64,000 nucleotides of DNA, from the NCBI RefSeq assembly GCF_900105765.1, contig NZ_FNTX01000001.1, positions 1,522,387 through 1,586,386 on the forward strand, written 5' to 3'. The notes under the pieces were generated by a model. That model saw only the letters and a program-made list of their open reading frames with translations, did no database searches and had not been told where the DNA came from. The position numbers were made by a program, and so were the translations under genes. This DNA is from Ruania alba (lineage in GTDB: Bacteria; Actinomycetota; Actinomycetes; Actinomycetales; Beutenbergiaceae). Positions 1 to 64,000 of this stretch are shown here, piece by piece; the first letter of the stretch is position 1; each line of letters starts with the position of its first letter.

Positions 1-10
1 GCGGGTGGAT

Positions 11-1744
11 TCAGCGAGTGTCGTCGGCGGCGCGCAACACCTGCGCCAGCCAGGCACGGCGTGCCTCGAGAGCCTCGGTCGCCGCCGTGATGGCCCGCTC
101 GTTGCCGGACGCCTTCGCCTTCTCCAGGTCGGCCTCCAGGCCGGCGATGGCCTCTTCCAGCTGGGCGGCCGCCCCCTCGGCGCGGGCACGCACGCGAGGG
201 TTCTTCTGCCGCCACTCCTGCTGGTCAGCGTCCCGGATGGCCTGCTCCACCGCACGCATGCGGCCCTCCACCCGCTGCAGGTCCCCGCGCGGAACCTTCC
301 CCGCCTCCTCCCAGCGGTCCTGAATGTCACGCAGCCTGGCCTTGGCCTCCTTGAGGTCGCCGACCGGCACCAGTGCCTCGGCCTCCTCGAGCAGCGCCAG
401 CTTGACGGTGAGGTTCTGCCCGTACTCGGCATCGACCTGCGCATTGGAGGCGTTGCGAGCCTCGAAGAAGACATCCTGTGCGGCGCGGAACCTGGCCCAG
501 AGGGCGTCGTCCTCCTTGCGGGACGCCCGCCCAGCGGCCTTCCACTCCGCCATCAGATCGCGGTAGGCGAGCGTGGTGGGACCCCACTCGGTGGAGTGGG
601 AGAGCGATTCTGCTCGCTCGATGAGCCGCTCTTTGACCTGTTTGGCCTCAGCGTGGGTCTTGTCGAGCTCGGCGAAGAACTGACGCCTGTTCTTGTCGAA
701 GGTGGACCGGGCGGCGGCGAATCGCTTCCACAGGGCGTCTTCGGAGGGCCGGTCGATGCGCGGACCAGCCTTCTGTGCTGCCTTCCACGTCTCCAGCAGA
801 TCCCGGAGCGCCTGCCCCTGGGCCTTCCACTGCACCCGAGCCGGGTCCATGGCAGCGATCTGCTCCGCCTTCTCGACGATCGTGGTGCGCTCGGCGAGCG
901 CGTGCGCCCGCGCCTCTTCACGTTCGGCATTGATCTGCCGACGGCGGTCGGTCGCCACGGCCTTCAGATCCTCGAATCGCGCGCGCAGCCCGTCCAGGTC
1001 CCCGACGGCGGCGGGAGCCTCCAGAGCATCGGCGAGGCTGTGCTGCGTGCTGTCCAGGTCCTTGATGGTCAGCTGAGCGATCCGGGCCTCGAACAGATCC
1101 ACCTGCGCCTTGAGGTCGAGGTAGCGGCGGATGTACAGCGAGAGGGCGTCCGCCTCCGTGACGTCGGGGAATTGCCCGACCACACGCTCACCGCTGGCCT
1201 CCCGGACGGAGACCGTGCCGTCCTCGGCGACGTGGCCGAACTCGCTGGCTGCTGCCACCTCGGCAGGATCCATCGGCGGCGCCTCGGGGTCGGTGACCGG
1301 GGACGTCGGGACGCCGGGCACCTCGTGGCCGGTGGTGGTCGCCGGTGCGGGCGAGGCGGGCGGTCGGGGCCGGGCCTTGGGCGCGATCGCGGCCGGAGTG
1401 GGAATGGCGGAAGGCTTCGGCACCTCGGCCGGGGTGGGCACGGGGGAGGGGGGCGCGGTCTCGGTGGACGGCTCTGCTTCCGGTGCTGGGCTTTCCTCCT
1501 CCGGTGCGGCGTCGGGTGCCGGGCTTTCCTCGACCGGTGCGGCGTCCGCGGCCGGCTTCTCGGCCTCGTTGCTCTCCTGGTCCGCGCCCCGGGGCGTGGC
1601 TTCGCTCGAGGGTGTGTCTCCTGCGCTCGGGGCGGACACTGCCGGGTCGGGTGTCTGAGCCTCGGTCGGAACCTGGGACTGCTGCTCGCTGCTCACGGTC
1701 TCGCTCGCCTTGTCGTGGTCGGGCTGGGGCTGGGGCTCAGTCAC
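11..1744 (-). CDS. DUF349 domain-containing protein
   Basis: Function is not established; the family is a largely alpha-helical, probably cytosolic protein found across actinobacteria. The first ~170 residues are a low-complexity Pro/Ala/Glu/Thr-rich tail. The rest is helical and charged, with three successive DUF349-like units, each carrying a W-K-A/D signature (for example VQWKAQGQALRDLLETWKAA, then LMAEWKAAGRASRKEDDALW), and it ends in a coiled-coil stretch. The start is a GTG whose first four bases overlap the TGA of the upstream cyclophilin gene, so the two are probably translationally coupled. The long open frame on the opposite strand is a GC-rich shadow. The family call is confident; no molecular role can be assigned. 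Confidence 0.88.
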   Translation of the reverse strand: MTEPQPQPDHDKASETVSSEQQSQVPTEAQTPDPAVSAPSAGDTPSSEATPRGADQESNEAEKPAADAAPVEESPAPDAAPEEESPAPEAEPSTETAPPSPVPTPAEVPKPSAIPTPAAIAPKARPRPPASPAPATTTGHEVPGVPTSPVTDPEAPPMDPAEVAAASEFGHVAEDGTVSVREASGERVVGQFPDVTEADALSLYIRRYLDLKAQVDLFEARIAQLTIKDLDSTQHSLADALEAPAAVGDLDGLRARFEDLKAVATDRRRQINAEREEARAHALAERTTIVEKAEQIAAMDPARVQWKAQGQALRDLLETWKAAQKAGPRIDRPSEDALWKRFAAARSTFDKNRRQFFAELDKTHAEAKQVKERLIERAESLSHSTEWGPTTLAYRDLMAEWKAAGRASRKEDDALWARFRAAQDVFFEARNASNAQVDAEYGQNLTVKLALLEEAEALVPVGDLKEAKARLRDIQDRWEEAGKVPRGDLQRVEGRMRAVEQAIRDADQQEWRQKNPRVRARAEGAAAQLEEAIAGLEADLEKAKASGNERAITAATEALEARRAWLAQVLRAADDTR

Positions 1745-2544
1745 TGGATGTCCACACTCTCGATGATCACGTTCTCGGCAGGTCGACCGTCCGATCCGCC
1801 GTCCACGGTGCCCGCGGCACCAATCTGCTCCAAGATGTCCAATCCCTCGGTCACCTGGCCGAACACGGTGTACCCGCCGGCGGAGTCACTGGGCAACGGC
1901 ACATCGGCGAAGACGAGGAAGAACTGCGATCCCATCGACTCACCGTTCTGCGGCTGCCGTGCCATGGCCAGAGATCCGGCGGGGTAGACATCATCCTCAG
2001 GGGCGTTCTCGATCGGGCCGAAGCTGTATCCCGGTCCGCCGTTCCCGGCAGCGGTCGGGTCCCCGCACTGGAGCAGCGAGTCCGGCAGCAGCCGGTGGCA
2101 CGCGGTGCCGTCGAAGAATCCGTCGCCGGCCAGCATCAGGAACGAGGCCACCGCTTGCGGTGCTGCGGCACCGTCGAGCGTGACCGCGATATCCCCGGCA
2201 CTGGTGCTGATGACGGCGTCCCAGCTGGTGTCCAGGGAGTCGCTCGCGGGAGGTGGTGCGTCGTATCGCTGCGGGTCCGTGGTGGGCAGCGCCTCAGGTT
2301 CAGTCTCGGTGCCCTCAGCTGTCGCCGTGGCTGCGGTCTCGGAAGTTGAGGGCGGCGCCTCCGGGTCGGTCTCCGTGCGGGAGTTCAGCACGATCAGCAG
2401 GACCACCACGGCCGCCAGCACGACCACCACGACGGCGCCGACGATGCGACGCTCCCGCGCCACGCGCGCTGCCTTCTCCTGCCGGGCCGCACGCTTGGCG
2501 TAGCGTCGCCGCGCGTACTCCTTCTCCCGCTTGCTCGGGGACAC
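1741..2544 (-). CDS. membrane-anchored cyclophilin-type peptidyl-prolyl isomerase
   Basis: Catalyses cis/trans isomerisation of prolyl bonds, probably on the outer face of the membrane. The N-terminus is highly basic (residues 1-33), followed by one hydrophobic helix (about 34-53) and a Thr/Glu/Pro-rich linker (about 55-100). The cyclophilin domain fills the C-terminal ~165 residues, with recognisable blocks FFDGTACHRLLP, GPGYSFGPIENAP, MGSQFFLVF and YTVFGQVTEGLDILEQI. Several canonical cyclophilin A active-site residues are substituted, as is usual for this actinobacterial subgroup. The GTG start follows a GAGGAGGAG ribosome-binding site. It forms a two-gene unit with the downstream DUF349 gene. 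Confidence 0.92.
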   Translation of the reverse strand: MSPSKREKEYARRRYAKRAARQEKAARVARERRIVGAVVVVVLAAVVVLLIVLNSRTETDPEAPPSTSETAATATAEGTETEPEALPTTDPQRYDAPPPASDSLDTSWDAVISTSAGDIAVTLDGAAAPQAVASFLMLAGDGFFDGTACHRLLPDSLLQCGDPTAAGNGGPGYSFGPIENAPEDDVYPAGSLAMARQPQNGESMGSQFFLVFADVPLPSDSAGGYTVFGQVTEGLDILEQIGAAGTVDGGSDGRPAENVIIESVDIQ

Positions 2545-2625
2545 TCCGGGCTCCTCCTCGTGACCGTCATGCGGCGGTGGCAGGACCCACCGCCGGTGTC
2601 GCGCCCGGCAGGCACAACCTTGCCG

Positions 2626-2631
2626 ATACTA
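2626..2631 (-). promoter_or_regulatory. putative -10 box of the cyclophilin/DUF349 operon
   Basis: On the minus strand this reads TAGTAT, a good actinobacterial -10 hexamer about 80 nt upstream of the GTG start. It lies in the 192-bp divergent spacer shared with hisS. No convincing -35 was found. Confidence 0.45.
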
Positions 2632-2736
2632 GTTGAGACTGCCACACACCGATCGCCCGCAGGCGAGGCCCCCGGGTCACGGGATGATCACAACTGATGT
2701 GAAAGCGGCTCTCGTGGTCGATGGGAAGATGGCCCC

Positions 2737-4089
2737 ATGGTTCGAATTTCACCGTTGTCAGGATTCCCCGAGTGGCTCCCCGAGGGCCGTGCCGTCGAGC
2801 GTGCCGTCCTGGAGACGATTCAGCACACCTTCGAGCTGCACGGGTTCGCCGGCATCGCCACGAGGGCGGTCGAACCGATCGAGCAGCTGCTCAGCAAGGG
2901 GGAGACCTCCAAGGAGGTGTACGTCCTGCGCCGACTGCAGGCCGAGGAAGGCGAGGAGGGCGCGAGCGAGAAGTCGCTGGGGCTGCACTTCGACCTCACC
3001 GTGCCGTTCGCGCGATATGTGCTGGAGAACGCCGGTCGCCTCGCGTTCCCGTTCAAGCGCTACCAGATCCAGTCCGTCTGGCGAGGAGAGCGCCCGCAGG
3101 AAGGCCGGTTCCGTGAGTTCACCCAGGCCGATATCGACATCGTCGGTGACGGGACACTGCCGTTCCACGCCGAGGTCGAGGTGCCGGTGGTGATCGCCGA
3201 GGTGTTCGCACGGCTCGCGCAGCTCGGCGTACCGCCGGTGCGGATTCACGTGAACAATCGCAAGGTCGCCCAGGGCTTCTACGAAGGTCTAGGGCTCAGT
3301 GACGTCGACGGTGTGCTGCGTAGTATCGACAAGCTGGACAAGATCGGCCCTGAGCGGGTGTCCGCGCTGCTTCAGGAGCAGAACGGCGCGTCGGCGGAGC
3401 AGGCCCAGGCATGCCTCGACCTGGCGGCCATCACGGGGACCGACGCGGGCATCGCCGACCGGGTCCTGGAGCTGGGCGTGCGCACCCCGCTCCTCGACGA
3501 GGGACTCGACGAGCTGGTTCGACTCGTCGAGGCCGCCGGCCGACGGGTACCGGGGGCGGTGGTGGCCGATCTGAAGATTGCCCGCGGGCTGGACTACTAC
3601 ACCGGCAGCGTCTACGAGACCACGCTGGTCGGCCACGAGCAGCTCGGCTCCATCTGCTCCGGCGGCCGGTACGACTCGCTCGCCTCGGACGGTCGCACGA
3701 CCTATCCCGGGGTGGGGATGTCCATCGGCGTCACCCGGCTGGTCTCCCGTCTGCTCAGCGCTGACATCGCGCGTGCCAGCAGGCCCGTGCCCACCGCAGT
3801 GCTGGTGGCGGTCACCGACGACGAGTCGCGCCCGGCCAGTGACGCTGTGGCCGCCCTGCTCCGCGGCCGCGGGATCCCCGCTGACGTCGCACCGTCGGCG
3901 GCCAAGTTCGGCAAGCAGATCAAGTTCGCGGATCGGCGGGGAATCCCCTACGTCTGGTTCCCCGGAGACGAGGCGCACCAGGTCAAGGACATCCGCTCCG
4001 GCGACCAGATCAGCGCGGACCCAGCCCTGTGGAGCCCACCGGAGGAAGACCTGTGGCCGCGGGTGACCGCTGCGATGGAAAGGTCCTGA
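2737..4089 (+). CDS. hisS: histidyl-tRNA synthetase
   Basis: Charges tRNA-His with histidine in the cytosol. At 450 residues it has normal class II HisRS length. Motif 2 is visible around FRKRYQIQSVWRGERPQEGRFREF-type sequence (short key parts YQIQSVWRGERP and FTQADIDIVG). The histidine-specific signature GLDYYTGSVYE and motif 3 (GGRYDSL ... GVGMSIGVTRL) follow, with a C-terminal anticodon-binding domain from about residue 350. The ATG is preceded 6 nt upstream by a GAAGAT hexamer and no clear Shine-Dalgarno, so it may be leaderless like many genes in this window. It converges on the helicase gene across a strong terminator. Confidence 0.97.
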   Translation: MVRISPLSGFPEWLPEGRAVERAVLETIQHTFELHGFAGIATRAVEPIEQLLSKGETSKEVYVLRRLQAEEGEEGASEKSLGLHFDLTVPFARYVLENAGRLAFPFKRYQIQSVWRGERPQEGRFREFTQADIDIVGDGTLPFHAEVEVPVVIAEVFARLAQLGVPPVRIHVNNRKVAQGFYEGLGLSDVDGVLRSIDKLDKIGPERVSALLQEQNGASAEQAQACLDLAAITGTDAGIADRVLELGVRTPLLDEGLDELVRLVEAAGRRVPGAVVADLKIARGLDYYTGSVYETTLVGHEQLGSICSGGRYDSLASDGRTTYPGVGMSIGVTRLVSRLLSADIARASRPVPTAVLVAVTDDESRPASDAVAALLRGRGIPADVAPSAAKFGKQIKFADRRGIPYVWFPGDEAHQVKDIRSGDQISADPALWSPPEEDLWPRVTAAMERS

Positions 4090-4101
4090 GCACGTCTGAG
4101 C

Positions 4102-4148
4102 ACGACAGAGGCGCCGGCACCCACAGTGGGTGCCGGCGCCTCTGTCGT
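4102..4148. terminator. bidirectional terminator hairpin between hisS and the helicase gene
   Basis: A perfect palindrome with two 23-bp arms (4102-4124 and 4126-4148) and a single A at the centre (4125). It lies 12 bp after the hisS stop and 4 bp before the stop of the convergent helicase gene, so it can terminate transcription from both sides. There is no long U tract, which is common in actinobacteria. Confidence 0.9.
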
Positions 4149-4152
4149 TGGA

Positions 4153-6009
4153 TCAGGAGCGGTTGCCGGTGGCCGTGTGGTGCGGCTTGCGGCCAGTGTC
4201 ACGGGAGCCGAAGCGGGAGTCGCGGCGTCCCCGCCCGGGTGCATGGCTGGACGAGGGGCCGCCGGCCTTGCTGTGGTGCTTGGGACCGGTGTCCGGACGG
4301 ATCCGCAACGGCTGACCGGCGACGCGCGCGACCGAGATCTTCCGGCTGGCGTCCGAGCTGAGCTCGGCCCCGATCTCCACCAGGGAGAAGCGGGAGAAGA
4401 TGTCGATCTTGCCGAGGTCGGAGCCGCGCAGGCCCCCCTCCCCGGTGATCGCTCCCACGATGTCCTGCGGGCGCACGCCGTGGCTGTGCCCCACCGCCAC
4501 GCGGTACACGGTGCCGTTCGGCCCGCGCCGGCCACGGCCGGCGCCGCCTCGGGGTCCGTTCGCGGGAGAGCTCTCGCGATCGAACCGCTGCTGCGGCGCT
4601 GGCTCGAGCTCCTCGGCCGACCGCGGTCCGCCGTCACCCACGGCCAGTGCGAGCAGAGCAGCGGCGGTCTCCAACGGGTCGCCGTCGGGGCCCAGGTGCG
4701 CGGCCAGGTGCTCGCGGTACATCCCGAGTCGTCCGGCGGCGATCCGCTCGCCCAAGGAGTCCAGCACGCGGCGGGCCTTGTGGGCACTCACCTCGGCAGG
4801 TGTTGGGATGGTGGCCTCGGTGAGCGAGGTCCGGGTGAGACGCTCGATCGCGGTCAGGCGGGAGCGTTCCTTCGGAGTGAAGAAGGTCAGCGCCTGGCCG
4901 CTGCGGCCGGCGCGGCCGGTGCGACCGATGCGGTGCACGTAGGCCTCGGCCTCGCGCGGCACGTCGAAGTTGACGACCAGACCGATCTTCTCCACGTCGA
5001 GCCCGCGCGCGGCGACATCGGTGGCCACCAGTACCTGGACAGACCCCGAACGCAGTCGCTCCACGATGCGTTCGCGCTCCTTCTGCGCGACGTCCCCGCT
5101 GATCGTCGCGGCGCTGACACCGCGTTCCTGCAGCGCCGCCCCGACCTCTTCGGCGGCCTGGCGGGTTCGCACGAACACCACCGCGGCCTCCGCGTCGGTC
5201 GTCGCCAGCACGCGGGAGAGCGCGCCCACCTTGTGCCGGAACGGCACCACGGCGTAGGTCTGGGTGATGGTGTCGGTGGTGGACGAGGGACGTGAGGTGG
5301 CGACTTCGACCGGGTTGCTCATGTGCCGGCGGGCCACAGACCGGATCGCCGAAGGCATGGTTGCCGAGAAGAGAGCGGTCTGCCGATCGTCGGCGGCAGA
5401 GGAGAGGATGCGGTCCACATCTTCGGCGAAGCCCATCCGCAGCATCTCGTCGGCCTCGTCGAGCACCAGGCTCCGCACGCCGCCGAGGTCCAGCGCGTTC
5501 TTCTCGAGCATGTCGATGACGCGGCCTGGAGTACCGACCACGATCTGTGCGCCCCGGGAGAGCCCGCGCAGCTGCGGGCCGTATGGTGCGCCGCCGTAGA
5601 TCGGCAGCACGGTCAGGCCGGATCCTCCGGCGAAGCTGGCGATGGCATCGGCCACCTGGATGGCCAGTTCGCGGGTGGGGGTGAGCACGAGGCCCTGCAC
5701 CCGTGCCTGGTCGGCGTCGACCCGGGAGAGCATGGGCAGCGCGAATGCCGCCGTCTTCCCGGTTCCGGTCTGCGCGACCCCGACCAGGTCACGTCCCTCG
5801 AGGAGTGCCGGGATGGTGGCGGTCTGGATGTCGGTGGGCGTGGTGAAGCCGAGCGCGGCGATGGCCGCAAGCGAGGACTCCGGGAGCCCGAGATCATTGA
5901 ACGAGGAGGGCGTGGGGCAGCAGACATGGCAATCCTTCGGCGGGTATTCGATGCGGAGGCCACGGACCGGCCGGTCCTGCTCCGCTTCGGCCCTCACTCC
6001 ATGCGCCAT
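4153..6009 (-). CDS. DEAD-box ATP-dependent RNA helicase with DbpA-type RNA-binding domain
   Basis: RNA duplex unwinding, probably in ribosome assembly or cold adaptation. Two RecA-like domains carry the standard motifs: Q-motif (TPTDIQTATIPALLEG), Walker A (AQTGTGKT), PTRELAIQ, TPGRVID, DEAD, SAT and YVHRIGRTGRAGR. The C-terminal third holds a DbpA-like RNA-binding domain (HGVRPQDIVGAITGEGG ... IDIFSRFSLVEI) and a basic Arg/Gly/His tail. The annotated ATG at 6009 yields an odd Cys-containing N-terminus. A better start is the ATG at 5927 (minus strand), 5 nt after a GAAGGA ribosome-binding site. It lies in another frame and joins the helicase if one C is added to the CCCC run near 5914-5917, giving MSAAPTPSSFNDLGL. 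The N-terminus is therefore uncertain; the family call is not. Confidence 0.93.
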   Translation of the reverse strand: MAHGVRAEAEQDRPVRGLRIEYPPKDCHVCCPTPSSFNDLGLPESSLAAIAALGFTTPTDIQTATIPALLEGRDLVGVAQTGTGKTAAFALPMLSRVDADQARVQGLVLTPTRELAIQVADAIASFAGGSGLTVLPIYGGAPYGPQLRGLSRGAQIVVGTPGRVIDMLEKNALDLGGVRSLVLDEADEMLRMGFAEDVDRILSSAADDRQTALFSATMPSAIRSVARRHMSNPVEVATSRPSSTTDTITQTYAVVPFRHKVGALSRVLATTDAEAAVVFVRTRQAAEEVGAALQERGVSAATISGDVAQKERERIVERLRSGSVQVLVATDVAARGLDVEKIGLVVNFDVPREAEAYVHRIGRTGRAGRSGQALTFFTPKERSRLTAIERLTRTSLTEATIPTPAEVSAHKARRVLDSLGERIAAGRLGMYREHLAAHLGPDGDPLETAAALLALAVGDGGPRSAEELEPAPQQRFDRESSPANGPRGGAGRGRRGPNGTVYRVAVGHSHGVRPQDIVGAITGEGGLRGSDLGKIDIFSRFSLVEIGAELSSDASRKISVARVAGQPLRIRPDTGPKHHSKAGGPSSSHAPGRGRRDSRFGSRDTGRKPHHTATGNRS

Positions 6010-6155
6010 GCTTCGGCGTCCAAAGGCGGTCCAGCCGCCAGGGCCCTGTGCGGGATCTGCGCTCCAGGTACGGCCACCATCGTACGGCCCTGACCGGCCA
6101 GAACAGTGACGCTGTGCGCAACGTCACGGGTGCTGCCATGGCTCGCCTCGGCTGG

Positions 6156-6161
6156 CATGAT
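6156..6161 (+). promoter_or_regulatory. putative leaderless -10 box (CATGAT)
   Basis: CATGAT lies exactly 6 nt before the ATG at 6168, the spacing seen at other leaderless genes here. It supports the shorter start of the first GTPase gene, although its first base departs from TANNNT. Confidence 0.4.
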
Positions 6162-6167
6162 CGCCTC

Positions 6168-7853
6168 ATGGACGACGCGCTGCAGGACCTGCGGACGGCG
6201 ATCGCGGGCGCGCAGCTCCCGCTGGAGACCTCCGACGCTCCGATCGCGCGGCGCCACCGCGGGCAGCTCACGGCTCAGCTCGAGGATTATGTGATCCCGC
6301 GGGCCGCCTCGCTGGAGGCACCATTGCTGGCCGTGGTCGGCGGGTCCACCGGCGCCGGGAAGTCCACCCTGGTCAACGCCCTCGTCGGCGAGCGCGTGGC
6401 GAGGACGAGCGCGCTGCGGCCGACCACCCGCGATCCGCTGCTGATCCACCACCCGAGCGATGCCGACTGGTTCGTCCAGCCGCGAGTGCTGCCGCACCTG
6501 GCCCGCGTCCAGGGGAAGAGCGTCCCGGACGACGGCGGTGGCGTGGTGCGCCTGGTGGCCACGAACCAGGTGGGCCCGGGTCTGGCGCTGCTCGACGCCC
6601 CGGACATCGATTCGGTGGTGGATGCCAATCGGGAGCTGGCGGGCCAACTGCTCGCCGCCGCTGATCTGTGGGTGTTCGTGACGACCGCGCATCGGTACGC
6701 CGACGCCGTGCCGTGGGACCTGCTGCGTGACGCGGCCCGGCGGGACGTCGTGGTAGCGGTGGTGCTGGACCGTATCCCGCCACCGGTCCTGCACGACGTC
6801 AGCACCGACCTCGAGGCCATGCTGAGCGCGGAGGGGCTCGGCGAGGCGCCCCTGTTCCTGCTCACCGAGACCGATCTCGGTCCGGACGCGATGCTGCCCG
6901 AGGGCGCGGTGGATGAGCTGGCCGAATGGCTCGACACGCTCACCGAGGATGCCTCCAGCCGCGCGCAGGTCGCCCGCCAGACCCTGCACGGTGCCGTGCG
7001 AGACGTCGCCGACGGCGCCCAGCACCTGGCCGATGCCGTGCTGGCGCAGCAGCGGCTCGCTCGCGATCTGCACCGGCGTGTGGCCACCGCCTACGACACC
7101 ACCGATCTGCTCACCACGCTCGCCGACGGTGCGATGCTCCGCGGGGAGGTGCTCTCCCGTTGGCAGGACTTCGTGGGCACCGGAGAGTTCTTCCGTTCCG
7201 TCGAGACCACCGTGGGGCGGGTGCGGGACCGCGTGACGGCGTTCCTCACCGGACGCCCGCAGCCCGCACGCGAGGTCAAGGAAGCCATCGGCCATGGCCT
7301 GCACGCGGTGCTGGTGGATCAGGCGGACACCGCAGCGGAGCGAGCCTTTCGTGCCTTTGCCACCGAACCGGCAGCGCGGGGCCTCCTTCCCGGGCACACC
7401 CTGGAAGCCGCCGCCCCGGAGTTCTCCGAGCACGCCGCCGAGCAGATTCGTGCCTGGCAGCGCTATCTGCTCGAACTCGTGCAGAACGAGGGGCAGGACA
7501 AGCGCACGACGGCCCGCATCATGGCTTTCGGCGTGAACGGGGTCGCCGTGGTGCTCATGGTGGTCGCGTTCGCATCGACCGGCGGTCTGGTAGGCGCTGA
7601 GGTCGCGATCGCCGGTGGCACCGCCGTGGTGGCCCAGAAGCTCCTCGAGGCGATCTTCGGGGACCAGGCCGTCCGTCGACTTGCCGAACGGGCCCGCGAG
7701 GATCTGCACGATCGGGTGCGCACGCTGATGGCTCAGGATCAGCAGCGCTTCACCCAGCTGCTGCCCGATCCCGACCAGGCGGAGACCTCAGCAGTCGTGC
7801 TCCGGGACGCCGCGACGGCGGCCGTCGCGGCGGTCGAGGCAGCGGGTCGGTGA
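6168..7853 (+). CDS. dynamin/Era-like membrane-associated GTPase (first of a pair)
   Basis: P-loop GTPase of the actinobacterial dynamin-like group; substrate and cellular role unknown. Walker A (GGSTGAGKST) is at about residues 58-67, the switch region contains RPTTRDP, and the G3 motif DAPDIDS follows. A hydrophobic hairpin lies in the C-terminal third (VNGVAVVLMVVAFASTGGLV region), followed by a helical tail, which suggests membrane association. The ATG at 6168 was chosen over upstream ATG 6138 and the longer frame because homologues begin with a short helical DALQDLR-type segment and a -10-like box precedes it. The stop overlaps the start of the second GTPase, so the two are probably co-translated and may form a heteromer. 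Confidence 0.82.
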   Translation: MDDALQDLRTAIAGAQLPLETSDAPIARRHRGQLTAQLEDYVIPRAASLEAPLLAVVGGSTGAGKSTLVNALVGERVARTSALRPTTRDPLLIHHPSDADWFVQPRVLPHLARVQGKSVPDDGGGVVRLVATNQVGPGLALLDAPDIDSVVDANRELAGQLLAAADLWVFVTTAHRYADAVPWDLLRDAARRDVVVAVVLDRIPPPVLHDVSTDLEAMLSAEGLGEAPLFLLTETDLGPDAMLPEGAVDELAEWLDTLTEDASSRAQVARQTLHGAVRDVADGAQHLADAVLAQQRLARDLHRRVATAYDTTDLLTTLADGAMLRGEVLSRWQDFVGTGEFFRSVETTVGRVRDRVTAFLTGRPQPAREVKEAIGHGLHAVLVDQADTAAERAFRAFATEPAARGLLPGHTLEAAAPEFSEHAAEQIRAWQRYLLELVQNEGQDKRTTARIMAFGVNGVAVVLMVVAFASTGGLVGAEVAIAGGTAVVAQKLLEAIFGDQAVRRLAERAREDLHDRVRTLMAQDQQRFTQLLPDPDQAETSAVVLRDAATAAVAAVEAAGR

Positions 7854-9535
7854 TGAGACGCCGGCCGCTGCCATTCGCAGATCGCCTCCAGGCACTGACC
7901 GACGCACTCGAGGTGCTGGACGCCCTTGACCTCTCCGGTGATGAGCGAATCGAGCACGCCGTCGCGGACGCGCACGCCACCGTCGCCCGCGCTCACGAGC
8001 GCGGCGGACTGTCCGCAGCACACACGGTGGTTGCACTGGCGGGTGCAACAGGCAGCGGGAAATCGTCCCTGACGAACACGCTGGCAGGACAGGAGGTCAC
8101 CGACGTCGGTGCCCGCCGTCCGACGACGGCGCAGCCGGTTGCGATCACGTGGGGCACCGAACCTGCAGGAGCGTTGCTCGACTGGCTGGGGATCGAGCGA
8201 CGCGTGTCCGCCGAGACTGATGACGGGCCAGGGCGTGATCGACTCGACGGTCTCATCCTGGTCGACCTGCCCGACATTGATTCCGTACGCACCGATCATC
8301 ATGGCCGGGCAGCCCGGCTCGCGGAACGGGTCGACATGCTGGTCTGGGTCCTCGACCCGCAGAAGTACGCCGACGCGGTGGTGCACCAACAGTATCTCCG
8401 TCCGATGGCCAGGCACGCCGAGGTGACGGTCGCGGTGCTGAACCAGGTGGACACCCTCAGCCCGCACGATGCCAAGCTCGTGCTGGCCGACCTCGAGCGG
8501 AGGATGAGCGAGGACGGACTGCACGGGATCCCGGTGCTCGGTGTGTCCGCGACCACCGGCCACGGTCTCAGCGAGCTACGACACGTGCTGGCCGACGTGG
8601 TGGTCCGGCGCGCCGCAGCGCACGCGCGACTGGCCGCAGACGTGGCCACGGCTGCCGACGCCCTGGCCCAGGTCTGCCCGCCGGCTGCGCCGGAGCGACT
8701 CCCACCGGCGCAGCAACGTCACCTCGTCGACCGGCTCGCGGCCGCCGCCGGGGTGGACCGCGTCGCGCGCGCCGTCGCCGGCTCCTACCGGCATCGCGCA
8801 CGTGCCCGTGCAGGCTGGCCGGTCACTCGGTGGTTGGGACGCTTCCGACCGGACCCGTTGCGTCGGCTGCACCTGGGTCGCCCCGGTCCGGTACGTGCCG
8901 GTGCCGAGGACACCGGACCAGTCGTTGCGGCGTCGTCGAATGCGCCGGCGGCGCCGTCGGTGCGTGCTGAGGTGACCACGGCGCTCCGGGCGATGGGTGA
9001 GGCCACGGCCGGTGGGACAACCGGCCCGTGGCGCGACCACCTTCGTTCGGGTGCGCTCAACGGCGCGGACGAACTGCCCGACGCTCTCGACACGGCGGTG
9101 GTCTCGCACCCCGTGGTGCGCCCCCGGGACCCGCACTGGTTCGCAGTGTTCTCGCTGCTCCAGTGGGTCTGGTTCACGGCTGCCGGGGCCGGTGCGTTGT
9201 GGTTGGGCGTGCTCGCTGGAGTGCGCTATCTCGGGCTCCCCACCCCGTGGACGCCGCAGCTGGGCCCCGTTCCGGTAGACCCGCCGTGGCCGGGGCTGCC
9301 CGCTCTCCCGTGGCCGACGGTGCTGCTGTTCGGAGGAGTGCTGCTCGGGGTGCTCACCGCCGTGCTCGCTGCGCTGCTGGCACGTCTGGGTGCGGCGCGA
9401 CGGCGCCGGCGTGCCCGCGTGGAGCTGCGCCGCAGTGTCGCGGAGGTAGCCGAACGGATGGTCCTGGTGGAGGTACGCACCCGGGTGGAGCAGTGCCAGC
9501 GCTACGTACGCGCGATCCACCAGGCACAGAGCTAA
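7850..9535 (+). CDS. Era/YfjP-like membrane GTPase (second of a pair)
   Basis: Second GTPase, the same length as its neighbour (561 residues), with Walker A GATGSGKSS at about residues 65-73, RPTTAQP switch, DLPDIDS G3 motif and NQVD (G4). Two transmembrane helices lie near residues 435-460 and 485-510, followed by a basic helical tail. This resembles the YfjP/YeeP-type GTPases with C-terminal membrane anchors. It starts at GTG 7850 or ATG 7853, overlapping the stop of the first GTPase. Two tandem GTPases with membrane segments recall paired bacterial dynamin-like proteins, but a membrane-remodelling role is inference. Confidence 0.82.
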   Translation: MMRRRPLPFADRLQALTDALEVLDALDLSGDERIEHAVADAHATVARAHERGGLSAAHTVVALAGATGSGKSSLTNTLAGQEVTDVGARRPTTAQPVAITWGTEPAGALLDWLGIERRVSAETDDGPGRDRLDGLILVDLPDIDSVRTDHHGRAARLAERVDMLVWVLDPQKYADAVVHQQYLRPMARHAEVTVAVLNQVDTLSPHDAKLVLADLERRMSEDGLHGIPVLGVSATTGHGLSELRHVLADVVVRRAAAHARLAADVATAADALAQVCPPAAPERLPPAQQRHLVDRLAAAAGVDRVARAVAGSYRHRARARAGWPVTRWLGRFRPDPLRRLHLGRPGPVRAGAEDTGPVVAASSNAPAAPSVRAEVTTALRAMGEATAGGTTGPWRDHLRSGALNGADELPDALDTAVVSHPVVRPRDPHWFAVFSLLQWVWFTAAGAGALWLGVLAGVRYLGLPTPWTPQLGPVPVDPPWPGLPALPWPTVLLFGGVLLGVLTAVLAALLARLGAARRRRRARVELRRSVAEVAERMVLVEVRTRVEQCQRYVRAIHQAQS

Positions 9536-9566
9536 GGGCGCGGCCGATCCGCGCGCGGACGACCAT

Positions 9567-9572
9567 TAGGAT
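9567..9572 (+). promoter_or_regulatory. putative aspS -10 box (TAGGAT)
   Basis: TAGGAT about 48 nt upstream of the aspS GTG. It implies a short leader that carries the strong AGGAGGA ribosome-binding site at 9609-9615. Confidence 0.5.
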
Positions 9573-9620
9573 CGCAGGAGCTGCCGATCGGCGGCTCCAG
9601 AGAAGTCCAGGAGGAATTTC

Positions 9621-11438
9621 GTGCTTCGCACCCACCACGCCGGCACCCTGCGGGCCGCCGACATCGGTACCACCGTCACCCTGACCGGGTGGGTGGATCG
9701 CCGCCGCGATCACGGTGGGGTGGCCTTCCTGGACCTGCGTGATGCCTCCGGCATCGTGCAGGTCGTGGTGCGTGACGAGGAAGTGGCGCACCCGCTGCGC
9801 GCGGAGTTCGTGCTGCAGGTGACCGGTGAGGTCGCACGACGCCCCGAGGGCAATGCCAACCCGAACCTGGGCACGGGTGACGTCGAGGTGATCGCCAGCT
9901 CCGTCGTCGTGCTGAACGAGAGTGCTGCCCTGCCGTTCCAGGTCTCCACCGCGATCGACGCGCAGGTGACCGTGGGGGAGGAGGTGCGGCTGGCGCACCG
10001 ATACCTCGACCTGCGCCGTCCGGGTCCGGCCCGCGCCATCCGTTTGCGCTCGGCGGTCAACCGCGCCGCCCGCGAGGTACTGGATGCGGCGGAGTTCGTC
10101 GAGATCGAGACTCCCACGCTGACCCGTTCCACCCCCGAGGGGGCACGGGACTTCGTGGTGCCGGCACGCCTGGCACCCGGCTCCTGGTACGCGCTGCCGC
10201 AGTCGCCGCAACTGTTCAAGCAGTTGTTGATGGTGGCCGGGATGGAGCGGTACTACCAGATCGCCCGGTGCTACCGGGACGAGGACTTCCGGGCCGACCG
10301 GCAGCCGGAGTTCACCCAGCTCGACGTGGAGATGAGCTTCGTCGAGCAGGACGACGTGATCGAGCTGGCCGAGCGCATCCTGGTGGCCCTGTGGGAGCTG
10401 ATCGGGTACTCGGTGCAGACCCCGATCCCTCGGATGACCTACGCCGACGCGATGCGCCGGTACGGCACCGACAAGCCCGATCTGCGCTTCGACCTCGAGC
10501 TGACCGAGCTGACCGAGTACTTCGCTGACACCCCGTTCCGGGTGTTCCAGGCGCCGTACGTGGGTGCCGTGGTGATGCCCGGTGGCGGGTCGCAGCCGCG
10601 CCGCCAGTTCGACGCCTGGCAGGAGTGGGCGAAGCAGCGCGGCGCCAAGGGGCTGGCGTACGTCACCATCGCCGAGGACGGTGAGCTCGGTGGACCGGTG
10701 GCGAAGAATCTCTCCGAGGACGAGCGTGCCGGTCTGGTCGACGCCGTCGGTGCCAAGCCCGGGGACTGCGTGTTCTTCGCCGCCGGGAAGCCTGCGGAGG
10801 CACGTGCCCTGCTCGGGGCCGCCCGGCTGGAGATCGGCAGGCGGTGCGAGCTCATCGACCCCGACGCCTGGGCGTTCGTGTGGGTGGTGGACGCCCCGTT
10901 GTTCAAGCCCACCGGTGAGGACGACGACGTGGCCGTGGGCGGGGGAGCGTGGACGGCGGTGCATCACGCCTTTACCTCCCCGACGCCGGAGTGGATCGAT
11001 CGGTTCGAGGAAGAGCCCGGCAACGCCCTGGCCTACGCCTACGACATCGTCTGCAATGGCAACGAGATCGGTGGCGGGTCGATCCGTATCCATTCGCGCG
11101 ACGTGCAGCGGCGGGTGTTCGAGGTGATGGGCATCGCCGAGGAGGAGGCCCAGGAGAAGTTCGGCTTCCTGCTGGACGCCTTCGCCTACGGTGCGCCGCC
11201 GCACGGCGGGATCGCCTTCGGGTGGGACCGGATCGTCACGCTGCTGGCCGGGGCGGACTCGATCCGCGACGTGATCGCCTTCCCCAAGTCCGGTGGCGGC
11301 TATGACGCGCTCACCGGCGCACCCGCCCCGATCTCCGCCCAGCAGCGTAAGGAGGCCGGCGTGGACGCCCCGCCGGCCGCCGAGAAGCAGGAGAACGTGA
11401 CGGCCGGCCGCGCCGACGGCGGTACCTCCGCCCGGTGA
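9621..11438 (+). CDS. aspS: aspartyl-tRNA synthetase
   Basis: Class II synthetase attaching aspartate to tRNA-Asp (possibly also tRNA-Asn). An N-terminal OB-fold anticodon-binding domain (about 1-105) contains the block [19 protein letters not shown]. The catalytic domain has [25 protein letters not shown], motif 2 [18 protein letters not shown] and a bacterial GAD insertion (about 290-420). Motif 3 is [11 protein letters not shown]. The C-terminal ~30 residues are a polar, Ala/Gly/Glu-rich extension beyond the usual end. The GTG start follows AGGAGGAATTTC. The GNAT gene start overlaps the stop codon. Confidence 0.97.
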
Positions 11439-12217
11439 GCCGGCTCGCCAGCTCCCCCCGGTCCCTCGCGGACCTGGGGGAGCCCTGGCGCGACCATCCG
11501 GTGCTCCGCGCCGACTTCCCTCGCTACCGGGACGTCGTGGCCTGGGAGAGGGAGGATGCCCTCGTGCTCGCCGTCACCTCCGGCGAGCGCGGGCAGCGCG
11601 CTCTGATCGGTCTCGGCGAGCCAGCGGCTCTGGTGCACGCGATCACGCAGGTCGTGGGCGACGCCGAGTCAGCTGAACAGGTGGGCGCGGACTCACTCGC
11701 TGTGGTGAGCCTGACCCGGGGCGCATGGACGAGACTGCCGGTCTCGATCCGCAGAGCTTTGGCAGTGCCCCAGGCAAGCCACTGGAATTGGATGATGAGC
11801 ACATCGGCGCCGCCACGGCACCCGGGTGAAGATGGGGTCACTGAACTTGATCCGCTCACCCACCGCGCGGCGATGGCCGATCTGCAGTCGGTGGCGCTGC
11901 CGAACTCCTACACGTCCTTGGACAAGCCGGCGACGCGGTGGTTCGGGTGGCACGACACCTCGGGCGTGCTGCGGTGCATGGCCGCGGCGAGCAACTGGGA
12001 CGCCGAGGTGCACCTGGGTTCGATCGCGACGCATCCCGACTTCCGCCGTCGGGGGTTGGGCACGGCCGTGACGGCCAGGGTGAGTCGCCTGGGCCTGGCG
12101 GCCACCGGGCAGGTGAGCCTGGCGCTGTACGCCGACAACCATGACGCACGCCGGGTCTACGAGCGCCTGGGTTTCGCCCTCGTGCAGGAGTGGGAGAGCC
12201 GCCGCCCGGCGAGCTAG
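11435..12217 (+). CDS. GNAT-family N-acetyltransferase
   Basis: Acetyl-CoA-dependent acyltransferase of unknown substrate. The C-terminal half has the GNAT fold, with the acetyl-CoA loop [14 protein letters not shown] (about residues 207-220) and the final strand block [16 protein letters not shown]. The N-terminal ~120 residues are a separate, less conserved region. The GTG start overlaps the aspS stop (GTGA), so translation is probably coupled. The stop codon shares the palindrome CTAG (12214-12217) with the stop of the convergent transporter gene. Confidence 0.88.
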
Positions 12218-14490
12218 TGGGCGATCCCGAACCGGCGGTGCAGGGCGCGCAGCGGGCGCGGTGCCCACCAGTTCCGATGCCCGAGCAAGGTCATGGTGGA
12301 CGGCACCAGCAGCATGCGCACCAGCGTCGCGTCGATGAGCACGGTCACGGCCAGCGCGAAGCCCGCCTCCTTGATCACGATCAGCTCACCACTCATGAAC
12401 CCGGCGAAGACCACGATGATCACCAGCGCCGCCGAGGTGATGATCCGTCCGGACTGCTGCAACCCGTCACGCACCGCGGCGTCGTTGTCCCGACCCAACG
12501 AGTGGTGGGAGGAGGCGTCGTAGAACTCCTTGATCCGTGCGATCAGGAACACCTCGTAGTCCATCGCCAGTCCGAACCCGAACGCCACCACCACGGCGAC
12601 GACGTAGGACTCCAGGCCCCCGACCGGTTCGAACCCCAACAGCCCGGACAGGTGCCCTTCCTGGAACACCCAGGTGGTCACGCCGAGCGAGGCGGCAATC
12701 GAGAGGGTGTTCACCAGCAGGGCCTTGAGCGGGACCAGGAGTGACCCGGTCATCAGGAACAGCAGCACGAAGGTGGCCAGGACCACCACGCCGACGGCCA
12801 CCGGTAGCCCGTCCACGAGGGCATCGGTGAAGTCGATCTGGTTGGCGGCCTGTCCCAGCACCCAGAAGGTCGCGTCATTGCCGGTATCACGCAGGTCCCG
12901 GATCGACTCGACCACCTGCGTCGCTTCGGTGCCCCCCGGGTCGATGCCGTCGGTGAGGCGCACCCCGAGCAGCACGTGCTCGTCGCTGACGGGCTGGGCC
13001 TCGTCGACAGCGCTGACGTGCTCGATCCCGGCGATCTCGTCCGCGAGCCCGCCCTGGTCACCGGCTTGCACCACGACCTGCATCTGTGGTGTGGCCAGGA
13101 GCGGGTACTTGGCGTCGATGGTCTCGACCACCTCCCGCTGCTCCGAGCCCGGAGGAAGCAGATCGATCGTGGAGTTGCGCAGCTGGAGGCCGAGCAGTGG
13201 CGAGGCGAGGAACCCCAGCACCACGGCGCTGCCGAGCAGCACCAGCCACGGGTGGCGTTGTACCCGCGTGGCCAAAGCGGAGAACACGCCCCGTTCGGGA
13301 GCGGACTCGCCGAACCGGCCGAGCAGGAGGCGGAGTCCGGGGATTCGCGACAGCGCCGAGGGCCGCAGCATCCGACGGCCCCGCCACGCCAGCAGTGCCG
13401 GAACGAGCGTGAGTGCGGAGAGCAGGGCGATGAGCACCACCGACACCCCCGCCGCCCCCAGCGACTTCAGGATGTCGGGTCGCAGCAGCAGGAGTCCCGA
13501 GATCGCGATGGCCACGATGATCGCGGAGAAGGTCACCGTGCGCCCTGCTGTGGTCATGGTGGATCGCATCGCGCGCACCACCGCCCCGTCGCGGCCACGG
13601 GCGTGCCGACGGCGGCGGCCGGGGGAGGTGTCGGCCAGCTCGGCGTCGACCTCGCGACGGATCTCCTCGCGGAAGCGGGAGACGATGAGCAGCCCGTAGT
13701 CGATCGACAGTCCGAGGCCGAGCACGGTGACCACGTTCACCACGACCGAGTCGAGGTCGATCATCGCCGAGAAGCCCCACAGCACCCCGAGCCCCCCGGC
13801 GATCGAGGCGAGGGCCCCAGCGAGCGGCATGCCGGCGGCGAGGAACCCGCCGAACACCACCACCATCACGATGAGTGAGATCGGCAGCGCCACCATCTCA
13901 CCGGTGGCCAGGTCCTCCTCCATCTGGCCGACGATCGCCTCGGTGAGCAGGGTGGGGCTGGAGATCTGCGGGGTGACGCCGAGCTCGTTGCCGAAGCTGA
14001 TGAGCTCGTCGAGCACCACGGCGTGCGCCGCGTCCTGGTCGTCCTCGGACAGTTCGGCCGAGAGCTCGACGGTCACGAGCAGGCCATCGCCGTCGGCTGC
14101 CACGAACGGCGCCGCCTGCTCGGACTCCAGGCCATCCGGGAACGCGAAGGCGTCCAGCACTGCGGCCACACCGTCGGTGGACAACAGCACCGAATGCATC
14201 CGTGCGGCCGCACGGCCGGCGGTGGTCACCACCTCGGGATCGGTGAGGTCCACGTCGGTGAGGACAGCGGTCACGGTCGGGCCGTCGTCAGAGGCCTCTT
14301 CGATCAGGGTGCGCGCTTCCTGACTCTCGGATCCGGGCACGCGGGGCTCACCGGAGTGCAACCGGTCGAACAGCCCCTGGCTCCCGAATCCGGTGAGCGC
14401 CAGCGCGCCGGCGAGGCCCACGAGGACCAGCCAGATGATCACCACACGACGAGGATGATGGGCGGCCGTGCGCCCGAGACGATCGAACAC
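12214..14490 (-). CDS. MMPL/RND-family transporter
   Basis: Probable proton-driven exporter of lipids or hydrophobic compounds in the cytoplasmic membrane. It has the two-fold repeat of the MMPL family: one N-terminal helix (residues ~15-35), an extracytoplasmic domain, five helices (~180-375), then a sixth (~415-435), a second extracytoplasmic domain and five C-terminal helices (~540-740). The charged helix motif [15 protein letters not shown] and its C-terminal counterpart [14 protein letters not shown] are the family hallmark. Residues 305-325 form an Arg-rich cytoplasmic loop. It starts at GTG 14490, divergent from rarA across 54 bp. Substrate is unknown; it stands alone with no regulator gene next to it. 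Confidence 0.93.
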
Positions 14491-14531
14491 CTGGTCATCA
14501 TCGCAGGCGTCAGGGTGTCAGTGTGGGCGCG

Positions 14532-14537
14532 TAGGCT
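14532..14537 (+). promoter_or_regulatory. rarA leaderless -10 box (TAGGCT)
   Basis: TAGGCT lies 7 nt before the GTG at 14545, so transcription should begin at or next to the start codon. Confidence 0.6.
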
Positions 14538-14544
14538 GCTCGGT

Positions 14545-15897
14545 GTGGACCTGTTCGAGTCAGCCGGGACCGACGAGGTCGGTGTCCCGCAACCGTCCGC
14601 CGGCGCACCCCTGGCAGTGCGGATGCGCCCGTCGCGGCCGGAGGAGGTACTCGGGCAGGCCCACCTGCTGGAGCCTGGCTCGCCGTTGCGTCGACTGATC
14701 GAACCGCCGGAGGCGGGTGCGTTACCGCCGTCGTCGGTGATCCTGTGGGGACCGCCCGGCACCGGGAAGACCACGCTGGCCTACCTCGTGGCACATGTCT
14801 CGGGCCGCCGGTTCGTGGAGCTGTCCGCAGTGACGGCCGGGGTGAAGGACGTGCGGCAGGTCATTGCGGATGCCCGACGGCGGTTGGCCGGCTCCGGCGA
14901 GGAGACGGTCCTCTTCATCGACGAGGTGCACCGCTTCTCCAAGACCCAGCAGGACGCGTTGCTCCCGGCGGTGGAGAACCGGTGGGTGACGTTGATGGCG
15001 GCCACCACCGAGAACCCGTCCTTCGCGGTGATCTCACCGCTGTTGTCCCGGTCGATCATGCTCACGCTGCGGTCCCTGGAGACCGAGGATCTGGACGCGC
15101 TGATCACCCGGGCGTTGGCGGACGAGCGTGGCCTGGGTGGGCGGATCCCGTTGGAGGACGATGCACGGGAGTACCTGCTGCGATTGGCCGGGGGCGATGC
15201 ACGCAAGTCGCTGACCATCCTGGAGGCGGCGGCCGGGACCGCGGGCAGTGCGGGCGCCGAGAGCATCACGCTGGACGCGATGGAGCGAGCCATCGATGTG
15301 GCGGCCGTGCGTTATGACCGCGACGGGGACCAGCACTATGACGTGATCAGCGCGTTCATCAAGTCGATGCGGGGCAGCGACGTGGATGCTGCCCTGCACT
15401 ACCTGGCCCGGATGGTGGTGGCGGGGGAGGACCCGAGGTTCATCGCCCGGCGGATCGTGATCGCCGCGTCCGAGGATGTCGGGATGGCGGACCCGACGGC
15501 GTTGCAGACGGCCGTGGCCGCTGCCCAGTCGGTGGCGTTGATCGGGATGCCCGAGGCACGCATCATCCTCGCCCAAGCGGTGGTGCATGTGGCGAGCGCA
15601 CCGAAGTCGAACGCGTCGTATGCGGGGATCAACGCCGCGATCGCCGATGTGCAAGCGGGCCGCATCGGGGTGGTGCCGGCGCACCTGCGTGACTCGCACT
15701 ACGCCGGCTCGCAGCGCATCGGCCATGGCGCCGGCTACGTGTACTCCCACGACGAGCCGCACGGGGTCGCGCGGCAGGAGTACCTGCCTGAGGATCTCGC
15801 CGGCTCGCGCTACTACCAGCCCACCGACCGCGGGTTCGAGCGCACCCTGACCGAGCGGCTCGATCGCGTCCGGGACCTGCTCGGCCGGGACCGCTGA
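14545..15897 (+). CDS. rarA: replication-associated recombination protein A (MgsA/RarA AAA+ ATPase)
   Basis: AAA+ ATPase acting at stalled replication forks. Walker [11 protein letters not shown] is at about residues 68-77, Walker [13 protein letters not shown] at ~131, sensor 1 ATTENPSF, and the C-terminal tetramerisation region contains the family block [19 protein letters not shown] and APKSNASY. At 450 residues it has normal length. Longer reading frames exist upstream, but GTG 14545 gives the family-typical N-terminus MDLFESAG and sits 7 nt after a TAGGCT box. It is followed by inverted repeat copy A and the convergent DUF559 gene. Confidence 0.96.
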
Positions 15898-15910
15898 CCC
15901 CACCACCACC

Positions 15911-15985
15911 CGCGAGTGCGGCCGATCTCGCTCAACTGCTGAGATATTCGCGAGATTGTCCGCACTCGGCGCGCAGCGAGTGCGC
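15911..15985 (-). repeat. three-armed palindromic repeat, copy A (inverted partner of 17021-17095)
   Basis: Read on the minus strand the element is: arm GCACTCG, 8-nt spacer, arm CGAGTGCGG, 38-nt core containing ATATCTC, arm CCGCACTCGCG. Arms 1 and 2 pair, as do arms 2 and 3. Hand alignment to copy B is gap-free over 75 positions with 49 identities; the arms are invariant and the spacers have diverged. The element begins 13 bp after the rarA stop and ends 2 bp before the stop codon of the convergent DUF559 gene. It could also act as a terminator for both genes. Confidence 0.85.
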
Positions 15986-15987
15986 TC

Positions 15988-16920
15988 TCACCCGAGCGAG
16001 GCTGGTCGCCGTCGGGCGATCGCGCGGCGCACACGGGTGATCAGTCGCATCGGATATCGGATCACGTCATCGGCGGTGGCCGTGATCACGAGCCAACCGT
16101 CGTCTTCCAGGCGCTGCCGCCGCTCGATGTCACGTCGCCAGGTGGCGGGATCGGTGCGGTGCACGTCGCCGTCGTACTCGATCGCGATCTTGAGCTCGGG
16201 GTAGGAGAGGTCGGGCCTCGCGAGGAATGAGCCATCCTCGGCATACGCCTCCTGGTTGACCACCGGTTCGGGGAGGCCGTTGCTGACCATGTGCAGTCGC
16301 AGCCGCGACTCCATGGTCGACTCGGTGCCGGGTCGAACGAGGGTGGCGGCCGCTCGCGCGGCGCGCACACCCCGTGCGCCGGGGAACGAGTGCGCGATCT
16401 GATGCAGCTCCGCGGGTGTGATCCATGGGTCATCGCGCCGCATCATGGCGTCCCCGAGAACCACTAGGTCGTCCAGCCGGAGCCGTGCGGCCAGGTGCAT
16501 CCAGGTCTGTGGGGGTGTGGTGAGGCACAGAGCTCCGTAGTCCATGACGGCGAGACCCGGCCGGCCGCAGAAGTGAGCCTCGATCTCTGGCCGGTCTGGG
16601 CGTTCGGCACGTCGGGGCAGGACCACGTGAATCCGTGCGTCCTCCTGGAGTTTCCAGGGCACCTCGATCCCGAGCAGTCGGAGCGCTGTCACATGGCTGA
16701 ACGCATAGGTCGAGTGCAGCGCAGGTACATAGGAGGCGCAGCGTGACCACAGATCACGGGAGTCGCCCTCGCACGGGAGGGTGCTGCGCACTCCCCACAG
16801 GGGCGAGTCGAGTGAGGATCGCTGCAGTTGCCCACGTGAGGCGCCGGCATCGAGAGCGTCCTTGACCGAGAAGGTTCGGGTACTGAGCGCATCGGGCAGT
16901 GGGGTCGGAAGTCGAGACAT
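15988..16920 (-). CDS. DUF559 (Vsr-like) endonuclease-domain protein with AbiEi-like N-terminus
   Basis: Predicted DNA-acting protein of 310 residues. The C-terminal ~110 residues form a DUF559/Vsr-like PD-(D/E)xK nuclease fold: E-S-x-x-E-S-R-L-R helix, RPDLSYPELKIAIEYDG (candidate catalytic D, E and D) and DVHRTDPATWRRDIERRQRL. The N-terminal ~60 residues (FSVKDALDAGASRGQLQR ... LWGVRSTLP) resemble the winged-helix start of AbiEi-type proteins; the middle region is hydrophobic-helical. The gene is flanked by two 75-bp inverted palindromic repeats, which makes it a candidate small mobile or repeat-maintaining unit. No partner gene (toxin or methylase) is adjacent. Function is not known. Confidence 0.85.
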   Translation of the reverse strand: MSRLPTPLPDALSTRTFSVKDALDAGASRGQLQRSSLDSPLWGVRSTLPCEGDSRDLWSRCASYVPALHSTYAFSHVTALRLLGIEVPWKLQEDARIHVVLPRRAERPDRPEIEAHFCGRPGLAVMDYGALCLTTPPQTWMHLAARLRLDDLVVLGDAMMRRDDPWITPAELHQIAHSFPGARGVRAARAAATLVRPGTESTMESRLRLHMVSNGLPEPVVNQEAYAEDGSFLARPDLSYPELKIAIEYDGDVHRTDPATWRRDIERRQRLEDDGWLVITATADDVIRYPMRLITRVRRAIARRRPASLG

Positions 16921-17020
16921 GTCACGACTTCAGTACGGTCGCTGAATCCTCGCCGTCAGCGAGGGGGCGGGTTGTGGACAGCGGTGCAACACCTCGGTTT
17001 CGGTGGATTCGCGACCGTGG

Positions 17021-17095
17021 CCGCACTCGCGCACGATCGAGTGCGGGCGTTTGCGCCCATATCTCGCGAAATGGAACGAATCGGCCGCACTCGCG
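17021..17095 (+). repeat. three-armed palindromic repeat, copy B
   Basis: Direct reading: CCGCACTCG arm (17021-17029), 8-nt spacer, CGAGTGCGG arm (17038-17046), 38-nt core with ATATCTCGCGAA, CCGCACTCGCG arm (17085-17095). Same architecture and length as copy A but opposite orientation, 100 bp upstream of the DUF559 start codon. Outer flanks of both copies are also alike (CCAC-rich on the outside of the CGCGAG end). Confidence 0.85.
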
Positions 17096-17123
17096 GTGGG
17101 CGTGGGTGGGGTGGCGGGTGCGG

Positions 17124-17129
17124 TAGAGT
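17124..17129 (+). promoter_or_regulatory. putative rpsD -10 box (TAGAGT)
   Basis: TAGAGT about 160 nt upstream of rpsD and 29 bp outside repeat copy B. It implies a leader of roughly 150 nt. Confidence 0.45.
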
Positions 17130-17288
17130 GGTGGGGTTGCCCAGACGGGCACGCCTGGGGTCTTAGCCGATGGTTCTCGTTCCGCTCGCCGGAATCGGAC
17201 CGGGAGTTGGCCCCACACCTCCCTCCTTCCGGTACGTCCGGTCCTGGAGCGTGGTGTGACGTCACGATCAACACGACAGGAAGCATTC
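17130..17288 (+). other. non-coding rpsD leader
   Basis: No open frame of interest. It holds small inverted repeats (GCCC-agac-GGGC near 17140-17153; CCGG-tacgt-CCGG near 17229-17241) and a perfect 10-bp palindrome GTGACGTCAC (17256-17265). S4 autoregulates its mRNA in other bacteria; whether this leader does so is unknown. Confidence 0.35.
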
Positions 17289-17915
17289 ATGGCATCAAAG
17301 AACCGCACGCGCCGGCAGGTCCGGCTGTCCCGTTCGCTCGGGCTGGCCCTGACCCCGAAGGCCGTCAAGTACTTCGAGAAGCGGCCCTACCCGCCGGGTG
17401 AGCACGGCCGCGCACGCCGTCGGACCGAGTCCGACTACGCCGTCCGTCTGAAGGAGAAGCAGCGGCTGCGCGCCCAGTACGGGCTGCGGGAGGCCCAGTT
17501 GCGCCGCGCGTTCGTCGAGGCCCGGCACGAGCAGGGCCTGACCGGTGAGTCGCTGGTCGAGCTGCTCGAGATGCGCCTGGACGCGCTCGTGCTGCGCGCC
17601 GGGTTCGGCCGCACCATGGCCCAGGCCCGCCAGGCCGTCGTGCACCGCCACATCCTCGTGGACGGCAAGCTCGTGGACCGCCCCTCGTTCCGGGTGAAGC
17701 CGGGCCAGGTCGTCCAGGTGAAGCCGCGCAGCCAGACGATGGTGCCTTTCCAGGTGGCCGCCGCCGGTGCACACCGCGACGTGCTGCCCACGGTGCCGGA
17801 GTACCTCGACGTGCAGATCGAGAAGCTGCGCTTCGAGCTCAGCCGCCGCCCGAAGCGCGCCGAGGTGCCGATCACCTGCGACGTGCAGCTGGTCGTCGAG
17901 CACTACTCGCGCTGA
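17289..17915 (+). CDS. rpsD: 30S ribosomal protein S4 (cysteine-free form)
   Basis: Primary 16S rRNA-binding protein of the small subunit. At 208 residues it has the S4 N-terminal region followed by the S4 RNA-binding domain (LLEMRLDALVLRAGFGRTMA, AVVHRHILVDGKLVDRPSF). The N-terminal CxxC zinc knuckle of C-plus S4 is absent, so this is the zinc-independent C-minus form. The ATG at 17289 follows GACAGGAAGC; the frame is open further upstream but without family similarity. It stands alone with its own promoter, away from the usual rpsM-rpsK-rpoA cluster, as in many Micrococcales. Confidence 0.96.
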   Translation: MASKNRTRRQVRLSRSLGLALTPKAVKYFEKRPYPPGEHGRARRRTESDYAVRLKEKQRLRAQYGLREAQLRRAFVEARHEQGLTGESLVELLEMRLDALVLRAGFGRTMAQARQAVVHRHILVDGKLVDRPSFRVKPGQVVQVKPRSQTMVPFQVAAAGAHRDVLPTVPEYLDVQIEKLRFELSRRPKRAEVPITCDVQLVVEHYSR

Positions 17916-17930
17916 CCTCGTCTCACGACG

Positions 17931-17967
17931 CGCCCCGGGCGACGGCATCTTCGCCGTCCCCGGGGCG
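17931..17967 (+). terminator. terminator after rpsD
   Basis: Hairpin with outer arms CGCCCCGG (17931-17938) and CCGGGGCG (17960-17967) and inner arms ACGGC/GCCGT, followed by TTGTCATT. It starts 16 bp after the rpsD stop. Confidence 0.8.
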
Positions 17968-18060
17968 TTGTCATTCCACCCAGACGCCCTCGTCACGACC
18001 TTCCCGCGCGGTAGGGTCGCCGGTGGAGCGTTCAACGGACTCGATAGGAGAACAACAGCC

Positions 18061-18417
18061 ATGTCTCTCGGTGACATCGCCGGCCTGATCGCGGCCATCG
18101 CGTTCGTGCTGCTGGTGGGCGCGCTGGCCGTGCCGCTGCTCAAGCTAGGTCGAGTGATGGACGAGGCGCGCAAGAGTCTTGCTGAGGTCACCGAGCACAC
18201 GCTGCCGGTCATCGACGAGGCTGCCGTGACGATCAGCTCCACCAACGGTCAGATCACCAAGGTGGACACCGTCACCACCGCGGCCGCCGAGGTCTCCACG
18301 AACGTTTCCGCCCTCACGTCCCTGGTGGCCGCCACCGTGGGCGCGCCGCTGATCAAGGTGGCCGCCTTCTCCTTGGCGGTCCGCGGGCTCTTCGGTAAGG
18401 GAGACAAGCGCAAGTGA
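18061..18417 (+). CDS. DUF948 domain-containing membrane protein
   Basis: Small protein of 118 residues with one N-terminal membrane helix (about 5-27) followed by an amphipathic helical, probably coiled-coil segment rich in Thr/Val/Asp. It ends in a hydrophobic stretch and a Lys/Arg tail (GKGDKRK). This matches the DUF948 family found upstream of alaS in actinobacteria; function unknown. ATG 18061 follows AGGAGAAC. The next gene overlaps its stop (GTGA), so the pair is co-translated. Confidence 0.85.
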   Translation: MSLGDIAGLIAAIAFVLLVGALAVPLLKLGRVMDEARKSLAEVTEHTLPVIDEAAVTISSTNGQITKVDTVTTAAAEVSTNVSALTSLVAATVGAPLIKVAAFSLAVRGLFGKGDKRK

Positions 18418-18737
18418 AACGACTGCTGTGGGTCGGCGTCGGCGTGGGGATCACCGTGGTGGTGCTGCGTCAGGTGGGTAAGGCGAACGAACGCGTCGGT
18501 GCGATCACCCAGGCCGTCAGCCCGGCCGGGCTTGCCGGCTCGATCACCTCGCTGGCCACCGCGGCCAAGGACCTCACCGACCAGCTGCGCAGCTCGATGG
18601 CTGAGCACGAGCAGTCCCTGACGGCGGCCCTGCTGCCGAGCGAGGAGGAGACCTCCCGAGCGCGCACGGTGCGCGCCGACCGGGAGCGACGCGCTGCCGA
18701 TGTGTGGCCCGACGACGTCGACATCGACGACCTCTGA
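18414..18737 (+). CDS. small membrane protein, DUF6167-like
   Basis: 107 residues: an N-terminal hydrophobic helix (LLWVGVGVGITVVVL), an amphipathic middle, and an acidic C-terminus (WPDDVDIDDL). The GTG start overlaps the stop of the DUF948 gene. Actinobacterial genomes often keep this pair directly upstream of alaS, which suggests envelope-associated partners. Function is unknown and the DUF number is from memory of similar loci. Confidence 0.75.
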   Translation: MKRLLWVGVGVGITVVVLRQVGKANERVGAITQAVSPAGLAGSITSLATAAKDLTDQLRSSMAEHEQSLTAALLPSEEETSRARTVRADRERRAADVWPDDVDIDDL

Positions 18738-18798
18738 GCACCGGCCCGCTGCGTGCGGGAGCCCCTGCCCCTAGCTGAACCCGAACGAACGAGAACCC

Positions 18799-21497
18799 AT
18801 GCGTACCGCCGAGATCCGCAATCGCTGGCTCACCTACTTCTCCGAGCGCGGCCACACCGTGGTGCCGAGCGCACCGCTCGTCTCACCTGACCCGTCGGTG
18901 CTGTTCACGATCGCCGGGATGGTGCCGTTCATCCCCTACATCGTGGGCACCGAGGAGGCGCCGTACTCGCGCGCCGTGAGCGTGCAGAAATGCATCCGCA
19001 CCAACGACATCGAGAACGTCGGCGTCACCACCCGGCACGGCACGTTCTTCCAGATGTGCGGGAACTTCTCCTTCGGTGACTACTTCAAGACCGAGTCGAT
19101 CGGCTTCTCCTGGGAGCTGCTCACCTCCGGCGTGGCTGACGGCGGGTACGGCCTCGACGGGGACCGCATCTGGGTGACGATCTGGAACGAGGACGCCGAC
19201 GCCGAGCGCGCGCTGCACGAGATCGGCGTAGACCCCCGGCACATCGTCAAACTGACCCGCGAGGAGAACTTCTGGGACACGGGGCAGCCCGGTCCGGCAG
19301 GGCCATGTGCCGAGTTCCACTACGACCGTGGCCCGGCCTACGGCCCGGAGGCCGTCGGGGGGACCGTGGACCCGGGCGGTGATCGGTACCTGGAGATCTA
19401 CAACAACGTCTTCGACCAGTTCCTGCGCGGCCCCGGTGTGGGGAAGGATTATCCGCTACTGGGTGAGCTGGACCGGAAGGCGATCGACACCGGGCTCGGT
19501 CTGGAGCGCCTCGCCACCGTGCTGCAGGGCCGGGAGAACCTGTACGAGATCGACCAGACCTACCCGCTGATCCAGACCGTCGAACAACTTTCCGGTGCCA
19601 CGTATCAGCTCGGAAAGAACTCGCCGGAGCCGGACCAGGTCCGGATGCGGGTGGTGGCCGACCACGTGCGCTCGGCGCTGATGCTGATCGGCGACGGCGT
19701 ACGGCCCGGCAACGACGGTCGCGGCTATGTGCTGCGCCGGCTGATCCGCCGCGCGGTGCGTTCGATGCGTCTGCTGGGCGTCACCGAGCGTGCGATGCCG
19801 CACCTGATGCCGGTCGCGAAGGATGCGATGGCAGAGTCCTACCCGAGCTCGACGAGGCCTTCGCCTCGATCAGCCAGGTGGCCTATGAGGAGGAGGACGC
19901 CTTCCGTCGCACCCTCGTCTCGGGCACCACCATCCTGGACACAGCCGTGGCCAACGCGCGATCGGCCGGCGGGAGCCGGGCCGTACTGCCCGGCTCGGAC
20001 GCGTTCGCCCTGCACGACACCTACGGCTTCCCGATCGACCTGACCCTGGAGATGGCTGCCGAGCAGGGTGTGGAGGTCGACGAGACCGGCTTCCGCGCCC
20101 TGATGGCAGAGCAGCGCTCCCGCGCCCGCGCGGACGCCCTTGCGAAGAAGACCGGCCACGTCGACCCTGCCGTGTACCAGAACCTCCTGGGCCGCCTCGG
20201 CGGACCGGACACCTTCCTGGGCTACACCGACGACACCGCGCAGTCCCGGGTGGCCGGTCTGGTCGTGGACGGCGCCGCCGCCCCAGTGGCGCAGGCGCCG
20301 GCCGAGGTGGAGGTCATTCTCGACCGGACCCCGTTCTACGCCGAGGCCGGTGGTCAGCTCGCCGACCAGGGCACGATCGCCCTGGCCGGCGGGGGCATGG
20401 TGGACGTCGCCGACGTGCAGTCCCCGGTGAAGGGTCTGCACGTGCACCGGGGCACCCTCACCGAGGGCACGATCGCCCTCGACGAGACGGCCGTGGCGAG
20501 CATCGACACGCACCGTCGTCGGGCCATCGCGCGCGCCCACACGGCCACGCACATGGTGCACAAGGCGTTGCACGAGTTCCTCGGCGAACAGGCCACCCAG
20601 GCCGGCTCGGAGAACGCCCCCTCGCGGCTGCGGTTCGACTTCCGGCACGGCTCGTCCGTGCCGGCCTCGGTGATCTCCGAGATCGATCAGCGGGTGAACG
20701 AGCGGCTCGCGGAGAACCTCGACGTGACCGATCAGACGATGAGCCTGGACGAGGCCCGTGCGCAGGGCGCGATGGCCCTGTTCGGGGAGAAGTACGGCGA
20801 TCGTGTCCGGGTGGTCTCGATCGGCGGCGACTGGTCCAAGGAACTGTGCGCGGGTACGCACGTGCCGCGCTCCGGCGACCTCGGTCTGGTCACCGTGCTG
20901 GGGGAGTCCTCGATCGGGTCGGGGGTGCGCCGCATCGACGCGCTGGTCGGCCAGGGTGCCTACGACAACCAGGCCAAGGCGCATGCCCTGGTCGGGCAGA
21001 TCTCCCAGCTGGTCGGTGCCCGCGGGGAGGAGCTCCCGGATCGGATCTCCGGCATCCTGGGCCGCCTCAAGGACGCCGAGCGTGAACTCGCCACGCTCCG
21101 GCAGGGGCAGCTGCTCGCGCGTGCCGGTGAGCTCGCCGGTTCGGCCACCGAGCATGGGGGTGTCCGCGCGGTCACCGCCTCCCTGGGGGAACTCACGTCC
21201 GCCGACGACGTCCGCTCGCTGGTGCTGGATGTGCGGGACCGTCTGGGCTCGTCCGCCCCGGCCGTGATCGCCCTCGGCGCCGTGGTGAAGGAACGTCCGG
21301 TGGTGGTGGTCGCCACCAACGACGCCGCCCGCACGGCTGGTGCGAAGGCCGGCGCCCTGGTCCGGGTGGCGGCGACCCGTCTCGGTGGAGGTGGCGGGGG
21401 CAAGGACGACATCGCCCAGGGGGGCGGAACGGACGCCGGAGCGCTCGAGGAGGCGCTCCGTGCGGTGGTGGCTGACCTGGACGGCCTGGGTGCCTGA
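18799..21497 (+). CDS. alaS: alanyl-tRNA synthetase, reading frame interrupted near 19843
   Basis: Charges tRNA-Ala and edits Ser/Gly mischarging. The first part (from ATG 18799) carries the catalytic core, with [36 protein letters not shown] and GLGLERL. The second part carries the rest of the tRNA-binding region, the editing domain ([18 protein letters not shown], and C-H metal ligands in [15 protein letters not shown]) and the C-Ala domain. Frame changes at 19842-19845: adding one C to the CCC run restores [24 protein letters not shown] and a normal ~899-residue protein. As alaS is essential, this is most likely a sequencing error. The stop overlaps the ruvX start. Confidence 0.93.
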
Positions 21498-21993
21498 CGG
21501 GTTCCGCACCGGGGTCCGGCTCGCGATCGACGTGGGCACGGTCCGCATCGGCGTGGCCCGCTGTGACCTGCACGGAATCCTCGCCACACCGGTGCGGACC
21601 GTCTCCCGCAAAGGTGAGCGGCAGGGCCTGCGCGAGCTCGCCGAGCTGGTGGACGAGTACGACCCGATCGAGGTGCTCGTCGGGCTGCCGCGCAGTCTTG
21701 ATGGTGGTGAAGGACCCGCAGCACGTGCCGTGCGGGCGTATTCTGGTCACCTGGTCCGCACCATCCGGCCTGTGCCGGTGCGCATGGTGGACGAGCGACT
21801 GACCACGGTGACAGCCCATCAGGTGTTGCACGCCGCCGGTCGGAGCAGTCGCCGCCATCGTGAGGTGGTGGACCAGGTGGCTGCGGTGACGATCTTGGAG
21901 GCGGCCCTGGACGCGGAGCGTCAGCAGGGCACGCCGCCGGGGGAGCTCATCAAGGCGCCGGACCCAGACCATTCGGACCAGGAGGGCACGTGA
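21490..21993 (+). CDS. ruvX: Holliday junction resolvase-like RNase, YqgF family
   Basis: RNase H-fold protein; the family is implicated in 16S rRNA maturation and Holliday junction resolution. The opening strand RLAIDVGTVRIGVARCD holds the first catalytic Asp. GLPRSLDGGEGPAA and the block VDERLTTVTA follow, with the final Asp in HREVVDQVAAVTILE. GTG 21490 overlaps the alaS stop by 8 bases, the classic alaS-ruvX-mltG-aroE arrangement. 167 residues, slightly longer than usual because of the C-terminal tail. Confidence 0.95.
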   Translation: MPDGFRTGVRLAIDVGTVRIGVARCDLHGILATPVRTVSRKGERQGLRELAELVDEYDPIEVLVGLPRSLDGGEGPAARAVRAYSGHLVRTIRPVPVRMVDERLTTVTAHQVLHAAGRSSRRHREVVDQVAAVTILEAALDAERQQGTPPGELIKAPDPDHSDQEGT

Positions 21994-23129
21994 CGGACCT
22001 GTTCGGCGACGAACCTCAGTCTTCACGGGCCCGCCGCTCGTCCGCGCGCCTGCGCCAGGCGAAGCGGCGGGCGCAGCGGCGCCGGAACTTCATCTCCTTC
22101 GTGGTGATGCTGGTGGCACTCGCGCTGCTGGTGGGCGGCGGTTGGGTGCTGGTGCGCCCGCTGCTGGACGGCAATGAACAGGTCTCCGAGGAGCCCACCG
22201 ACTATCCCGGCCCGGGCACCGGCGAGGTGCAGGTGGTGATCGAGGAGGGCGCCAGCGGCGGTGAGATGGCCTCGGTGCTGCTGGAAGCAGACGTGGTGGC
22301 GAGCCGGACCGCGTTCATCAATGCCTTCAACGCGAACCCGGACGCTGCAGGGATCCAGCCGGGCACGCACGTGCTGGCGCAGCAGATGCGTGCCGAGGAC
22401 GCGGTGGCAGTCATGGCTGATGGGTCGACGCTTTCGGACACACGGATCACGATCCCCGAGCAGTGGCGAGCGACCCAGATCTACGACCGCGTTGCACAAC
22501 GACTCGACGTTGACGTCAGCGAAGTCGAGGAAGCGGCGGATGCCGTCGCTGCCGACTATCTGCCGGACGTGGCAGGCGGCGAGATGGAGGGCTGGTTGGC
22601 GGCGAGCACGTACAACGTGCATCCGGACGACACAGCGACCGATGTTCTCGAGGGCATGGTGGATCGGACCATCGAACTTCTGGACTCGATGGACGTCCCC
22701 GCCGCGGACCGGCAGGACGTCCTCATCAAGGCATCGATCGTCGAGGCCGAAGTCATTCGGGACGACGAACGAGCTCGGGTCGCGCTCGTGATCGAGAACC
22801 GCCTTGACAACTGCAGTGGTGACGGCCGACTAGGAATGGACTCTACAGTCGCCTACGGCCTCGGTATTACTTTGGGTGAGGCTCTGACGCAGGAGCGGTT
22901 GAGGGAAGACACGCCATACAACACTCGACTGAACCCCGGATTGCCACCCGGACCTATCAGTTCCCCAAGCCAAGGTTCGATCGAGGCTGTCCTGGCGCCG
23001 GCCGCGGGCGATCTGTGCTACTTCGTGAGCGACCTGGAGACCGGAGAGTCGCTGTTCGCCGCGACACTAGAAGAGCACAACGAGAACCGAGAAACTATCA
23101 ACAATCGCAACAGCAACGATGAGGGGTGA
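21990..23129 (+). CDS. mltG: endolytic murein transglycosylase
   Basis: Cleaves nascent peptidoglycan strands at the membrane. An Arg-rich cytoplasmic start (residues ~10-33), one membrane helix (~35-57), then a LysM-like and YceG catalytic domain. The catalytic Glu is in IKASIVEAEV; MDSTVAYGLG and YNTRLNPGLPPGPIS are typical. The GTG start overlaps the ruvX stop. Codon use changes inside the gene: from about 22,440 onward, and most clearly 22,800-23,110, AT-rich codons (ATT, ACT, TTG, AGG, CTA, CCA) become common, unlike the first third or the neighbours. This suggests a recombinant allele. Confidence 0.95.
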   Translation: MTDLFGDEPQSSRARRSSARLRQAKRRAQRRRNFISFVVMLVALALLVGGGWVLVRPLLDGNEQVSEEPTDYPGPGTGEVQVVIEEGASGGEMASVLLEADVVASRTAFINAFNANPDAAGIQPGTHVLAQQMRAEDAVAVMADGSTLSDTRITIPEQWRATQIYDRVAQRLDVDVSEVEEAADAVAADYLPDVAGGEMEGWLAASTYNVHPDDTATDVLEGMVDRTIELLDSMDVPAADRQDVLIKASIVEAEVIRDDERARVALVIENRLDNCSGDGRLGMDSTVAYGLGITLGEALTQERLREDTPYNTRLNPGLPPGPISSPSQGSIEAVLAPAAGDLCYFVSDLETGESLFAATLEEHNENRETINNRNSNDEG

Positions 23130-23148
23130 CGTCTCCCAGGAGACTTCG

Positions 23149-23997
23149 ATGGGTCGCCGCGCCGCAGTCCTCGGCCACCCCGTGGCGCACTCGCTCTCCC
23201 CGGTCCTGCACCAGGCCGCCTACGAGGCGCTCGGGCTGAACGCGTGGGAGTACCAGCTCCACGACGTCGACGAGCCCGAGTTGGCCGACTTCGTGGCAAC
23301 TCTGGACGACTCCTGGGCGGGTCTCTCGCTCACCATGCCGCTCAAGCACGAGGCACTCCGCTTGGCCGACCACGTGGACGGGTTGGCCAAAGTGGTGGGC
23401 GCCGCGAACACCCTGCTGCGGCAACCAGGCGGCCTGCTGGTGGCTGCGAACACGGACGTGCACGGGCTCACCGCCGCGCTGCGCGAGGTGGCGCCCGAGC
23501 AGTGGGCGCCATCTCGTGCCGTGATCGTCGGAGGCGGGGCGACCGCGTCCTCGGCGGTGGCCGCCGTCGGCGAGCTCGGAATCACCCACCCGACAGTGCT
23601 CGCACGCTCCCTCGCCCGGGTCGGAACGGTGCGGCGCGCCGCCTCCCGGATGGGCGTGTCCCCGGAGTACATCGCACTGGACGCCCCCGAGGCACCCGAG
23701 CTGCTCGCAGCGGCCGACGTGGTGGTGCTGACCCTGCCGCAGCACGCCGCCGACCCGCTCGCCGAGTGGGTGGCGGGTACCCGGTTGCGGCCGGGGCAGG
23801 TGCTGCTCGACGCCGTCTACGCGGGATGGCCGACCACCGCTGCCTCCGCGTGGTCAGGCGCGGGTGGCGCGATCGCGCCCGGATACCTGATGCTGTTGCA
23901 CCAGGCATGCGAGCAGGTCCGTTTGATGACCGGTCGCGACGCACCTGTCGAGGCGATGCGCACCGCCCTCACCGAGGCTCTCGCTGCACGCGGCTGA
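23149..23997 (+). CDS. aroE: shikimate dehydrogenase
   Basis: Reduces 3-dehydroshikimate with NADPH in the shikimate pathway. Substrate-binding HSLSPVLHQAAY, the catalytic Lys in MPLKHEAL, NTDVHGL and the Rossmann loop GGGATASSA are visible; the C-terminus has GYLMLLHQA. ATG 23149 was preferred over an in-frame ATG at 23119 because it follows CCAGGAGA at good spacing and gives the family N-terminus GRRAAVLGHPV. The gene starts just after mltG and begins an aromatic biosynthesis cluster. Confidence 0.95.
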   Translation: MGRRAAVLGHPVAHSLSPVLHQAAYEALGLNAWEYQLHDVDEPELADFVATLDDSWAGLSLTMPLKHEALRLADHVDGLAKVVGAANTLLRQPGGLLVAANTDVHGLTAALREVAPEQWAPSRAVIVGGGATASSAVAAVGELGITHPTVLARSLARVGTVRRAASRMGVSPEYIALDAPEAPELLAAADVVVLTLPQHAADPLAEWVAGTRLRPGQVLLDAVYAGWPTTAASAWSGAGGAIAPGYLMLLHQACEQVRLMTGRDAPVEAMRTALTEALAARG

Positions 23998-24045
23998 GTC
24001 CACAGGCCCCCGCACATCGGTCGTCCTGCTGGAATGATGGGGGCG

Positions 24046-24738
24046 ATGCAGCTGAGCACCCTCTGGGCCGAGACCCCGCTTGCCGCCATCGCGATCGCCG
24101 TGCTCGGTGCCGTCGTCCTGGGGGCGGCCGCCTGGGTCGCTACCCCGCGGGTACGCACGCTCGCCGGACCCGGTGCCACCTCACGGTGGTTACGCCGCCG
24201 CACTCACGTGGTGCTTGCCGCGGTGGCCGGAGCGAGCCTGCCGTGGCTCGACCTGCACCCGGTGGAGCTGGCCACCCTGGCCATCGTCGCCGTGCTGGTC
24301 GCCCTGCTGGTGACGGTGGACCTGGCCGTCCACCGGCTGCCGGACGCCCTGGCCTTCCCCACGGCTGGACTCCTCGTGCTCGGCTGGTTCATCGGCGCCC
24401 TGGTCGGCGCCGGCAGCTGGAGCGACCTGGGTCGCGCGGTGCTCGCTGCGCTGGCCGTGGGCAGCGGGCTGCTCGTACTGTGTCTGCTCACCCCGTCCGG
24501 GCTGGGCCTGGGGGATGCGAAGCTCGGCGCCGTGCTGGCTCTCGCACTCGGTTGGTTCGGGTGGACACCGGTGGTGGGGGCGGTGGTGCTGGCGTTCCTG
24601 CTCGGGGGACTGTTCGCCGTCGGGCTGCTCCTCACGCGGCGGGCCACCCGCCGCACAGCGGTGGCGTTCGGACCATGGCTGGCAGCGGGGGCGGCCCTCG
24701 CCCTCGCCCTCGGCGACCGGATCGCCGGAGGCACGTGA
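24046..24738 (+). CDS. A24-family prepilin peptidase-like membrane protein
   Basis: Polytopic membrane aspartyl protease expected to process type IV prepilin-like leaders. About six to seven hydrophobic helices. The first catalytic Asp is in TVDLAVHRLPD and the second in the GLGLGDAKLG (GxGD) motif, both intact. It lacks the large N-terminal cytoplasmic methylase domain of PilD, as do Flp/Tad-type and ComC-like short forms. ATG 24046 is 7 nt after AATGAT; ATG 24034 is an alternative. No pilin or secretion gene is nearby. It interrupts the aro cluster, an arrangement common in Micrococcales. Confidence 0.88.
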   Translation: MQLSTLWAETPLAAIAIAVLGAVVLGAAAWVATPRVRTLAGPGATSRWLRRRTHVVLAAVAGASLPWLDLHPVELATLAIVAVLVALLVTVDLAVHRLPDALAFPTAGLLVLGWFIGALVGAGSWSDLGRAVLAALAVGSGLLVLCLLTPSGLGLGDAKLGAVLALALGWFGWTPVVGAVVLAFLLGGLFAVGLLLTRRATRRTAVAFGPWLAAGAALALALGDRIAGGT

Positions 24739-24801
24739 CCCCGCTGCTCGCAGCACGGACTGCTCGGACAAGCCCCGGTGCAGGCGTGGGAGGATGACGC
24801 C

Positions 24802-26019
24802 ATGCTCAGATGGTTGACCTCAGGCGAGTCGCACGGACCAGCGGTGCTGGGGATCCTCGAGGGCGTTCCGGCCGGGGTGGAGATCACCACCGACGACATC
24901 GCCGACGCCCTCGCCCGGCGGCGACTCGGCTATGGCCGTGGATCCCGGATGAAGTTCGAGCAGGACGCGGTGCGCCTCCTCGGCGGGGTGCGGCACGGGT
25001 CCACCATGGGTGGCCCGGTCGCGATCGAGATCGGCAACACCGAATGGCCGAAGTGGGAACAGGTGATGTCGGCCGACCCGGTCGAGGCCAGTGTGCTCGA
25101 CGTGGACGCCGGTACCGGCGATACACGTGAGCAGGCCCGGAACAAGCCGCTGACCCGCCCGCGCCCCGGGCACGCCGACCTGATCGGGATGGCCAAGTAC
25201 CACCTCGACGACGCACGCCCCGTGCTGGAGCGCGCCTCGGCACGAGAGACGGCCACCCGGGTGGCCCTGGGCCGCGTGGCTGCGGCGCTGCTCGAGCAGG
25301 CGGCCGGGATCCGGCTGGTCTCGCACGTGGTGCAGGTGGGCCCGGTGCAGGCGCCGGACGACGCCCCGGCGCCAGGGCCGGACGACGTCGGTGCGCTCGA
25401 CGCCGACCCGGTGCGCTGCTTCCACGCCGATTCATCGGAGCGGATGGTCGCCGAGATCGATGATGCGAAGAAGGCCGGGGACACCCTCGGTGGCGTCGTC
25501 GAGGTGCTGGCTTATGGCGTACCGCCGGGTGTGGGCAGCTATGTGCACGCCGATCGACGCCTGGATGCCCGGCTGGCCGGTGCACTGATGAGCATCCAGG
25601 CCATCAAGGGAGTCGAGGTCGGGGACGGCTTCCGCACCGCAGCACGCCGCGGATCGGTGGCGCACGACGAGATCGTGCGCGATGACTCCGGGCGGCTCAG
25701 CCGGCAGACGAACCGCGCCGGTGGAGTCGAGGGTGGGATGACGAACGGCCAGGTGTTGCGCGTGCGCGCGGCGCTCAAGCCGATCTCCACGGTGCCCCGG
25801 GCACTGGCCACCGTGGACGTGGCCACCGGGGAAGCCACCACGGCGCTGCACCAGCGGTCCGATGTGTGCGCGATCGCACCGGCTGCAGTGGTGGCCGAGG
25901 CGATGGTCGCGCTCGTGGTCGCGGAGACGCTGCTGGAGAAGTTCGGCGGCGACTCGATCACGGAGACCGCGCGGAACGTGCGCGGATACCTGGACGCGAT
26001 CCCGGAGACCATGCGATGA
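24802..26019 (+). CDS. aroC: chorismate synthase
   Basis: Converts EPSP to chorismate using reduced FMN. 405 residues. The N-terminal [21 protein letters not shown]-type block and C-terminal [11 protein letters not shown] signature are present, with [13 protein letters not shown] near the end. ATG 24802 follows GGGAGGATGACGCC. The stop overlaps an in-frame ATG for an extended aroK. Second gene of the aroE-C-K-B-Q series. Confidence 0.97.
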
Positions 26020-26068
26020 GCGGGAGGAGCCCCCGCGTAGGTGGGGCGAGGAACGAGACCCGCCGGAG

Positions 26069-26157
26069 CGAGGCACCGGACCGATCAGACCAGAAGACAT
26101 CGATGAGCGGTAGGAGCCCCGAGGCACCGGACCGATCAGACCAGAGGACATCGATGA
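26069..26157 (+). repeat. 51-bp tandem duplication at the aroK start region
   Basis: A 38-bp block (26069-26106) recurs at 26120-26157 with one difference (A versus G in CAGA[A/G]GACAT). The period of 51 bp is a multiple of three, so each copy ends in an in-frame ATG of aroK. The preceding GATGAGCGG[G/T]AGGAGCCCC motif is also repeated (26015 and 26102). Confidence 0.85.
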
Positions 26158-26666
26158 CGGGCACCCGTCCGCGCCTCGTCCTGATCGGCCCACCCGGTGC
26201 CGGGAAGTCGACCGTGGGCCGGTTGCTGGCCGAGCACTGGGGCGTCACCTTCCGTGACACCGACTCCGACGTGGAAGCCACCGAGGGGCGCAGCATCCCG
26301 GACATCTTCGTCGATGACGGTGAGGACTACTTCCGGGGCGTCGAACGCGCCGCCGTGGCTCACGCCTTGACCGAGCACGACGGCGTTCTCGCCCTGGGCG
26401 GGGGAGCGGTGCTCGACCCGGACACCCAGGCGGACCTGGCCACCCACACCGTGGTGTTCCTCTCGGTCGGCCTGGCCGATGCCGCCGGACGGGTGGGCCT
26501 GACCACCTCCCGCCCGCTGCTGCTGGGCAGCCCGCGCCGTCAGTGGCAGCAGCTGATGGACGCGCGGCGAGGGACCTACGAACGGCTCGCGACCTCCGTC
26601 GTGCCCACCGACCGGCTTAGCCCGGAGCAGGTGCGCGACGCCGTGCTCGAGGCGGTGTCGGCATGA
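26154..26666 (+). CDS. aroK: shikimate kinase
   Basis: Phosphorylates shikimate at O3 with ATP. Walker A GPPGAGKST is at about residues 11-19, followed by FRDTDSDVEATEGRSI, the substrate-binding FRGVERAAV, GGGAVLD and the lid Arg region TSRPLLLG. ATG 26154 has a GAGGAC ribosome-binding site and gives a standard 170-residue enzyme. Two further in-frame ATGs, 26103 and 26016 (the latter overlapping the aroC stop), would add a tail containing a 17-residue tandem duplication with EAPDRSDQ(K/R)TS. aroB overlaps its stop (ATGA). Confidence 0.94.
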   Translation: MTGTRPRLVLIGPPGAGKSTVGRLLAEHWGVTFRDTDSDVEATEGRSIPDIFVDDGEDYFRGVERAAVAHALTEHDGVLALGGGAVLDPDTQADLATHTVVFLSVGLADAAGRVGLTTSRPLLLGSPRRQWQQLMDARRGTYERLATSVVPTDRLSPEQVRDAVLEAVSA

Positions 26667-27766
26667 CCACCGCGAGCCAGGTGCACGCCCGGGTACCGGT
26701 GCGTGCCGAGCACGAGTACGACGTGCTCATCGGCACCGATCTGCTGGCCGAGCTCCCCGCCCTGGTGGGCGAGGCGGCGCGGGTGTTCCTGATGCACCCG
26801 CCTTCGCTGAGCGCGCGGGCCCGCGAGGTGGCCGGCACTCTCACCGAGGCCGGTTATCAGGTGGTCACCGAGGAACTTCCCGACGGCGAGCAGGCCAAGA
26901 CGGCCGAGACCGCTGCCCGGTGCTGGGCCTCGCTCGGGCGGGCCGCGTTCACCCGCACCGACGTGGTGATCGGGCTCGGCGGCGGTGCCACCACCGATCT
27001 GGCCGGTTTCGTGGCAGCCACGTGGTTGCGTGGCGTGCGAGTGATCCAGGTGCCCACCACGTTGCTGGCGATGGTCGACGCTGCCGTGGGAGGCAAGACG
27101 GGCATCAACACCGCTGAGGGCAAGAACCTGGTCGGGGCGTTCCACTCACCCTCCGCCGTGGTCTGTGACCTCACCTGGTTGCGCATGCTCGACGCGGTAG
27201 ACCTGCGCGCGGGGATGGCCGAGGTGATCAAGTGCGGCTTCATCGCCGATCCGCGGATCTTGGAGCTCGTCGAGTCCGACCCGGAGGCTGCACTGGTACC
27301 TGATGGCCCGGTGCTGACCGAACTGGTGGAGCGGGCCGTCCGGGTGAAGGCAGAGGTGGTCTCGGCTGACTTGAAGGAGTCCTCGCTGCGCGAGGTACTC
27401 AACTACGGGCACACGTTCGGCCACGCGATCGAGCTGCACGAGGGCTTTCGGTGGCGCCATGGCGAAGCAGTGGCGGTCGGCATGGTGTTCGTCGCCGAGC
27501 TCGCCCATCGGGCCGGGCTGATCGACGCCGAGCTCGCCGAGCGGCACCGGCATGTGCTGGACCTGGTCGGACTGCCGACCCGCTACCGGGCAGGTACATG
27601 GGATGCGCTGCGCACCGCGATGAGCCGGGACAAGAAGACCCGGGGGGCGACGCTACGGTTCGTGGTGCTGGAAGGACTGGCTCGGCCGACCCGGTTGACC
27701 GGCCCGGACCCGGCCCTGTTGGAGGCCAGCTACGCCGCGATCAGCGAGGGGAGCGATGATGACTGA
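26663..27766 (+). CDS. aroB: 3-dehydroquinate synthase
   Basis: Converts DAHP to 3-dehydroquinate using NAD and a divalent metal. 367 residues. Visible are the [18 protein letters not shown] nucleotide loop, [19 protein letters not shown], the metal ligand region AEVIKCGFI and [12 protein letters not shown]. The start overlaps the aroK stop, and aroQ starts 11 bp before its end, so aroK-aroB-aroQ form one tightly coupled unit. Confidence 0.97.
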
Positions 27767-28196
27767 GGTGCTGGTGCTGAACGGGCCGAACCTGGGCCGC
27801 CTGGGCAGTCGGGAGCCGGACGTATACGGCCATCTCGACCATGCCGCTCTCGTGGACCGAGTGCGCGGATGGGCCGGTCAGCTCGGACTGCGCGTGGAGG
27901 TGCGTCAGAGCGATGACGAGGCCGAGCTGGTGCACTGGTTGCACGAGGCCGTGGACTCCCGGCGTGATGTGGTACTCAATCCTGCGGCCTTCACGCACTA
28001 TTCCTACGCACTGCGGGACGCTGCTGCGCAGGTCACCACGGGCGGTCTGCGGCTGATCGAGGTGCATCTGAGCAACCCCGCGGCACGGGAGCGGTTCCGG
28101 CACACGAGCGTGATCGGGGGCGTCGCGACAGGCACGGTCGCCGGTTTCGGGGTGGCCTCCTACCGACTGGCGCTACACGCGCTCGCTGGGGAATGA
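27756..28196 (+). CDS. aroQ: type II 3-dehydroquinate dehydratase
   Basis: Dehydrates 3-dehydroquinate. 146 residues, normal for the dodecameric type II enzyme. [18 protein letters not shown] at the N-terminus, the active-site [15 protein letters not shown], and [17 protein letters not shown] are all typical. It starts at ATG 27756 or the adjacent ATG 27759, overlapping aroB. It is the last gene of the aro operon. Confidence 0.97.
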
Positions 28197-28203
28197 CAGG
28201 GAC

Positions 28204-28265
28204 TTGATCCCCTCCTATCAACCCCTAGGCATTGATAGATAGAGATCAAGCACATACCATTGATC
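28204..28265 (+). promoter_or_regulatory. operator array over a leaderless promoter of the SatD-like gene
   Basis: Five alternating half-sites start at 28204 (TTGATC), 28216 (TATCAA), 28232 (TTGATA), 28244 (GATCAA) and 28260 (TTGATC), spaced 12, 16, 12 and 16 bp. They form 18-bp palindromes TTGATM-N6-KATCAA repeated every 28 bp. The third half-site doubles as a -35 (TTGATA), followed by exactly 17 bp and a -10 TACCAT (28255-28260). The ATG is at 28267, 6 nt after the -10. Bound regulator would block the promoter. Confidence 0.75.
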
Positions 28266-28266
28266 C

Positions 28267-28884
28267 ATGTTCGTCATCACCGCTGACCAGGACGACTCGC
28301 GACGCAGTAGCGATCGAGTGCCGGCCCTGCTCGCCGCACTCGTCGACCTCACCCACGACGTCGATGGAGTCGCCCTCCCGTTCGAGCGGACGGTCGGCGA
28401 CGAGGTCCAGGGTGTGCTCACCGATGCAGGCACCACACTGACGATTGCCCTCGCGCTGCAGCGACGGCAGGAGTGGAGTGTGGGCATCGGAGTGGGTACT
28501 GTGCACACTCCGCTCGCAGAGACGGCACGAGCCTCCACCGGGCCCGCGTTCCTGCACGCCCGGGACGCCGTGGAGCGAGCCAAGGGCCGGACTGTCCCGG
28601 TCCCGATCGCCCTCGCTGCGGCCGATCCCGCACCCGCAGCGGAGTGCGAGGCGCTGCTGCACCTGATCACGACCGTGGTGCGACGCCGTTCTGACGCCGG
28701 GTGGGAGGCCGTCGATCTGCTCGCCTCGGGCAGCCGCACAGCCAAGGACGTGGCGGAGGAGCTCGGGATCAGTCCCCAGGCAGTGAGTAGCCGGCTCCGC
28801 ACCGCGATGTGGGAAGAGGAGCGCGCGGTGCACCCGCTCGCGGTGCGCCTCCTCGCTGATCTGGACTCCGCCACGGCAGGATGA
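28267..28884 (+). CDS. SatD-like protein with C-terminal helix-turn-helix
   Basis: 205 residues. The N-terminal ~130 residues match the SatD family (FVITADQDDSRRS, FERTVGDEVQGVL, WSVGIGVGTVHTPL, STGPAFLHARDAVE). The C-terminus has a sigma-70 region 4-like HTH (TAKDVAEELGISPQAVSSRLR). Biochemical role is unknown. The HTH and the operator array at its own promoter suggest an autoregulated transcription factor. Stop overlaps the start of a membrane protein gene (ATGA), so the two act together. Confidence 0.8.
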   Translation: MFVITADQDDSRRSSDRVPALLAALVDLTHDVDGVALPFERTVGDEVQGVLTDAGTTLTIALALQRRQEWSVGIGVGTVHTPLAETARASTGPAFLHARDAVERAKGRTVPVPIALAAADPAPAAECEALLHLITTVVRRRSDAGWEAVDLLASGSRTAKDVAEELGISPQAVSSRLRTAMWEEERAVHPLAVRLLADLDSATAG

Positions 28885-29354
28885 TCACCATGTCGGTCAC
28901 ACAGGTACTCCTCACGATCGCGGTGGTCCTCGGCGCCCTCGCACTCTCCGCTGCGCTCGGGGCGCCACTGACCAGTTGGCTGCTCGCACGGATGACTCGC
29001 GGCAGCACAGCACAGTCCAACGGAACACACGCCCCGGACGAGGGCGGCGAGGAAGGGGCGGACGCGCCCTCCGATCCGCGTACCCCGGAGGAGGCGCTGC
29101 GGGGTGGCCTCTGGATCGGAATCCTGGAACGCCTCGCCATCACCGGGTGCATCCTGGTCGGTTACCCTGCCGGAATCGCCGTCGTCGTGGCGATCAAAGG
29201 CCTCGGTCGGTTTCGCACGCTGGGCGGGCAGTCCGGCGTCCGGGGCGGGGAGGCCGGCGTCTCTGAGCGATTCCTGGTCGGCACGCTGACGTCGTTCCTG
29301 TGGGCGTGCGGCATCGGTATCGGGGGTGTCGGCCTGCTGGGGCTGATCTCCTGA
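28881..29354 (+). CDS. membrane protein partner of the SatD-like regulator
   Basis: 157 residues with an N-terminal hydrophobic helix (about 9-38), a polar acidic linker (45-73) and two or three C-terminal helices (82-104, 133-156). The block GGLWIGILERLAITGCILVGYP with AIKGLGRF and a GTL...W tail is similar to the C-terminal part of DUF3307-type membrane proteins that often sit beside satD. Function is unknown. It starts at ATG 28881 or 28890. Confidence 0.7.
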   Translation: MITMSVTQVLLTIAVVLGALALSAALGAPLTSWLLARMTRGSTAQSNGTHAPDEGGEEGADAPSDPRTPEEALRGGLWIGILERLAITGCILVGYPAGIAVVVAIKGLGRFRTLGGQSGVRGGEAGVSERFLVGTLTSFLWACGIGIGGVGLLGLIS

Positions 29355-29402
29355 CCTGCGAGCCTGGTGCCGGTCCTGGTGCTGGCAGCCGAGCGGGCAC
29401 GT

Positions 29403-29408
29403 TACCCT
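29403..29408 (+). promoter_or_regulatory. putative efp -10 box (TACCCT)
   Basis: TACCCT about 75 nt upstream of the efp GTG, in the 128-bp spacer after the membrane protein gene. Confidence 0.4.
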
Positions 29409-29482
29409 GAGCGGGCGCACATGAGGAGTTCGTGCTGTTCGCCGACTCCCGACGCCCCACCGAACACAGCAGAGGAACCCGC

Positions 29483-30046
29483 GTGGCAACGACCAACGAC
29501 CTGAAGAACGGCACCGTGCTCAACCTCGACGGACAGCTCTGGTCCGTCGTGGAGTTCCAGCACGTCAAGCCCGGCAAGGGGCCGGCGTTCGTGCGGACCA
29601 AGCTCAAGGGTGTGCTGTCCGGCAAGGTCGTCTCCAAGACGTTCAACGCGGGCGTGAAGGTCGAGACGGCGAACGTGGACCGCCGCGACATGCAGTACCT
29701 GTACGCCGACGGCACCGGCTACGTCTTCATGGACACCAGCGACTACGAGCAGCTCATTCTGCCCGCCGACATCGTCGGGGATGCAGCGAACTTCCTCCTC
29801 GAGGGTGCCGAGGCGATCGTGGCCCTGCACGAAGAGACGCCGCTGTACGTCGAGCTGCCCACCTCGGTGGTCATGGAGATCACCTACACCGAGCCAGGCC
29901 TGCAGGGGGACCGCTCCTCCGCCGGAACCAAGCCCGCCACGATCGAGACCGGCTACCAGATCCAGGTGCCGCTGTTCGTCGAGGCCGGCACCAAGGTGAA
30001 GGTGGACACCCGGTCGGGTGACTACCTCGGCCGCGTCAACGACTGA
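29483..30046 (+). CDS. efp: translation elongation factor P
   Basis: Binds the ribosome to relieve stalling at consecutive prolines. 187 residues with three OB/KOW domains. The tip of the domain I loop is KPGKGPA with Lys at residue 32, the position modified in many bacteria; no modification enzyme gene is in this window. The conserved EFP signature is [30 protein letters not shown] 29483 follows AGAGGAACC; the frame extends upstream without similarity. nusB follows 11 bp downstream. Confidence 0.97.
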
Positions 30047-30057
30047 GGGCACCCCCG

Positions 30058-30501
30058 ATGCCCGCACGCACCAAAGCGCGCAAACGCGCGGTCGACGTCC
30101 TATACGAGGCTGACCAACGCGCCGTCGTGGCCGGTACCGACCCTGGGCGGCCCACCCCGGTCTCGGTGCTCGCCGAACGGATCACCGACCCGGGCACGCA
30201 GGCCGCATTGCCCGAGTACGCGGTGGAGATCGTCGAAGGGTTCGCTGCGCACGCGGAGCGGATCGATGAGGTGCTGTCCAGCTTCTCCCAAGGCTGGACG
30301 CTGGAACGGATGCCGACCGTGGATCGTGCCATCCTGCGGGTGGGTGCCTGGGAGGTCCTCTACAACGACGACGTCCCGGACGCCGTCGCGATCGATGAGG
30401 CGGTGGGCCTGGCCCGCAGCCTGAGCACCGACGAATCCCCAGGGTTCGTGAACGGACTGCTCGGACGAATCTCCGAGCTGGGACCGAGCCTGGTGGACTG
30501 A
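30058..30501 (+). CDS. nusB: transcription antitermination factor NusB
   Basis: Binds boxA RNA with S10 in rRNA antitermination. 147 residues, all-helical. The N-terminus has the Arg-rich ARTKARKRAVDVLYEADQR, and the C-terminus PDAVAIDEAVGLARSLSTDESPGFVNGLLGRI is diagnostic. It is next to efp, as in most bacteria, and precedes the MFS/PLP pair and the pyr operon. Confidence 0.96.
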   Translation: MPARTKARKRAVDVLYEADQRAVVAGTDPGRPTPVSVLAERITDPGTQAALPEYAVEIVEGFAAHAERIDEVLSSFSQGWTLERMPTVDRAILRVGAWEVLYNDDVPDAVAIDEAVGLARSLSTDESPGFVNGLLGRISELGPSLVD

Positions 30502-30502
30502 C

Positions 30503-31864
30503 GTGGCCTCCCCGTCCGCACCCGCCGTCGGTACGCTGCCGCGCGGGGTGCGGACGAGTTATGCGATCGGCTCGGTCGGTACCGGTGGGTTCGGCACCCT
30601 GCCGGGGCTGGTCCTCAGCTACTACCTGACCGACACGCTCGGCATCGGTGCTGGGATCGCCTCGCTGATGGTCACCGTGCCGAAGGTGTGGGACGTGCTG
30701 GTGGACCCGTTCGTGGGTCGCCTCAGTGATACCAGTGCCCGACGGCGGGGCTCGCGAACTGCGTTCATGCTCGCCGGGGCACTCACGCTGCCGGTGGCGT
30801 TCGTACTGCTGTTCGCAGCGCCGGGCACCGGGGTGCCCGCTGCCGCCTGGGTGGTCGCAGCCTTCCTGCTCGCCACCACCGCCTTCTCGTTGTTCCAGGT
30901 GCCCTACATCGCTCTTCCGGCCGAGCTGGCGCACACGCCGCAGGCGCGCACCCGCCTGCTGGCTCCCCGGATCGCGGTGCTCGCGCTGGCGATCCTCGCG
31001 TTCGGTGCGGGTGGGCCGATGGTGCGCGACGCGGCGGGGTCCGGACGCACCGGATACCTGGTGATGGCGGTGGTGTGCGGGCTCGTGATGGGCGTCGGCA
31101 TGCTGGTGGCCGCGCTCGGCGCCGGTCGAGCCGGAGCACGAACACAGCCGCGGCAGGTGGCCGGGGCCGCACCCGCACCGGGGGCGGCCCGGGCGGGACT
31201 GGCCGCGCTCCGCGAGTCGGCCCCGCTGCGCGCACTGCTGAGCACCTTCGTGCTGCAAGCGCTGGCCACCGGGGCGATGCTCGCCGCGGCCCAGTACGTG
31301 GCGACCTACGTGCTGGGTGAGGAGTCCGCCGTCACGTTCCTGTTCGTGGCGCTCGTGGCACCGGCGCTGCTGGTGATGGTGCCCGCGCGCCGGGTGGCCG
31401 ACCGGATTGGCAAGCGGACCGCGTTCGTCGCCAGCACGGTGTTGTTCGCCGCAGCCACCGCATCGCTGACGCTGATGAGCGTGCACGTGGGGTGGTGGGT
31501 GTATGCCGCCGTCGGACTCGCCGGCATCGCCTATGCCGGGATGCAGCTCTACCCGCTGGCGATGCTGCCGGACGTCATCGCAGCGGACCGGGCCGTGCGC
31601 GAGGACGGACCCGAACGTGCCGGGGTGATTGCCGGGATCTGGACAGCAGGGGAGACGGGTGGCCTCGCCCTAGGACCCACACTCGCCCTCGTGGTGCTGG
31701 CGGTGAGTGGCTTCGTCTCCCGCACCGGTGGCGCCCCGCTGCCCCAACCCGCGAGCGCCCTGCTGGGCGTAGTCCTCATCTTCAGCGTGCTCCCGGCCGC
31801 ACTGGCCCTCTGCTCGCTGATTCCACTGTCCCGTTACCGTCTCACCGATGGGGAGACCTCATGA
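30503..31864 (+). CDS. MFS transporter, glycoside-pentoside-hexuronide (MFS_2) type
   Basis: 453 residues with about twelve membrane helices. The N-terminal block LSYYLTDTLGIGAGIASLM and DVLVDPFVGRLSDTSARRRGSR is typical of the GPH/MFS_2 group, which includes sodium-coupled sugar symporters and the MFSD2 lysolipid transporters. The start is GTG 30503, right after nusB. Its stop overlaps the start of a sphingosine-phosphate-lyase-like gene, so substrate and enzyme may be linked. Substrate is unknown. Confidence 0.85.
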   Translation: MASPSAPAVGTLPRGVRTSYAIGSVGTGGFGTLPGLVLSYYLTDTLGIGAGIASLMVTVPKVWDVLVDPFVGRLSDTSARRRGSRTAFMLAGALTLPVAFVLLFAAPGTGVPAAAWVVAAFLLATTAFSLFQVPYIALPAELAHTPQARTRLLAPRIAVLALAILAFGAGGPMVRDAAGSGRTGYLVMAVVCGLVMGVGMLVAALGAGRAGARTQPRQVAGAAPAPGAARAGLAALRESAPLRALLSTFVLQALATGAMLAAAQYVATYVLGEESAVTFLFVALVAPALLVMVPARRVADRIGKRTAFVASTVLFAAATASLTLMSVHVGWWVYAAVGLAGIAYAGMQLYPLAMLPDVIAADRAVREDGPERAGVIAGIWTAGETGGLALGPTLALVVLAVSGFVSRTGGAPLPQPASALLGVVLIFSVLPAALALCSLIPLSRYRLTDGETS

Positions 31865-33318
31865 TCGAGCCGCAGTCATCGGCGTCCGTGCTGGACGCGC
31901 TCACCCAGATCCGGGCCACCGACCCGCCGACGCACGGTGGGCGGGTGCTCTCCTACGTCTACGACCACGGCCGACCCGAGCTGGACGAGCTCGCCGCACG
32001 GGCGGCGACGATGTTCCTGCCGGTGAATGGACTGGATCCGACTACGTTCGCCTCGGTGGCGGTGCTCGAACGTGAGCTGGTCGCCTTCACACGTGCGGTG
32101 CTGCACGGCGACGAGACTGTGGTCGGCTCGGTCACCTCGGGGGGCACGGAGTCCTGCCTGCTCGCCGTGAAGTCCGCGCGGGACCGCTGGGTCGCAGCCC
32201 ATCAGGGCGACCCGGAGGCCGGCATGCCCCACCTCGTCCTGCCGAGCACCGCGCACCCGGCGTTCCGCAAGGCGGCGCACTATCTCGGCCTCACGCGCAC
32301 CGACGTCCCGGTCGACCCCAGCACTGGTGCGGTGGACGCCCAGGCCATGCTCTCCGCCGTCGGGGAATCCACGGCGCTGGTGGTGCTGAGTGCACCGAAC
32401 TATCCGTTCGGCACCATGGACCCGATCGCTGAGGTGGCCCCCGCGCTCGCCGAACGCGACGTCCCCCTGCACGTGGACGCCTGCGTCGGCGGCTGGCTGC
32501 TGCCGTGGTGGCCCGGCCAGGAGCAGGTGTGGGATTTTGCCGTTCCTGGGGTCACCTCGATCTCCACCGACCTGCACAAGTACGGCTACGCCCCCAAGGG
32601 AGCCTCGGTGGTGCTCTACCGCGGCCGGGACCGGCATCGGGCGCAGTACTACGCCACCACCGAGTGGCCCGGCTATCCAGTGGTGAACCCGACTGTGCTC
32701 GGTTCCCGCTCGGCCACCTCGCTCGCCGCCGCCTGGGCGGTGACCCGCGCACTCGGCACCTCCGGGTATGCCGAGCTCGTGCAGCAGACCGCCCACGCTA
32801 CTGCGGCCGTGCGCAAGGCGCTCAGCGGGATCAGCGGCCTGTCCGTGGTGGGTCGCCCCGCTGCCGCCCTGCTCGCCGTGGCGGCCGATCCGGATCGGGC
32901 ACCCGCCCACCAGGTGGACCCGTTCGCCCTGGTGGACGCGGTGCGACGGCGCGGCTTCCTGCTCCAGGCGCAGCCGGCGTTCCGGCAGGAGGACGGCACG
33001 ACGCTTCCGCGGACTGCGCACCTGACGTTGACGCCGGTGACCGACCATGTCACCCGGGACCTGGTGGCCGCGCTGCGTGCCGGCGCTGACGAGGTGCGCG
33101 GGTTGTCACCGCGACCGCCCGATCCTGACCTGGTCGGGCGGGTGGCCGCTGACGGCCTCCCCGACGAGATGGCACCGGTGCTGGCCACTCTGGAGGCGAT
33201 GGACAGCACGGCCGCACCCGAGGCACTGGTCGGGCTGCTCGCCTCCGTGATCGACCCTGACGTGGTCTTCGGCACATCCGGGCGGGGCGAGGGCGCCGGA
33301 CCTCCCGGTGACCGCTAG
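31861..33318 (+). CDS. PLP-dependent lyase, sphingosine-1-phosphate lyase-like
   Basis: Fold-type I PLP enzyme of 485 residues. TVTSGGTESCLLAVKSARD is the phosphate-binding loop region, HVDACVGGWLLPW holds the cofactor Asp, and SISTDLHKYGYAPKGASVVLY holds the Schiff-base Lys. The latter two closely match sphingosine-1-phosphate lyases rather than ordinary aspartate aminotransferases. No N-terminal membrane helix, as in bacterial members. The C-terminal ~60 residues are an added helical tail. ATG 31861 overlaps the MFS stop (ATGA). Substrate is probably a phosphorylated or free amino-alcohol or amine; not provable here. Confidence 0.82.
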   Translation: MIEPQSSASVLDALTQIRATDPPTHGGRVLSYVYDHGRPELDELAARAATMFLPVNGLDPTTFASVAVLERELVAFTRAVLHGDETVVGSVTSGGTESCLLAVKSARDRWVAAHQGDPEAGMPHLVLPSTAHPAFRKAAHYLGLTRTDVPVDPSTGAVDAQAMLSAVGESTALVVLSAPNYPFGTMDPIAEVAPALAERDVPLHVDACVGGWLLPWWPGQEQVWDFAVPGVTSISTDLHKYGYAPKGASVVLYRGRDRHRAQYYATTEWPGYPVVNPTVLGSRSATSLAAAWAVTRALGTSGYAELVQQTAHATAAVRKALSGISGLSVVGRPAAALLAVAADPDRAPAHQVDPFALVDAVRRRGFLLQAQPAFRQEDGTTLPRTAHLTLTPVTDHVTRDLVAALRAGADEVRGLSPRPPDPDLVGRVAADGLPDEMAPVLATLEAMDSTAAPEALVGLLASVIDPDVVFGTSGRGEGAGPPGDR

Positions 33319-33338
33319 AGTGGTCACTCGGCACGCAA

Positions 33339-34907
<1,569 letters not shown>

Positions 34908-34911
<4 letters not shown>

Positions 34912-36245
34912 CCGCCTACCTCATCCGTGGGGCCACGCTGCCGGACGGCACGACCACCGACCTGCTCCTGGCCGATGGCGCTATCGCCGCGATCGGTACC
35001 GGCGCTGCAGCTGCCGCCGACGGTGTGGCCGAACTGGTCACCGTCGAGGGGGAGGGGCTGATCGCCCTGCCCGGGCTGGTCGATCTGCACACCCACCTGC
35101 GCGAACCGGGCCGCGAGGACGCCGAGACGGTCGCCTCTGGGACCCGGGCGGCCGCCGTCGGCGGTTTCACCTGTGTGCACGCGATGGCGAACACCACCCC
35201 GGTGGCCGACACCGCCGGTGTGGTGGAGCAGGTCTGGCGGCTGGGCCGGGACGCCGGCTGGGCCGAGGTGCGCCCGGTGGGCGCGGTCACCGTGGGCCTG
35301 GCGGGCACTCAGCTCGCCGAGCTGGGTGCGATGGCCGAGTCCGCCGCCCGAGTCCGTGTGTTCTCCGATGACGGCATCTGTGTGCACGACCCGGTGCTGA
35401 TGCGCCGCGCGCTCGAGTACGTGAAGTCCTTCGACGGCGTGGTGGCCCAGCACGCGCAAGAGCCTCGCCTGACCGAGGGCGCACTGATGCACGAAGGGAT
35501 CGTCTCCGCCGAGCTCGGCCTCACCGGGTGGCCGGCCGTGGCCGAGGAGGCGATCGTCGCGCGGGACGTGCTGCTTGCCGAACATGTCGGATCGCGGGTG
35601 CACATCTGCCACCTGTCCACCGCCGGCTCGGTGGACATCGTGCGGTGGGCGAAGGCGCGAGGGATCAACGTGACCGCTGAGGTCACCCCGCACCACCTGG
35701 TGCTCACCGACGAGAAGATCCGCGACTACGACCCGCAGTTCAAGGTGAACCCGCCGCTGCGGACCGCCGAGGACGTCGACGCGGTGCGCACAGGCCTGGC
35801 CGACGGCACCATCGATATCGTCGCCACCGACCATGCCCCGCACCCCAGCGAGGACAAGGACTGCGAGTTCGCCGCCGCCGCCATGGGGATGACCGGACTG
35901 GAGACCGCGCTCTCGGTCGTGATCGAGACGATGGTCAACGACGACGCACGCGACTTCGACTGGGCCGACGTGGCACGCACCATGTCCACGGCACCCGCCC
36001 GGATCGGGCGCGTGGCTGACCAGGGCCGACCGATCGCCGTCGGCGAGCCCGCCCACCTGACCCTGGTGGACCCGACCGCCCGGTGGACGGTGGACCCCGC
36101 CGCGCTGCGCACGGCCAGCGAGAACACGCCGTTCGCGGCGCGCGAGCTCCCCGGGAGCGTGCGCGCCACGTTCTACCGCGGCAGAGCCACCGTGCTGGAC
36201 GGCGAGCCCGTCGAGCGCTCCGGAGACCGGACCCCCACCGCATGA
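34908..36245 (+). CDS. pyrC: dihydroorotase (class I)
   Basis: Zn-dependent amidohydrolase closing the dihydroorotate ring. 445 residues. Metal ligands in [10 protein letters not shown], the His in HICHLST and the catalytic Asp in [12 protein letters not shown] are visible, with MANTTPVAD binding the substrate. ATG 34908 overlaps the pyrB stop. Class I dihydroorotases commonly associate with PyrB. Confidence 0.97.
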
Positions 36246-37492
36246 CGACCCCGCCGCTGACGAAGGATCACACCGTGCCCGTGACGCACTCACCCTCTGG
36301 ATCGACATCTCCTACCCAGGGCGGCGACGACCGCGCGTGGTTGGTGCTCGAGGACGGCACCGTGCTGCGCGGCCGAGCATACGGGGCGCGTGGCGCCACG
36401 TTCGGCGAGATCGTCTTCTCCACCGGGATGACCGGCTACCAGGAGACGCTCACCGATCCGTCCTACCACCAGCAGATCGTGGTGATGACCGCCCCGCACA
36501 TCGGCAACACCGGCGTCAACGACGAGGATGCCGAGTCCGATCGGATCTGGGTCTCCGGGTATGTGCTGCGTGACCCTGCCCGCCGTGCCTCGAACTGGCG
36601 CTCCGAGCGGAGCCTGGAGGCCGAGTTGGAGGCGCAGGGCATCGTCTCGATCGCCGAGGTGGACACGCGTGCCCTCACGCGTCATCTGCGCGAAGGCGGG
36701 GTGCTGCGGGCCGGCATCTTCTCCGGCGACTCCCTGCCGGAGACCTCCGGCCCTCGCGCCGAACAGGACCTGCTCGACCAGGTACTCGCCTCACCGCCGA
36801 TGGAGGGGGCGGACCTCTCCGCTGCCGTCACCACGGCGGAGCCGTACGTGGTCGAGCCGACCGGAGAATTCGCCGGGCGGGAGCCGGTGGGCGTGGTCGC
36901 CGCCGTTGACCTGGGGATCAAGGCGATGACACCGCAGCGCATGGCCGAGCGCGGCCTGCGCGTGCACGTGCTGCCGGCCTCGGCCACGCTCGCCGACATC
37001 CGCGCCACGGGAGCGGACGGCGTGTTCTTTTCCAACGGCCCCGGGGACCCGAAGACCGCCGAGCACGCCATCGAGGTGCTCCGCGGTGTGCTGGACGCGA
37101 AGATCCCGTTCTTCGGGATCTGCTTCGGCAACCAGCTCCTCGGCCGGGCGCTCGGGTTCGGCACCTACAAGCTCGGCTACGGCCACCGCGGGATCAACCA
37201 GCCGGTGCAGGACGTGACCACCGGAAAGGTCGAGGTCACCGCGCACAACCACGGGTTCGCCGTCGACGCCCCGATCGGCGCCGAGACCACCGCCCCGCAC
37301 GACGAGCGCTACGGCCGCGTGATCGTCTCCCACGTGGGCCTGAACGACAACGTCGTGGAAGGCCTGCAGTGCCTGGACATCCCGGCGTTCTCGGTGCAGT
37401 ACCACCCCGAGGCGGCCGCCGGGCCGCACGACGCCGCCTACCTGTTCGACCGGTTCGTCGACCTGCTCACCACTGTGAAGGACAACGCCTGA
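36242..37492 (+). CDS. carA: carbamoyl-phosphate synthase small subunit
   Basis: Glutamine amidotransferase subunit that feeds ammonia to CarB. The N-terminal CPSase domain has [15 protein letters not shown]; the class I glutaminase domain has its nucleophile Cys in [12 protein letters not shown] and the His-Glu pair in [14 protein letters not shown] 36242 overlaps the pyrC stop, giving a ~30-residue polar lead-in; GTG 36275 would shorten it. carB starts on the last base of its stop. Confidence 0.97.
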
Positions 37493-40400
37493 TGCCCCGC
37501 CGTTCCGATATCTCCAGCGTCCTCGTCATCGGGTCCGGCCCGATCGTCATCGGGCAGGCCGCCGAGTTCGACTACTCGGGCACACAGGCATGCCGGGTGC
37601 TCCGCGAGGAAGGCCTGCGGGTCATCCTGGTGAACTCCAACCCGGCCACCATCATGACCGACCCCGAGTTCGCCGACGCCACCTACGTCGAGCCGATCAC
37701 GCCCGAGGTGGTCGCCAGCATCATCGAGCGGGAGAAGCCCGACGCGCTGCTGCCGACCCTGGGCGGCCAGACCGCGTTGAACGCCGCGATTGCGCTGCAC
37801 GAGGCCGGGGTGCTCGCCGAGCACGGTGTGGAGCTGATCGGGGCAAACATCGAGGCGATCCACCTCGCCGAGGACCGTGAGCAGTTCAAGGGAGTGGTCG
37901 AGCGGTGCGGCGCGGAATCGGCCCGTAGCTCGATCTGCCACTCCATGGAGGAGGTGCTCGACGCCGTCGAGGACCTCGGATACCCGCTGGTGGTGCGCCC
38001 CTCGTTCACCATGGGTGGGCTCGGCTCCGGCATCGCCTTCGACGAGGAGCACCTCCGCCAGATCGCCGGCGCCGGGCTGCACTACTCACCGACCACCGAG
38101 GTGCTCCTGGAGGAGTCGATCCTCGGTTGGAAGGAGTACGAGCTCGAGTTGATGCGCGACAAGGCGGACAACGTCGTCGTGGTCTGCTCCATCGAGAACG
38201 TGGACCCGGTGGGGGTGCACACCGGTGACTCGACCACGGTGGCTCCCGCGCTGACCCTCACCGACCGGGAGTACCAGAAGCTCCGGGACGTCGGCATCGC
38301 GGTGATCCGCGAGGTGGGCGTGGACACCGGCGGCTGCAACATCCAGTTCGCCGTGCACCCGGACACCGGGCGGGTGGTGGTCATCGAGATGAATCCGCGC
38401 GTGTCCCGCTCCTCGGCGCTCGCCTCGAAGGCCACCGGCTTCCCGATCGCGAAGATCGCCGCACGCCTCGCCGTCGGCTACACCCTGGACGAGATCCCGA
38501 ACGACATCACCGCCTCCACCCCGGCCTCCTTCGAGCCGACCCTGGACTACGTGGTGGTGAAGGTGCCGCGGTTCGCGTTCGAGAAGTTCCCGGCCGCCGA
38601 TCCGACGCTGACCACCACGATGAAGAGCGTGGGGGAGGCGATGGCCCTGGGCCGGAACTTCACCGAGGCGCTGCAGAAGGCGATGCGCTCGATCGACTAT
38701 GCCGGGTCCAGCTTCGACTTCACCTCCGCGGCCCCGGACGCGGAGGAGACCGCTTCGCTGCTGGAGTCGATCCGCACGCCCACCGACCACCGCATGCTGG
38801 ACCTGATGCGCGCGATCCGGGGTGGTGCCGAGCTCTCTGAACTGTTTGACGCCACCTGGATCGACCCGTGGTTCCTGGACCAGTTCCAGCTGCTGAACGA
38901 GGTGGCCGAGCAGGTCCGGTCCGCCCCCGCACTCACCGCGGACGTGCTCCGCACCGCCAAGCGGCACGGCTTCTCCGACGAGCAGATCGCCGGTATCCGC
39001 GGGCTGGGGGAGGACACCGTGCGGGAGGTGCGGCACGCCTACGACCTGCGCCCGGTGTACAAGACCGTGGACACCTGCGCGGCCGAGTTCGCGGCCCGCA
39101 CCCCCTACCACTACTCCAGCTACGACTCCGAGACCGAGGTGGAGGGCCGGGACCGTCCGGCGGTGCTCATCCTCGGGTCCGGACCGAACCGGATCGGGCA
39201 GGGCATCGAGTTCGACTACTCGTGCGTGCACGCGGCGCTGGCGCTCAAGGACACCTACGAGACCGTCATGATCAACTGCAACCCGGAGACGGTCTCCACC
39301 GACTACGACACCGCGGACCGGCTCTACTTCGAGCCGCTCACCTTCGAGGACGTCCTCGAGGTGTACCAGGCCGAGCTCGCCGTCGGGCCGGTCGCCGGGG
39401 TGATCGTGCAGCTGGGTGGGCAGACCCCGCTGGGCCTGGCCGACCGCCTCGCCGAGGCGGGCCTGCCCATCTGGGGTACACCGCCGTCGGCCATCGACGC
39501 CGCCGAGGACCGTGGCCAGTTCGGCCAGGTTCTCGTGCAGGCCGGCCTGCCGGCCCCGGCCTTCGGCACCGCCACCACCCTCGTGGAGGCCAAGCAGATC
39601 GCCGACCGGATCGGCTACCCGGTGCTCGTGCGCCCCTCCTATGTGCTCGGTGGGCGCGGCATGGAGATCGTCTACGACGAGTCCCAGCTGGTCGACTACG
39701 TCTCCCGCGCGACCGGCACGCACGACGAACGCGCGATCCTCCCCGCGCCGGTGCTCGTGGACCGCTTCCTGGACCAGGCCATCGAGATCGACGTGGACGC
39801 GCTCTACGACGGCACCGAACTGTACCTGGGCGGTGTGATGGAGCACATCGAGGAGGCGGGGATCCACTCCGGGGACTCGGCCTGTGTGCTGCCCCCGGTG
39901 ACGCTCTCGGACTCGATGATCGCGCGGATCCGCGCCTCCACCGAAGCGATCGCCGACGGCGTGGGGGTGCGTGGGCTGCTGAACATTCAGTTCGCTCTCG
40001 CTTCCGACGTGCTGTACGTGCTCGAGGCGAACCCGCGCGCGTCCCGGACCGTCCCGTTCGTGGCCAAGGCCACCGGCGTTCCGCTAGCACGCGCGGCGGC
40101 GCTGCTGATGAGCGGCGAGTCGATCGCGGATCTGCGCGCCGCGGGAGTGCTCCCGGCCACCGACGCCTCGGTGACCGACCTGGAGGCGCCGCTCGCGGTG
40201 AAGGAGGCCGTGCTGCCGTTCAAGCGGTTCCGGACGGCCACCGGGCAGGTCGTGGACACGGTGCTCGGTCCGGAGATGCGCTCCACCGGTGAGGTAATGG
40301 GTTACGACGTGGACTTCCCGCTGGCGTTCGCGAAGTCGCAAGCGGCTGCGTTCGGTGGACTGCCCACCGGTGGCACGGTGTTCGTCTCGGTCGCGGACCG

Positions 40401-40824
40401 GGACAAGCGGTCGCTGACCATGCCGGTGAGCCGGCTGGTCGAGCTCGGCTTCCGGATTCTGGCCACCTCCGGCACAGCGAGCGTGCTGCGCCGCAACGGC
40501 ATCGCCGCAGAGGTGGTCCGTAAGGCCTCCGACGGGCCCGGTCCGAACGGTGAGGGAACCATCATCGACCTGATCACCAGCGGTGGCGTGGACATGGTGC
40601 TGAACACCCCCGGCAGCAAGGGAGCCCGAGCGGACGGGTACGACATCCGGGCGGCCACCACCGCCGCCGACCGTGCGATCGTGACGACCATGCAGCAGTT
40701 CACCGCGGCGGTGCAGGCGATCGAGGCGCTGCGGCGCGGTCCGTTCTCCGTGCGGCCCCTGCAGGATCACGACAAGGAGCGTGTGGTGCGCAGCCGTCAG
40801 GCGACCGTGGGACAGACGGCGTGA
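37492..40824 (+). CDS. carB: carbamoyl-phosphate synthase large subunit
   Basis: Synthesises carbamoyl phosphate for pyrimidines and arginine. 1110 residues, with two homologous ATP-grasp halves: the first with [20 protein letters not shown] and FTMGGLGSG, the second with [20 protein letters not shown] and [14 protein letters not shown]. The C-terminal allosteric domain (MGS-like) begins near residue 960 and contains [15 protein letters not shown] and [13 protein letters not shown] 37492 overlaps the carA stop (TGATG). Antisense open frames here are shadows. Confidence 0.98.
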
Positions 40825-41711
40825 CGGCCGCTGGTCCGGAACCCTTCGGGCGGCGGCTCACCGCGGCCATGGACCGCTACGGCCCGTTGTGCGTGGGGAT
40901 CGACCCGCACACCAGCCTGCTCGCGCGGTGGGGTCTACCCGAGGACGCCTCCGGGGTGCGCGAGTTCTCCCTGCGCACCGTGGAGGCACTCACCGGTGTG
41001 GTGGGTGTGGTCAAGCCCCAGGCCGCCTTCTTCGAGCAGTTCGGCAGCGCCGGGGTCGCAGCCCTGGAGGAGACGGTGGCCGCGTGCCGGGCTGCCGGCC
41101 TGGTGTGCGTGGTGGACGCCAAGCGTGGCGATATCGGCAGCACCATGGCGGGCTATGCCCAGGCCTTCGTGGGCAAGGACTCCGCGCTCGCCGGTGACGC
41201 GGTGACCGTGACGCCCTACCTGGGATTCGGCTCGCTGGACCCGTTGATCGCGGACGCTCGCAGTACCGGGCGAGGTGTCTTCGTGCTGGCGCTGACGTCC
41301 AACCCGGAGGGCGCGCAGGTACAGCACGCTCGCGACCGGGACGGGATGAGCGTGGCCGCTCAGATCGCTGCATCGGCTGCCGCGGCCAATGCCGACGAGC
41401 TCGCGGCGGGGGAGCCACTGGGGAGTGTGGGGCTGGTCGTGGGTGCCACGGTCGGGTCAGCGCCCCGGGATCTGGGGATGGATCTCGCCGCAGTGGGAGG
41501 TCCGATGCTGGCTCCCGGGCTCGGGGCTCAGGGGGCGGGAATCACCGAGATCCGGTCCGTGTTCGCGGGTGCCGAACGTGCCGTCCTGCCGTCCAGCTCC
41601 CGCGAGATTCTGTCGGCCGGCCCCGATCGTGAGAACCTTGCTGATGCGGCACGTCGTGTGCAAGCCGGGCTGCAGGACCTTCGTGGCGGAAGGTGCGACC
41701 AGCAGCTGTGA
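40821..41711 (+). CDS. pyrF: orotidine-5'-phosphate decarboxylase (type 2)
   Basis: Last step of UMP synthesis. 296 residues, longer than the E. coli form and typical of the actinobacterial subfamily. The catalytic Lys-Asp signature is [25 protein letters not shown] and the phosphate-binding end are present. The GTG start overlaps the carB stop. pyrD and pyrE are not in the window. Confidence 0.96.
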
Positions 41712-41740
41712 TTGATTTGCGCCCGGCGGCTCGCTACGTT
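41712..41740 (+). promoter_or_regulatory. mihF promoter
   Basis: TTGATT (41712-41717), exactly 17 bp, then TACGTT (41735-41740). It starts at the base after the pyrF stop and implies a leader of about 40 nt. Confidence 0.65.
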
Positions 41741-41786
41741 GCCAGGCATACGTGTTTATCCGTTCCCGATCGGCGAGGTGACGACT

Positions 41787-42098
41787 GTGGCTCTTCCTCC
41801 ACTCACGCCCGAGCAGCGTGCGAAAGCGCTCGAGAAGGCTGCTGAGGCCCGCGCGACACGTGCGGAGGTGAAGAACCGTCTGAAGTACTCAGGCGGCAAG
41901 CTCTCCGAGGTGATCAGTGAGGGGCAGGAGGACGACGCAATCGGCAAGCTGAAGGTGCTCTCCCTCCTGGAGTCGTTGCCGGGCGTGGGCAAGGTGACTG
42001 CCCGGACTGTGATGACGGAGGTGGGCATCTCGGAGTCTCGTCGCGTGCGTGGCCTCGGTCCGCAGCAGATTGCCAAGCTGGTTGCGCGGTTTGGCTGA
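41787..42098 (+). CDS. mihF: integration host factor, actinobacterial type (mIHF)
   Basis: Nucleoid-associated DNA-binding protein unrelated to the two-subunit enterobacterial IHF. 103 residues: basic helical N-terminus ([20 protein letters not shown]), then the helix-two-turn-helix region [28 protein letters not shown] contained within two shorter recognisable pieces ([13 protein letters not shown] and [19 protein letters not shown]). GTG 41787 follows GGCGAGGTGAC and gives the standard length. It overlaps gmk, a conserved actinobacterial pairing. Confidence 0.95.
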
Positions 42099-42669
42099 GG
42101 ACACTCCTCGGCGTGCCCGTCTGACGGTCCTGGCCGGTCCTACCGCGGTCGGTAAGGGCACGGTTTCGGCTGATGTGCGTGCGCGCTACCCCGATGTCTG
42201 GCTCTCCGTCTCGGCGACCACCCGGCCGCCTCGCCCGGGGGAGATCGACGGCGTCCATTACCACTTCCTCGACGCGGACCAGTTCTCCCAGATGGTCAGT
42301 GACGGCGAACTCCTCGAGTGGGCGGTCGTGCATGGACGCAACTCCTACGGCACGCCGCGCGGACCGGTGGAGGATCGGCTCGCTGTCGGTCGTCCGGCGC
42401 TGCTGGAGATCGATCTGCAGGGGGCCCGGCAGGTGCGTCAGACGATGCCGGAGGCGCAGTTCGTGTTCCTCGCCCCACCCAGCTGGGAAGAGCTGGTGCG
42501 CCGGCTCGAGGGACGTGGCACCGAGGATGCCGAGGAACGTGAGCGGCGCTTGGTCACGGCACAGGTGGAGCTGGCCGCCGCGGCCGAGTTCGATCACACG
42601 ATCATCAACGACGACGTACGCCGCGCCACCGATGAGCTGGTGGCGCTGATGGGCTGCACACCCAGCTGA
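42091..42669 (+). CDS. gmk: guanylate kinase
   Basis: Phosphorylates GMP to GDP. P-loop [11 protein letters not shown] (variant of the usual SGPSGVGKGT), GMP-binding [32 protein letters not shown] and the lid [17 protein letters not shown] are present. The start is uncertain: TTG 42091 (overlapping the mihF stop) gives a normal N-terminus, while GTG 42049 would add 14 residues inside mihF. About 192 residues with the TTG start. Confidence 0.94.
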
Positions 42670-42727
42670 CCCACGAGCCGGTCCAGGGCTCTGCGCGCCG
42701 GTCGACGCCCGGTCGTGACAGAACGGG

Positions 42728-42733
42728 TAGCAT
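42728..42733 (+). promoter_or_regulatory. putative rpoZ -10 box (TAGCAT)
   Basis: TAGCAT in the 173-bp gmk-rpoZ spacer, about 110 nt before the rpoZ ATG. Confidence 0.45.
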
Positions 42734-42842
42734 GGAGGGCTGGCGGTGCGCCGCAGGTGGGGAACGCCTGTCATCGACCTCGCCGTCACGCCGACGGCCG
42801 AGATGCGCACCTGAGCCAGACCGACGAATGCGAAGGACCACA

Positions 42843-43106
42843 ATGTCAGGAATCGTTGCCGCGCCCGAGGGCATCACCGACCCGCCCATCGACGACCTCC
42901 TCGAGGCGGTCGACTCGAAGTACTCGCTGGTGATCTACTCGGCCAAGCGCGCCCGTCAGATCAACGCCTACTACGCCCAGCTCAACGAAGGCCTGCTGGA
43001 GTACGTGGGTCCGCTGGTGGAGACGAAGCCGCAGGAGAAGCCGCTCTCGATCGCCATGCGGGAGATCAATGACGGCCTGCTCACGGCCGAGAAGACCGAG
43101 GACTGA
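42843..43106 (+). CDS. rpoZ: RNA polymerase omega subunit
   Basis: Small RNAP assembly subunit, 87 residues. Typical blocks are [31 protein letters not shown] within shorter pieces ([18 protein letters not shown]), EYVGPLVET, and the C-terminal [19 protein letters not shown] 42843 follows GAAGGACCACA. It sits between gmk and coaBC as in most actinobacteria. Confidence 0.97.
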
Positions 43107-43115
43107 ACCGCTCTC

Positions 43116-44375
43116 ATGCGTGTCCTGCTCGGAGTGAGCGGGGGGATCGCCGCCTATAAGGTCCCCGCCGTGTTGCGCTCGTTGCGGGAAGACGGTCACG
43201 CCGTCCGGGTGATCCCTACCCGGACGGCGTTGCAGTTTGTGGGGGCACCCACCTGGGAGGCATTGAGCGGCGAACCGGTGACGAACTCGGTCTTCGACGG
43301 CGCCGACACTGTTGACCACGTGCGGTTGGGCCGAGAGGCGGACCTGGTGATCGTGGCTCCGGCGACCGCCGACCTGCTGGCACGCGCGGCGTCCGGGATC
43401 GCCGACGATCTGCTCACCGCCACCCTGCTCACCGTCACCTGCCCGGTGCTGATGGCGCCGGCGATGCACACCGAGATGTGGCAGCACCCGGCGACCCGAA
43501 CGAACGTGGCCACCCTGCGTGAGCGTGGCGTGCAGGTGCTCGATCCCGCGGTCGGACGGCTCACCGGTGCCGACACCGGACCCGGCCGGTTGCCGGAGCC
43601 GGAGGAGATCGTGCACGCCGCCATGGGGCTCATGGCGGCGCGGACGCGACCGGGCGCACAGGACCTGGCTGGGCTGCGCGTCACGGTGAGCGCCGGAGGG
43701 ACCCGGGAGTACCTCGACCCGGTTCGCTTCCTCGGGAACCGGTCGAGCGGGCGGCAGGGAATCGCGCTGGCCCGGGCCGCGGCCGATCGTGGCGCCGAGG
43801 TGGAACTGGTGGCGGCGAACGTCGATGCCTCGCTGCTGCCCGAAGGCGTGCAGGTCACTGCCGTGGAGACCACGGCACAGTTGGACGAGGCGATGCATCG
43901 TAGCGCTGAGCGTGCGCACGTGCTGGTGATGGCAGCCGCAGTGGCCGACTTCCGGCCGGCAACGACGAACGAGACGAAGACGAAGAAGAGGGGGGACGGA
44001 GCGGTCGCCCCGATCGAGCTGGTGCAGAACCCCGACATCCTCGCCTCGCTGGTGCAGCAGAAGGCGTCCGGACAGGTCGTCGTCGGGTTCGCTGCCGAGA
44101 CCGGTGACGCCGAAGGCAGCGTGCTGGAGCACGGGCGGGCGAAAGCCCGACGCAAGGGTGCTGACCTGCTTGCCGTGAACGCCGTCGGCACGGATCGGGG
44201 ATTCGGAGACGTGCCCAACGCGGTGCACCTGCTGGACGCCGGCGGCACCGACGTGGCTCAGGGGAGCGGCTCCAAGGACGACGTCGCGACGGTGGTGTGG
44301 GACGCCGTCGTGCGCCTTCTCACCCAGCGGGATCCGGCACATAGCGGTGCGGGGAGCGCCCGGACGGAGCGATAG
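43116..44375 (+). CDS. coaBC: phosphopantothenoylcysteine synthetase/decarboxylase
   Basis: Bifunctional coenzyme A enzyme. The N-terminal flavoprotein decarboxylase domain (about 1-180) opens with LLGVSGGIAAYK and contains PAMHTEMWQHPATR. The C-terminal CoaB domain begins with VSAGGTREYLDPVRFLGNRS and has the KTKKRGDG lysine cluster and NPDILASL. 419 residues, normal. It starts 9 bp after rpoZ. Confidence 0.97.
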   Translation: MRVLLGVSGGIAAYKVPAVLRSLREDGHAVRVIPTRTALQFVGAPTWEALSGEPVTNSVFDGADTVDHVRLGREADLVIVAPATADLLARAASGIADDLLTATLLTVTCPVLMAPAMHTEMWQHPATRTNVATLRERGVQVLDPAVGRLTGADTGPGRLPEPEEIVHAAMGLMAARTRPGAQDLAGLRVTVSAGGTREYLDPVRFLGNRSSGRQGIALARAAADRGAEVELVAANVDASLLPEGVQVTAVETTAQLDEAMHRSAERAHVLVMAAAVADFRPATTNETKTKKRGDGAVAPIELVQNPDILASLVQQKASGQVVVGFAAETGDAEGSVLEHGRAKARRKGADLLAVNAVGTDRGFGDVPNAVHLLDAGGTDVAQGSGSKDDVATVVWDAVVRLLTQRDPAHSGAGSARTER

Positions 44376-44378
44376 GCT
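44373..44378 (+). promoter_or_regulatory. metK leaderless -10 box (TAGGCT)
   Basis: TAGGCT ends 6 nt before the metK GTG, and it overlaps the coaBC stop codon (TAG at 44373-44375). No SAM riboswitch can precede the gene with this layout. Confidence 0.6.
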
Positions 44379-44384
44379 CGGCGG

Positions 44385-45611
44385 GTGACTATCCGCCTCT
44401 TCACTTCCGAGTCCGTCACCGAGGGACACCCTGACAAGGTGGCCGACCGGATTTCCGACTCCATCCTGGACGCGATGCTCGCCGCGGACCCGCAGTCCCG
44501 GGTGGCGGTGGAGACACTCGTGACCACCGGCCTGGTGCACGTGGCCGGCGAGGTGACCACGGACAGCTATGTGGAGATTCCGCGATTGGTGCGCCACGTC
44601 GTCGGCGCGATCGGGTACACCTCCTCGGAGATCGGCTTCGACGGACACTCCTGCGGGATCTCCCTGTCCATCGGGCAGCAGTCCCCGGACATCGCCCAGG
44701 GTGTGGACAAGTCATGGGAGCTGCGCCACGATGATGGCGCTTCCGGCGCGGACGCGTCCGGATACGACGACCAGGGCGCCGGCGACCAAGGCCTGATGTT
44801 CGGTTACGCCACCGACGAGACGCCCCAGCTGATGCCGCTGCCGATCCTGCTCGCGCACCGGCTCAGTGCACGCCTGACCCAGGTGCGCAAGGAGAACATC
44901 GTGCCGGGACTGCGCCCGGACGGGAAGACACAGGTGACGATCGCCTACGACGGCGACCGGCCGGTGGCCGTGGACACGGTGGTGCTGTCCACCCAGCACG
45001 AGGCGGATGTGCGGCTCGCGGACGACCTCGAGCCGGCGATCCGGGAGCACGTGATCGAGCACGAGCTGGCCCGGGTGGCAGCCGAGCTGAACATCGACGT
45101 CTCCAGTTACACGCTTCTGGTGAACCCGACCGGCACCTTCGTGATCGGGGGCCCGATGGGCGACGCCGGGCTCACCGGCCGCAAGATCATCGTCGACACC
45201 TACGGTGGGATGTCCCGTCACGGCGGTGGCGCGTTCAGCGGGAAGGACCCCTCGAAGGTGGACCGCTCGGCGAGCTACGCGATGCGCTGGGTGGCGAAGA
45301 ACGTGGTGGCGTCCGGACTCGCACGCCGATGCGAGGTGCAGGTCTCCTACGCGATCGGCCGGGCGCGCCCGATCGCGGTGTACGTGGAGACCTTCGGGAC
45401 CGAGACGGTGCCGACCGATCAGATCTCGCGCGCAATCACCGAGGTCTTCGACCTGCGCCCCGCGGCGATCGTGGCCGATCTGGACCTGCTGCGCCCGATC
45501 TACGCGCTCACCTCCACCTACGGTCACTTCGGCCGAGAGCTGCCGGAGTTCACCTGGGAGCGCACCGATCGCGTCGAGGCGCTACGAGCCGCCGTCGCCG
45601 GGTCCTCCTGA
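44385..45611 (+). CDS. metK: S-adenosylmethionine synthetase
   Basis: Makes SAM from methionine and ATP. 408 residues. [56 protein letters not shown] and [19 protein letters not shown] are the classic signatures. GTG 44385 with a TAGGCT box 6 nt upstream and no Shine-Dalgarno suggests a leaderless mRNA. Confidence 0.98.
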
Positions 45612-45668
45612 TCTCGGCGGAGCGACCGGCGTGTGGCCGGTGACTGTGCGCGATGTCGCCTGCTCGTG

Positions 45669-47843
45669 ATGGGATCTGGTGCTGTGGAGACCGAACAGCC
45701 GAGCCTGCTCGATCCGGGGAGCGTTGCCCCGGCGGCCCGGCCTGCGTTCGCGGCCGTGGCACAGGTCTACGTGGACGTGCCGTTGCCGCACCTGGACCAC
45801 ACCTTCGACTACGGCATCCCGGACGCGATGGACAACGACGTGCACCCCGGTGTGCGGGTGAAGGTGCGGTTCGCCGGCACCGAACGGGACGGGTACGTGG
45901 TGGGCCGGACCACGGCCTCGACACACCACGGCACGCTAGCGCCGCTGCGCAAGGTGGTCTCACCGGTGGCGGTGCTCACCCCCGAGGTGCTCGAGCTGGC
46001 CCGAGCGGTCGCGCGCCGCTACGCGGGAACGGTCACCGATGTGCTGCGCCTGGCCGTCCCACCCCGCCACGCCACGGCCGAGAAGGCGGTTCTGGCGGCG
46101 CTCGATGAGCACCGGGACAACCGCGTGCCGTGGCACGAGGACGGCACGGACGGTGGCGACACCCGCCTGCCGGACCCGCACACCGACGCCACGCCCGGTG
46201 AGGTGCCTCCGGGCGCGGTGCTGCGGTGGGCCGGGTACGCCGGGGGAGAGGCGTTCCTGCGTCGGTTGGCCGGCGGGCAGTCACCCCGGGCGGTGTGGTC
46301 GGCTCTGCCCTGGGGGCCTCGGTCGTCAGTACCCGACGGCGCAGGCTCGCCCGCGCAGGACGGTACGGCTGGTGTGCAGGACCGCCTGGGCGGCGCGCAC
46401 TGGGCAGCGGCCATCACGGCCGCGGTGCAGGCGGTCCGTGCCGGCGGGAGGGACGCCGTCGTGTGTGTGCCTGACCAACGGGATGTCGCCGACCTGAGCC
46501 AGGCGATGGATGATGCCGAGGTGGAGCACGTGGTGCTCACTGCGGACCAGGGGGCGTCCGCCAGGTACCGCCGTTACCTGCTGGCGCTGACCGGGCAGGC
46601 GCACGTCGTGGTGGGCACCCGCTCGGCGGCCTACGCCCCGGTGCGGAACCTCGGCCTGGTGGTGTGCTGGGACGACGGGGACGATCTGCACACCGAGCAG
46701 CGTGCTCCGTACCCGCACATCCGGGACGTGCTGGCCATTCGTGCGGCGTCGGTGGGGGCGGGTGCGCTGATTGCGGGCTTCAACCGGACCCCGCACGCGC
46801 AGGCGCTGGTCCGCGAGGGCTGGGCGCGCTCGGTGCATGCGCCACGTGCGGTGGTGCGCGAGCGGACGCCACGGGTGGTGGCGCCTGGTGATGTGGACCT
46901 CGATCGTGAGGGCGCGGCGGGCAGGGCGCGCATCCCCGGGATCGCGGTACAGACCGTGCGCCGCGGGCTCACGGAGGGGCCGGTGCTCGTCCAGGTGCCG
47001 CGGTCGGGATACCTGCCGGTGGTGGCGTGCCAGACGTGCCGGACCCCGGCGCAGTGCGACCAGTGCCACGGGCCGTTGGGGATGTCGCGTCCCGACGCGA
47101 CACCGACGTGCCGGTGGTGCGGACGGCTGCAGACTCGGTGGCAGTGCCGGGTATGTGACGGCACAGTCATGCGGGCGGTCCGGGTGGGGTCGGACCGTAC
47201 AGCGGAGGAACTGGGCCGGGCCTTTCCCGGCGTACCGGTGCTCGTTTCCGGGGGCGATACCGGCGTGACGGACCGAGTGGACGACCGGCCGCGGTTGGTG
47301 GTGGCGACCCCTGGTGCGGAGCCGATCGCCGACGGCGGTTACCAGGCCGGGCTGTTGCTGGATGCCGCGGTGCTCACCGGCCGGCCGGAGCTCGGTGCCT
47401 CGGTCGAGGCGCTACGACGGTGGATGCGTGCGGCGGCGCTGGTGCGTGCCTCCGGTGAGGTGATGCTGCTGGGCCATGGTGCACCGGTTCCTGTGCAGGC
47501 ACTGGTGCGGTGGGATCCGGTGGGGCATGCGGAACGAGAGCTGGGCGAACGAGCCGAGCTCGACTTCCCACCGGTGGTGCAGCTGGCGGCGGTCACCGGG
47601 GATCCGGCGGCGATCCGGCGTTTCGAAGGGATGCTGACGCTGCCCGACGGTGCCGTCACCCTGGGCCCGGTGCCGGTGGAGGAGAGCGGCCCTGACGGGG
47701 GCTTGTTGGTGCGGTTGTTGGTGCGGGCTCCGCGGGCGCAGGCGGACGTGCTGGGGCGTGCGCTGGGGCAGGCTGCTGCGGTACGAAGCGCGCGCAAGGA
47801 CGCCGGTACGGTCCGGGTACGGGTCGATCCGGATCGCCTGTGA
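45669..47843 (+). CDS. priA: PriA-like replication restart protein, helicase-degenerate
   Basis: Primosomal protein N' homologue. The N-terminal 3'-DNA-binding domain (VDVPLPHLDHTFDYGIP) and the zinc-binding region are kept, with eight Cys in CQTCRTPAQCDQC ... CRWCG ... CRVC. The helicase motifs are lost: no Walker A GKT in the expected place, and the DEEH box reads WDDGDD. This ATPase loss is typical of actinobacterial PriA. ATG 45669 chosen by family N-terminus; 724 residues. It likely acts as a DNA-binding or loading scaffold rather than an active helicase. Confidence 0.93.
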   Translation: MGSGAVETEQPSLLDPGSVAPAARPAFAAVAQVYVDVPLPHLDHTFDYGIPDAMDNDVHPGVRVKVRFAGTERDGYVVGRTTASTHHGTLAPLRKVVSPVAVLTPEVLELARAVARRYAGTVTDVLRLAVPPRHATAEKAVLAALDEHRDNRVPWHEDGTDGGDTRLPDPHTDATPGEVPPGAVLRWAGYAGGEAFLRRLAGGQSPRAVWSALPWGPRSSVPDGAGSPAQDGTAGVQDRLGGAHWAAAITAAVQAVRAGGRDAVVCVPDQRDVADLSQAMDDAEVEHVVLTADQGASARYRRYLLALTGQAHVVVGTRSAAYAPVRNLGLVVCWDDGDDLHTEQRAPYPHIRDVLAIRAASVGAGALIAGFNRTPHAQALVREGWARSVHAPRAVVRERTPRVVAPGDVDLDREGAAGRARIPGIAVQTVRRGLTEGPVLVQVPRSGYLPVVACQTCRTPAQCDQCHGPLGMSRPDATPTCRWCGRLQTRWQCRVCDGTVMRAVRVGSDRTAEELGRAFPGVPVLVSGGDTGVTDRVDDRPRLVVATPGAEPIADGGYQAGLLLDAAVLTGRPELGASVEALRRWMRAAALVRASGEVMLLGHGAPVPVQALVRWDPVGHAERELGERAELDFPPVVQLAAVTGDPAAIRRFEGMLTLPDGAVTLGPVPVEESGPDGGLLVRLLVRAPRAQADVLGRALGQAAAVRSARKDAGTVRVRVDPDRL

Positions 47844-47886
47844 CAGACCCGGCGCTGATCCGCCGGATGATGAGGAGACGAGGGTG

Positions 47887-48513
47887 ATGGTGCAGGTGGA
47901 TCGAGACGCTCCGGTAGAGGCCGTGGTCTTCGACCTGGGACAGGTGCTGGTCAGGTGGGACCCGCGGCGCGTCTGGGTCGAGGAGCTGGGGGAGCGGGGG
48001 ACCGAGGACGTGCTCGACGCACTGGACTTCTTTGCACTGAACCGACGGCTGGACGCGGGGGAGCGGTGGGCGGACATCCGCCCGGAGGTGGCGGCACGGG
48101 CCGGCGATGTGGTGCGCCAGATGGACACCTATCTGGCCCGGTTCGATCTGGCCTTGTCCGGTCCGGTGCCGGGGATGGCGCAGCTCGTGGACGATCTGCA
48201 GTCGGCGGGTGTGCGGACCCTTGGTCTGACGAACTGGTCGGCGGAGACGTTCCATCATGGAGTAGCTGCGGCGCCGGCGATCGGGCGATTGGAAGCGGTC
48301 CTGGTCTCCGGGGAGGTCGGGATGGTGAAACCGGACCCGGCGATCTACGAGCTGCTGATCTCGCGGTTCTCGCTCGATCCGGGGCGGACGGCATTCATCG
48401 ATGACAGTCCCGCGAACGTGGAGGCCGCCCGCGCCGCCGGGCTACGCGCAGAGGTGTTCACCTCGGCCGAGCGGTGGCGGGAGGCGCTGCAGGCGTGGGG
48501 AGTCACTGTCTAA
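47887..48513 (+). CDS. HAD-family hydrolase
   Basis: Predicted small-molecule phosphatase, 208 residues, subfamily IA. Motif I AVVFDLGQVLVRWD, motif II LGLTNWS, motif III Lys in GEVGMVKPDPAIYELL and motif IV AFIDDSPANVEAA are complete. In motif I the second Asp is replaced by Gly (DLGQV), as in several HAD members of this type with altered activity. ATG 47887 follows GAGGAGACGAGG. Substrate unknown. Confidence 0.88.
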   Translation: MVQVDRDAPVEAVVFDLGQVLVRWDPRRVWVEELGERGTEDVLDALDFFALNRRLDAGERWADIRPEVAARAGDVVRQMDTYLARFDLALSGPVPGMAQLVDDLQSAGVRTLGLTNWSAETFHHGVAAAPAIGRLEAVLVSGEVGMVKPDPAIYELLISRFSLDPGRTAFIDDSPANVEAARAAGLRAEVFTSAERWREALQAWGVTV

Positions 48514-48544
48514 CGTGGGCCTGGGCGTTGGGGGCACGACACCA

Positions 48545-48550
48545 TACGAT
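48545..48550 (+). promoter_or_regulatory. leaderless -10 box (TACGAT)
   Basis: TACGAT ends 6 nt before the ATG at 48557. Confidence 0.55.
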
Positions 48551-48556
48551 GGCGCC

Positions 48557-49183
48557 ATGGCACTCCTGCACCGGGCAACCCTGCATCCGACCAAGTTGGA
48601 GCTCGTGGCTGGCTGGGTGCCCCAGCAGCCGTGGGCGTCCGGGGCGGAGCCGACCGAGGTGGTGGCCGCATATCGCTTCGACGACCCGGATGGTCAGGTC
48701 GGTCTGGAGACGCTGCTGGTACGGACGGCCGACGGCGGACTGGTGCAGCTGCCGCTGACGTATCGTGCTGCTGAACTCGCCGGTGCCGGTGAGGCGTTGA
48801 TCGGCACGATGGAGCACTCGGCACTCGGAACCCGGTGGGTCTACGACGCCCCGCGGGACCCCGTGCATATCGCTGCGCTGACGGCGGTGATGCGTGATGG
48901 AGGGAGCGGCGCCGAGCTGGTTGACGAGTCGGGCGAGCGGATCGTCCGAGATACCCAGGCCGAGGTCCATGGGACAGGGGCACTGCGGTCCCGACCTGTT
49001 GCTCCTGATCGCTACGAACCGGACCAACGCACGAACCAGTCGGTCTCCACCACTGCCGACGGTGAGTTCCTCGTGACGTACCGGCGCCCGCTCGTCGCAT
49101 CGCCCTCGGACGGTGTGCGAGCGGCGTTGCGTGGCGTGTGGCAAGGGCAAGCAGAGACGGTCACGCTCGCGGTCCTGCGTTGA
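48557..49183 (+). CDS. maltokinase N-terminal cap-like protein
   Basis: 208 residues, no membrane helix. The sequence HRATLHPTKLELVAGWVPQQPW, the strand-rich TEVVAAYRFDDPDGQVGLETLL, and GTMEHSALGTRWVYDAPRDPV are similar to the stand-alone maltokinase N-terminal cap-like family of actinobacteria. No kinase domain follows. The ATG has a TACGAT box 6 nt upstream. Function unknown; a role in trehalose-glycogen metabolism would be guesswork. Confidence 0.75.
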   Translation: MALLHRATLHPTKLELVAGWVPQQPWASGAEPTEVVAAYRFDDPDGQVGLETLLVRTADGGLVQLPLTYRAAELAGAGEALIGTMEHSALGTRWVYDAPRDPVHIAALTAVMRDGGSGAELVDESGERIVRDTQAEVHGTGALRSRPVAPDRYEPDQRTNQSVSTTADGEFLVTYRRPLVASPSDGVRAALRGVWQGQAETVTLAVLR

Positions 49184-49509
49184 GAGAGCCGGCGGGGCTT
49201 CGCTCGACGCGTCTGAGTTCATGTCCGCCCGGTCGGTGAGTGGGACTCCCGGGAGCCTTCAACCATCATCAGTGTCAGTGCCGTCGGAGAGAATACGGAG
49301 ATGACGTCGATAGTTGCTGACACGACATTCTCGGCCCTGGCCAGGATAAGGGCAGCAATTGTCTGTCCGGCTGTTCCTGGGCTGCGAATTGACCGATGCC
49401 ACGCGGGTCTTTCAGATGCGTCTGGCCGATGTGCCGGTCATTGCGGGAGTTTTCCACAGGTGCCGATGCTGTCCGGCGCAATGTCAGTGCTTCCTGGGAG
49501 AATAAAGCC
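49184..49509. other. intergenic region with a decayed 5' copy of the DUF222/HNH gene
   Basis: This 326-bp gap has no intact gene. Its middle (49273-49355) is a diverged copy of the DUF222/HNH gene start; the remainder shows no recognisable structure beyond the 10-bp palindrome CTCCCGGGAG near 49246. Confidence 0.6.
49273..49355 (+). repeat. degenerate duplication of the DUF222/HNH gene 5' end
   Basis: At a fixed offset of 209 bp this segment aligns without gaps to 49482-49564: TGTCAGTGC, GAGAATA, ATGAC(G/C)TCGA and CATTCTCGGCCC are shared. It includes the equivalent of the start codon (49301 versus 49510) but the frame then decays. It is a partial tandem duplication or the stub of a second gene copy. 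Confidence 0.7.
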
Positions 49510-51326
49510 ATGACCTCGACAGCCACTGGTCCCGCATTCTCGGCCCCGGCCGGAAACGCGGTGCTGGCTGCCCTGCGGGAGAACGTCACCACGGCTCGGG
49601 CGGTCGATGTCGAGCGTGCTGAGCTGGTGATCGCCTGGGTGGGTGAACGAGCGATCGACCCGGCCACCCGGGACACCACGGCTGGTGGGCCGGTGTTCGA
49701 CCCGGACGAACACGCGGGCCTACCGGTTCCGGATGAACATGCCGGACTACCGGAGACGCTGGAGCGGGCCGGGTTGCCGGGCGAACATGAGGGGTTGCCG
49801 GGAACTGCGCAGCCGATGCGGTTGGCTGGGGATGGTGCCCCGTTGGTGTCGGATCTGGAGTTCACCCGGTTGGCGACGGCGTTGGGGCAGTCGAACGAGG
49901 CCGCACTGGGATATGTGGGCGCCATCGTGGAACTGGCCTACCGGTTGCCCCAACTCTGGGAACGGGTGCGGGCCGGGCAGGTGAGTGTCCACCGGGCACG
50001 GGCAGTGACCCGGATGACGAAACGCCTCCCGTTCGCGGGTGCGGCCTGGGTGGATGCGCAGGTGGCGTGGACGATCGGGTCCTGCACGGTCGCGCAGATC
50101 GAGCGGACCGTGACCGCCGCGATGGTGTCTTTTGATCCCGACCAAGCCGCGAAGGATGAGGAAGCGGCGTTGGAGGGGCGCCATTTCGACATCCGCCTCG
50201 ATGAGGCAGGCACCACCGCAGCACCGGGACCAGGAGCAGGATTGGGTGTGGGGTCGGTGGTGCGGGTCGAAGGAGGCCTCGACCAGGCTGACGCGTTGGA
50301 TCTTGAGGCTGCGGTGTCCGACCAGGCACGTGCGCTGGCGGGGTTCCTTCCCGGCACCAGTGAGGATGTGCGTCGTTCCTCGCCCGCGGACACATCACCT
50401 TGCCCATCCCCACCGCTGACACCAGCGGCGGTGGCGGTGGCGGTGGAAGGGCTGCTGGCGCCGCCGGCGCACGGCCGACCGCGACCGCCGGGCCCAGCGC
50501 GACCGAGACCAGCGTGAGCGGCGCGGGTCTCGACCCGATGACCGGGCCTACCTCCCCGACGGGGACACCCGGTGGTGCGGGTGGGATGGGTCGGACTGTG
50601 ATGCTCTACCTGCACCTGCCCGCTGACGCCCTCAACGACCACGCCGAAGCCGGCACCGGTGAGAGCTCCGGTACCGGTGAGGGTGCGGGTAACTCTGGTG
50701 AAACGGGCCCTGAGTTCGGATGCGGGGTCGTGGGCCGGTGCGAAAACACTCGCTCCCCGGTCTCGAAAGAACAGATTCGCCACTGGTGCGGTACCGCTGG
50801 ACGAATCCTGGTGCGTCCGGTGATCGATCTCGCAGGCTTCACCTCCGCGTCCACGTATGAGGCCAGCCCGACACTGCGCGAGCAGGTCATTCTTCGTGAT
50901 GGACGGTGCCGGTTTCCCTATTGCAATCGCTCCGCGCGTTCTGCCGATCAGGATCATAGTGTTCCCTTCGATCAGGGCGGCCGAACCAGTTCGGTGAATA
51001 TGGCCGCTTTGTGTCGACGTCATCACCGGGCGAAGACTCACGCCGGGTGGTCGTATTCGATGATCACGCCGGGCGTGTATTACTGGGCTGCACCCGATGG
51101 TGTGCTGTACCTGGTCACGCCCACCGGCACGTATCCCATCCCGAGCGCTGGGTCGGCCCGTCAACCAGGGAGCAGTCCGCCCGGTGGTCACAGGCATCCC
51201 CCACATGGTGCGGCTGAACCTCCCGGTGATCCCGGTGATCCCGGTGGTCTCGGTGATGCCGGCCGCCACGCCGGCAACTCCACACACTCGGATCCACCCG
51301 GCCACACCGACCCACCACCAGACTGA
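49510..51326 (+). pseudogene. DUF222/HNH endonuclease (13E12 repeat family), frame-disrupted
   Basis: Two pieces of one protein. The first frame (49510-50517) carries the DUF222 domain, with LGQSNEAALGYVGAIVELAYRLP and the block VDAQVAWTIGSCTVAQIERTV. The second frame (from about 50376 to 51326) carries the C-terminal HNH nuclease, with REQVILRDGRCRFPYCNR, DQDHSVPFDQGGRTSSVN and CRRHHRAKTHAGW (HNH residues intact). They join by adding one C in TTCC at 50376-50379, which gives RRSLARGHITLPIPTADTS. A slightly larger deletion is also possible. The family is multicopy in actinobacteria, may be selfish, and has no known role. Confidence 0.85.
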
Positions 51327-51432
51327 CTACCCCGCCCCGAACCCCGCCGACACCACCCGTCGACGGGGACCTCGGCATGTCCGGGTGCCCTCAGGTAGCG
51401 CCCGCATTGCCGGGTACCCGCGGAAACCCGCG

Positions 51433-51462
51433 CTCCGCTGCCTCCCCGTCAGGCCAGCGGAG
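51433..51462 (+). terminator. possible hairpin between the HNH gene and fmt
   Basis: Arms CTCCGCTG (51433-51440) and CAGCGGAG (51455-51462) with a 14-nt loop. Weak evidence for termination. Confidence 0.3.
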
Positions 51463-51492
51463 AACGAGCGCAGGAGAGGCTCCCCACCCACC

Positions 51493-51498
51493 TAGACT
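51493..51498 (+). promoter_or_regulatory. fmt leaderless -10 box (TAGACT)
   Basis: TAGACT ends 7 nt before the fmt ATG at 51506. Confidence 0.6.
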
Positions 51499-51505
51499 GG
51501 GACCC

Positions 51506-52462
51506 ATGCGTGTTGTGTTCGCGGGGACGCCCGCCGTCGCCGTCCCGTCCCTGCACGCGCTGCTCGCCTCGGACCACGAGGTCGTTGGTGTCCTCACTCG
51601 ACCGCCGGCTCCGGTCGGACGCAAGCGCGTTCTCACCCCCAGCCCGGTGCACCGTGCCGCGGAGGATGCCGGCCTCCCGGTGCTCACCTCAGACCGCCCG
51701 CATGCCGATGACATCCTCACCGCGCTTCACGCCCTGGAACCGGATGTATGCGCCGTCGTGGCCTATGGAGCGCTGCTGCGTGAACCCGCACTCTCCCTGC
51801 CTACGCACGGGTGGATCAACCTGCACTTCTCCCTCCTGCCGGCGTGGCGTGGTGCGGCCCCGGTGCAGCACGCGATCATCGCCGGGGACGAGATCACTGG
51901 TGCCAGCACGTTCCAGATCGAGGCAGGCCTGGACACCGGCCCCGTGCTCGGCACCATGACCGAGACGGTCCGGCCCACCGACACCAGCGGCACACTCCTC
52001 GACCGGCTCGCTGCCGCTGGTGCTCCGCTTCTGGTCTCCTCCCTGGACGCGATCGCCGACGGTTCGGCACGTCCGCAGCCGCAGCCCGACGACGGCGTCA
52101 GCCTCGCCCCCCGCCTGGCTGCCTCTGACGGCCACATCGACTGGCAACACCCCGCCGTTGCCATCGACCGCAGGATCCGCGGGTGCACACCGGCACCCGG
52201 CGCATGGACCACCCGTGACGGCTCTCGGGTGAAGCTCGGTCCGGTTGGCATCGCCACCGACGCCACCACGCTGGCGCCGGGTCAACTCGCCGTCACCAAC
52301 GATGGTGTGCTCGTGGGCACAGGAACCCACCCCGTCCGCCTCGGCGAGATTGCACCACCCGGTAAGAGCTGGATGGCCGCCGCCGACTGGGCCCGCGGGG
52401 CCCGGCTGGACGCAGCAGCCGCCTTCGACGTGACCGGAGACTCGGAGGGGACGATCCGATGA
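51506..52462 (+). CDS. fmt: methionyl-tRNA formyltransferase
   Basis: Formylates initiator Met-tRNA. 318 residues. [60 protein letters not shown] and the C-terminal OB domain with [11 protein letters not shown] are intact. The RsmB-like gene overlaps its stop. No def (deformylase) gene lies in the window. Leaderless layout. Confidence 0.97.
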
Positions 52463-54078
52463 ACGAGGACTCCAGCGCCGACGGCGGACGGTCGGATCGC
52501 GAAGGGCGGCGCACCTCCGGCGGTGGTCACCAGCACGGGGGTGCCCGCCGCGGCGACGGCCAGCCCGGTGATGGTCGAGGTGGTGATGGCCGAGGTGGTG
52601 ACAGCCGACCGAGGGCCGGTCGCCCAGTCCGCGACCGACCCAACGGCGGGCGTCCCGCCCGGCAACGCACCGCACAGCGTCCCGCCGACCGGGCCCGGGA
52701 CGCCGACCCGGCACGCCGCGCGGCCTACGACACCCTGCGTACCGTGGCCGACTCCGACTCCTACGCCAATCTCACGTTGCCGCCCCTGCTGCGCCAGCGC
52801 GGCATCCGCGGTCGCGACGCGGCCTTCGCCACCGAGCTCGCCTACGGGACCTTGCGCTATCGCGACCGCTACGACGCCGTCATCGCCACCGTCTCGGCCC
52901 GTCCGCTCGCGCAGCTCGACCCACCGGTGCTGGACGTACTCCGGCTCGGTGTGCACCAGGTACTGGCCATGCGGGTACCCGACCACGCGGCTGTCTCCGC
53001 CACGGTCGGCCTCGCCCGCGGCACGGTCGGGGCCGGTTCTGCCCAGTTCGTGAACGCCATCCTGCGCCAGGTCACCGGCCGCCCCCTGGAGGAGTGGCTC
53101 GAGATCATCGGTGCCGAGACCGCGGACGAGACCGAACGACTCGCCGTCACCACCTCCCACCCCTCCTGGATCGTGCGTGCACTCCGTCACGCGCTCAGTG
53201 AGACGCCCGAGGGTGCCGACGACCTCCCCGCCCTGCTCGACGCGGACAACGCCGCCCCCGCCGTCACCGTGGTGCTTCGCCCCGGACTGGCGACCACAGA
53301 GGATGTGCCCGATGCCGAGCCCGGCAGGTGGACGAGTACCGCCCGCGTCCTCACCCACGGTGACCCTGCCGCGCTCGACGTGGTTCGTCACGCACGTGCC
53401 GGCGTCCAGGACGAGGGCAGCCAGCTCGTCACCCTCGCCGCCGCGGCCGCACAGGTGGACGGCCCGGACACCACCTGGCTCGACCTGTGCGCCGGCCCCG
53501 GCGGCAAGGCAGCACTGTTCGGCGCCCTGCTCGCCGAGCGCGCCCCCGGCGGGGTGCTCATCGCGAATGAGTTCTCGCCACACCGCACCCGGCTCGTCGA
53601 GCAGTCCACGGCAGCGTTGAGAGAAATCCTGCCTGGGCTGGACGTCCGCACCGGGGACGGCCGCGAAGTCGGTCCGGAGGACGCGGGCAATCCGGACGGT
53701 TTCGATCGTGTCCTGGTGGATGTCCCGTGCACCGGTCTCGGCGCCCTGCGCCGCCGCCCCGAGTCGCGCTGGCGCCGCACCCCGAAGGACCTGGCCACCC
53801 TCGGCCCACTGCAACGGGAACTGCTCACGGCAGCCCTGCAGGCCACCCGGCCCGGGGGAGTGGTCGCCTACGTGACCTGCTCCCCGCACGTGGCCGAAAC
53901 CCGCACGGTGGTCCAGGACGTGCTCAAGCGCACCGAACACGCCGAGCTGCTGAACGCCGTCGAGATCGCTGCCCAGGTGACCACCACCCCACTGCCTGCG
54001 CAAGACGGCCCGTTCCTGCAGCTGTGGCCACACCGGCACGGCACCGACGCGATGTTCCTGGCGCTGATCCGGCGCTGA
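52459..54078 (+). CDS. RsmB-like rRNA cytosine-C5 methyltransferase
   Basis: SAM-dependent RNA m5C methyltransferase of the Sun/NSUN family. Residues 1-~85 are a Gly/Arg/Asp-rich low-complexity tail, then a NusB-like RNA-binding domain (~88-235), then the catalytic domain with SAM motif [22 protein letters not shown] and [10 protein letters not shown] (the two catalytic Cys in PCTG and TCS). 539 residues, longer than E. coli RsmB because of the tail. Its ATG overlaps the fmt stop; fmt-rsmB is a conserved pair. Confidence 0.95.
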
Positions 54079-54111
54079 CCTGGTCCGAGGCTGTGCCGCC
54101 CTGGCTCTCGA

Positions 54112-54117
54112 TAGGCT
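54112..54117 (+). promoter_or_regulatory. rpe leaderless -10 box (TAGGCT)
   Basis: TAGGCT ends 7 nt before the rpe ATG at 54125. Confidence 0.6.
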
Positions 54118-54124
54118 GGCAACC

Positions 54125-54811
54125 ATGACGACAGTGCCCGATGTGCCGATCCTGATCTCACCCAGCGTGCTGAACGCGGACCTGGCCAACCTCACCGACG
54201 AAATCGGCCGGATCACCCACGCCGACTATGTGCACCTGGACGTCATGGACAACCATTTCGTCCCGAACATGACCTTCGGGCTTCCGGTGGTCGAACGTAT
54301 CCTCGCCACCACCGACGTCCCGGCCGATGTGCACCTGATGATCGACCACCCGGACGAGTGGGCGCCCGCGTACGCCGAGGCCGGTGCCGCCTCCGTCACC
54401 TTCCACGCCGAAGCGTCCAACGCACCCGTTCGCCTCGCCCGCGAGCTCCGCGCGAAGGGTGCCCGGGCAAGTATCGCCCTACGACCGGCCACGGGTGTGG
54501 AGGGCTATCTCGACCTGCTGGACGAGTTCGACATGGTGCTGGTGATGACCGTCGAGCCAGGGTTCGGCGGCCAGTCGCTGATCACCGGCACCCTGCCCAA
54601 GATTCGCCGCACCCGGGAGGCGATCACCGCACTGGGCCGGGACATCTGGGTGCAGGTGGACGGTGGGATCTCGCGCGACACGATTGCGACAGCGGCCGCC
54701 GCCGGAGCGAACATGTTCGTCGCCGGATCGGCCGTCTACTCCGCGGACGACCCGAACGCCGAGATCGGCGCCCTGCGCGAGACGGCCACCGCCGCCTACC
54801 GCAGTGCTTAG
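54125..54811 (+). CDS. rpe: ribulose-phosphate 3-epimerase
   Basis: Interconverts ribulose 5-phosphate and xylulose 5-phosphate. TIM barrel, 228 residues. The metal and catalytic residues appear in [44 protein letters not shown] and [10 protein letters not shown]; the phosphate site [12 protein letters not shown] is near the end. Downstream lies the FMN riboswitch. Confidence 0.97.
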
Positions 54812-54844
54812 CCGTCGATATGCGAGAATGCTCGCAGAGTCCAA

Positions 54845-54968
54845 CGTGCTCCGGGGTCGGTGAAAGTCCGAACCGGCGGTGACAGTCCGCGACCCGGCCG
54901 CCTCGGCGGTCGGTTGACCTGGTGAAACTCCAGGACCGACGGTGAAAGTCCGGATGGGAGGAAGCACG
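54845..54968 (+). ncRNA. FMN riboswitch (RFN element)
   Basis: Closing stem CGTGCT (54845-54850) with AGCACG (54963-54968) brackets the canonical RFN blocks: GGGGTCGGTGAAAGTCCGAA, GGCGGTGACAGTCCGCGACC, the variable arm, CCTGGTGAAACTCCAGGACC and GACGGTGAAAGTCCGGATGG, then GAGGAAGCACG. It senses FMN and switches off expression of the downstream transporter genes, whose first ATG is 93 nt further on. No rib biosynthesis gene follows, so transport is the regulated step here. Confidence 0.95.
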
Positions 54969-55061
54969 CGGCGCACGCAACGAGCGTGACGTCGAGGGTC
55001 GTCCGTGGCGCGGTGCCCGACGGCCCGACCCCGGGAGTACCTGGGGAAGGGAACACCCGCG

Positions 55062-55847
55062 ATGTCCAGGCCCCGCCGCGGCAGTTCCGCGAGGATCGCC
55101 GACGCCGCTGATCTCGTCGGCCCCTCAGTGCTCCCGCCCGTCGTGCTCGGCGTGGCCGGCCTCCTGCTCTGGGAGATCGCCGCCGGGCTCACCCCCTCGC
55201 GTGTGCTCCCGGCCCCCAGCACGCTGATGGTCCGCCTCGTCGCCGAGCTGCGCGACGGTGACATCCTCACCTACGCCGGCGCCACCCTGGCCGAGAGTCT
55301 GCTCGGGTGCCTGATCGCCCTGGTCGTCGCCCTGCCGCTCGGGTACCTGATCGCCCGCTCATCGGCCGCCTCAGCGGCTCTCGGTCCCTATCTGGCCGCC
55401 ACTCAAGCGATCCCGGCGGTGGCGCTGGCCCCGCTGATCGTGCTCTGGTTCGGCTATGGCCTCGTCCCCGTGGCTCTGCTGTGCGCCCTGCTGGTCTTCT
55501 TCCCGATCGTGGTGAACACCGCCCTGGGCCTGTCCGGGCTGGACGAGGAGGTCCTCGGTGCCGCCCAGCTCGACGGCGCCGGACGCTGGGGGATGCTGCT
55601 GCACATCGAGGGCCCGCTGGCGATGCCATCGGTGCTGGCCGGTGTGCGCAACGGTTTCGTGCTCTCCATCACCGGGGCCGTGGTGGGGGAGTTCGTGATG
55701 GGCGGGCAGGGCCTCGGTCTGCTGCTGTCCATCTATCGCGATCGGTCGGACACCACCGGCATGTTCGCCACCTTGATCGTCCTGGCCGCGTGTGCGGTCG
55801 GGTTCTACCTGCTCGTGCGAGCCCTGGAGAGAAGAGTCCGATGGTGA
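55062..55847 (+). CDS. ABC transporter permease, RibX-like (FMN riboswitch controlled)
   Basis: Binding-protein-dependent transport permease, 261 residues, about six membrane helices. The EAA loop is in ELDGAGRWGMLLHIEGPLAMPSVLAG-type sequence (key piece AAQLDGAGRWGMLLHIEGPL). Control by an FMN riboswitch and pairing with an NMT1/THI5-like binding protein match the RibX/RibY riboflavin transporters predicted in other bacteria. ATG 55062 follows GGGGAAGGGAAC. It overlaps the next gene by 7 bp. No ATPase gene lies nearby. Gene symbol withheld because riboflavin specificity is inferred. Confidence 0.87.
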   Translation: MSRPRRGSSARIADAADLVGPSVLPPVVLGVAGLLLWEIAAGLTPSRVLPAPSTLMVRLVAELRDGDILTYAGATLAESLLGCLIALVVALPLGYLIARSSAASAALGPYLAATQAIPAVALAPLIVLWFGYGLVPVALLCALLVFFPIVVNTALGLSGLDEEVLGAAQLDGAGRWGMLLHIEGPLAMPSVLAGVRNGFVLSITGAVVGEFVMGGQGLGLLLSIYRDRSDTTGMFATLIVLAACAVGFYLLVRALERRVRW

Positions 55848-56869
55848 GATCCCACCCCCGACGGCGCGCGCTGCTCGCCGTTGCCAGCGTCACCGTGGCC
55901 GCCGCGTTGAGTGCGTGCACCAGTTCCACCAGCGATCCCACTGACGGCGGTACGTCCGCCGCCGAGTCGAGCTCGCTGACCATCGGCCTGACTTATGTGC
56001 CGAACGTGCAGTTCGCCCCGTTCTACCGTGCCGAGCAGCAGGGGTACTTCGACGAGGCCGGGGTGGATGTGACGCTGCGTCACCACGGGGAGGCCGAGGA
56101 CCTGTTCGGTGCCCTGACGGACGGGACCGAGCACGTGGTGGTCGCCGGTGGCGACGAGATGATGCAGGCCCGCGACCAGGGTGTCCCCGTGGTGAGCATC
56201 GCCACCCTGTACACCTCCTACCCGGTCGCGTTGATCGTGCCGTCCGACTCCGAGATCCAGTCCCCGGACGACCTGGCCGGGCACACCGTCGGGGTGCCGG
56301 GGCCGTTCGGGGAGACCTACTTCGGGCTGCTCGCCATGCTTCAGGAAGCGGGCCTGACCGAGGACGACGTCTCCATCGAGCACATCGGGTTCACTCAACA
56401 GTCCGCGCTCAGTGAGGGACATGTGGACGCCGTGATGGGTTACCAGAACAATGACGTCCCTCAGTTCGCCGCGACGGGGCTGGAGGTGCGTGCGGTGCCG
56501 ATCGGGGACGTGCCGTTGGTCGGGATCGGCCTCGGCACCACCGACGAGCTCACCACGACCGAGACCGAGGCGCTGCGGGGTGTGGTCGCCGCCGTCGAGC
56601 GGGCCGTTGCCGACCTGGTGGCCGACCCACAGCTCGGCGTGGACGCGGCGGTCGAGGAGATCCCCGGCACTGTGGATGCCGAGCAGGAGGCCATCATGCA
56701 CGCCACGATGGAGGCCACCGTCCCGCTGTACGGGGAACCCGGACCGGGCTGGGGCGCCCACACGGGTCCGTGGCAGGAGATGTCGGCGTTCCTTGCCGAG
56801 GCAGGCCTCACCTCCGCGATCGTCCCAGCAGATGAGGCGTACAACAACGCGTTCACCGATGACGAGTAG
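55841..56869 (+). CDS. NMT1/THI5-like substrate-binding lipoprotein, RibY-like
   Basis: 342 residues. A lipoprotein signal peptide ends with the lipobox LSAC (Cys about residue 26), followed by a Thr/Ser/Asp linker. The periplasmic-binding-protein fold starts at [25 protein letters not shown], and [21 protein letters not shown] is typical of the THI5/NMT1 family. It captures the ligand outside the cell for the permease encoded just upstream. Riboswitch context suggests riboflavin or another flavin; a pyrimidine ligand is the alternative. The TAG stop also forms the first half of the hisE -10 box. Confidence 0.87.
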
Positions 56870-56872
56870 GCT
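56867..56872 (+). promoter_or_regulatory. hisE -10 box overlapping the upstream stop codon
   Basis: TAGGCT, whose first three bases are the stop of the preceding gene, ends 8 nt before GTG 56881. It gives hisE its own leaderless promoter, independent of the riboswitch. Confidence 0.5.
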
Positions 56873-56880
56873 CTTGCTAC

Positions 56881-57144
56881 GTGAAGACCTTCGACGACCT
56901 CTTCGCTGAGCTCCAGCACAAGGCACAGACCCGCCCCGACGGTTCCGGAACCGTCGCCGAGCTCGATGCCGGCGTCCATACGATCGGCAAGAAGATCGTC
57001 GAGGAGGCCGCCGAGGTGTGGATGGCGGCGGAGTACCAGAGCGACGCCGAAGCGGCCGAGGAGATCTCCCAGCTGCTGTATCACCTGCAGGTGATGATGC
57101 TCGCCCGCGGTCTCAGCCTCGAGGACGTTTACGCGCACCTGTGA
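56881..57144 (+). CDS. hisE: phosphoribosyl-ATP diphosphatase
   Basis: Second step of histidine synthesis. 87 residues, a single all-helical MazG-like domain with the metal-binding [18 protein letters not shown] and [17 protein letters not shown] start. hisG follows 43 bp downstream, the usual actinobacterial hisE-hisG order; other his genes are elsewhere. Confidence 0.96.
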
Positions 57145-57187
57145 GGTGCCTGCCCCTACCCCCACATCACGACCCCGAAGGACCCCC

Positions 57188-58033
57188 GTGCTCCGTATCG
57201 CCGTGCCCAACAAGGGCTCCCTCTCCGAGCCCGCGAGCCAGATGTTGCGTGAGGCCGGATACCGGCAGCGCCGCGACGGCCGCGAGCTGGTACTGCCCGA
57301 CGTCGAGAACGACGTCGAGTTCTTCTTCTTGCGCCCGCGCGACATCGCCGTCTACGTCGGCGAAGGTGTGGTCGACGCCGGGATCACCGGCCGTGACCTG
57401 CTGCTCGACTCCGGTGTGGACGCCATCGAACATCGCGCCCTCGACTTCGCCGGTTCCACGTTCCGCTTCGCCGGACCGCCGGAGACGGTGACCTCCCTCG
57501 CCGACGTCCAGGGCAAGCGGGTGGCCACCAGCTATGCGCACCTGGTGGGCACGTACCTGGCCGAGCGCGGGATCGACGCTCATGTGGTGCGGCTCGACGG
57601 CGCGATCGAATCCACCGTGCGGCTCGGTGTCTCGGACCTGGTGGCCGATGTGGTGGAGACCGGCGGCACCCTCCGCGCCGCCGGCCTGCACGTCTTCGGT
57701 GAACCGATCCTGCAGTCGGAGGCCGTGCTGATCCGGCCCAGCGGCGCCGAGCCCCAGCCCGGACTGGAGACCCTCGATCGCCGATTGAACGGGGTGCTGG
57801 TGGCACGCAAGTACGTGCTGATGGACTACGACTGCCCCGTGGAGCACGTGGAGGCCTGTGTCGCCGTCACCCCCGGCCTGGAGTCGCCCACCGTCTCCCC
57901 GTTGCACGACACCGGGTGGAAAGCCGTGCGCGCCATGGTGCCGCGGAACCAGACGAACCCGATCATGGATCAGCTCTACGAGCTCGGCGCGCGCGCCATC
58001 ATCGTGACCGGGATCCACGCCAGCAGGCTCTGA
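57188..58033 (+). CDS. hisG: ATP phosphoribosyltransferase (long form)
   Basis: First committed step of histidine synthesis. 281 residues, long form with a C-terminal regulatory ACT-like domain (from ~210, [18 protein letters not shown]). N-terminal [15 protein letters not shown], the PRPP-binding segment [18 protein letters not shown] and [12 protein letters not shown] are diagnostic. GTG 57188 gives the family start. Expected to be feedback-inhibited by histidine. Confidence 0.97.
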
Positions 58034-58038
58034 CACTG

Positions 58039-58506
58039 ATGGCCCCGGCCGAGCACGCACCAGATCTGTACGCGCCGTTCCGGCCGCGCGCCACCCGCCT
58101 GGTCAGCATCGGCGTGATCGTGTGGCTGGTCGGCGGCTGGATCGTCTTCGTGCTGGTCGCCCGGGACCTCGCCGATGCGGCGACATACGTCGGCTCGGGT
58201 GTGCTGCTCGCCCTGATCGTGGCGCTCCTGGTGCGACTGGCGACCCTGGTGGCGGTGCCGGACCAGGACGGGCTTTTCGTCCGCAACGTGGTCTCGAGCC
58301 GGCGGTTGGACTGGGCGCAGATCGTCGACGTGCGGTTCGGGGAGCGGGACTGGGTGTCCCTCGATCTCACCGACGGCCGTGTGCTCGCCGTGATGGCGAT
58401 CCAGCGCGTGGACGGCGACCGTGCCCGTCGCGACTCACGCCGGTTGGCCACCCTCGTCGCCCGCCACGAGCCGGGCGGCGTGGATGCCGGCGACAGCGGC
58501 GGCTAG
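58039..58506 (+). CDS. PH-domain-like membrane protein
   Basis: 155 residues: two membrane helices (about 21-42 and 52-74), then a bacterial PH-like domain (PDQDGLFVRNVVSSRRLDWAQIVDVRF, WVSLDLTDGRVLAVMAI). This matches the actinobacterial PH-domain proteins found beside hisG; function unknown. The last 72 bp overlap the end of the convergent DUF3866 gene. Confidence 0.85.
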   Translation: MAPAEHAPDLYAPFRPRATRLVSIGVIVWLVGGWIVFVLVARDLADAATYVGSGVLLALIVALLVRLATLVAVPDQDGLFVRNVVSSRRLDWAQIVDVRFGERDWVSLDLTDGRVLAVMAIQRVDGDRARRDSRRLATLVARHEPGGVDAGDSGG

Positions 58507-59568
58507 GAAGGCTCCCGGGTCGTCAGCCAGGCCACGTCCCATGGTGGACAACTGCACGGGGGACTCCTGCAGAGCGTCCAGCAGGCCGTCAGTCGCCACC
58601 GGCACGAGCTGGTGCCGATCCGCCAGTGCACGCGCCTGCTCCTTCACCTGTGCCCCCAGCTCAGCCAGGTCGCCGTCCAGCTGAGGTACGGCGACGTCCG
58701 CCGCGCACAACGCCACCCGGCCGTACGCCGTCAGGCTGTGATGCGAGATCCCTCGGTGGCGTGCTCGAGGATCGGCACCGGAGACCCGGAGGCTGGCCAC
58801 CGGACGTCCGCCCAGCGTGGCGGTCGCGTTCACCGCCTCACCGGCGCTCACCCCGGAGAATCCCCACCGCGTCCCGGTGCCGAGATTGCCCGGCCCCTGC
58901 GCCACCACGACCATGTCGGCACGGGCGACCAGCCGCGCCGCGAGCAGCCCGGAGTGCACGGTGACCGCTTCCAGATCGCCGCCGAAGGCCTGACCGACGG
59001 TGATGGTGGACTGCACCCAGTCGCGGGCACGGAGTGTCGCCACGGACCGAGAGAACCACGCCGGCAGCGCACCGCCGTCCGTCATCAGGTACGCCACCAC
59101 GGGGGCCGGCCGGCCCAGCCGTACCGCCTCGTGCCGGGCTCCCGCGATGATCGCCGGCACCGCGGAGTGCAGGTCCGCGACCACCACGGGCAGCCCGCCG
59201 AGATCGTCAGCATCCCGGAGCAGGTCGTGGTCCGGGGACTCCTGCTCGTCGACGCCGAGCACCATCGTCTGCAGCGGCGTGTACCGCGCCTTCATGATGT
59301 GGCCAGGGCTGGTGGGCGGGTCGGCCGGCAGGTTGTCGGGGCGGGCCACCACGAATGCGTACCCGCCGGTACCCAGGCCCCGCGTCAACGCTGTGGTCGA
59401 GAGCAGTACCCGTTCGCCGACCTGCGGATGGCCGACCAGCTCCGGGTACGCCAGCGCCCGCACCTGCTCCTGCCCGCCCGCAGCCGCCGTCAGGACGACC
59501 TCGAGCTCGACCGCGCCTGACCACTGTTTTCGCACGGCCTGCACCACGCCGTCCCGCCACGTCATCAC
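58435..59568 (-). CDS. DUF3866 family protein
   Basis: 377 residues, soluble, of unknown function. The N-terminal barrel-like part (VELEVVLTAAAGGQEQVRALAYPELVG) is followed by a region with GHIMKARYTPLQ, DLHSAVPAIIAGARH, VVAQGPGNLGTGTRWGFSGV and RISHHSLTAYG-like blocks typical of DUF3866. It starts at ATG 59568 or 59565, divergent from pafB with a 33-bp spacer. Its 3' end overlaps the PH-domain gene in convergent orientation. Confidence 0.85.
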   Translation of the reverse strand: MMTWRDGVVQAVRKQWSGAVELEVVLTAAAGGQEQVRALAYPELVGHPQVGERVLLSTTALTRGLGTGGYAFVVARPDNLPADPPTSPGHIMKARYTPLQTMVLGVDEQESPDHDLLRDADDLGGLPVVVADLHSAVPAIIAGARHEAVRLGRPAPVVAYLMTDGGALPAWFSRSVATLRARDWVQSTITVGQAFGGDLEAVTVHSGLLAARLVARADMVVVAQGPGNLGTGTRWGFSGVSAGEAVNATATLGGRPVASLRVSGADPRARHRGISHHSLTAYGRVALCAADVAVPQLDGDLAELGAQVKEQARALADRHQLVPVATDGLLDALQESPVQLSTMGRGLADDPGAFLAAAVAGIHAARLVAGDEGGQPA

Positions 59569-59587
59569 TCCGGCAACCTATCGCGGG

Positions 59588-59593
59588 TAGCGT
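59588..59593 (+). promoter_or_regulatory. pafB -10 box (TAGCGT)
   Basis: TAGCGT ends 8 nt before the pafB ATG at 59602, within the 33-bp divergent spacer. Confidence 0.5.
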
Positions 59594-59601
59594 GCTCTCC
59601 T

Positions 59602-60558
59602 ATGAGGAGTGAGCGCGTGCCCGCTGCTGAGCGGCTGCTCGACCTGGTGATCGCCCTGAGCCACACCCGGCACCGGATGACCAAGGGGGACATCCGCCGC
59701 CAGGTGAACGGGTACGCCGACGCTGCCTCGGACGAGTCCTTCGACCGCATGTTCGAGCGGGACAAGGACCAGTTGCGGGAGCTGGGCATCCCGATCGTCA
59801 CACTGACCGACTCCGCGCACGCCGACGACGTGGGGTACCGGATCGACATGGCCGAGTACCGGCTGCCGCCCGTGGACTTCACCGCGGCCGAGGTGGGGGT
59901 GCTCTCGCTGGCGGCACAGGTCTGGCAGGACTCCGCCTTCGCTGCGGACTCCCGGCGCGGCCTGACCAAGCTGCGCGCCGTGAGCGATCTCAGCGATCCT
60001 GCCGAACACACCGGCCTCGCCCTACGGGTGCGCGGACCGGACGCGGCCTTTCCGGACCTGCTGGAGGCGATCACCGACCGGATCGGTGTGCAGTTCACCT
60101 ACCGTGCCGCCAACACGGGAACGACGGGGGACCGGTCGGTCCAGCCGTGGCGGCTGGTGGCGAAGGACCGCGGGTGGTACCTGATCGGGTTCGACAACGA
60201 CCGGCAGGCGCAACGCTCGTTCCGTCTGTCCCGGATCATCGGCCGGGTTCACCGGGTTGGCCGGCCCGGGGAGGTGCAGATCCCGCAGCAGGTGGCACCG
60301 CACCCGGTACACACCACCGAGGTGGTGCTCGCCCTCGTCCCCGAGCGTGCCTCAGCGGTGCGGGCCCGCTCGGAGCCCGCCGAGCACCCGGCCGCAGTGG
60401 CCGATCGTGACGTGGTGCGCCTGGAGGTGACCGACACCGGCAGGTTCGCCGAAGAACTCGCCGGATACGGCGAGAACGTGCTGGTGCTCGAACCCGCCGA
60501 GCTTCGGCAGGCGGTCATCCAGCGGCTCCGTGCCGCGCAGACGTGGGGGAGGGGCTGA
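59602..60558 (+). CDS. pafB: WYL-domain regulator PafB
   Basis: Subunit of the PafBC transcription activator of the LexA-independent DNA damage response in actinobacteria. 318 residues: N-terminal winged helix-turn-helix (AAERLLDLVIALSHTRHRMT ... IRRQVNGY), central WYL domain with FTYRAANTG, QPWRLVAKDRGWYLIGFDNDR, and a C-terminal WCX extension. The stop overlaps pafC (TGATG). Pup-proteasome genes, often upstream in other genomes, are not here. Confidence 0.93.
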   Translation: MRSERVPAAERLLDLVIALSHTRHRMTKGDIRRQVNGYADAASDESFDRMFERDKDQLRELGIPIVTLTDSAHADDVGYRIDMAEYRLPPVDFTAAEVGVLSLAAQVWQDSAFAADSRRGLTKLRAVSDLSDPAEHTGLALRVRGPDAAFPDLLEAITDRIGVQFTYRAANTGTTGDRSVQPWRLVAKDRGWYLIGFDNDRQAQRSFRLSRIIGRVHRVGRPGEVQIPQQVAPHPVHTTEVVLALVPERASAVRARSEPAEHPAAVADRDVVRLEVTDTGRFAEELAGYGENVLVLEPAELRQAVIQRLRAAQTWGRG

Positions 60559-61556
60559 TGGCCGAGACTGCCGGTGACCGGGTGGTGCGCATGCTCGCCC
60601 TGATCGCCTATCTGGACGACCACCCCGGTGTGCCGGTGGAGCAGGTGGCCGAGCACTTCGGGGTCAGCGTCGGGCAGGTGCTGATGGACGTGGATACGCT
60701 CTGGGTCTCCGGCACGCCCGGATACATGCACGACGACCTGATCGACTTCGCGGCCGATGATCACGAGCGCAACATCCTCACCCTCACCGACGCCCGCGGT
60801 ATGGACCAGCCGCTGCGGCTGGGCCCGCAGGAGGCACTCGCCCTGCTGACGGCGCTGCGTTCGCTGCAGGAGACTCCCGGTCTGGCTGATGACGCCGTCC
60901 TCTCGAGCACCGCGGACAAGCTCGCCCGCGCCGCAGGTGCGGCGGCACAGGCCGCCGAATCGGTGGATGTGCGCGTCGGGGATACCTCCCGACCGGATGT
61001 CTCGGCGCGTCTGAGCCTGGTCCGGGACGCGCTTCGTGCCGGACGGCAGCTGCGGTTGCGATACGTCTCCGCCGCCGACACGGTCAGCGAACGCACCGTC
61101 GATCCCCTTCAGCTGCTCACCGACTCGGACCAGTGGTTCCTGCTCGCCTGGTGCCATCGCGCCACCGACGTGCGCCAGTTCCGGCTGGACCGGATGCTGG
61201 AGGCGACCCCGCTCGACGCCCCGGTGGGCGAGCACCCGCACGTGACCCTCCCGGGATCGGCGGAGCCACCGTTGACGGCGGCCCGCTGGCAGGTCCGGCT
61301 GGTCCTCTCCTCGCGCGCCCGATGGGTGGCCGAGCAGTACCCCGTCAGCACAGTGACCGACCTCGACGACGGACGCTTCGCCGTCGTGCTGGATGTGGTG
61401 GACCTCGCCTGGCTGCACAACCTGGTGCTCGGTCTGGGACCTGACGTGCATGAGGTGGAGCCGGCCGACGTGGCCGACGGGATCGCTGCCCGGGGCAGGG
61501 CCGCACTGGCGGCCTATGCTGCGGCCGGTCTGCTCGACGATGTCGATGTGCCCTAG
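60558..61556 (+). CDS. pafC: WYL-domain regulator PafC
   Basis: Partner of PafB. 332 residues: N-terminal HTH (VVRMLALIAYLDDHPGVPVEQVAEHFGVSVGQV), a WYL domain (LRYVSAADTVSERTVDPLQLL ... DQWFLLAWCHRATDVRQFRLDRM) and a WCX domain. Activity is thought to need ligand binding in the WYL domain. The TAG stop overlaps the -10 box of the next gene. Confidence 0.93.
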   Translation: MAETAGDRVVRMLALIAYLDDHPGVPVEQVAEHFGVSVGQVLMDVDTLWVSGTPGYMHDDLIDFAADDHERNILTLTDARGMDQPLRLGPQEALALLTALRSLQETPGLADDAVLSSTADKLARAAGAAAQAAESVDVRVGDTSRPDVSARLSLVRDALRAGRQLRLRYVSAADTVSERTVDPLQLLTDSDQWFLLAWCHRATDVRQFRLDRMLEATPLDAPVGEHPHVTLPGSAEPPLTAARWQVRLVLSSRARWVAEQYPVSTVTDLDDGRFAVVLDVVDLAWLHNLVLGLGPDVHEVEPADVADGIAARGRAALAAYAAAGLLDDVDVP

Positions 61557-61559
61557 GCT
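61554..61559 (+). promoter_or_regulatory. leaderless -10 box (TAGGCT) overlapping the pafC stop
   Basis: TAGGCT begins with the pafC TAG stop codon and ends 6 nt before the ATG at 61566. Confidence 0.55.
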
Positions 61560-61565
61560 GATCCT

Positions 61566-61889
61566 ATGATCTGGCTGGTGGTCTGGGCGGTGCTCGTCCT
61601 CGGTGCGTGCGTCGTGGGGTTCCTGATCGCTCGCCATCTGTGGCGTCAGTTCACGGCGCTGATGGCTCAAGCGCGGCACAGCGCCGAGGCGATGGAACGC
61701 CTCAATGCCGCCGTGGCTGAGCTGGAGGCGCAGGCACAGACATTCCGTCCGCACCTCGCTGCGACGGAGAGCCAACGGGAACAGTGGCGGCAGACACGAG
61801 CCGCGAACCTGGCCGCGCGTGCAATGCGCGTGCGTGAACGCCGATCGCGTACCCTGGAGAGGTGGCGGGCGATCGGCATGCCCCTGTGA
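61566..61889 (+). CDS. small membrane protein with coiled coil
   Basis: 107 residues: an N-terminal membrane helix (about 2-24), an amphipathic coiled-coil stretch (25-68) and a strongly basic C-terminus (RAMRVRERRSRTLERWRAIG). Located between pafC and tatA as in related actinobacteria. Family not recognised; function unknown. Confidence 0.75.
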   Translation: MIWLVVWAVLVLGACVVGFLIARHLWRQFTALMAQARHSAEAMERLNAAVAELEAQAQTFRPHLAATESQREQWRQTRAANLAARAMRVRERRSRTLERWRAIGMPL

Positions 61890-61936
61890 CGTGTGAGACC
61901 ACCGACCGCCATGACCATTCCGACGGAGGAACCATC

Positions 61937-62218
61937 ATGCTCAAGAATCCTGTCTTTTGGATCGTGATCATCGGCCTTGTGCTGCTGCTGTTCGGGGCCA
62001 GCCGCCTGCCCGACATCGCCGGCAACGTGGGCAAGTCGCTCAAGGTCTTCAAGAAGGAGATCAAGGAGTTGCAGGAGGACACCGACATCTCGGTCGACGA
62101 CGTGACCGGTCAGCGCAAGGATGAAACCGGCACTACCGGCTCGGCCTCGAGCCCGTCCACCGATTCGCCCTCGTCGCCGTCCTTCGACCAGAAGCACGAC
62201 GACCCGCGGTATACCTGA
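61937..62218 (+). CDS. tatA: Sec-independent translocase TatA
   Basis: Pore-forming subunit of twin-arginine export. 93 residues: a short N-terminal membrane helix (VFWIVIIGLVLLLFGASRLPD with the FGxxxLP hinge), an amphipathic helix (NVGKSLKVFKKEIKEL) and a polar Ser/Thr/Asp tail. ATG 61937 follows GGAGGAACC. tatC follows 6 bp downstream. Confidence 0.95.
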   Translation: MLKNPVFWIVIIGLVLLLFGASRLPDIAGNVGKSLKVFKKEIKELQEDTDISVDDVTGQRKDETGTTGSASSPSTDSPSSPSFDQKHDDPRYT

Positions 62219-62224
62219 CCTCAG

Positions 62225-63060
62225 GTGGTCTCACGAACGAACCCTGAGGGGCGGATGCCCCTCGGGGAGCATCTGCGAGAGCTGCGCAAGCGCCTGCTGC
62301 TCGCGATGGCCGGCCTGGTGGTCGGCACCATCGGGGATGGTTCCTGTACAAGCCGGTCTTCGAGCTGCTGCAGGAGCCTGTCGCGGAGCTGGTGGCGCAG
62401 GGGGTCAACGCCAGCATCAACTTCGGAAGCATCGCCTCCTCCTTCGACGTGCAGCTGCGGGTGTCCGCCTTCCTCGGTGTGCTCGCCTCCAGCCCGTGGT
62501 GGATGTACCAGCTCTGGGCATTCCTCGCGCCGGGGCTGACGACGAAGGAACGCCAGTCCGCGATCGTGTTCCTCGCCACCGGGGTGCCGTTGTTCGCCGG
62601 TGGTGTCTGGATGGCCTGGGTCGCGCTGCCGAACACCTTCTTCCTCCTCACCCAGTTCGTCCCGGAGGGCACGGAGTCCTCGCTGTTCATCGACGCGACC
62701 ACCTACCTGAAGTTCGTGGTGCAGTTCCTGCTCATCTTCGGCTTCGCGTTCCTGCTGCCGATGGTGCTCGTGGCGCTCAATCTCCTCGGCGTGGTCAAGG
62801 GCATCACCTGGCTGAAGGGCTGGCGCTGGGCCGTCATCATCATCTTCATCCTCGCCGCGCTGGCCACACCGACCGCCGACCCGGTGACCTTCGTCCTGAT
62901 GTCACTGCCGATCGTGGCCCTGTACTTCCTCGCCGTCGGCCTGAGCATGCTGAACGACCGCCGGGTGGCGAAGAAGAACGCCATCGAGGACGCCGAGCTC
63001 GACGCAGCGCTCAGTGAGGGCACCTCGACCGCAGGCTCCAAAGACTCCGACGAGACGTGA
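62225..63060 (+). CDS. tatC: Sec-independent translocase TatC, reading frame interrupted near 62334
   Basis: Twin-arginine signal receptor with six membrane helices. The first frame (GTG 62225) gives the conserved cytosolic start MPLGEHLRELRKRLLLAMAGLVVGTI; the second (through 63060) gives the remaining five-plus helices, with ASSPWWMYQLWAFLAPGLTTKE pieces, FVPEGTESSLFIDATTYL, FGFAFLLPM and ATPTADP. The break is in the GGGG run at 62333-62336: one extra base yields ATC-GxG-GGA-TGG and restores GWFLYKPVFELLQEPVAELVAQ (in short pieces). Most likely a sequencing deletion. C-terminus is polar and acidic. Confidence 0.92.
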
Positions 63061-63067
63061 CCGCCCG

Positions 63068-64000
63068 GTGAGCAGGCTGGGGGTGCTGGTCAACCCCGCT
63101 GCCGGCCACGGCCGCGGCGCCCTCGCCGGCCGCGAAGCCCTCTCCGCGCTCGGTGGCAGCGAACACGAGATCCTCGATCTGACCGGCAGTGACGCCGACG
63201 ATGCACTCCGGCGTGCCCGCAAAGCGATGTGGGAGCTCGATGCGCTGGTGGCCGTCGGTGGAGACGGGATGGCCCACCTTGGGGTGAACGCCGTGGCCGG
63301 GACCACCGTGCCGCTCGGGCTCGTGCCGGTGGGCAGCGGGAACGACCTGGCCCGCAATCTCGGCCTGGCGGTGCACGACGTGTCCCGTGCGGTGGCGGAC
63401 CTGCTGGCCGGCCTGCACACCGAGCCACGCCACCTGGACGCCATCGCTACCCAGGTGCATCAGCCCGGTGAACCCGGCGACGACACCGACGACACCACCC
63501 TCGAATGGACCGCCTGCGTCCTCTCCGCCGGCTTCGACGCCGCCGTGAACGACCGGGCGAACCACTACCGCTGGCCACGCGGCGGCGGCCGGTATGTGCG
63601 CGGGGTGCTCGGTGAGCTCGCCGGGTTCCGCCCGTACGGGTATCGGATCACCATCGACGGCGTCGTGCGCGAGCTGCCCGCCACCCTCGTCGCGCTGGCC
63701 AACGCCACGTCCTTCGGTGGGGGGATGCGGATCGCCCCGGACGCGCAGCTGGACGACGGTCTGATGGACGTGGTGATCGGACATGCGATGGGCCGCGGCG
63801 CGCTGCTGCGCCTGTTCCCCCAGGTCTACTCCGGCCGGCACGTGGGTTCGGCCCGGGTGGACGTGATCCGGGCACGGGAGGTGATCCTGGAGGCGCTCCC
63901 GGGACGCCGTCCGCCGCCGCCGGTGTACGCCGACGGCGAGCTCCTGGGGCGCCTGCCTATTCGGGCACGACTGCGTCCGGGGGCGCTGCAGCTGCTCGGC
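63068..64000 (+). CDS. diacylglycerol kinase family lipid kinase (3' truncated by window end)
   Basis: 311 codons are visible and the frame runs off the window. N-terminal GVLVNPAAGHGRGA, the nucleotide motif VAVGGDGMAHLGVNAVAG, PVGSGNDLARNLGLAV, and the catalytic-side SAGFDAAVNDRAN and NATSFGGGMRIAPDAQLDDGLMDVV place it in the YegS/DgkB family, which phosphorylates diacylglycerol or related lipids. GTG 63068 begins 7 bp after the tatC stop. Little is missing at the C-terminus judged by family length. Confidence 0.9.
   Translation, partial: MSRLGVLVNPAAGHGRGALAGREALSALGGSEHEILDLTGSDADDALRRARKAMWELDALVAVGGDGMAHLGVNAVAGTTVPLGLVPVGSGNDLARNLGLAVHDVSRAVADLLAGLHTEPRHLDAIATQVHQPGEPGDDTDDTTLEWTACVLSAGFDAAVNDRANHYRWPRGGGRYVRGVLGELAGFRPYGYRITIDGVVRELPATLVALANATSFGGGMRIAPDAQLDDGLMDVVIGHAMGRGALLRLFPQVYSGRHVGSARVDVIRAREVILEALPGRRPPPPVYADGELLGRLPIRARLRPGALQLLG

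Follow-up and report, generated by a model that had tools for sequence, protein, structure and literature searches.

A gene for a predicted nuclease in Ruania alba, together with the palindromes that frame it and recur through the genome, probably constitutes a REP-like system in which a nuclease occupies the place of the RAYT transposase. The locus was identified in the window, the whole stretch of 64,000 nucleotides that was analyzed, within the 4.83-Mb genome of this species (G000), where the gene has as neighbors rarA, which ends at position 15897, and rpsD, whose ATG is at 17289. The cognate pairing of gene and palindrome is well supported; this pairing, the family-specific sequence of the palindromes and their dispersal were demonstrated computationally, and from them we infer that the protein would bind the palindrome, cut and thereby drive its propagation. 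The locus comprises the following features.

15898 to 15912, plus strand: C-rich outer flank of copy A, directly after the rarA stop codon
15913 to 15968, plus strand: copy A, a 56-bp imperfect palindrome with arms CGAGTGCGG/CCGCACTCG 38 nt apart
15913 to 15921 and 15960 to 15968, plus strand: arms 1 and 2 of copy A
15977 to 15985, plus strand: third, gene-facing arm of copy A, 8 nt past the palindrome, last base mismatched
15988 to 16920, minus strand: nuclease gene (310 aa; conserved E204, D237, E248, G251 and R267)
Residues 4 to 196 of its product: AbiEi-like half (predicted fold)
Residues 201 to 306 of its product: Vsr/EDxHD-type nuclease half (predicted fold)
17021 to 17029, minus strand: third, gene-facing arm of copy B
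17038 to 17093, minus strand: copy B, a 56-bp palindrome in the orientation opposite to that of copy A
17038 to 17046 and 17085 to 17093, minus strand: arms of the copy B palindrome
17094 to 17119, minus strand: outer flank of copy B, rich in G, or in C when read on the minus strand

Organization of the flanking palindromes

The core of the element is CGAGTGCGG-N38-CCGCACTCG, and a third arm, on the side of the gene, lies 8 nt further on. The first-pass annotation had described two three-armed elements in opposite orientation around the gene, an arrangement which was confirmed, with spacings of 38 and 8 nt in both A and B, and its identity of 49/75 agrees with the ungapped arm-to-arm identity of 47/73 plus the two flanking bases which it had included. 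Its statement that each copy carries three matching arms holds for five of the six arms, which are perfect, and fails for the third arm of copy A because this arm ends in C. The outer tract of copy B stops just short of the −10-like TAGAGT of rpsD (17124 to 17129), and copy B is the least consensus-like of 57 copies read in G000 and its congener G004 (40/56 template matches). Folding as single-stranded DNA hairpins was better than that of shuffled sequences for copy A (z of −3.25 and −3.00 on the two strands) and weaker for copy B (z of −2.32 and −1.23). A single 9-mer arm, with one mismatch permitted, was not enriched in the window (71 matches versus 62.6 expected), and a pattern scan detected no T-run terminator.

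Immediately after copy B, the rpsD leader (17124 to 17290; GTTGCCC..GGGCAC.CCTGGGGTC.TAGCCGA..GGAGT.G.CCCC) is strongly conserved in seven aligned congeners and recognizable in the other intervals compared. The stretch from 15850 to 17400 gave no Rfam family match up to an E value of 5, and the leader is a candidate ribosomal-protein leader RNA.

Predicted domain architecture of the nuclease

The product of the window gene is predicted to represent a fusion of an AbiEi-like DNA-binding half to a half resembling Vsr and homing endonucleases, these folds having been obtained computationally at the level of a structural model. The only Pfam matches, MTES_1575 REase (29.6 bits) and DUF559 (16.6 bits), are weak, fall under the curated cut-offs and are both located on the nuclease half; the predicted structure nevertheless supports the Vsr-like identity which had been assigned in the first-pass annotation. 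Residues E204, D237 and E248 are retained, and the model displays the Vsr-like fold and conserved acidic residues that characterize EDxHD homing endonucleases. The AbiEi fold, a property of type IV (AbiE) toxin-antitoxin systems, is likewise predicted, and no AbiEii (DUF1814) toxin gene adjoins the window gene, where rarA and rpsD are located. Four homologues, including the window gene, are encoded by G000 (E 0.001). Identity of the enzyme as a Y1 (HUH) transposase was also considered, and was ruled out by the Pfam results, by the Vsr and AbiEi folds and by the absence of a PF01797 match in G000.

A dispersed, intergenic palindrome family

When gaps of 28 to 45 nt were permitted, the exact two-arm CGAGTGCGG pattern was found at 20 sites in G000, with a gap of exactly 38 at all of them and no match to the reversed-pattern control, thus excluding chance as the origin of the arm pair. 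A search of the genome for 56-bp palindromes with up to one arm mismatch revealed 31 dispersed copies, of which A and B are two. Among the 57 copies read (31 in G000 and 26 in G004, one of the latter from a looser-arm search), C makes up 56% of the 25 nt adjoining the outer side, as against 28% on the other, and a third arm at +8 with up to two mismatches is present in 38, compared with 0.9% at control offsets. On the basis of a simple, and therefore crude, GC3-based gene caller, 48 of the 57 copies are intergenic (20 between convergent, 24 between tandem and 4 between divergent genes), the other nine overlapping a predicted ORF, versus 177 of 1,140 random control positions in the same loci. 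Copies often directly follow stop codons. The family is, like the REP sequences associated with RAYTs, repetitive, extragenic, palindromic and dispersed; neither a GTAG nor a CGTC tag is present in the 57-copy consensus of its 56-bp core.

Co-occurrence of palindromes with their cognate genes

Across 24 genomes of the taxonomic family, the CGAGTGCGG pattern (up to one mismatch) was detected in five, with 31 matches in G000, 25 in G004 and one each in G010, G002 and G016 (controls, 0). The single matches in G002 and G016 look like chance occurrences, since the inner palindrome is absent there. G004 harbors a gene remnant which is 70% identical over residues 1 to 81 and contains an internal stop; with the gene broken, 16 of its 25 copies still have perfect arms. 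The G010 homologue, approximately 60% identical and present as two pieces at contig ends, possibly parts of a single gene, is flanked by a CGAGTGCTGG variant of the palindrome. Contigs C150, C404 and C488 of this draft genome end within the gene or at the palindrome, as is expected because repeats break assembly. Some homologue (E 1e-6) is encoded by 22 of the 24 genomes, the best outside G000, G004 and G010 being at most 49% identical, and repeated copies of the palindrome were found in two genomes only, namely, G000 and G004, the latter with its remnant. Copies scattered without a link to DUF559 genes, which the first-pass annotation had named as the finding that would speak against it, were not observed for this family, whose repeated copies occur only with the cognate gene or remnant, and two further palindrome families are similarly linked, with the exception of two copies in Naasia.

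These further families were counted in 33 of 34 genomes (controls, 0). Palindromes of the CGAGATGCCA type number 92, 90, 8 and 2 in four Rathayibacter genomes and 2 in Naasia aerilata, where no homologue lies within 1.4 kb of either copy, and are absent from the other 28; those of the CCGAGAAGTGA type number 16, 12, 5 and 2 in four Oerskovia genomes and are absent from the other 29. Both previously known homologue loci of Oerskovia turbata carry repeats other than CCGAGAAGTGA. Two of the five CCGAGAAGTGA copies of this species are located 1,052 nt apart, and a homologue (E 5e-88) is encoded by the frame that they enclose, in agreement with prediction, the palindrome pair having been found by pattern alone. 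The palindrome of a further locus, L025 (up to three mismatches), is present 19 times in G005, which has the gene, 12 times in its close relative G002, which lacks it, and in none of six other congeners by pattern; in G006, however, a DNA search recovered one L025-type palindrome that had escaped the pattern.

An asymmetric GGCGTGTCG word occurs in 7 of 59 flanking repeats (L219, L226, L229 and L234 of Rathayibacter, and L018, L041 and L042) and is nearly invariant in 33 Rathayibacter copies, which were partly chosen by that word. By analogy, it may be a tag like the GTAG of REPs.

Paralogue-specific repeats around homologous genes

Each of the other three homologues of G000 is located between repeats of unrelated sequence, these being TTGAGTGTCG-arm palindromes at L004, ACCTTGTGCGGC-arm palindromes at L003 and GGCACCTACC arrays at L002. 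At the last of these loci (1230 to 1400 and 2460 to 2760), arrays of several GGCACC/GGTGCC units replace single palindromes. Flank matches, defined as the best ungapped score between upstream and downstream flanks, reached at least 15 in 32 of 40 loci from the family genomes (40 of 44 scored; L010, L016, L043 and L057 have short flanks), versus 12 of 400 pairings in which flanks were swapped; orthologous loci may have been brought together in some of these. The comparison was extended to 80 named actinobacterial loci (the best 80 of 109, from Sanguibacter, Oerskovia, Isoptericola, Jiangella, Rathayibacter, Cryobacterium, Mycobacterium and others), which include several from one species as well as L191, probably from a genome also present in the 40-locus test. 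In the 73 of these that were scored (L193, L195, L199, L201, L202, L257 and L259 have less than 450 nt on a side), a match of at least 18 was found in 28, versus none of 139 intervals displaced by 1,500 nt; a match of at least 15 in 30, versus 6 of 139; and strong hairpins on both gene sides in 26, versus 3 of 139. The association is not universal, as 45 of the 73 loci, many from Bifidobacterium and Curtobacterium, lack a strong flanking repeat. The best match in the 28 strong pairs is direct in 15 and inverted in 13, calls which are blurred by near-perfect palindromes, and the inverted pair that the first-pass annotation described does not appear to be a defining feature.

Over 59 loci with flanking hairpin repeats, and with a sharing cut-off of 15, a common repeat was found in 17 of 22 protein pairs that are at least 60% identical and in none of 1,689 pairs below 60%, whose best score was 14; five of the close pairs have no common palindrome. 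Shared ancestry of the flanks confounds the close-pair result, since most of the 22 pairs fall within one genus and since L044, from a family genome, and L191 (Serinibacter arcticus), with 100% protein identity, are probably one locus seen twice, though two pairs cross genera (L192/L194, from Puerhibacterium and Isoptericola, and L185/L186, from an uncultured member of the Cellulomonadaceae and Flavimobilis). As in REP/RAYT systems, the enzyme gene is flanked by its own class of repeat, with one class per enzyme.

A separate homologue clade in four congeners (L012 to L015) has GGGCCGAATAATCGACCC-type repeats across the gene (scores of 23, 64, 96 and 34), and a Bifidobacterium saguini homologue (L260) is bordered on either side by a long direct repeat (score of 85).

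Conservation of sequence and structure

The first-pass annotation held that conservation of the arms implied selection on structure, a claim that was not upheld. The arms of the CGAGTGCGG family are nearly invariant as sequence and, because of this, cannot show selection on structure; in its inner part, 86% of cells are paired, as against 26 to 45% when slid, and covariation is weak (0.076 versus 0.066 in shuffles, 30 of 500 of which were as high). Inner-stem covariation is strong in 33 Rathayibacter copies (0.281 versus 0.144, 0 of 500; slid maximum, 0.097), which were hand-picked from a pattern listing and whose outer arms are fixed by the pattern. Selection on the hairpin is not thereby proven, because template switching within a palindrome can also yield covarying changes.

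Presence and absence at orthologous sites

Comparison of the rarA-rpsD interval in 24 genomes revealed the gene and both palindromes in G000; a decayed gene in G004, where the palindrome is retained on the left and as a single arm on the right; and a partial gene in G010. In six other congeners, the interval spans 198 to 317 nt and contains neither a homologue nor a CGAGTGCGG arm, and eleven further family genomes have no homologue there; four genomes could not be judged. The loci in which rarA was not placed are L145 to L148 and, at a contig end, L150. A scan of all 24 loci identified the palindrome in G000, G004 and G010 only. Relatives whose interval lacks both gene and repeat, for which the first-pass annotation had proposed a comparison, exist. 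At L025, G002 lacks 1,210 bp bounded approximately 13 nt outside each palindrome, and no target-site duplication is present at this single clean junction. Loss from G002 is at least as likely as gain in G005, because related genes are found at this position in G000 and G001 as well.

For eight dispersed G000 copies, 12 orthologous stretches were retrieved from G002 (seven) and G006 (five), none of which contains the element; most are shorter than in G000, and at L064 other sequence of similar length is present. Of these eight sites, four have in G004 a copy that had escaped the pattern, with additional arm mismatches or an altered length, and the remaining four have no recognizable one. At least one flank of 17 of the 31 G000 copies matches the flank of a listed G004 copy, and arm identity in these pairs is 16 to 18 of 18, which alone is no evidence for selection, since both sets were selected for intact arms. 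Relatives thus have the same intergenic sites without the repeat, a finding established by computation; such sites could reflect losses, no movement having been seen directly.

At the site of L064, L171 (G002) and L180 (G006) have, in place of the CGAGTGCGG palindrome, sequence resembling the L013/L015-type repeat (best scores of 17 and 15, versus shuffle maxima of 14 and 12; four other comparisons did not exceed shuffles). Different repeat families may have occupied a single intergenic site here.

Alternative explanations

The palindromes might represent operators, with the AbiEi-like half repressing its own gene and the dispersed copies forming a regulon. Binding of AbiEi and Rv2827c to inverted repeats within the promoters of their own genes is described in PMC7319586, and one palindrome lies upstream of both the window gene and rpsD. 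This reading is considered unlikely, however, as the shared repeat is present on the downstream side of the gene too, and not only upstream, in 32/40 and 28/73 loci, only 4 of the 57 copies lie between divergent genes while 20 lie between convergent ones without an obvious operator target, and E204, D237 and E248 of the nuclease half are retained. A classical insertion sequence, with the gene as an unusual transposase, A and B as terminal inverted repeats and the dispersed copies as solo ends or miniature elements, would account for the position of the gene between two copies, for the clean presence or absence at L025 of a segment of approximately 1.2 kb that extends about 13 nt beyond each palindrome, and for rarA-rpsD intervals of relatives without gene and repeat; we regard it as rather improbable. 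That the palindromes are ordinary, self-multiplied bidirectional terminators, and the nuclease gene a bystander, is consistent with the intergenic position of 48/57 copies (control, 177/1,140), often after stop codons and in 20 cases between convergent genes, but is judged quite improbable, given that no T-run terminator was found by pattern scan, that repeated copies occur only with a cognate gene or remnant, apart from two in Naasia, and that paralogues each have different repeats, with sharing across the gene far above control.

A role in defense, with the nuclease directed against foreign DNA and the palindromes of the chromosome serving either as labels of self or as sites that titrate the protein, appears very improbable: the commonest AbiEi model of a defense library does match 22 of 34 homologues, and Vsr-like nucleases occur in defense proteins in the portion of PMC3710099 available, yet no partner toxin or defense gene is located beside the window gene, and self-marking leaves unexplained both the pair around the gene and the paralogue-specific repeats. 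Mobilization of the repeats in trans by a RAYT or another IS200/IS605-type transposase is suggested by an anatomy like that of REPINs as presented in the available text of PMC3116915, but is close to refuted for G000, as no PF01797 match was found in G000, G004 or 21 other family genomes, only G010 having two.

Proposed model and relationship to known systems

We propose that each nuclease gene is paired with one cognate palindrome family of approximately 56 bp, the members of which are probably its binding sites. Most likely, the AbiEi-like half would, as a dimer, read the symmetrical arms; the nuclease half would cut or nick at or near the palindrome; repair from another copy would then spread and homogenize the repeat; and gene and repeat would thereby persist together. 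The model does not explain how cutting of the chromosomal repeats is made nonlethal. It is nevertheless the simplest model in its assumptions, and joins features of REP/RAYT systems and homing endonucleases.

REPs belong to the most common repeats of bacteria, and, to our knowledge, the enzymes so far tied to them are RAYT transposases. As described in the available parts of PMC3116915 and PMC8266576, REPs and REPINs are short, extragenic, dispersed hairpin palindromes, each class being associated with a single enzyme gene that has members of this class on its flanks, and repeats and enzymes co-evolve. The parallel with REP-flanked RAYTs, a PD-(D/E)xK-type nuclease replacing the transposase, had been drawn in the first-pass annotation and is borne out by cognate pairing, dispersed copies, paralogue-specific repeats and repeat-free sites in relatives. 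Short dispersed extragenic palindromes and an enzyme gene flanked by its own class are common to both, as far as the available REP literature describes them, whereas the enzyme here is of a predicted AbiEi-Vsr type rather than an HUH/Y1 transposase, the CGAGTGCGG consensus lacks a GTAG/CGTC tag, the palindromes measure approximately 56 to 66 bp, and the window element has a C-rich outer tract and a third arm. Unlike Vsr and EDxHD homing endonucleases such as I-Bth0305I, the window protein has a fused AbiEi-like half and is not encoded in an intron or phage, and its putative target, unlike that of the homing enzymes, is a multicopy palindrome. It differs from AbiEi antitoxins of type IV systems (6y8q; Rv2827c) in having a nuclease half and no adjacent toxin gene. 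The nuclease half matches both MTES_1575 REase (PF18741) and DUF559, weakly; the former is a domain of giant HEPN/helicase proteins in PMC3710099, the available text of which does not mention repeats. A search by title and abstract, with subscription papers and preprints mostly outside its scope, identified no literature linking MTES_1575, DUF559 or AbiEi-nuclease proteins to dispersed palindromes.

On balance, actinobacteria may well possess a second, independent kind of REP system, in which homing-type AbiEi-Vsr nucleases would each multiply and keep uniform their own palindromes. Separate nuclease-palindrome pairs coexist, as is illustrated by the four homologues of G000, and a single palindrome family attains up to approximately 90 exact copies in the genomes counted. 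If correct, this would amount to convergent evolution of a repeat-keeping system, the same anatomy having arisen with a second lineage of enzymes, and a function would be suggested for many genes now annotated as "DUF559" or "AbiEi antitoxin domain." The many natural protein-palindrome pairs would constitute a testable code, which should be readable by the AbiEi-like half. These observations suggest that small repeats may be maintained and disseminated in genomes by a route not described before.
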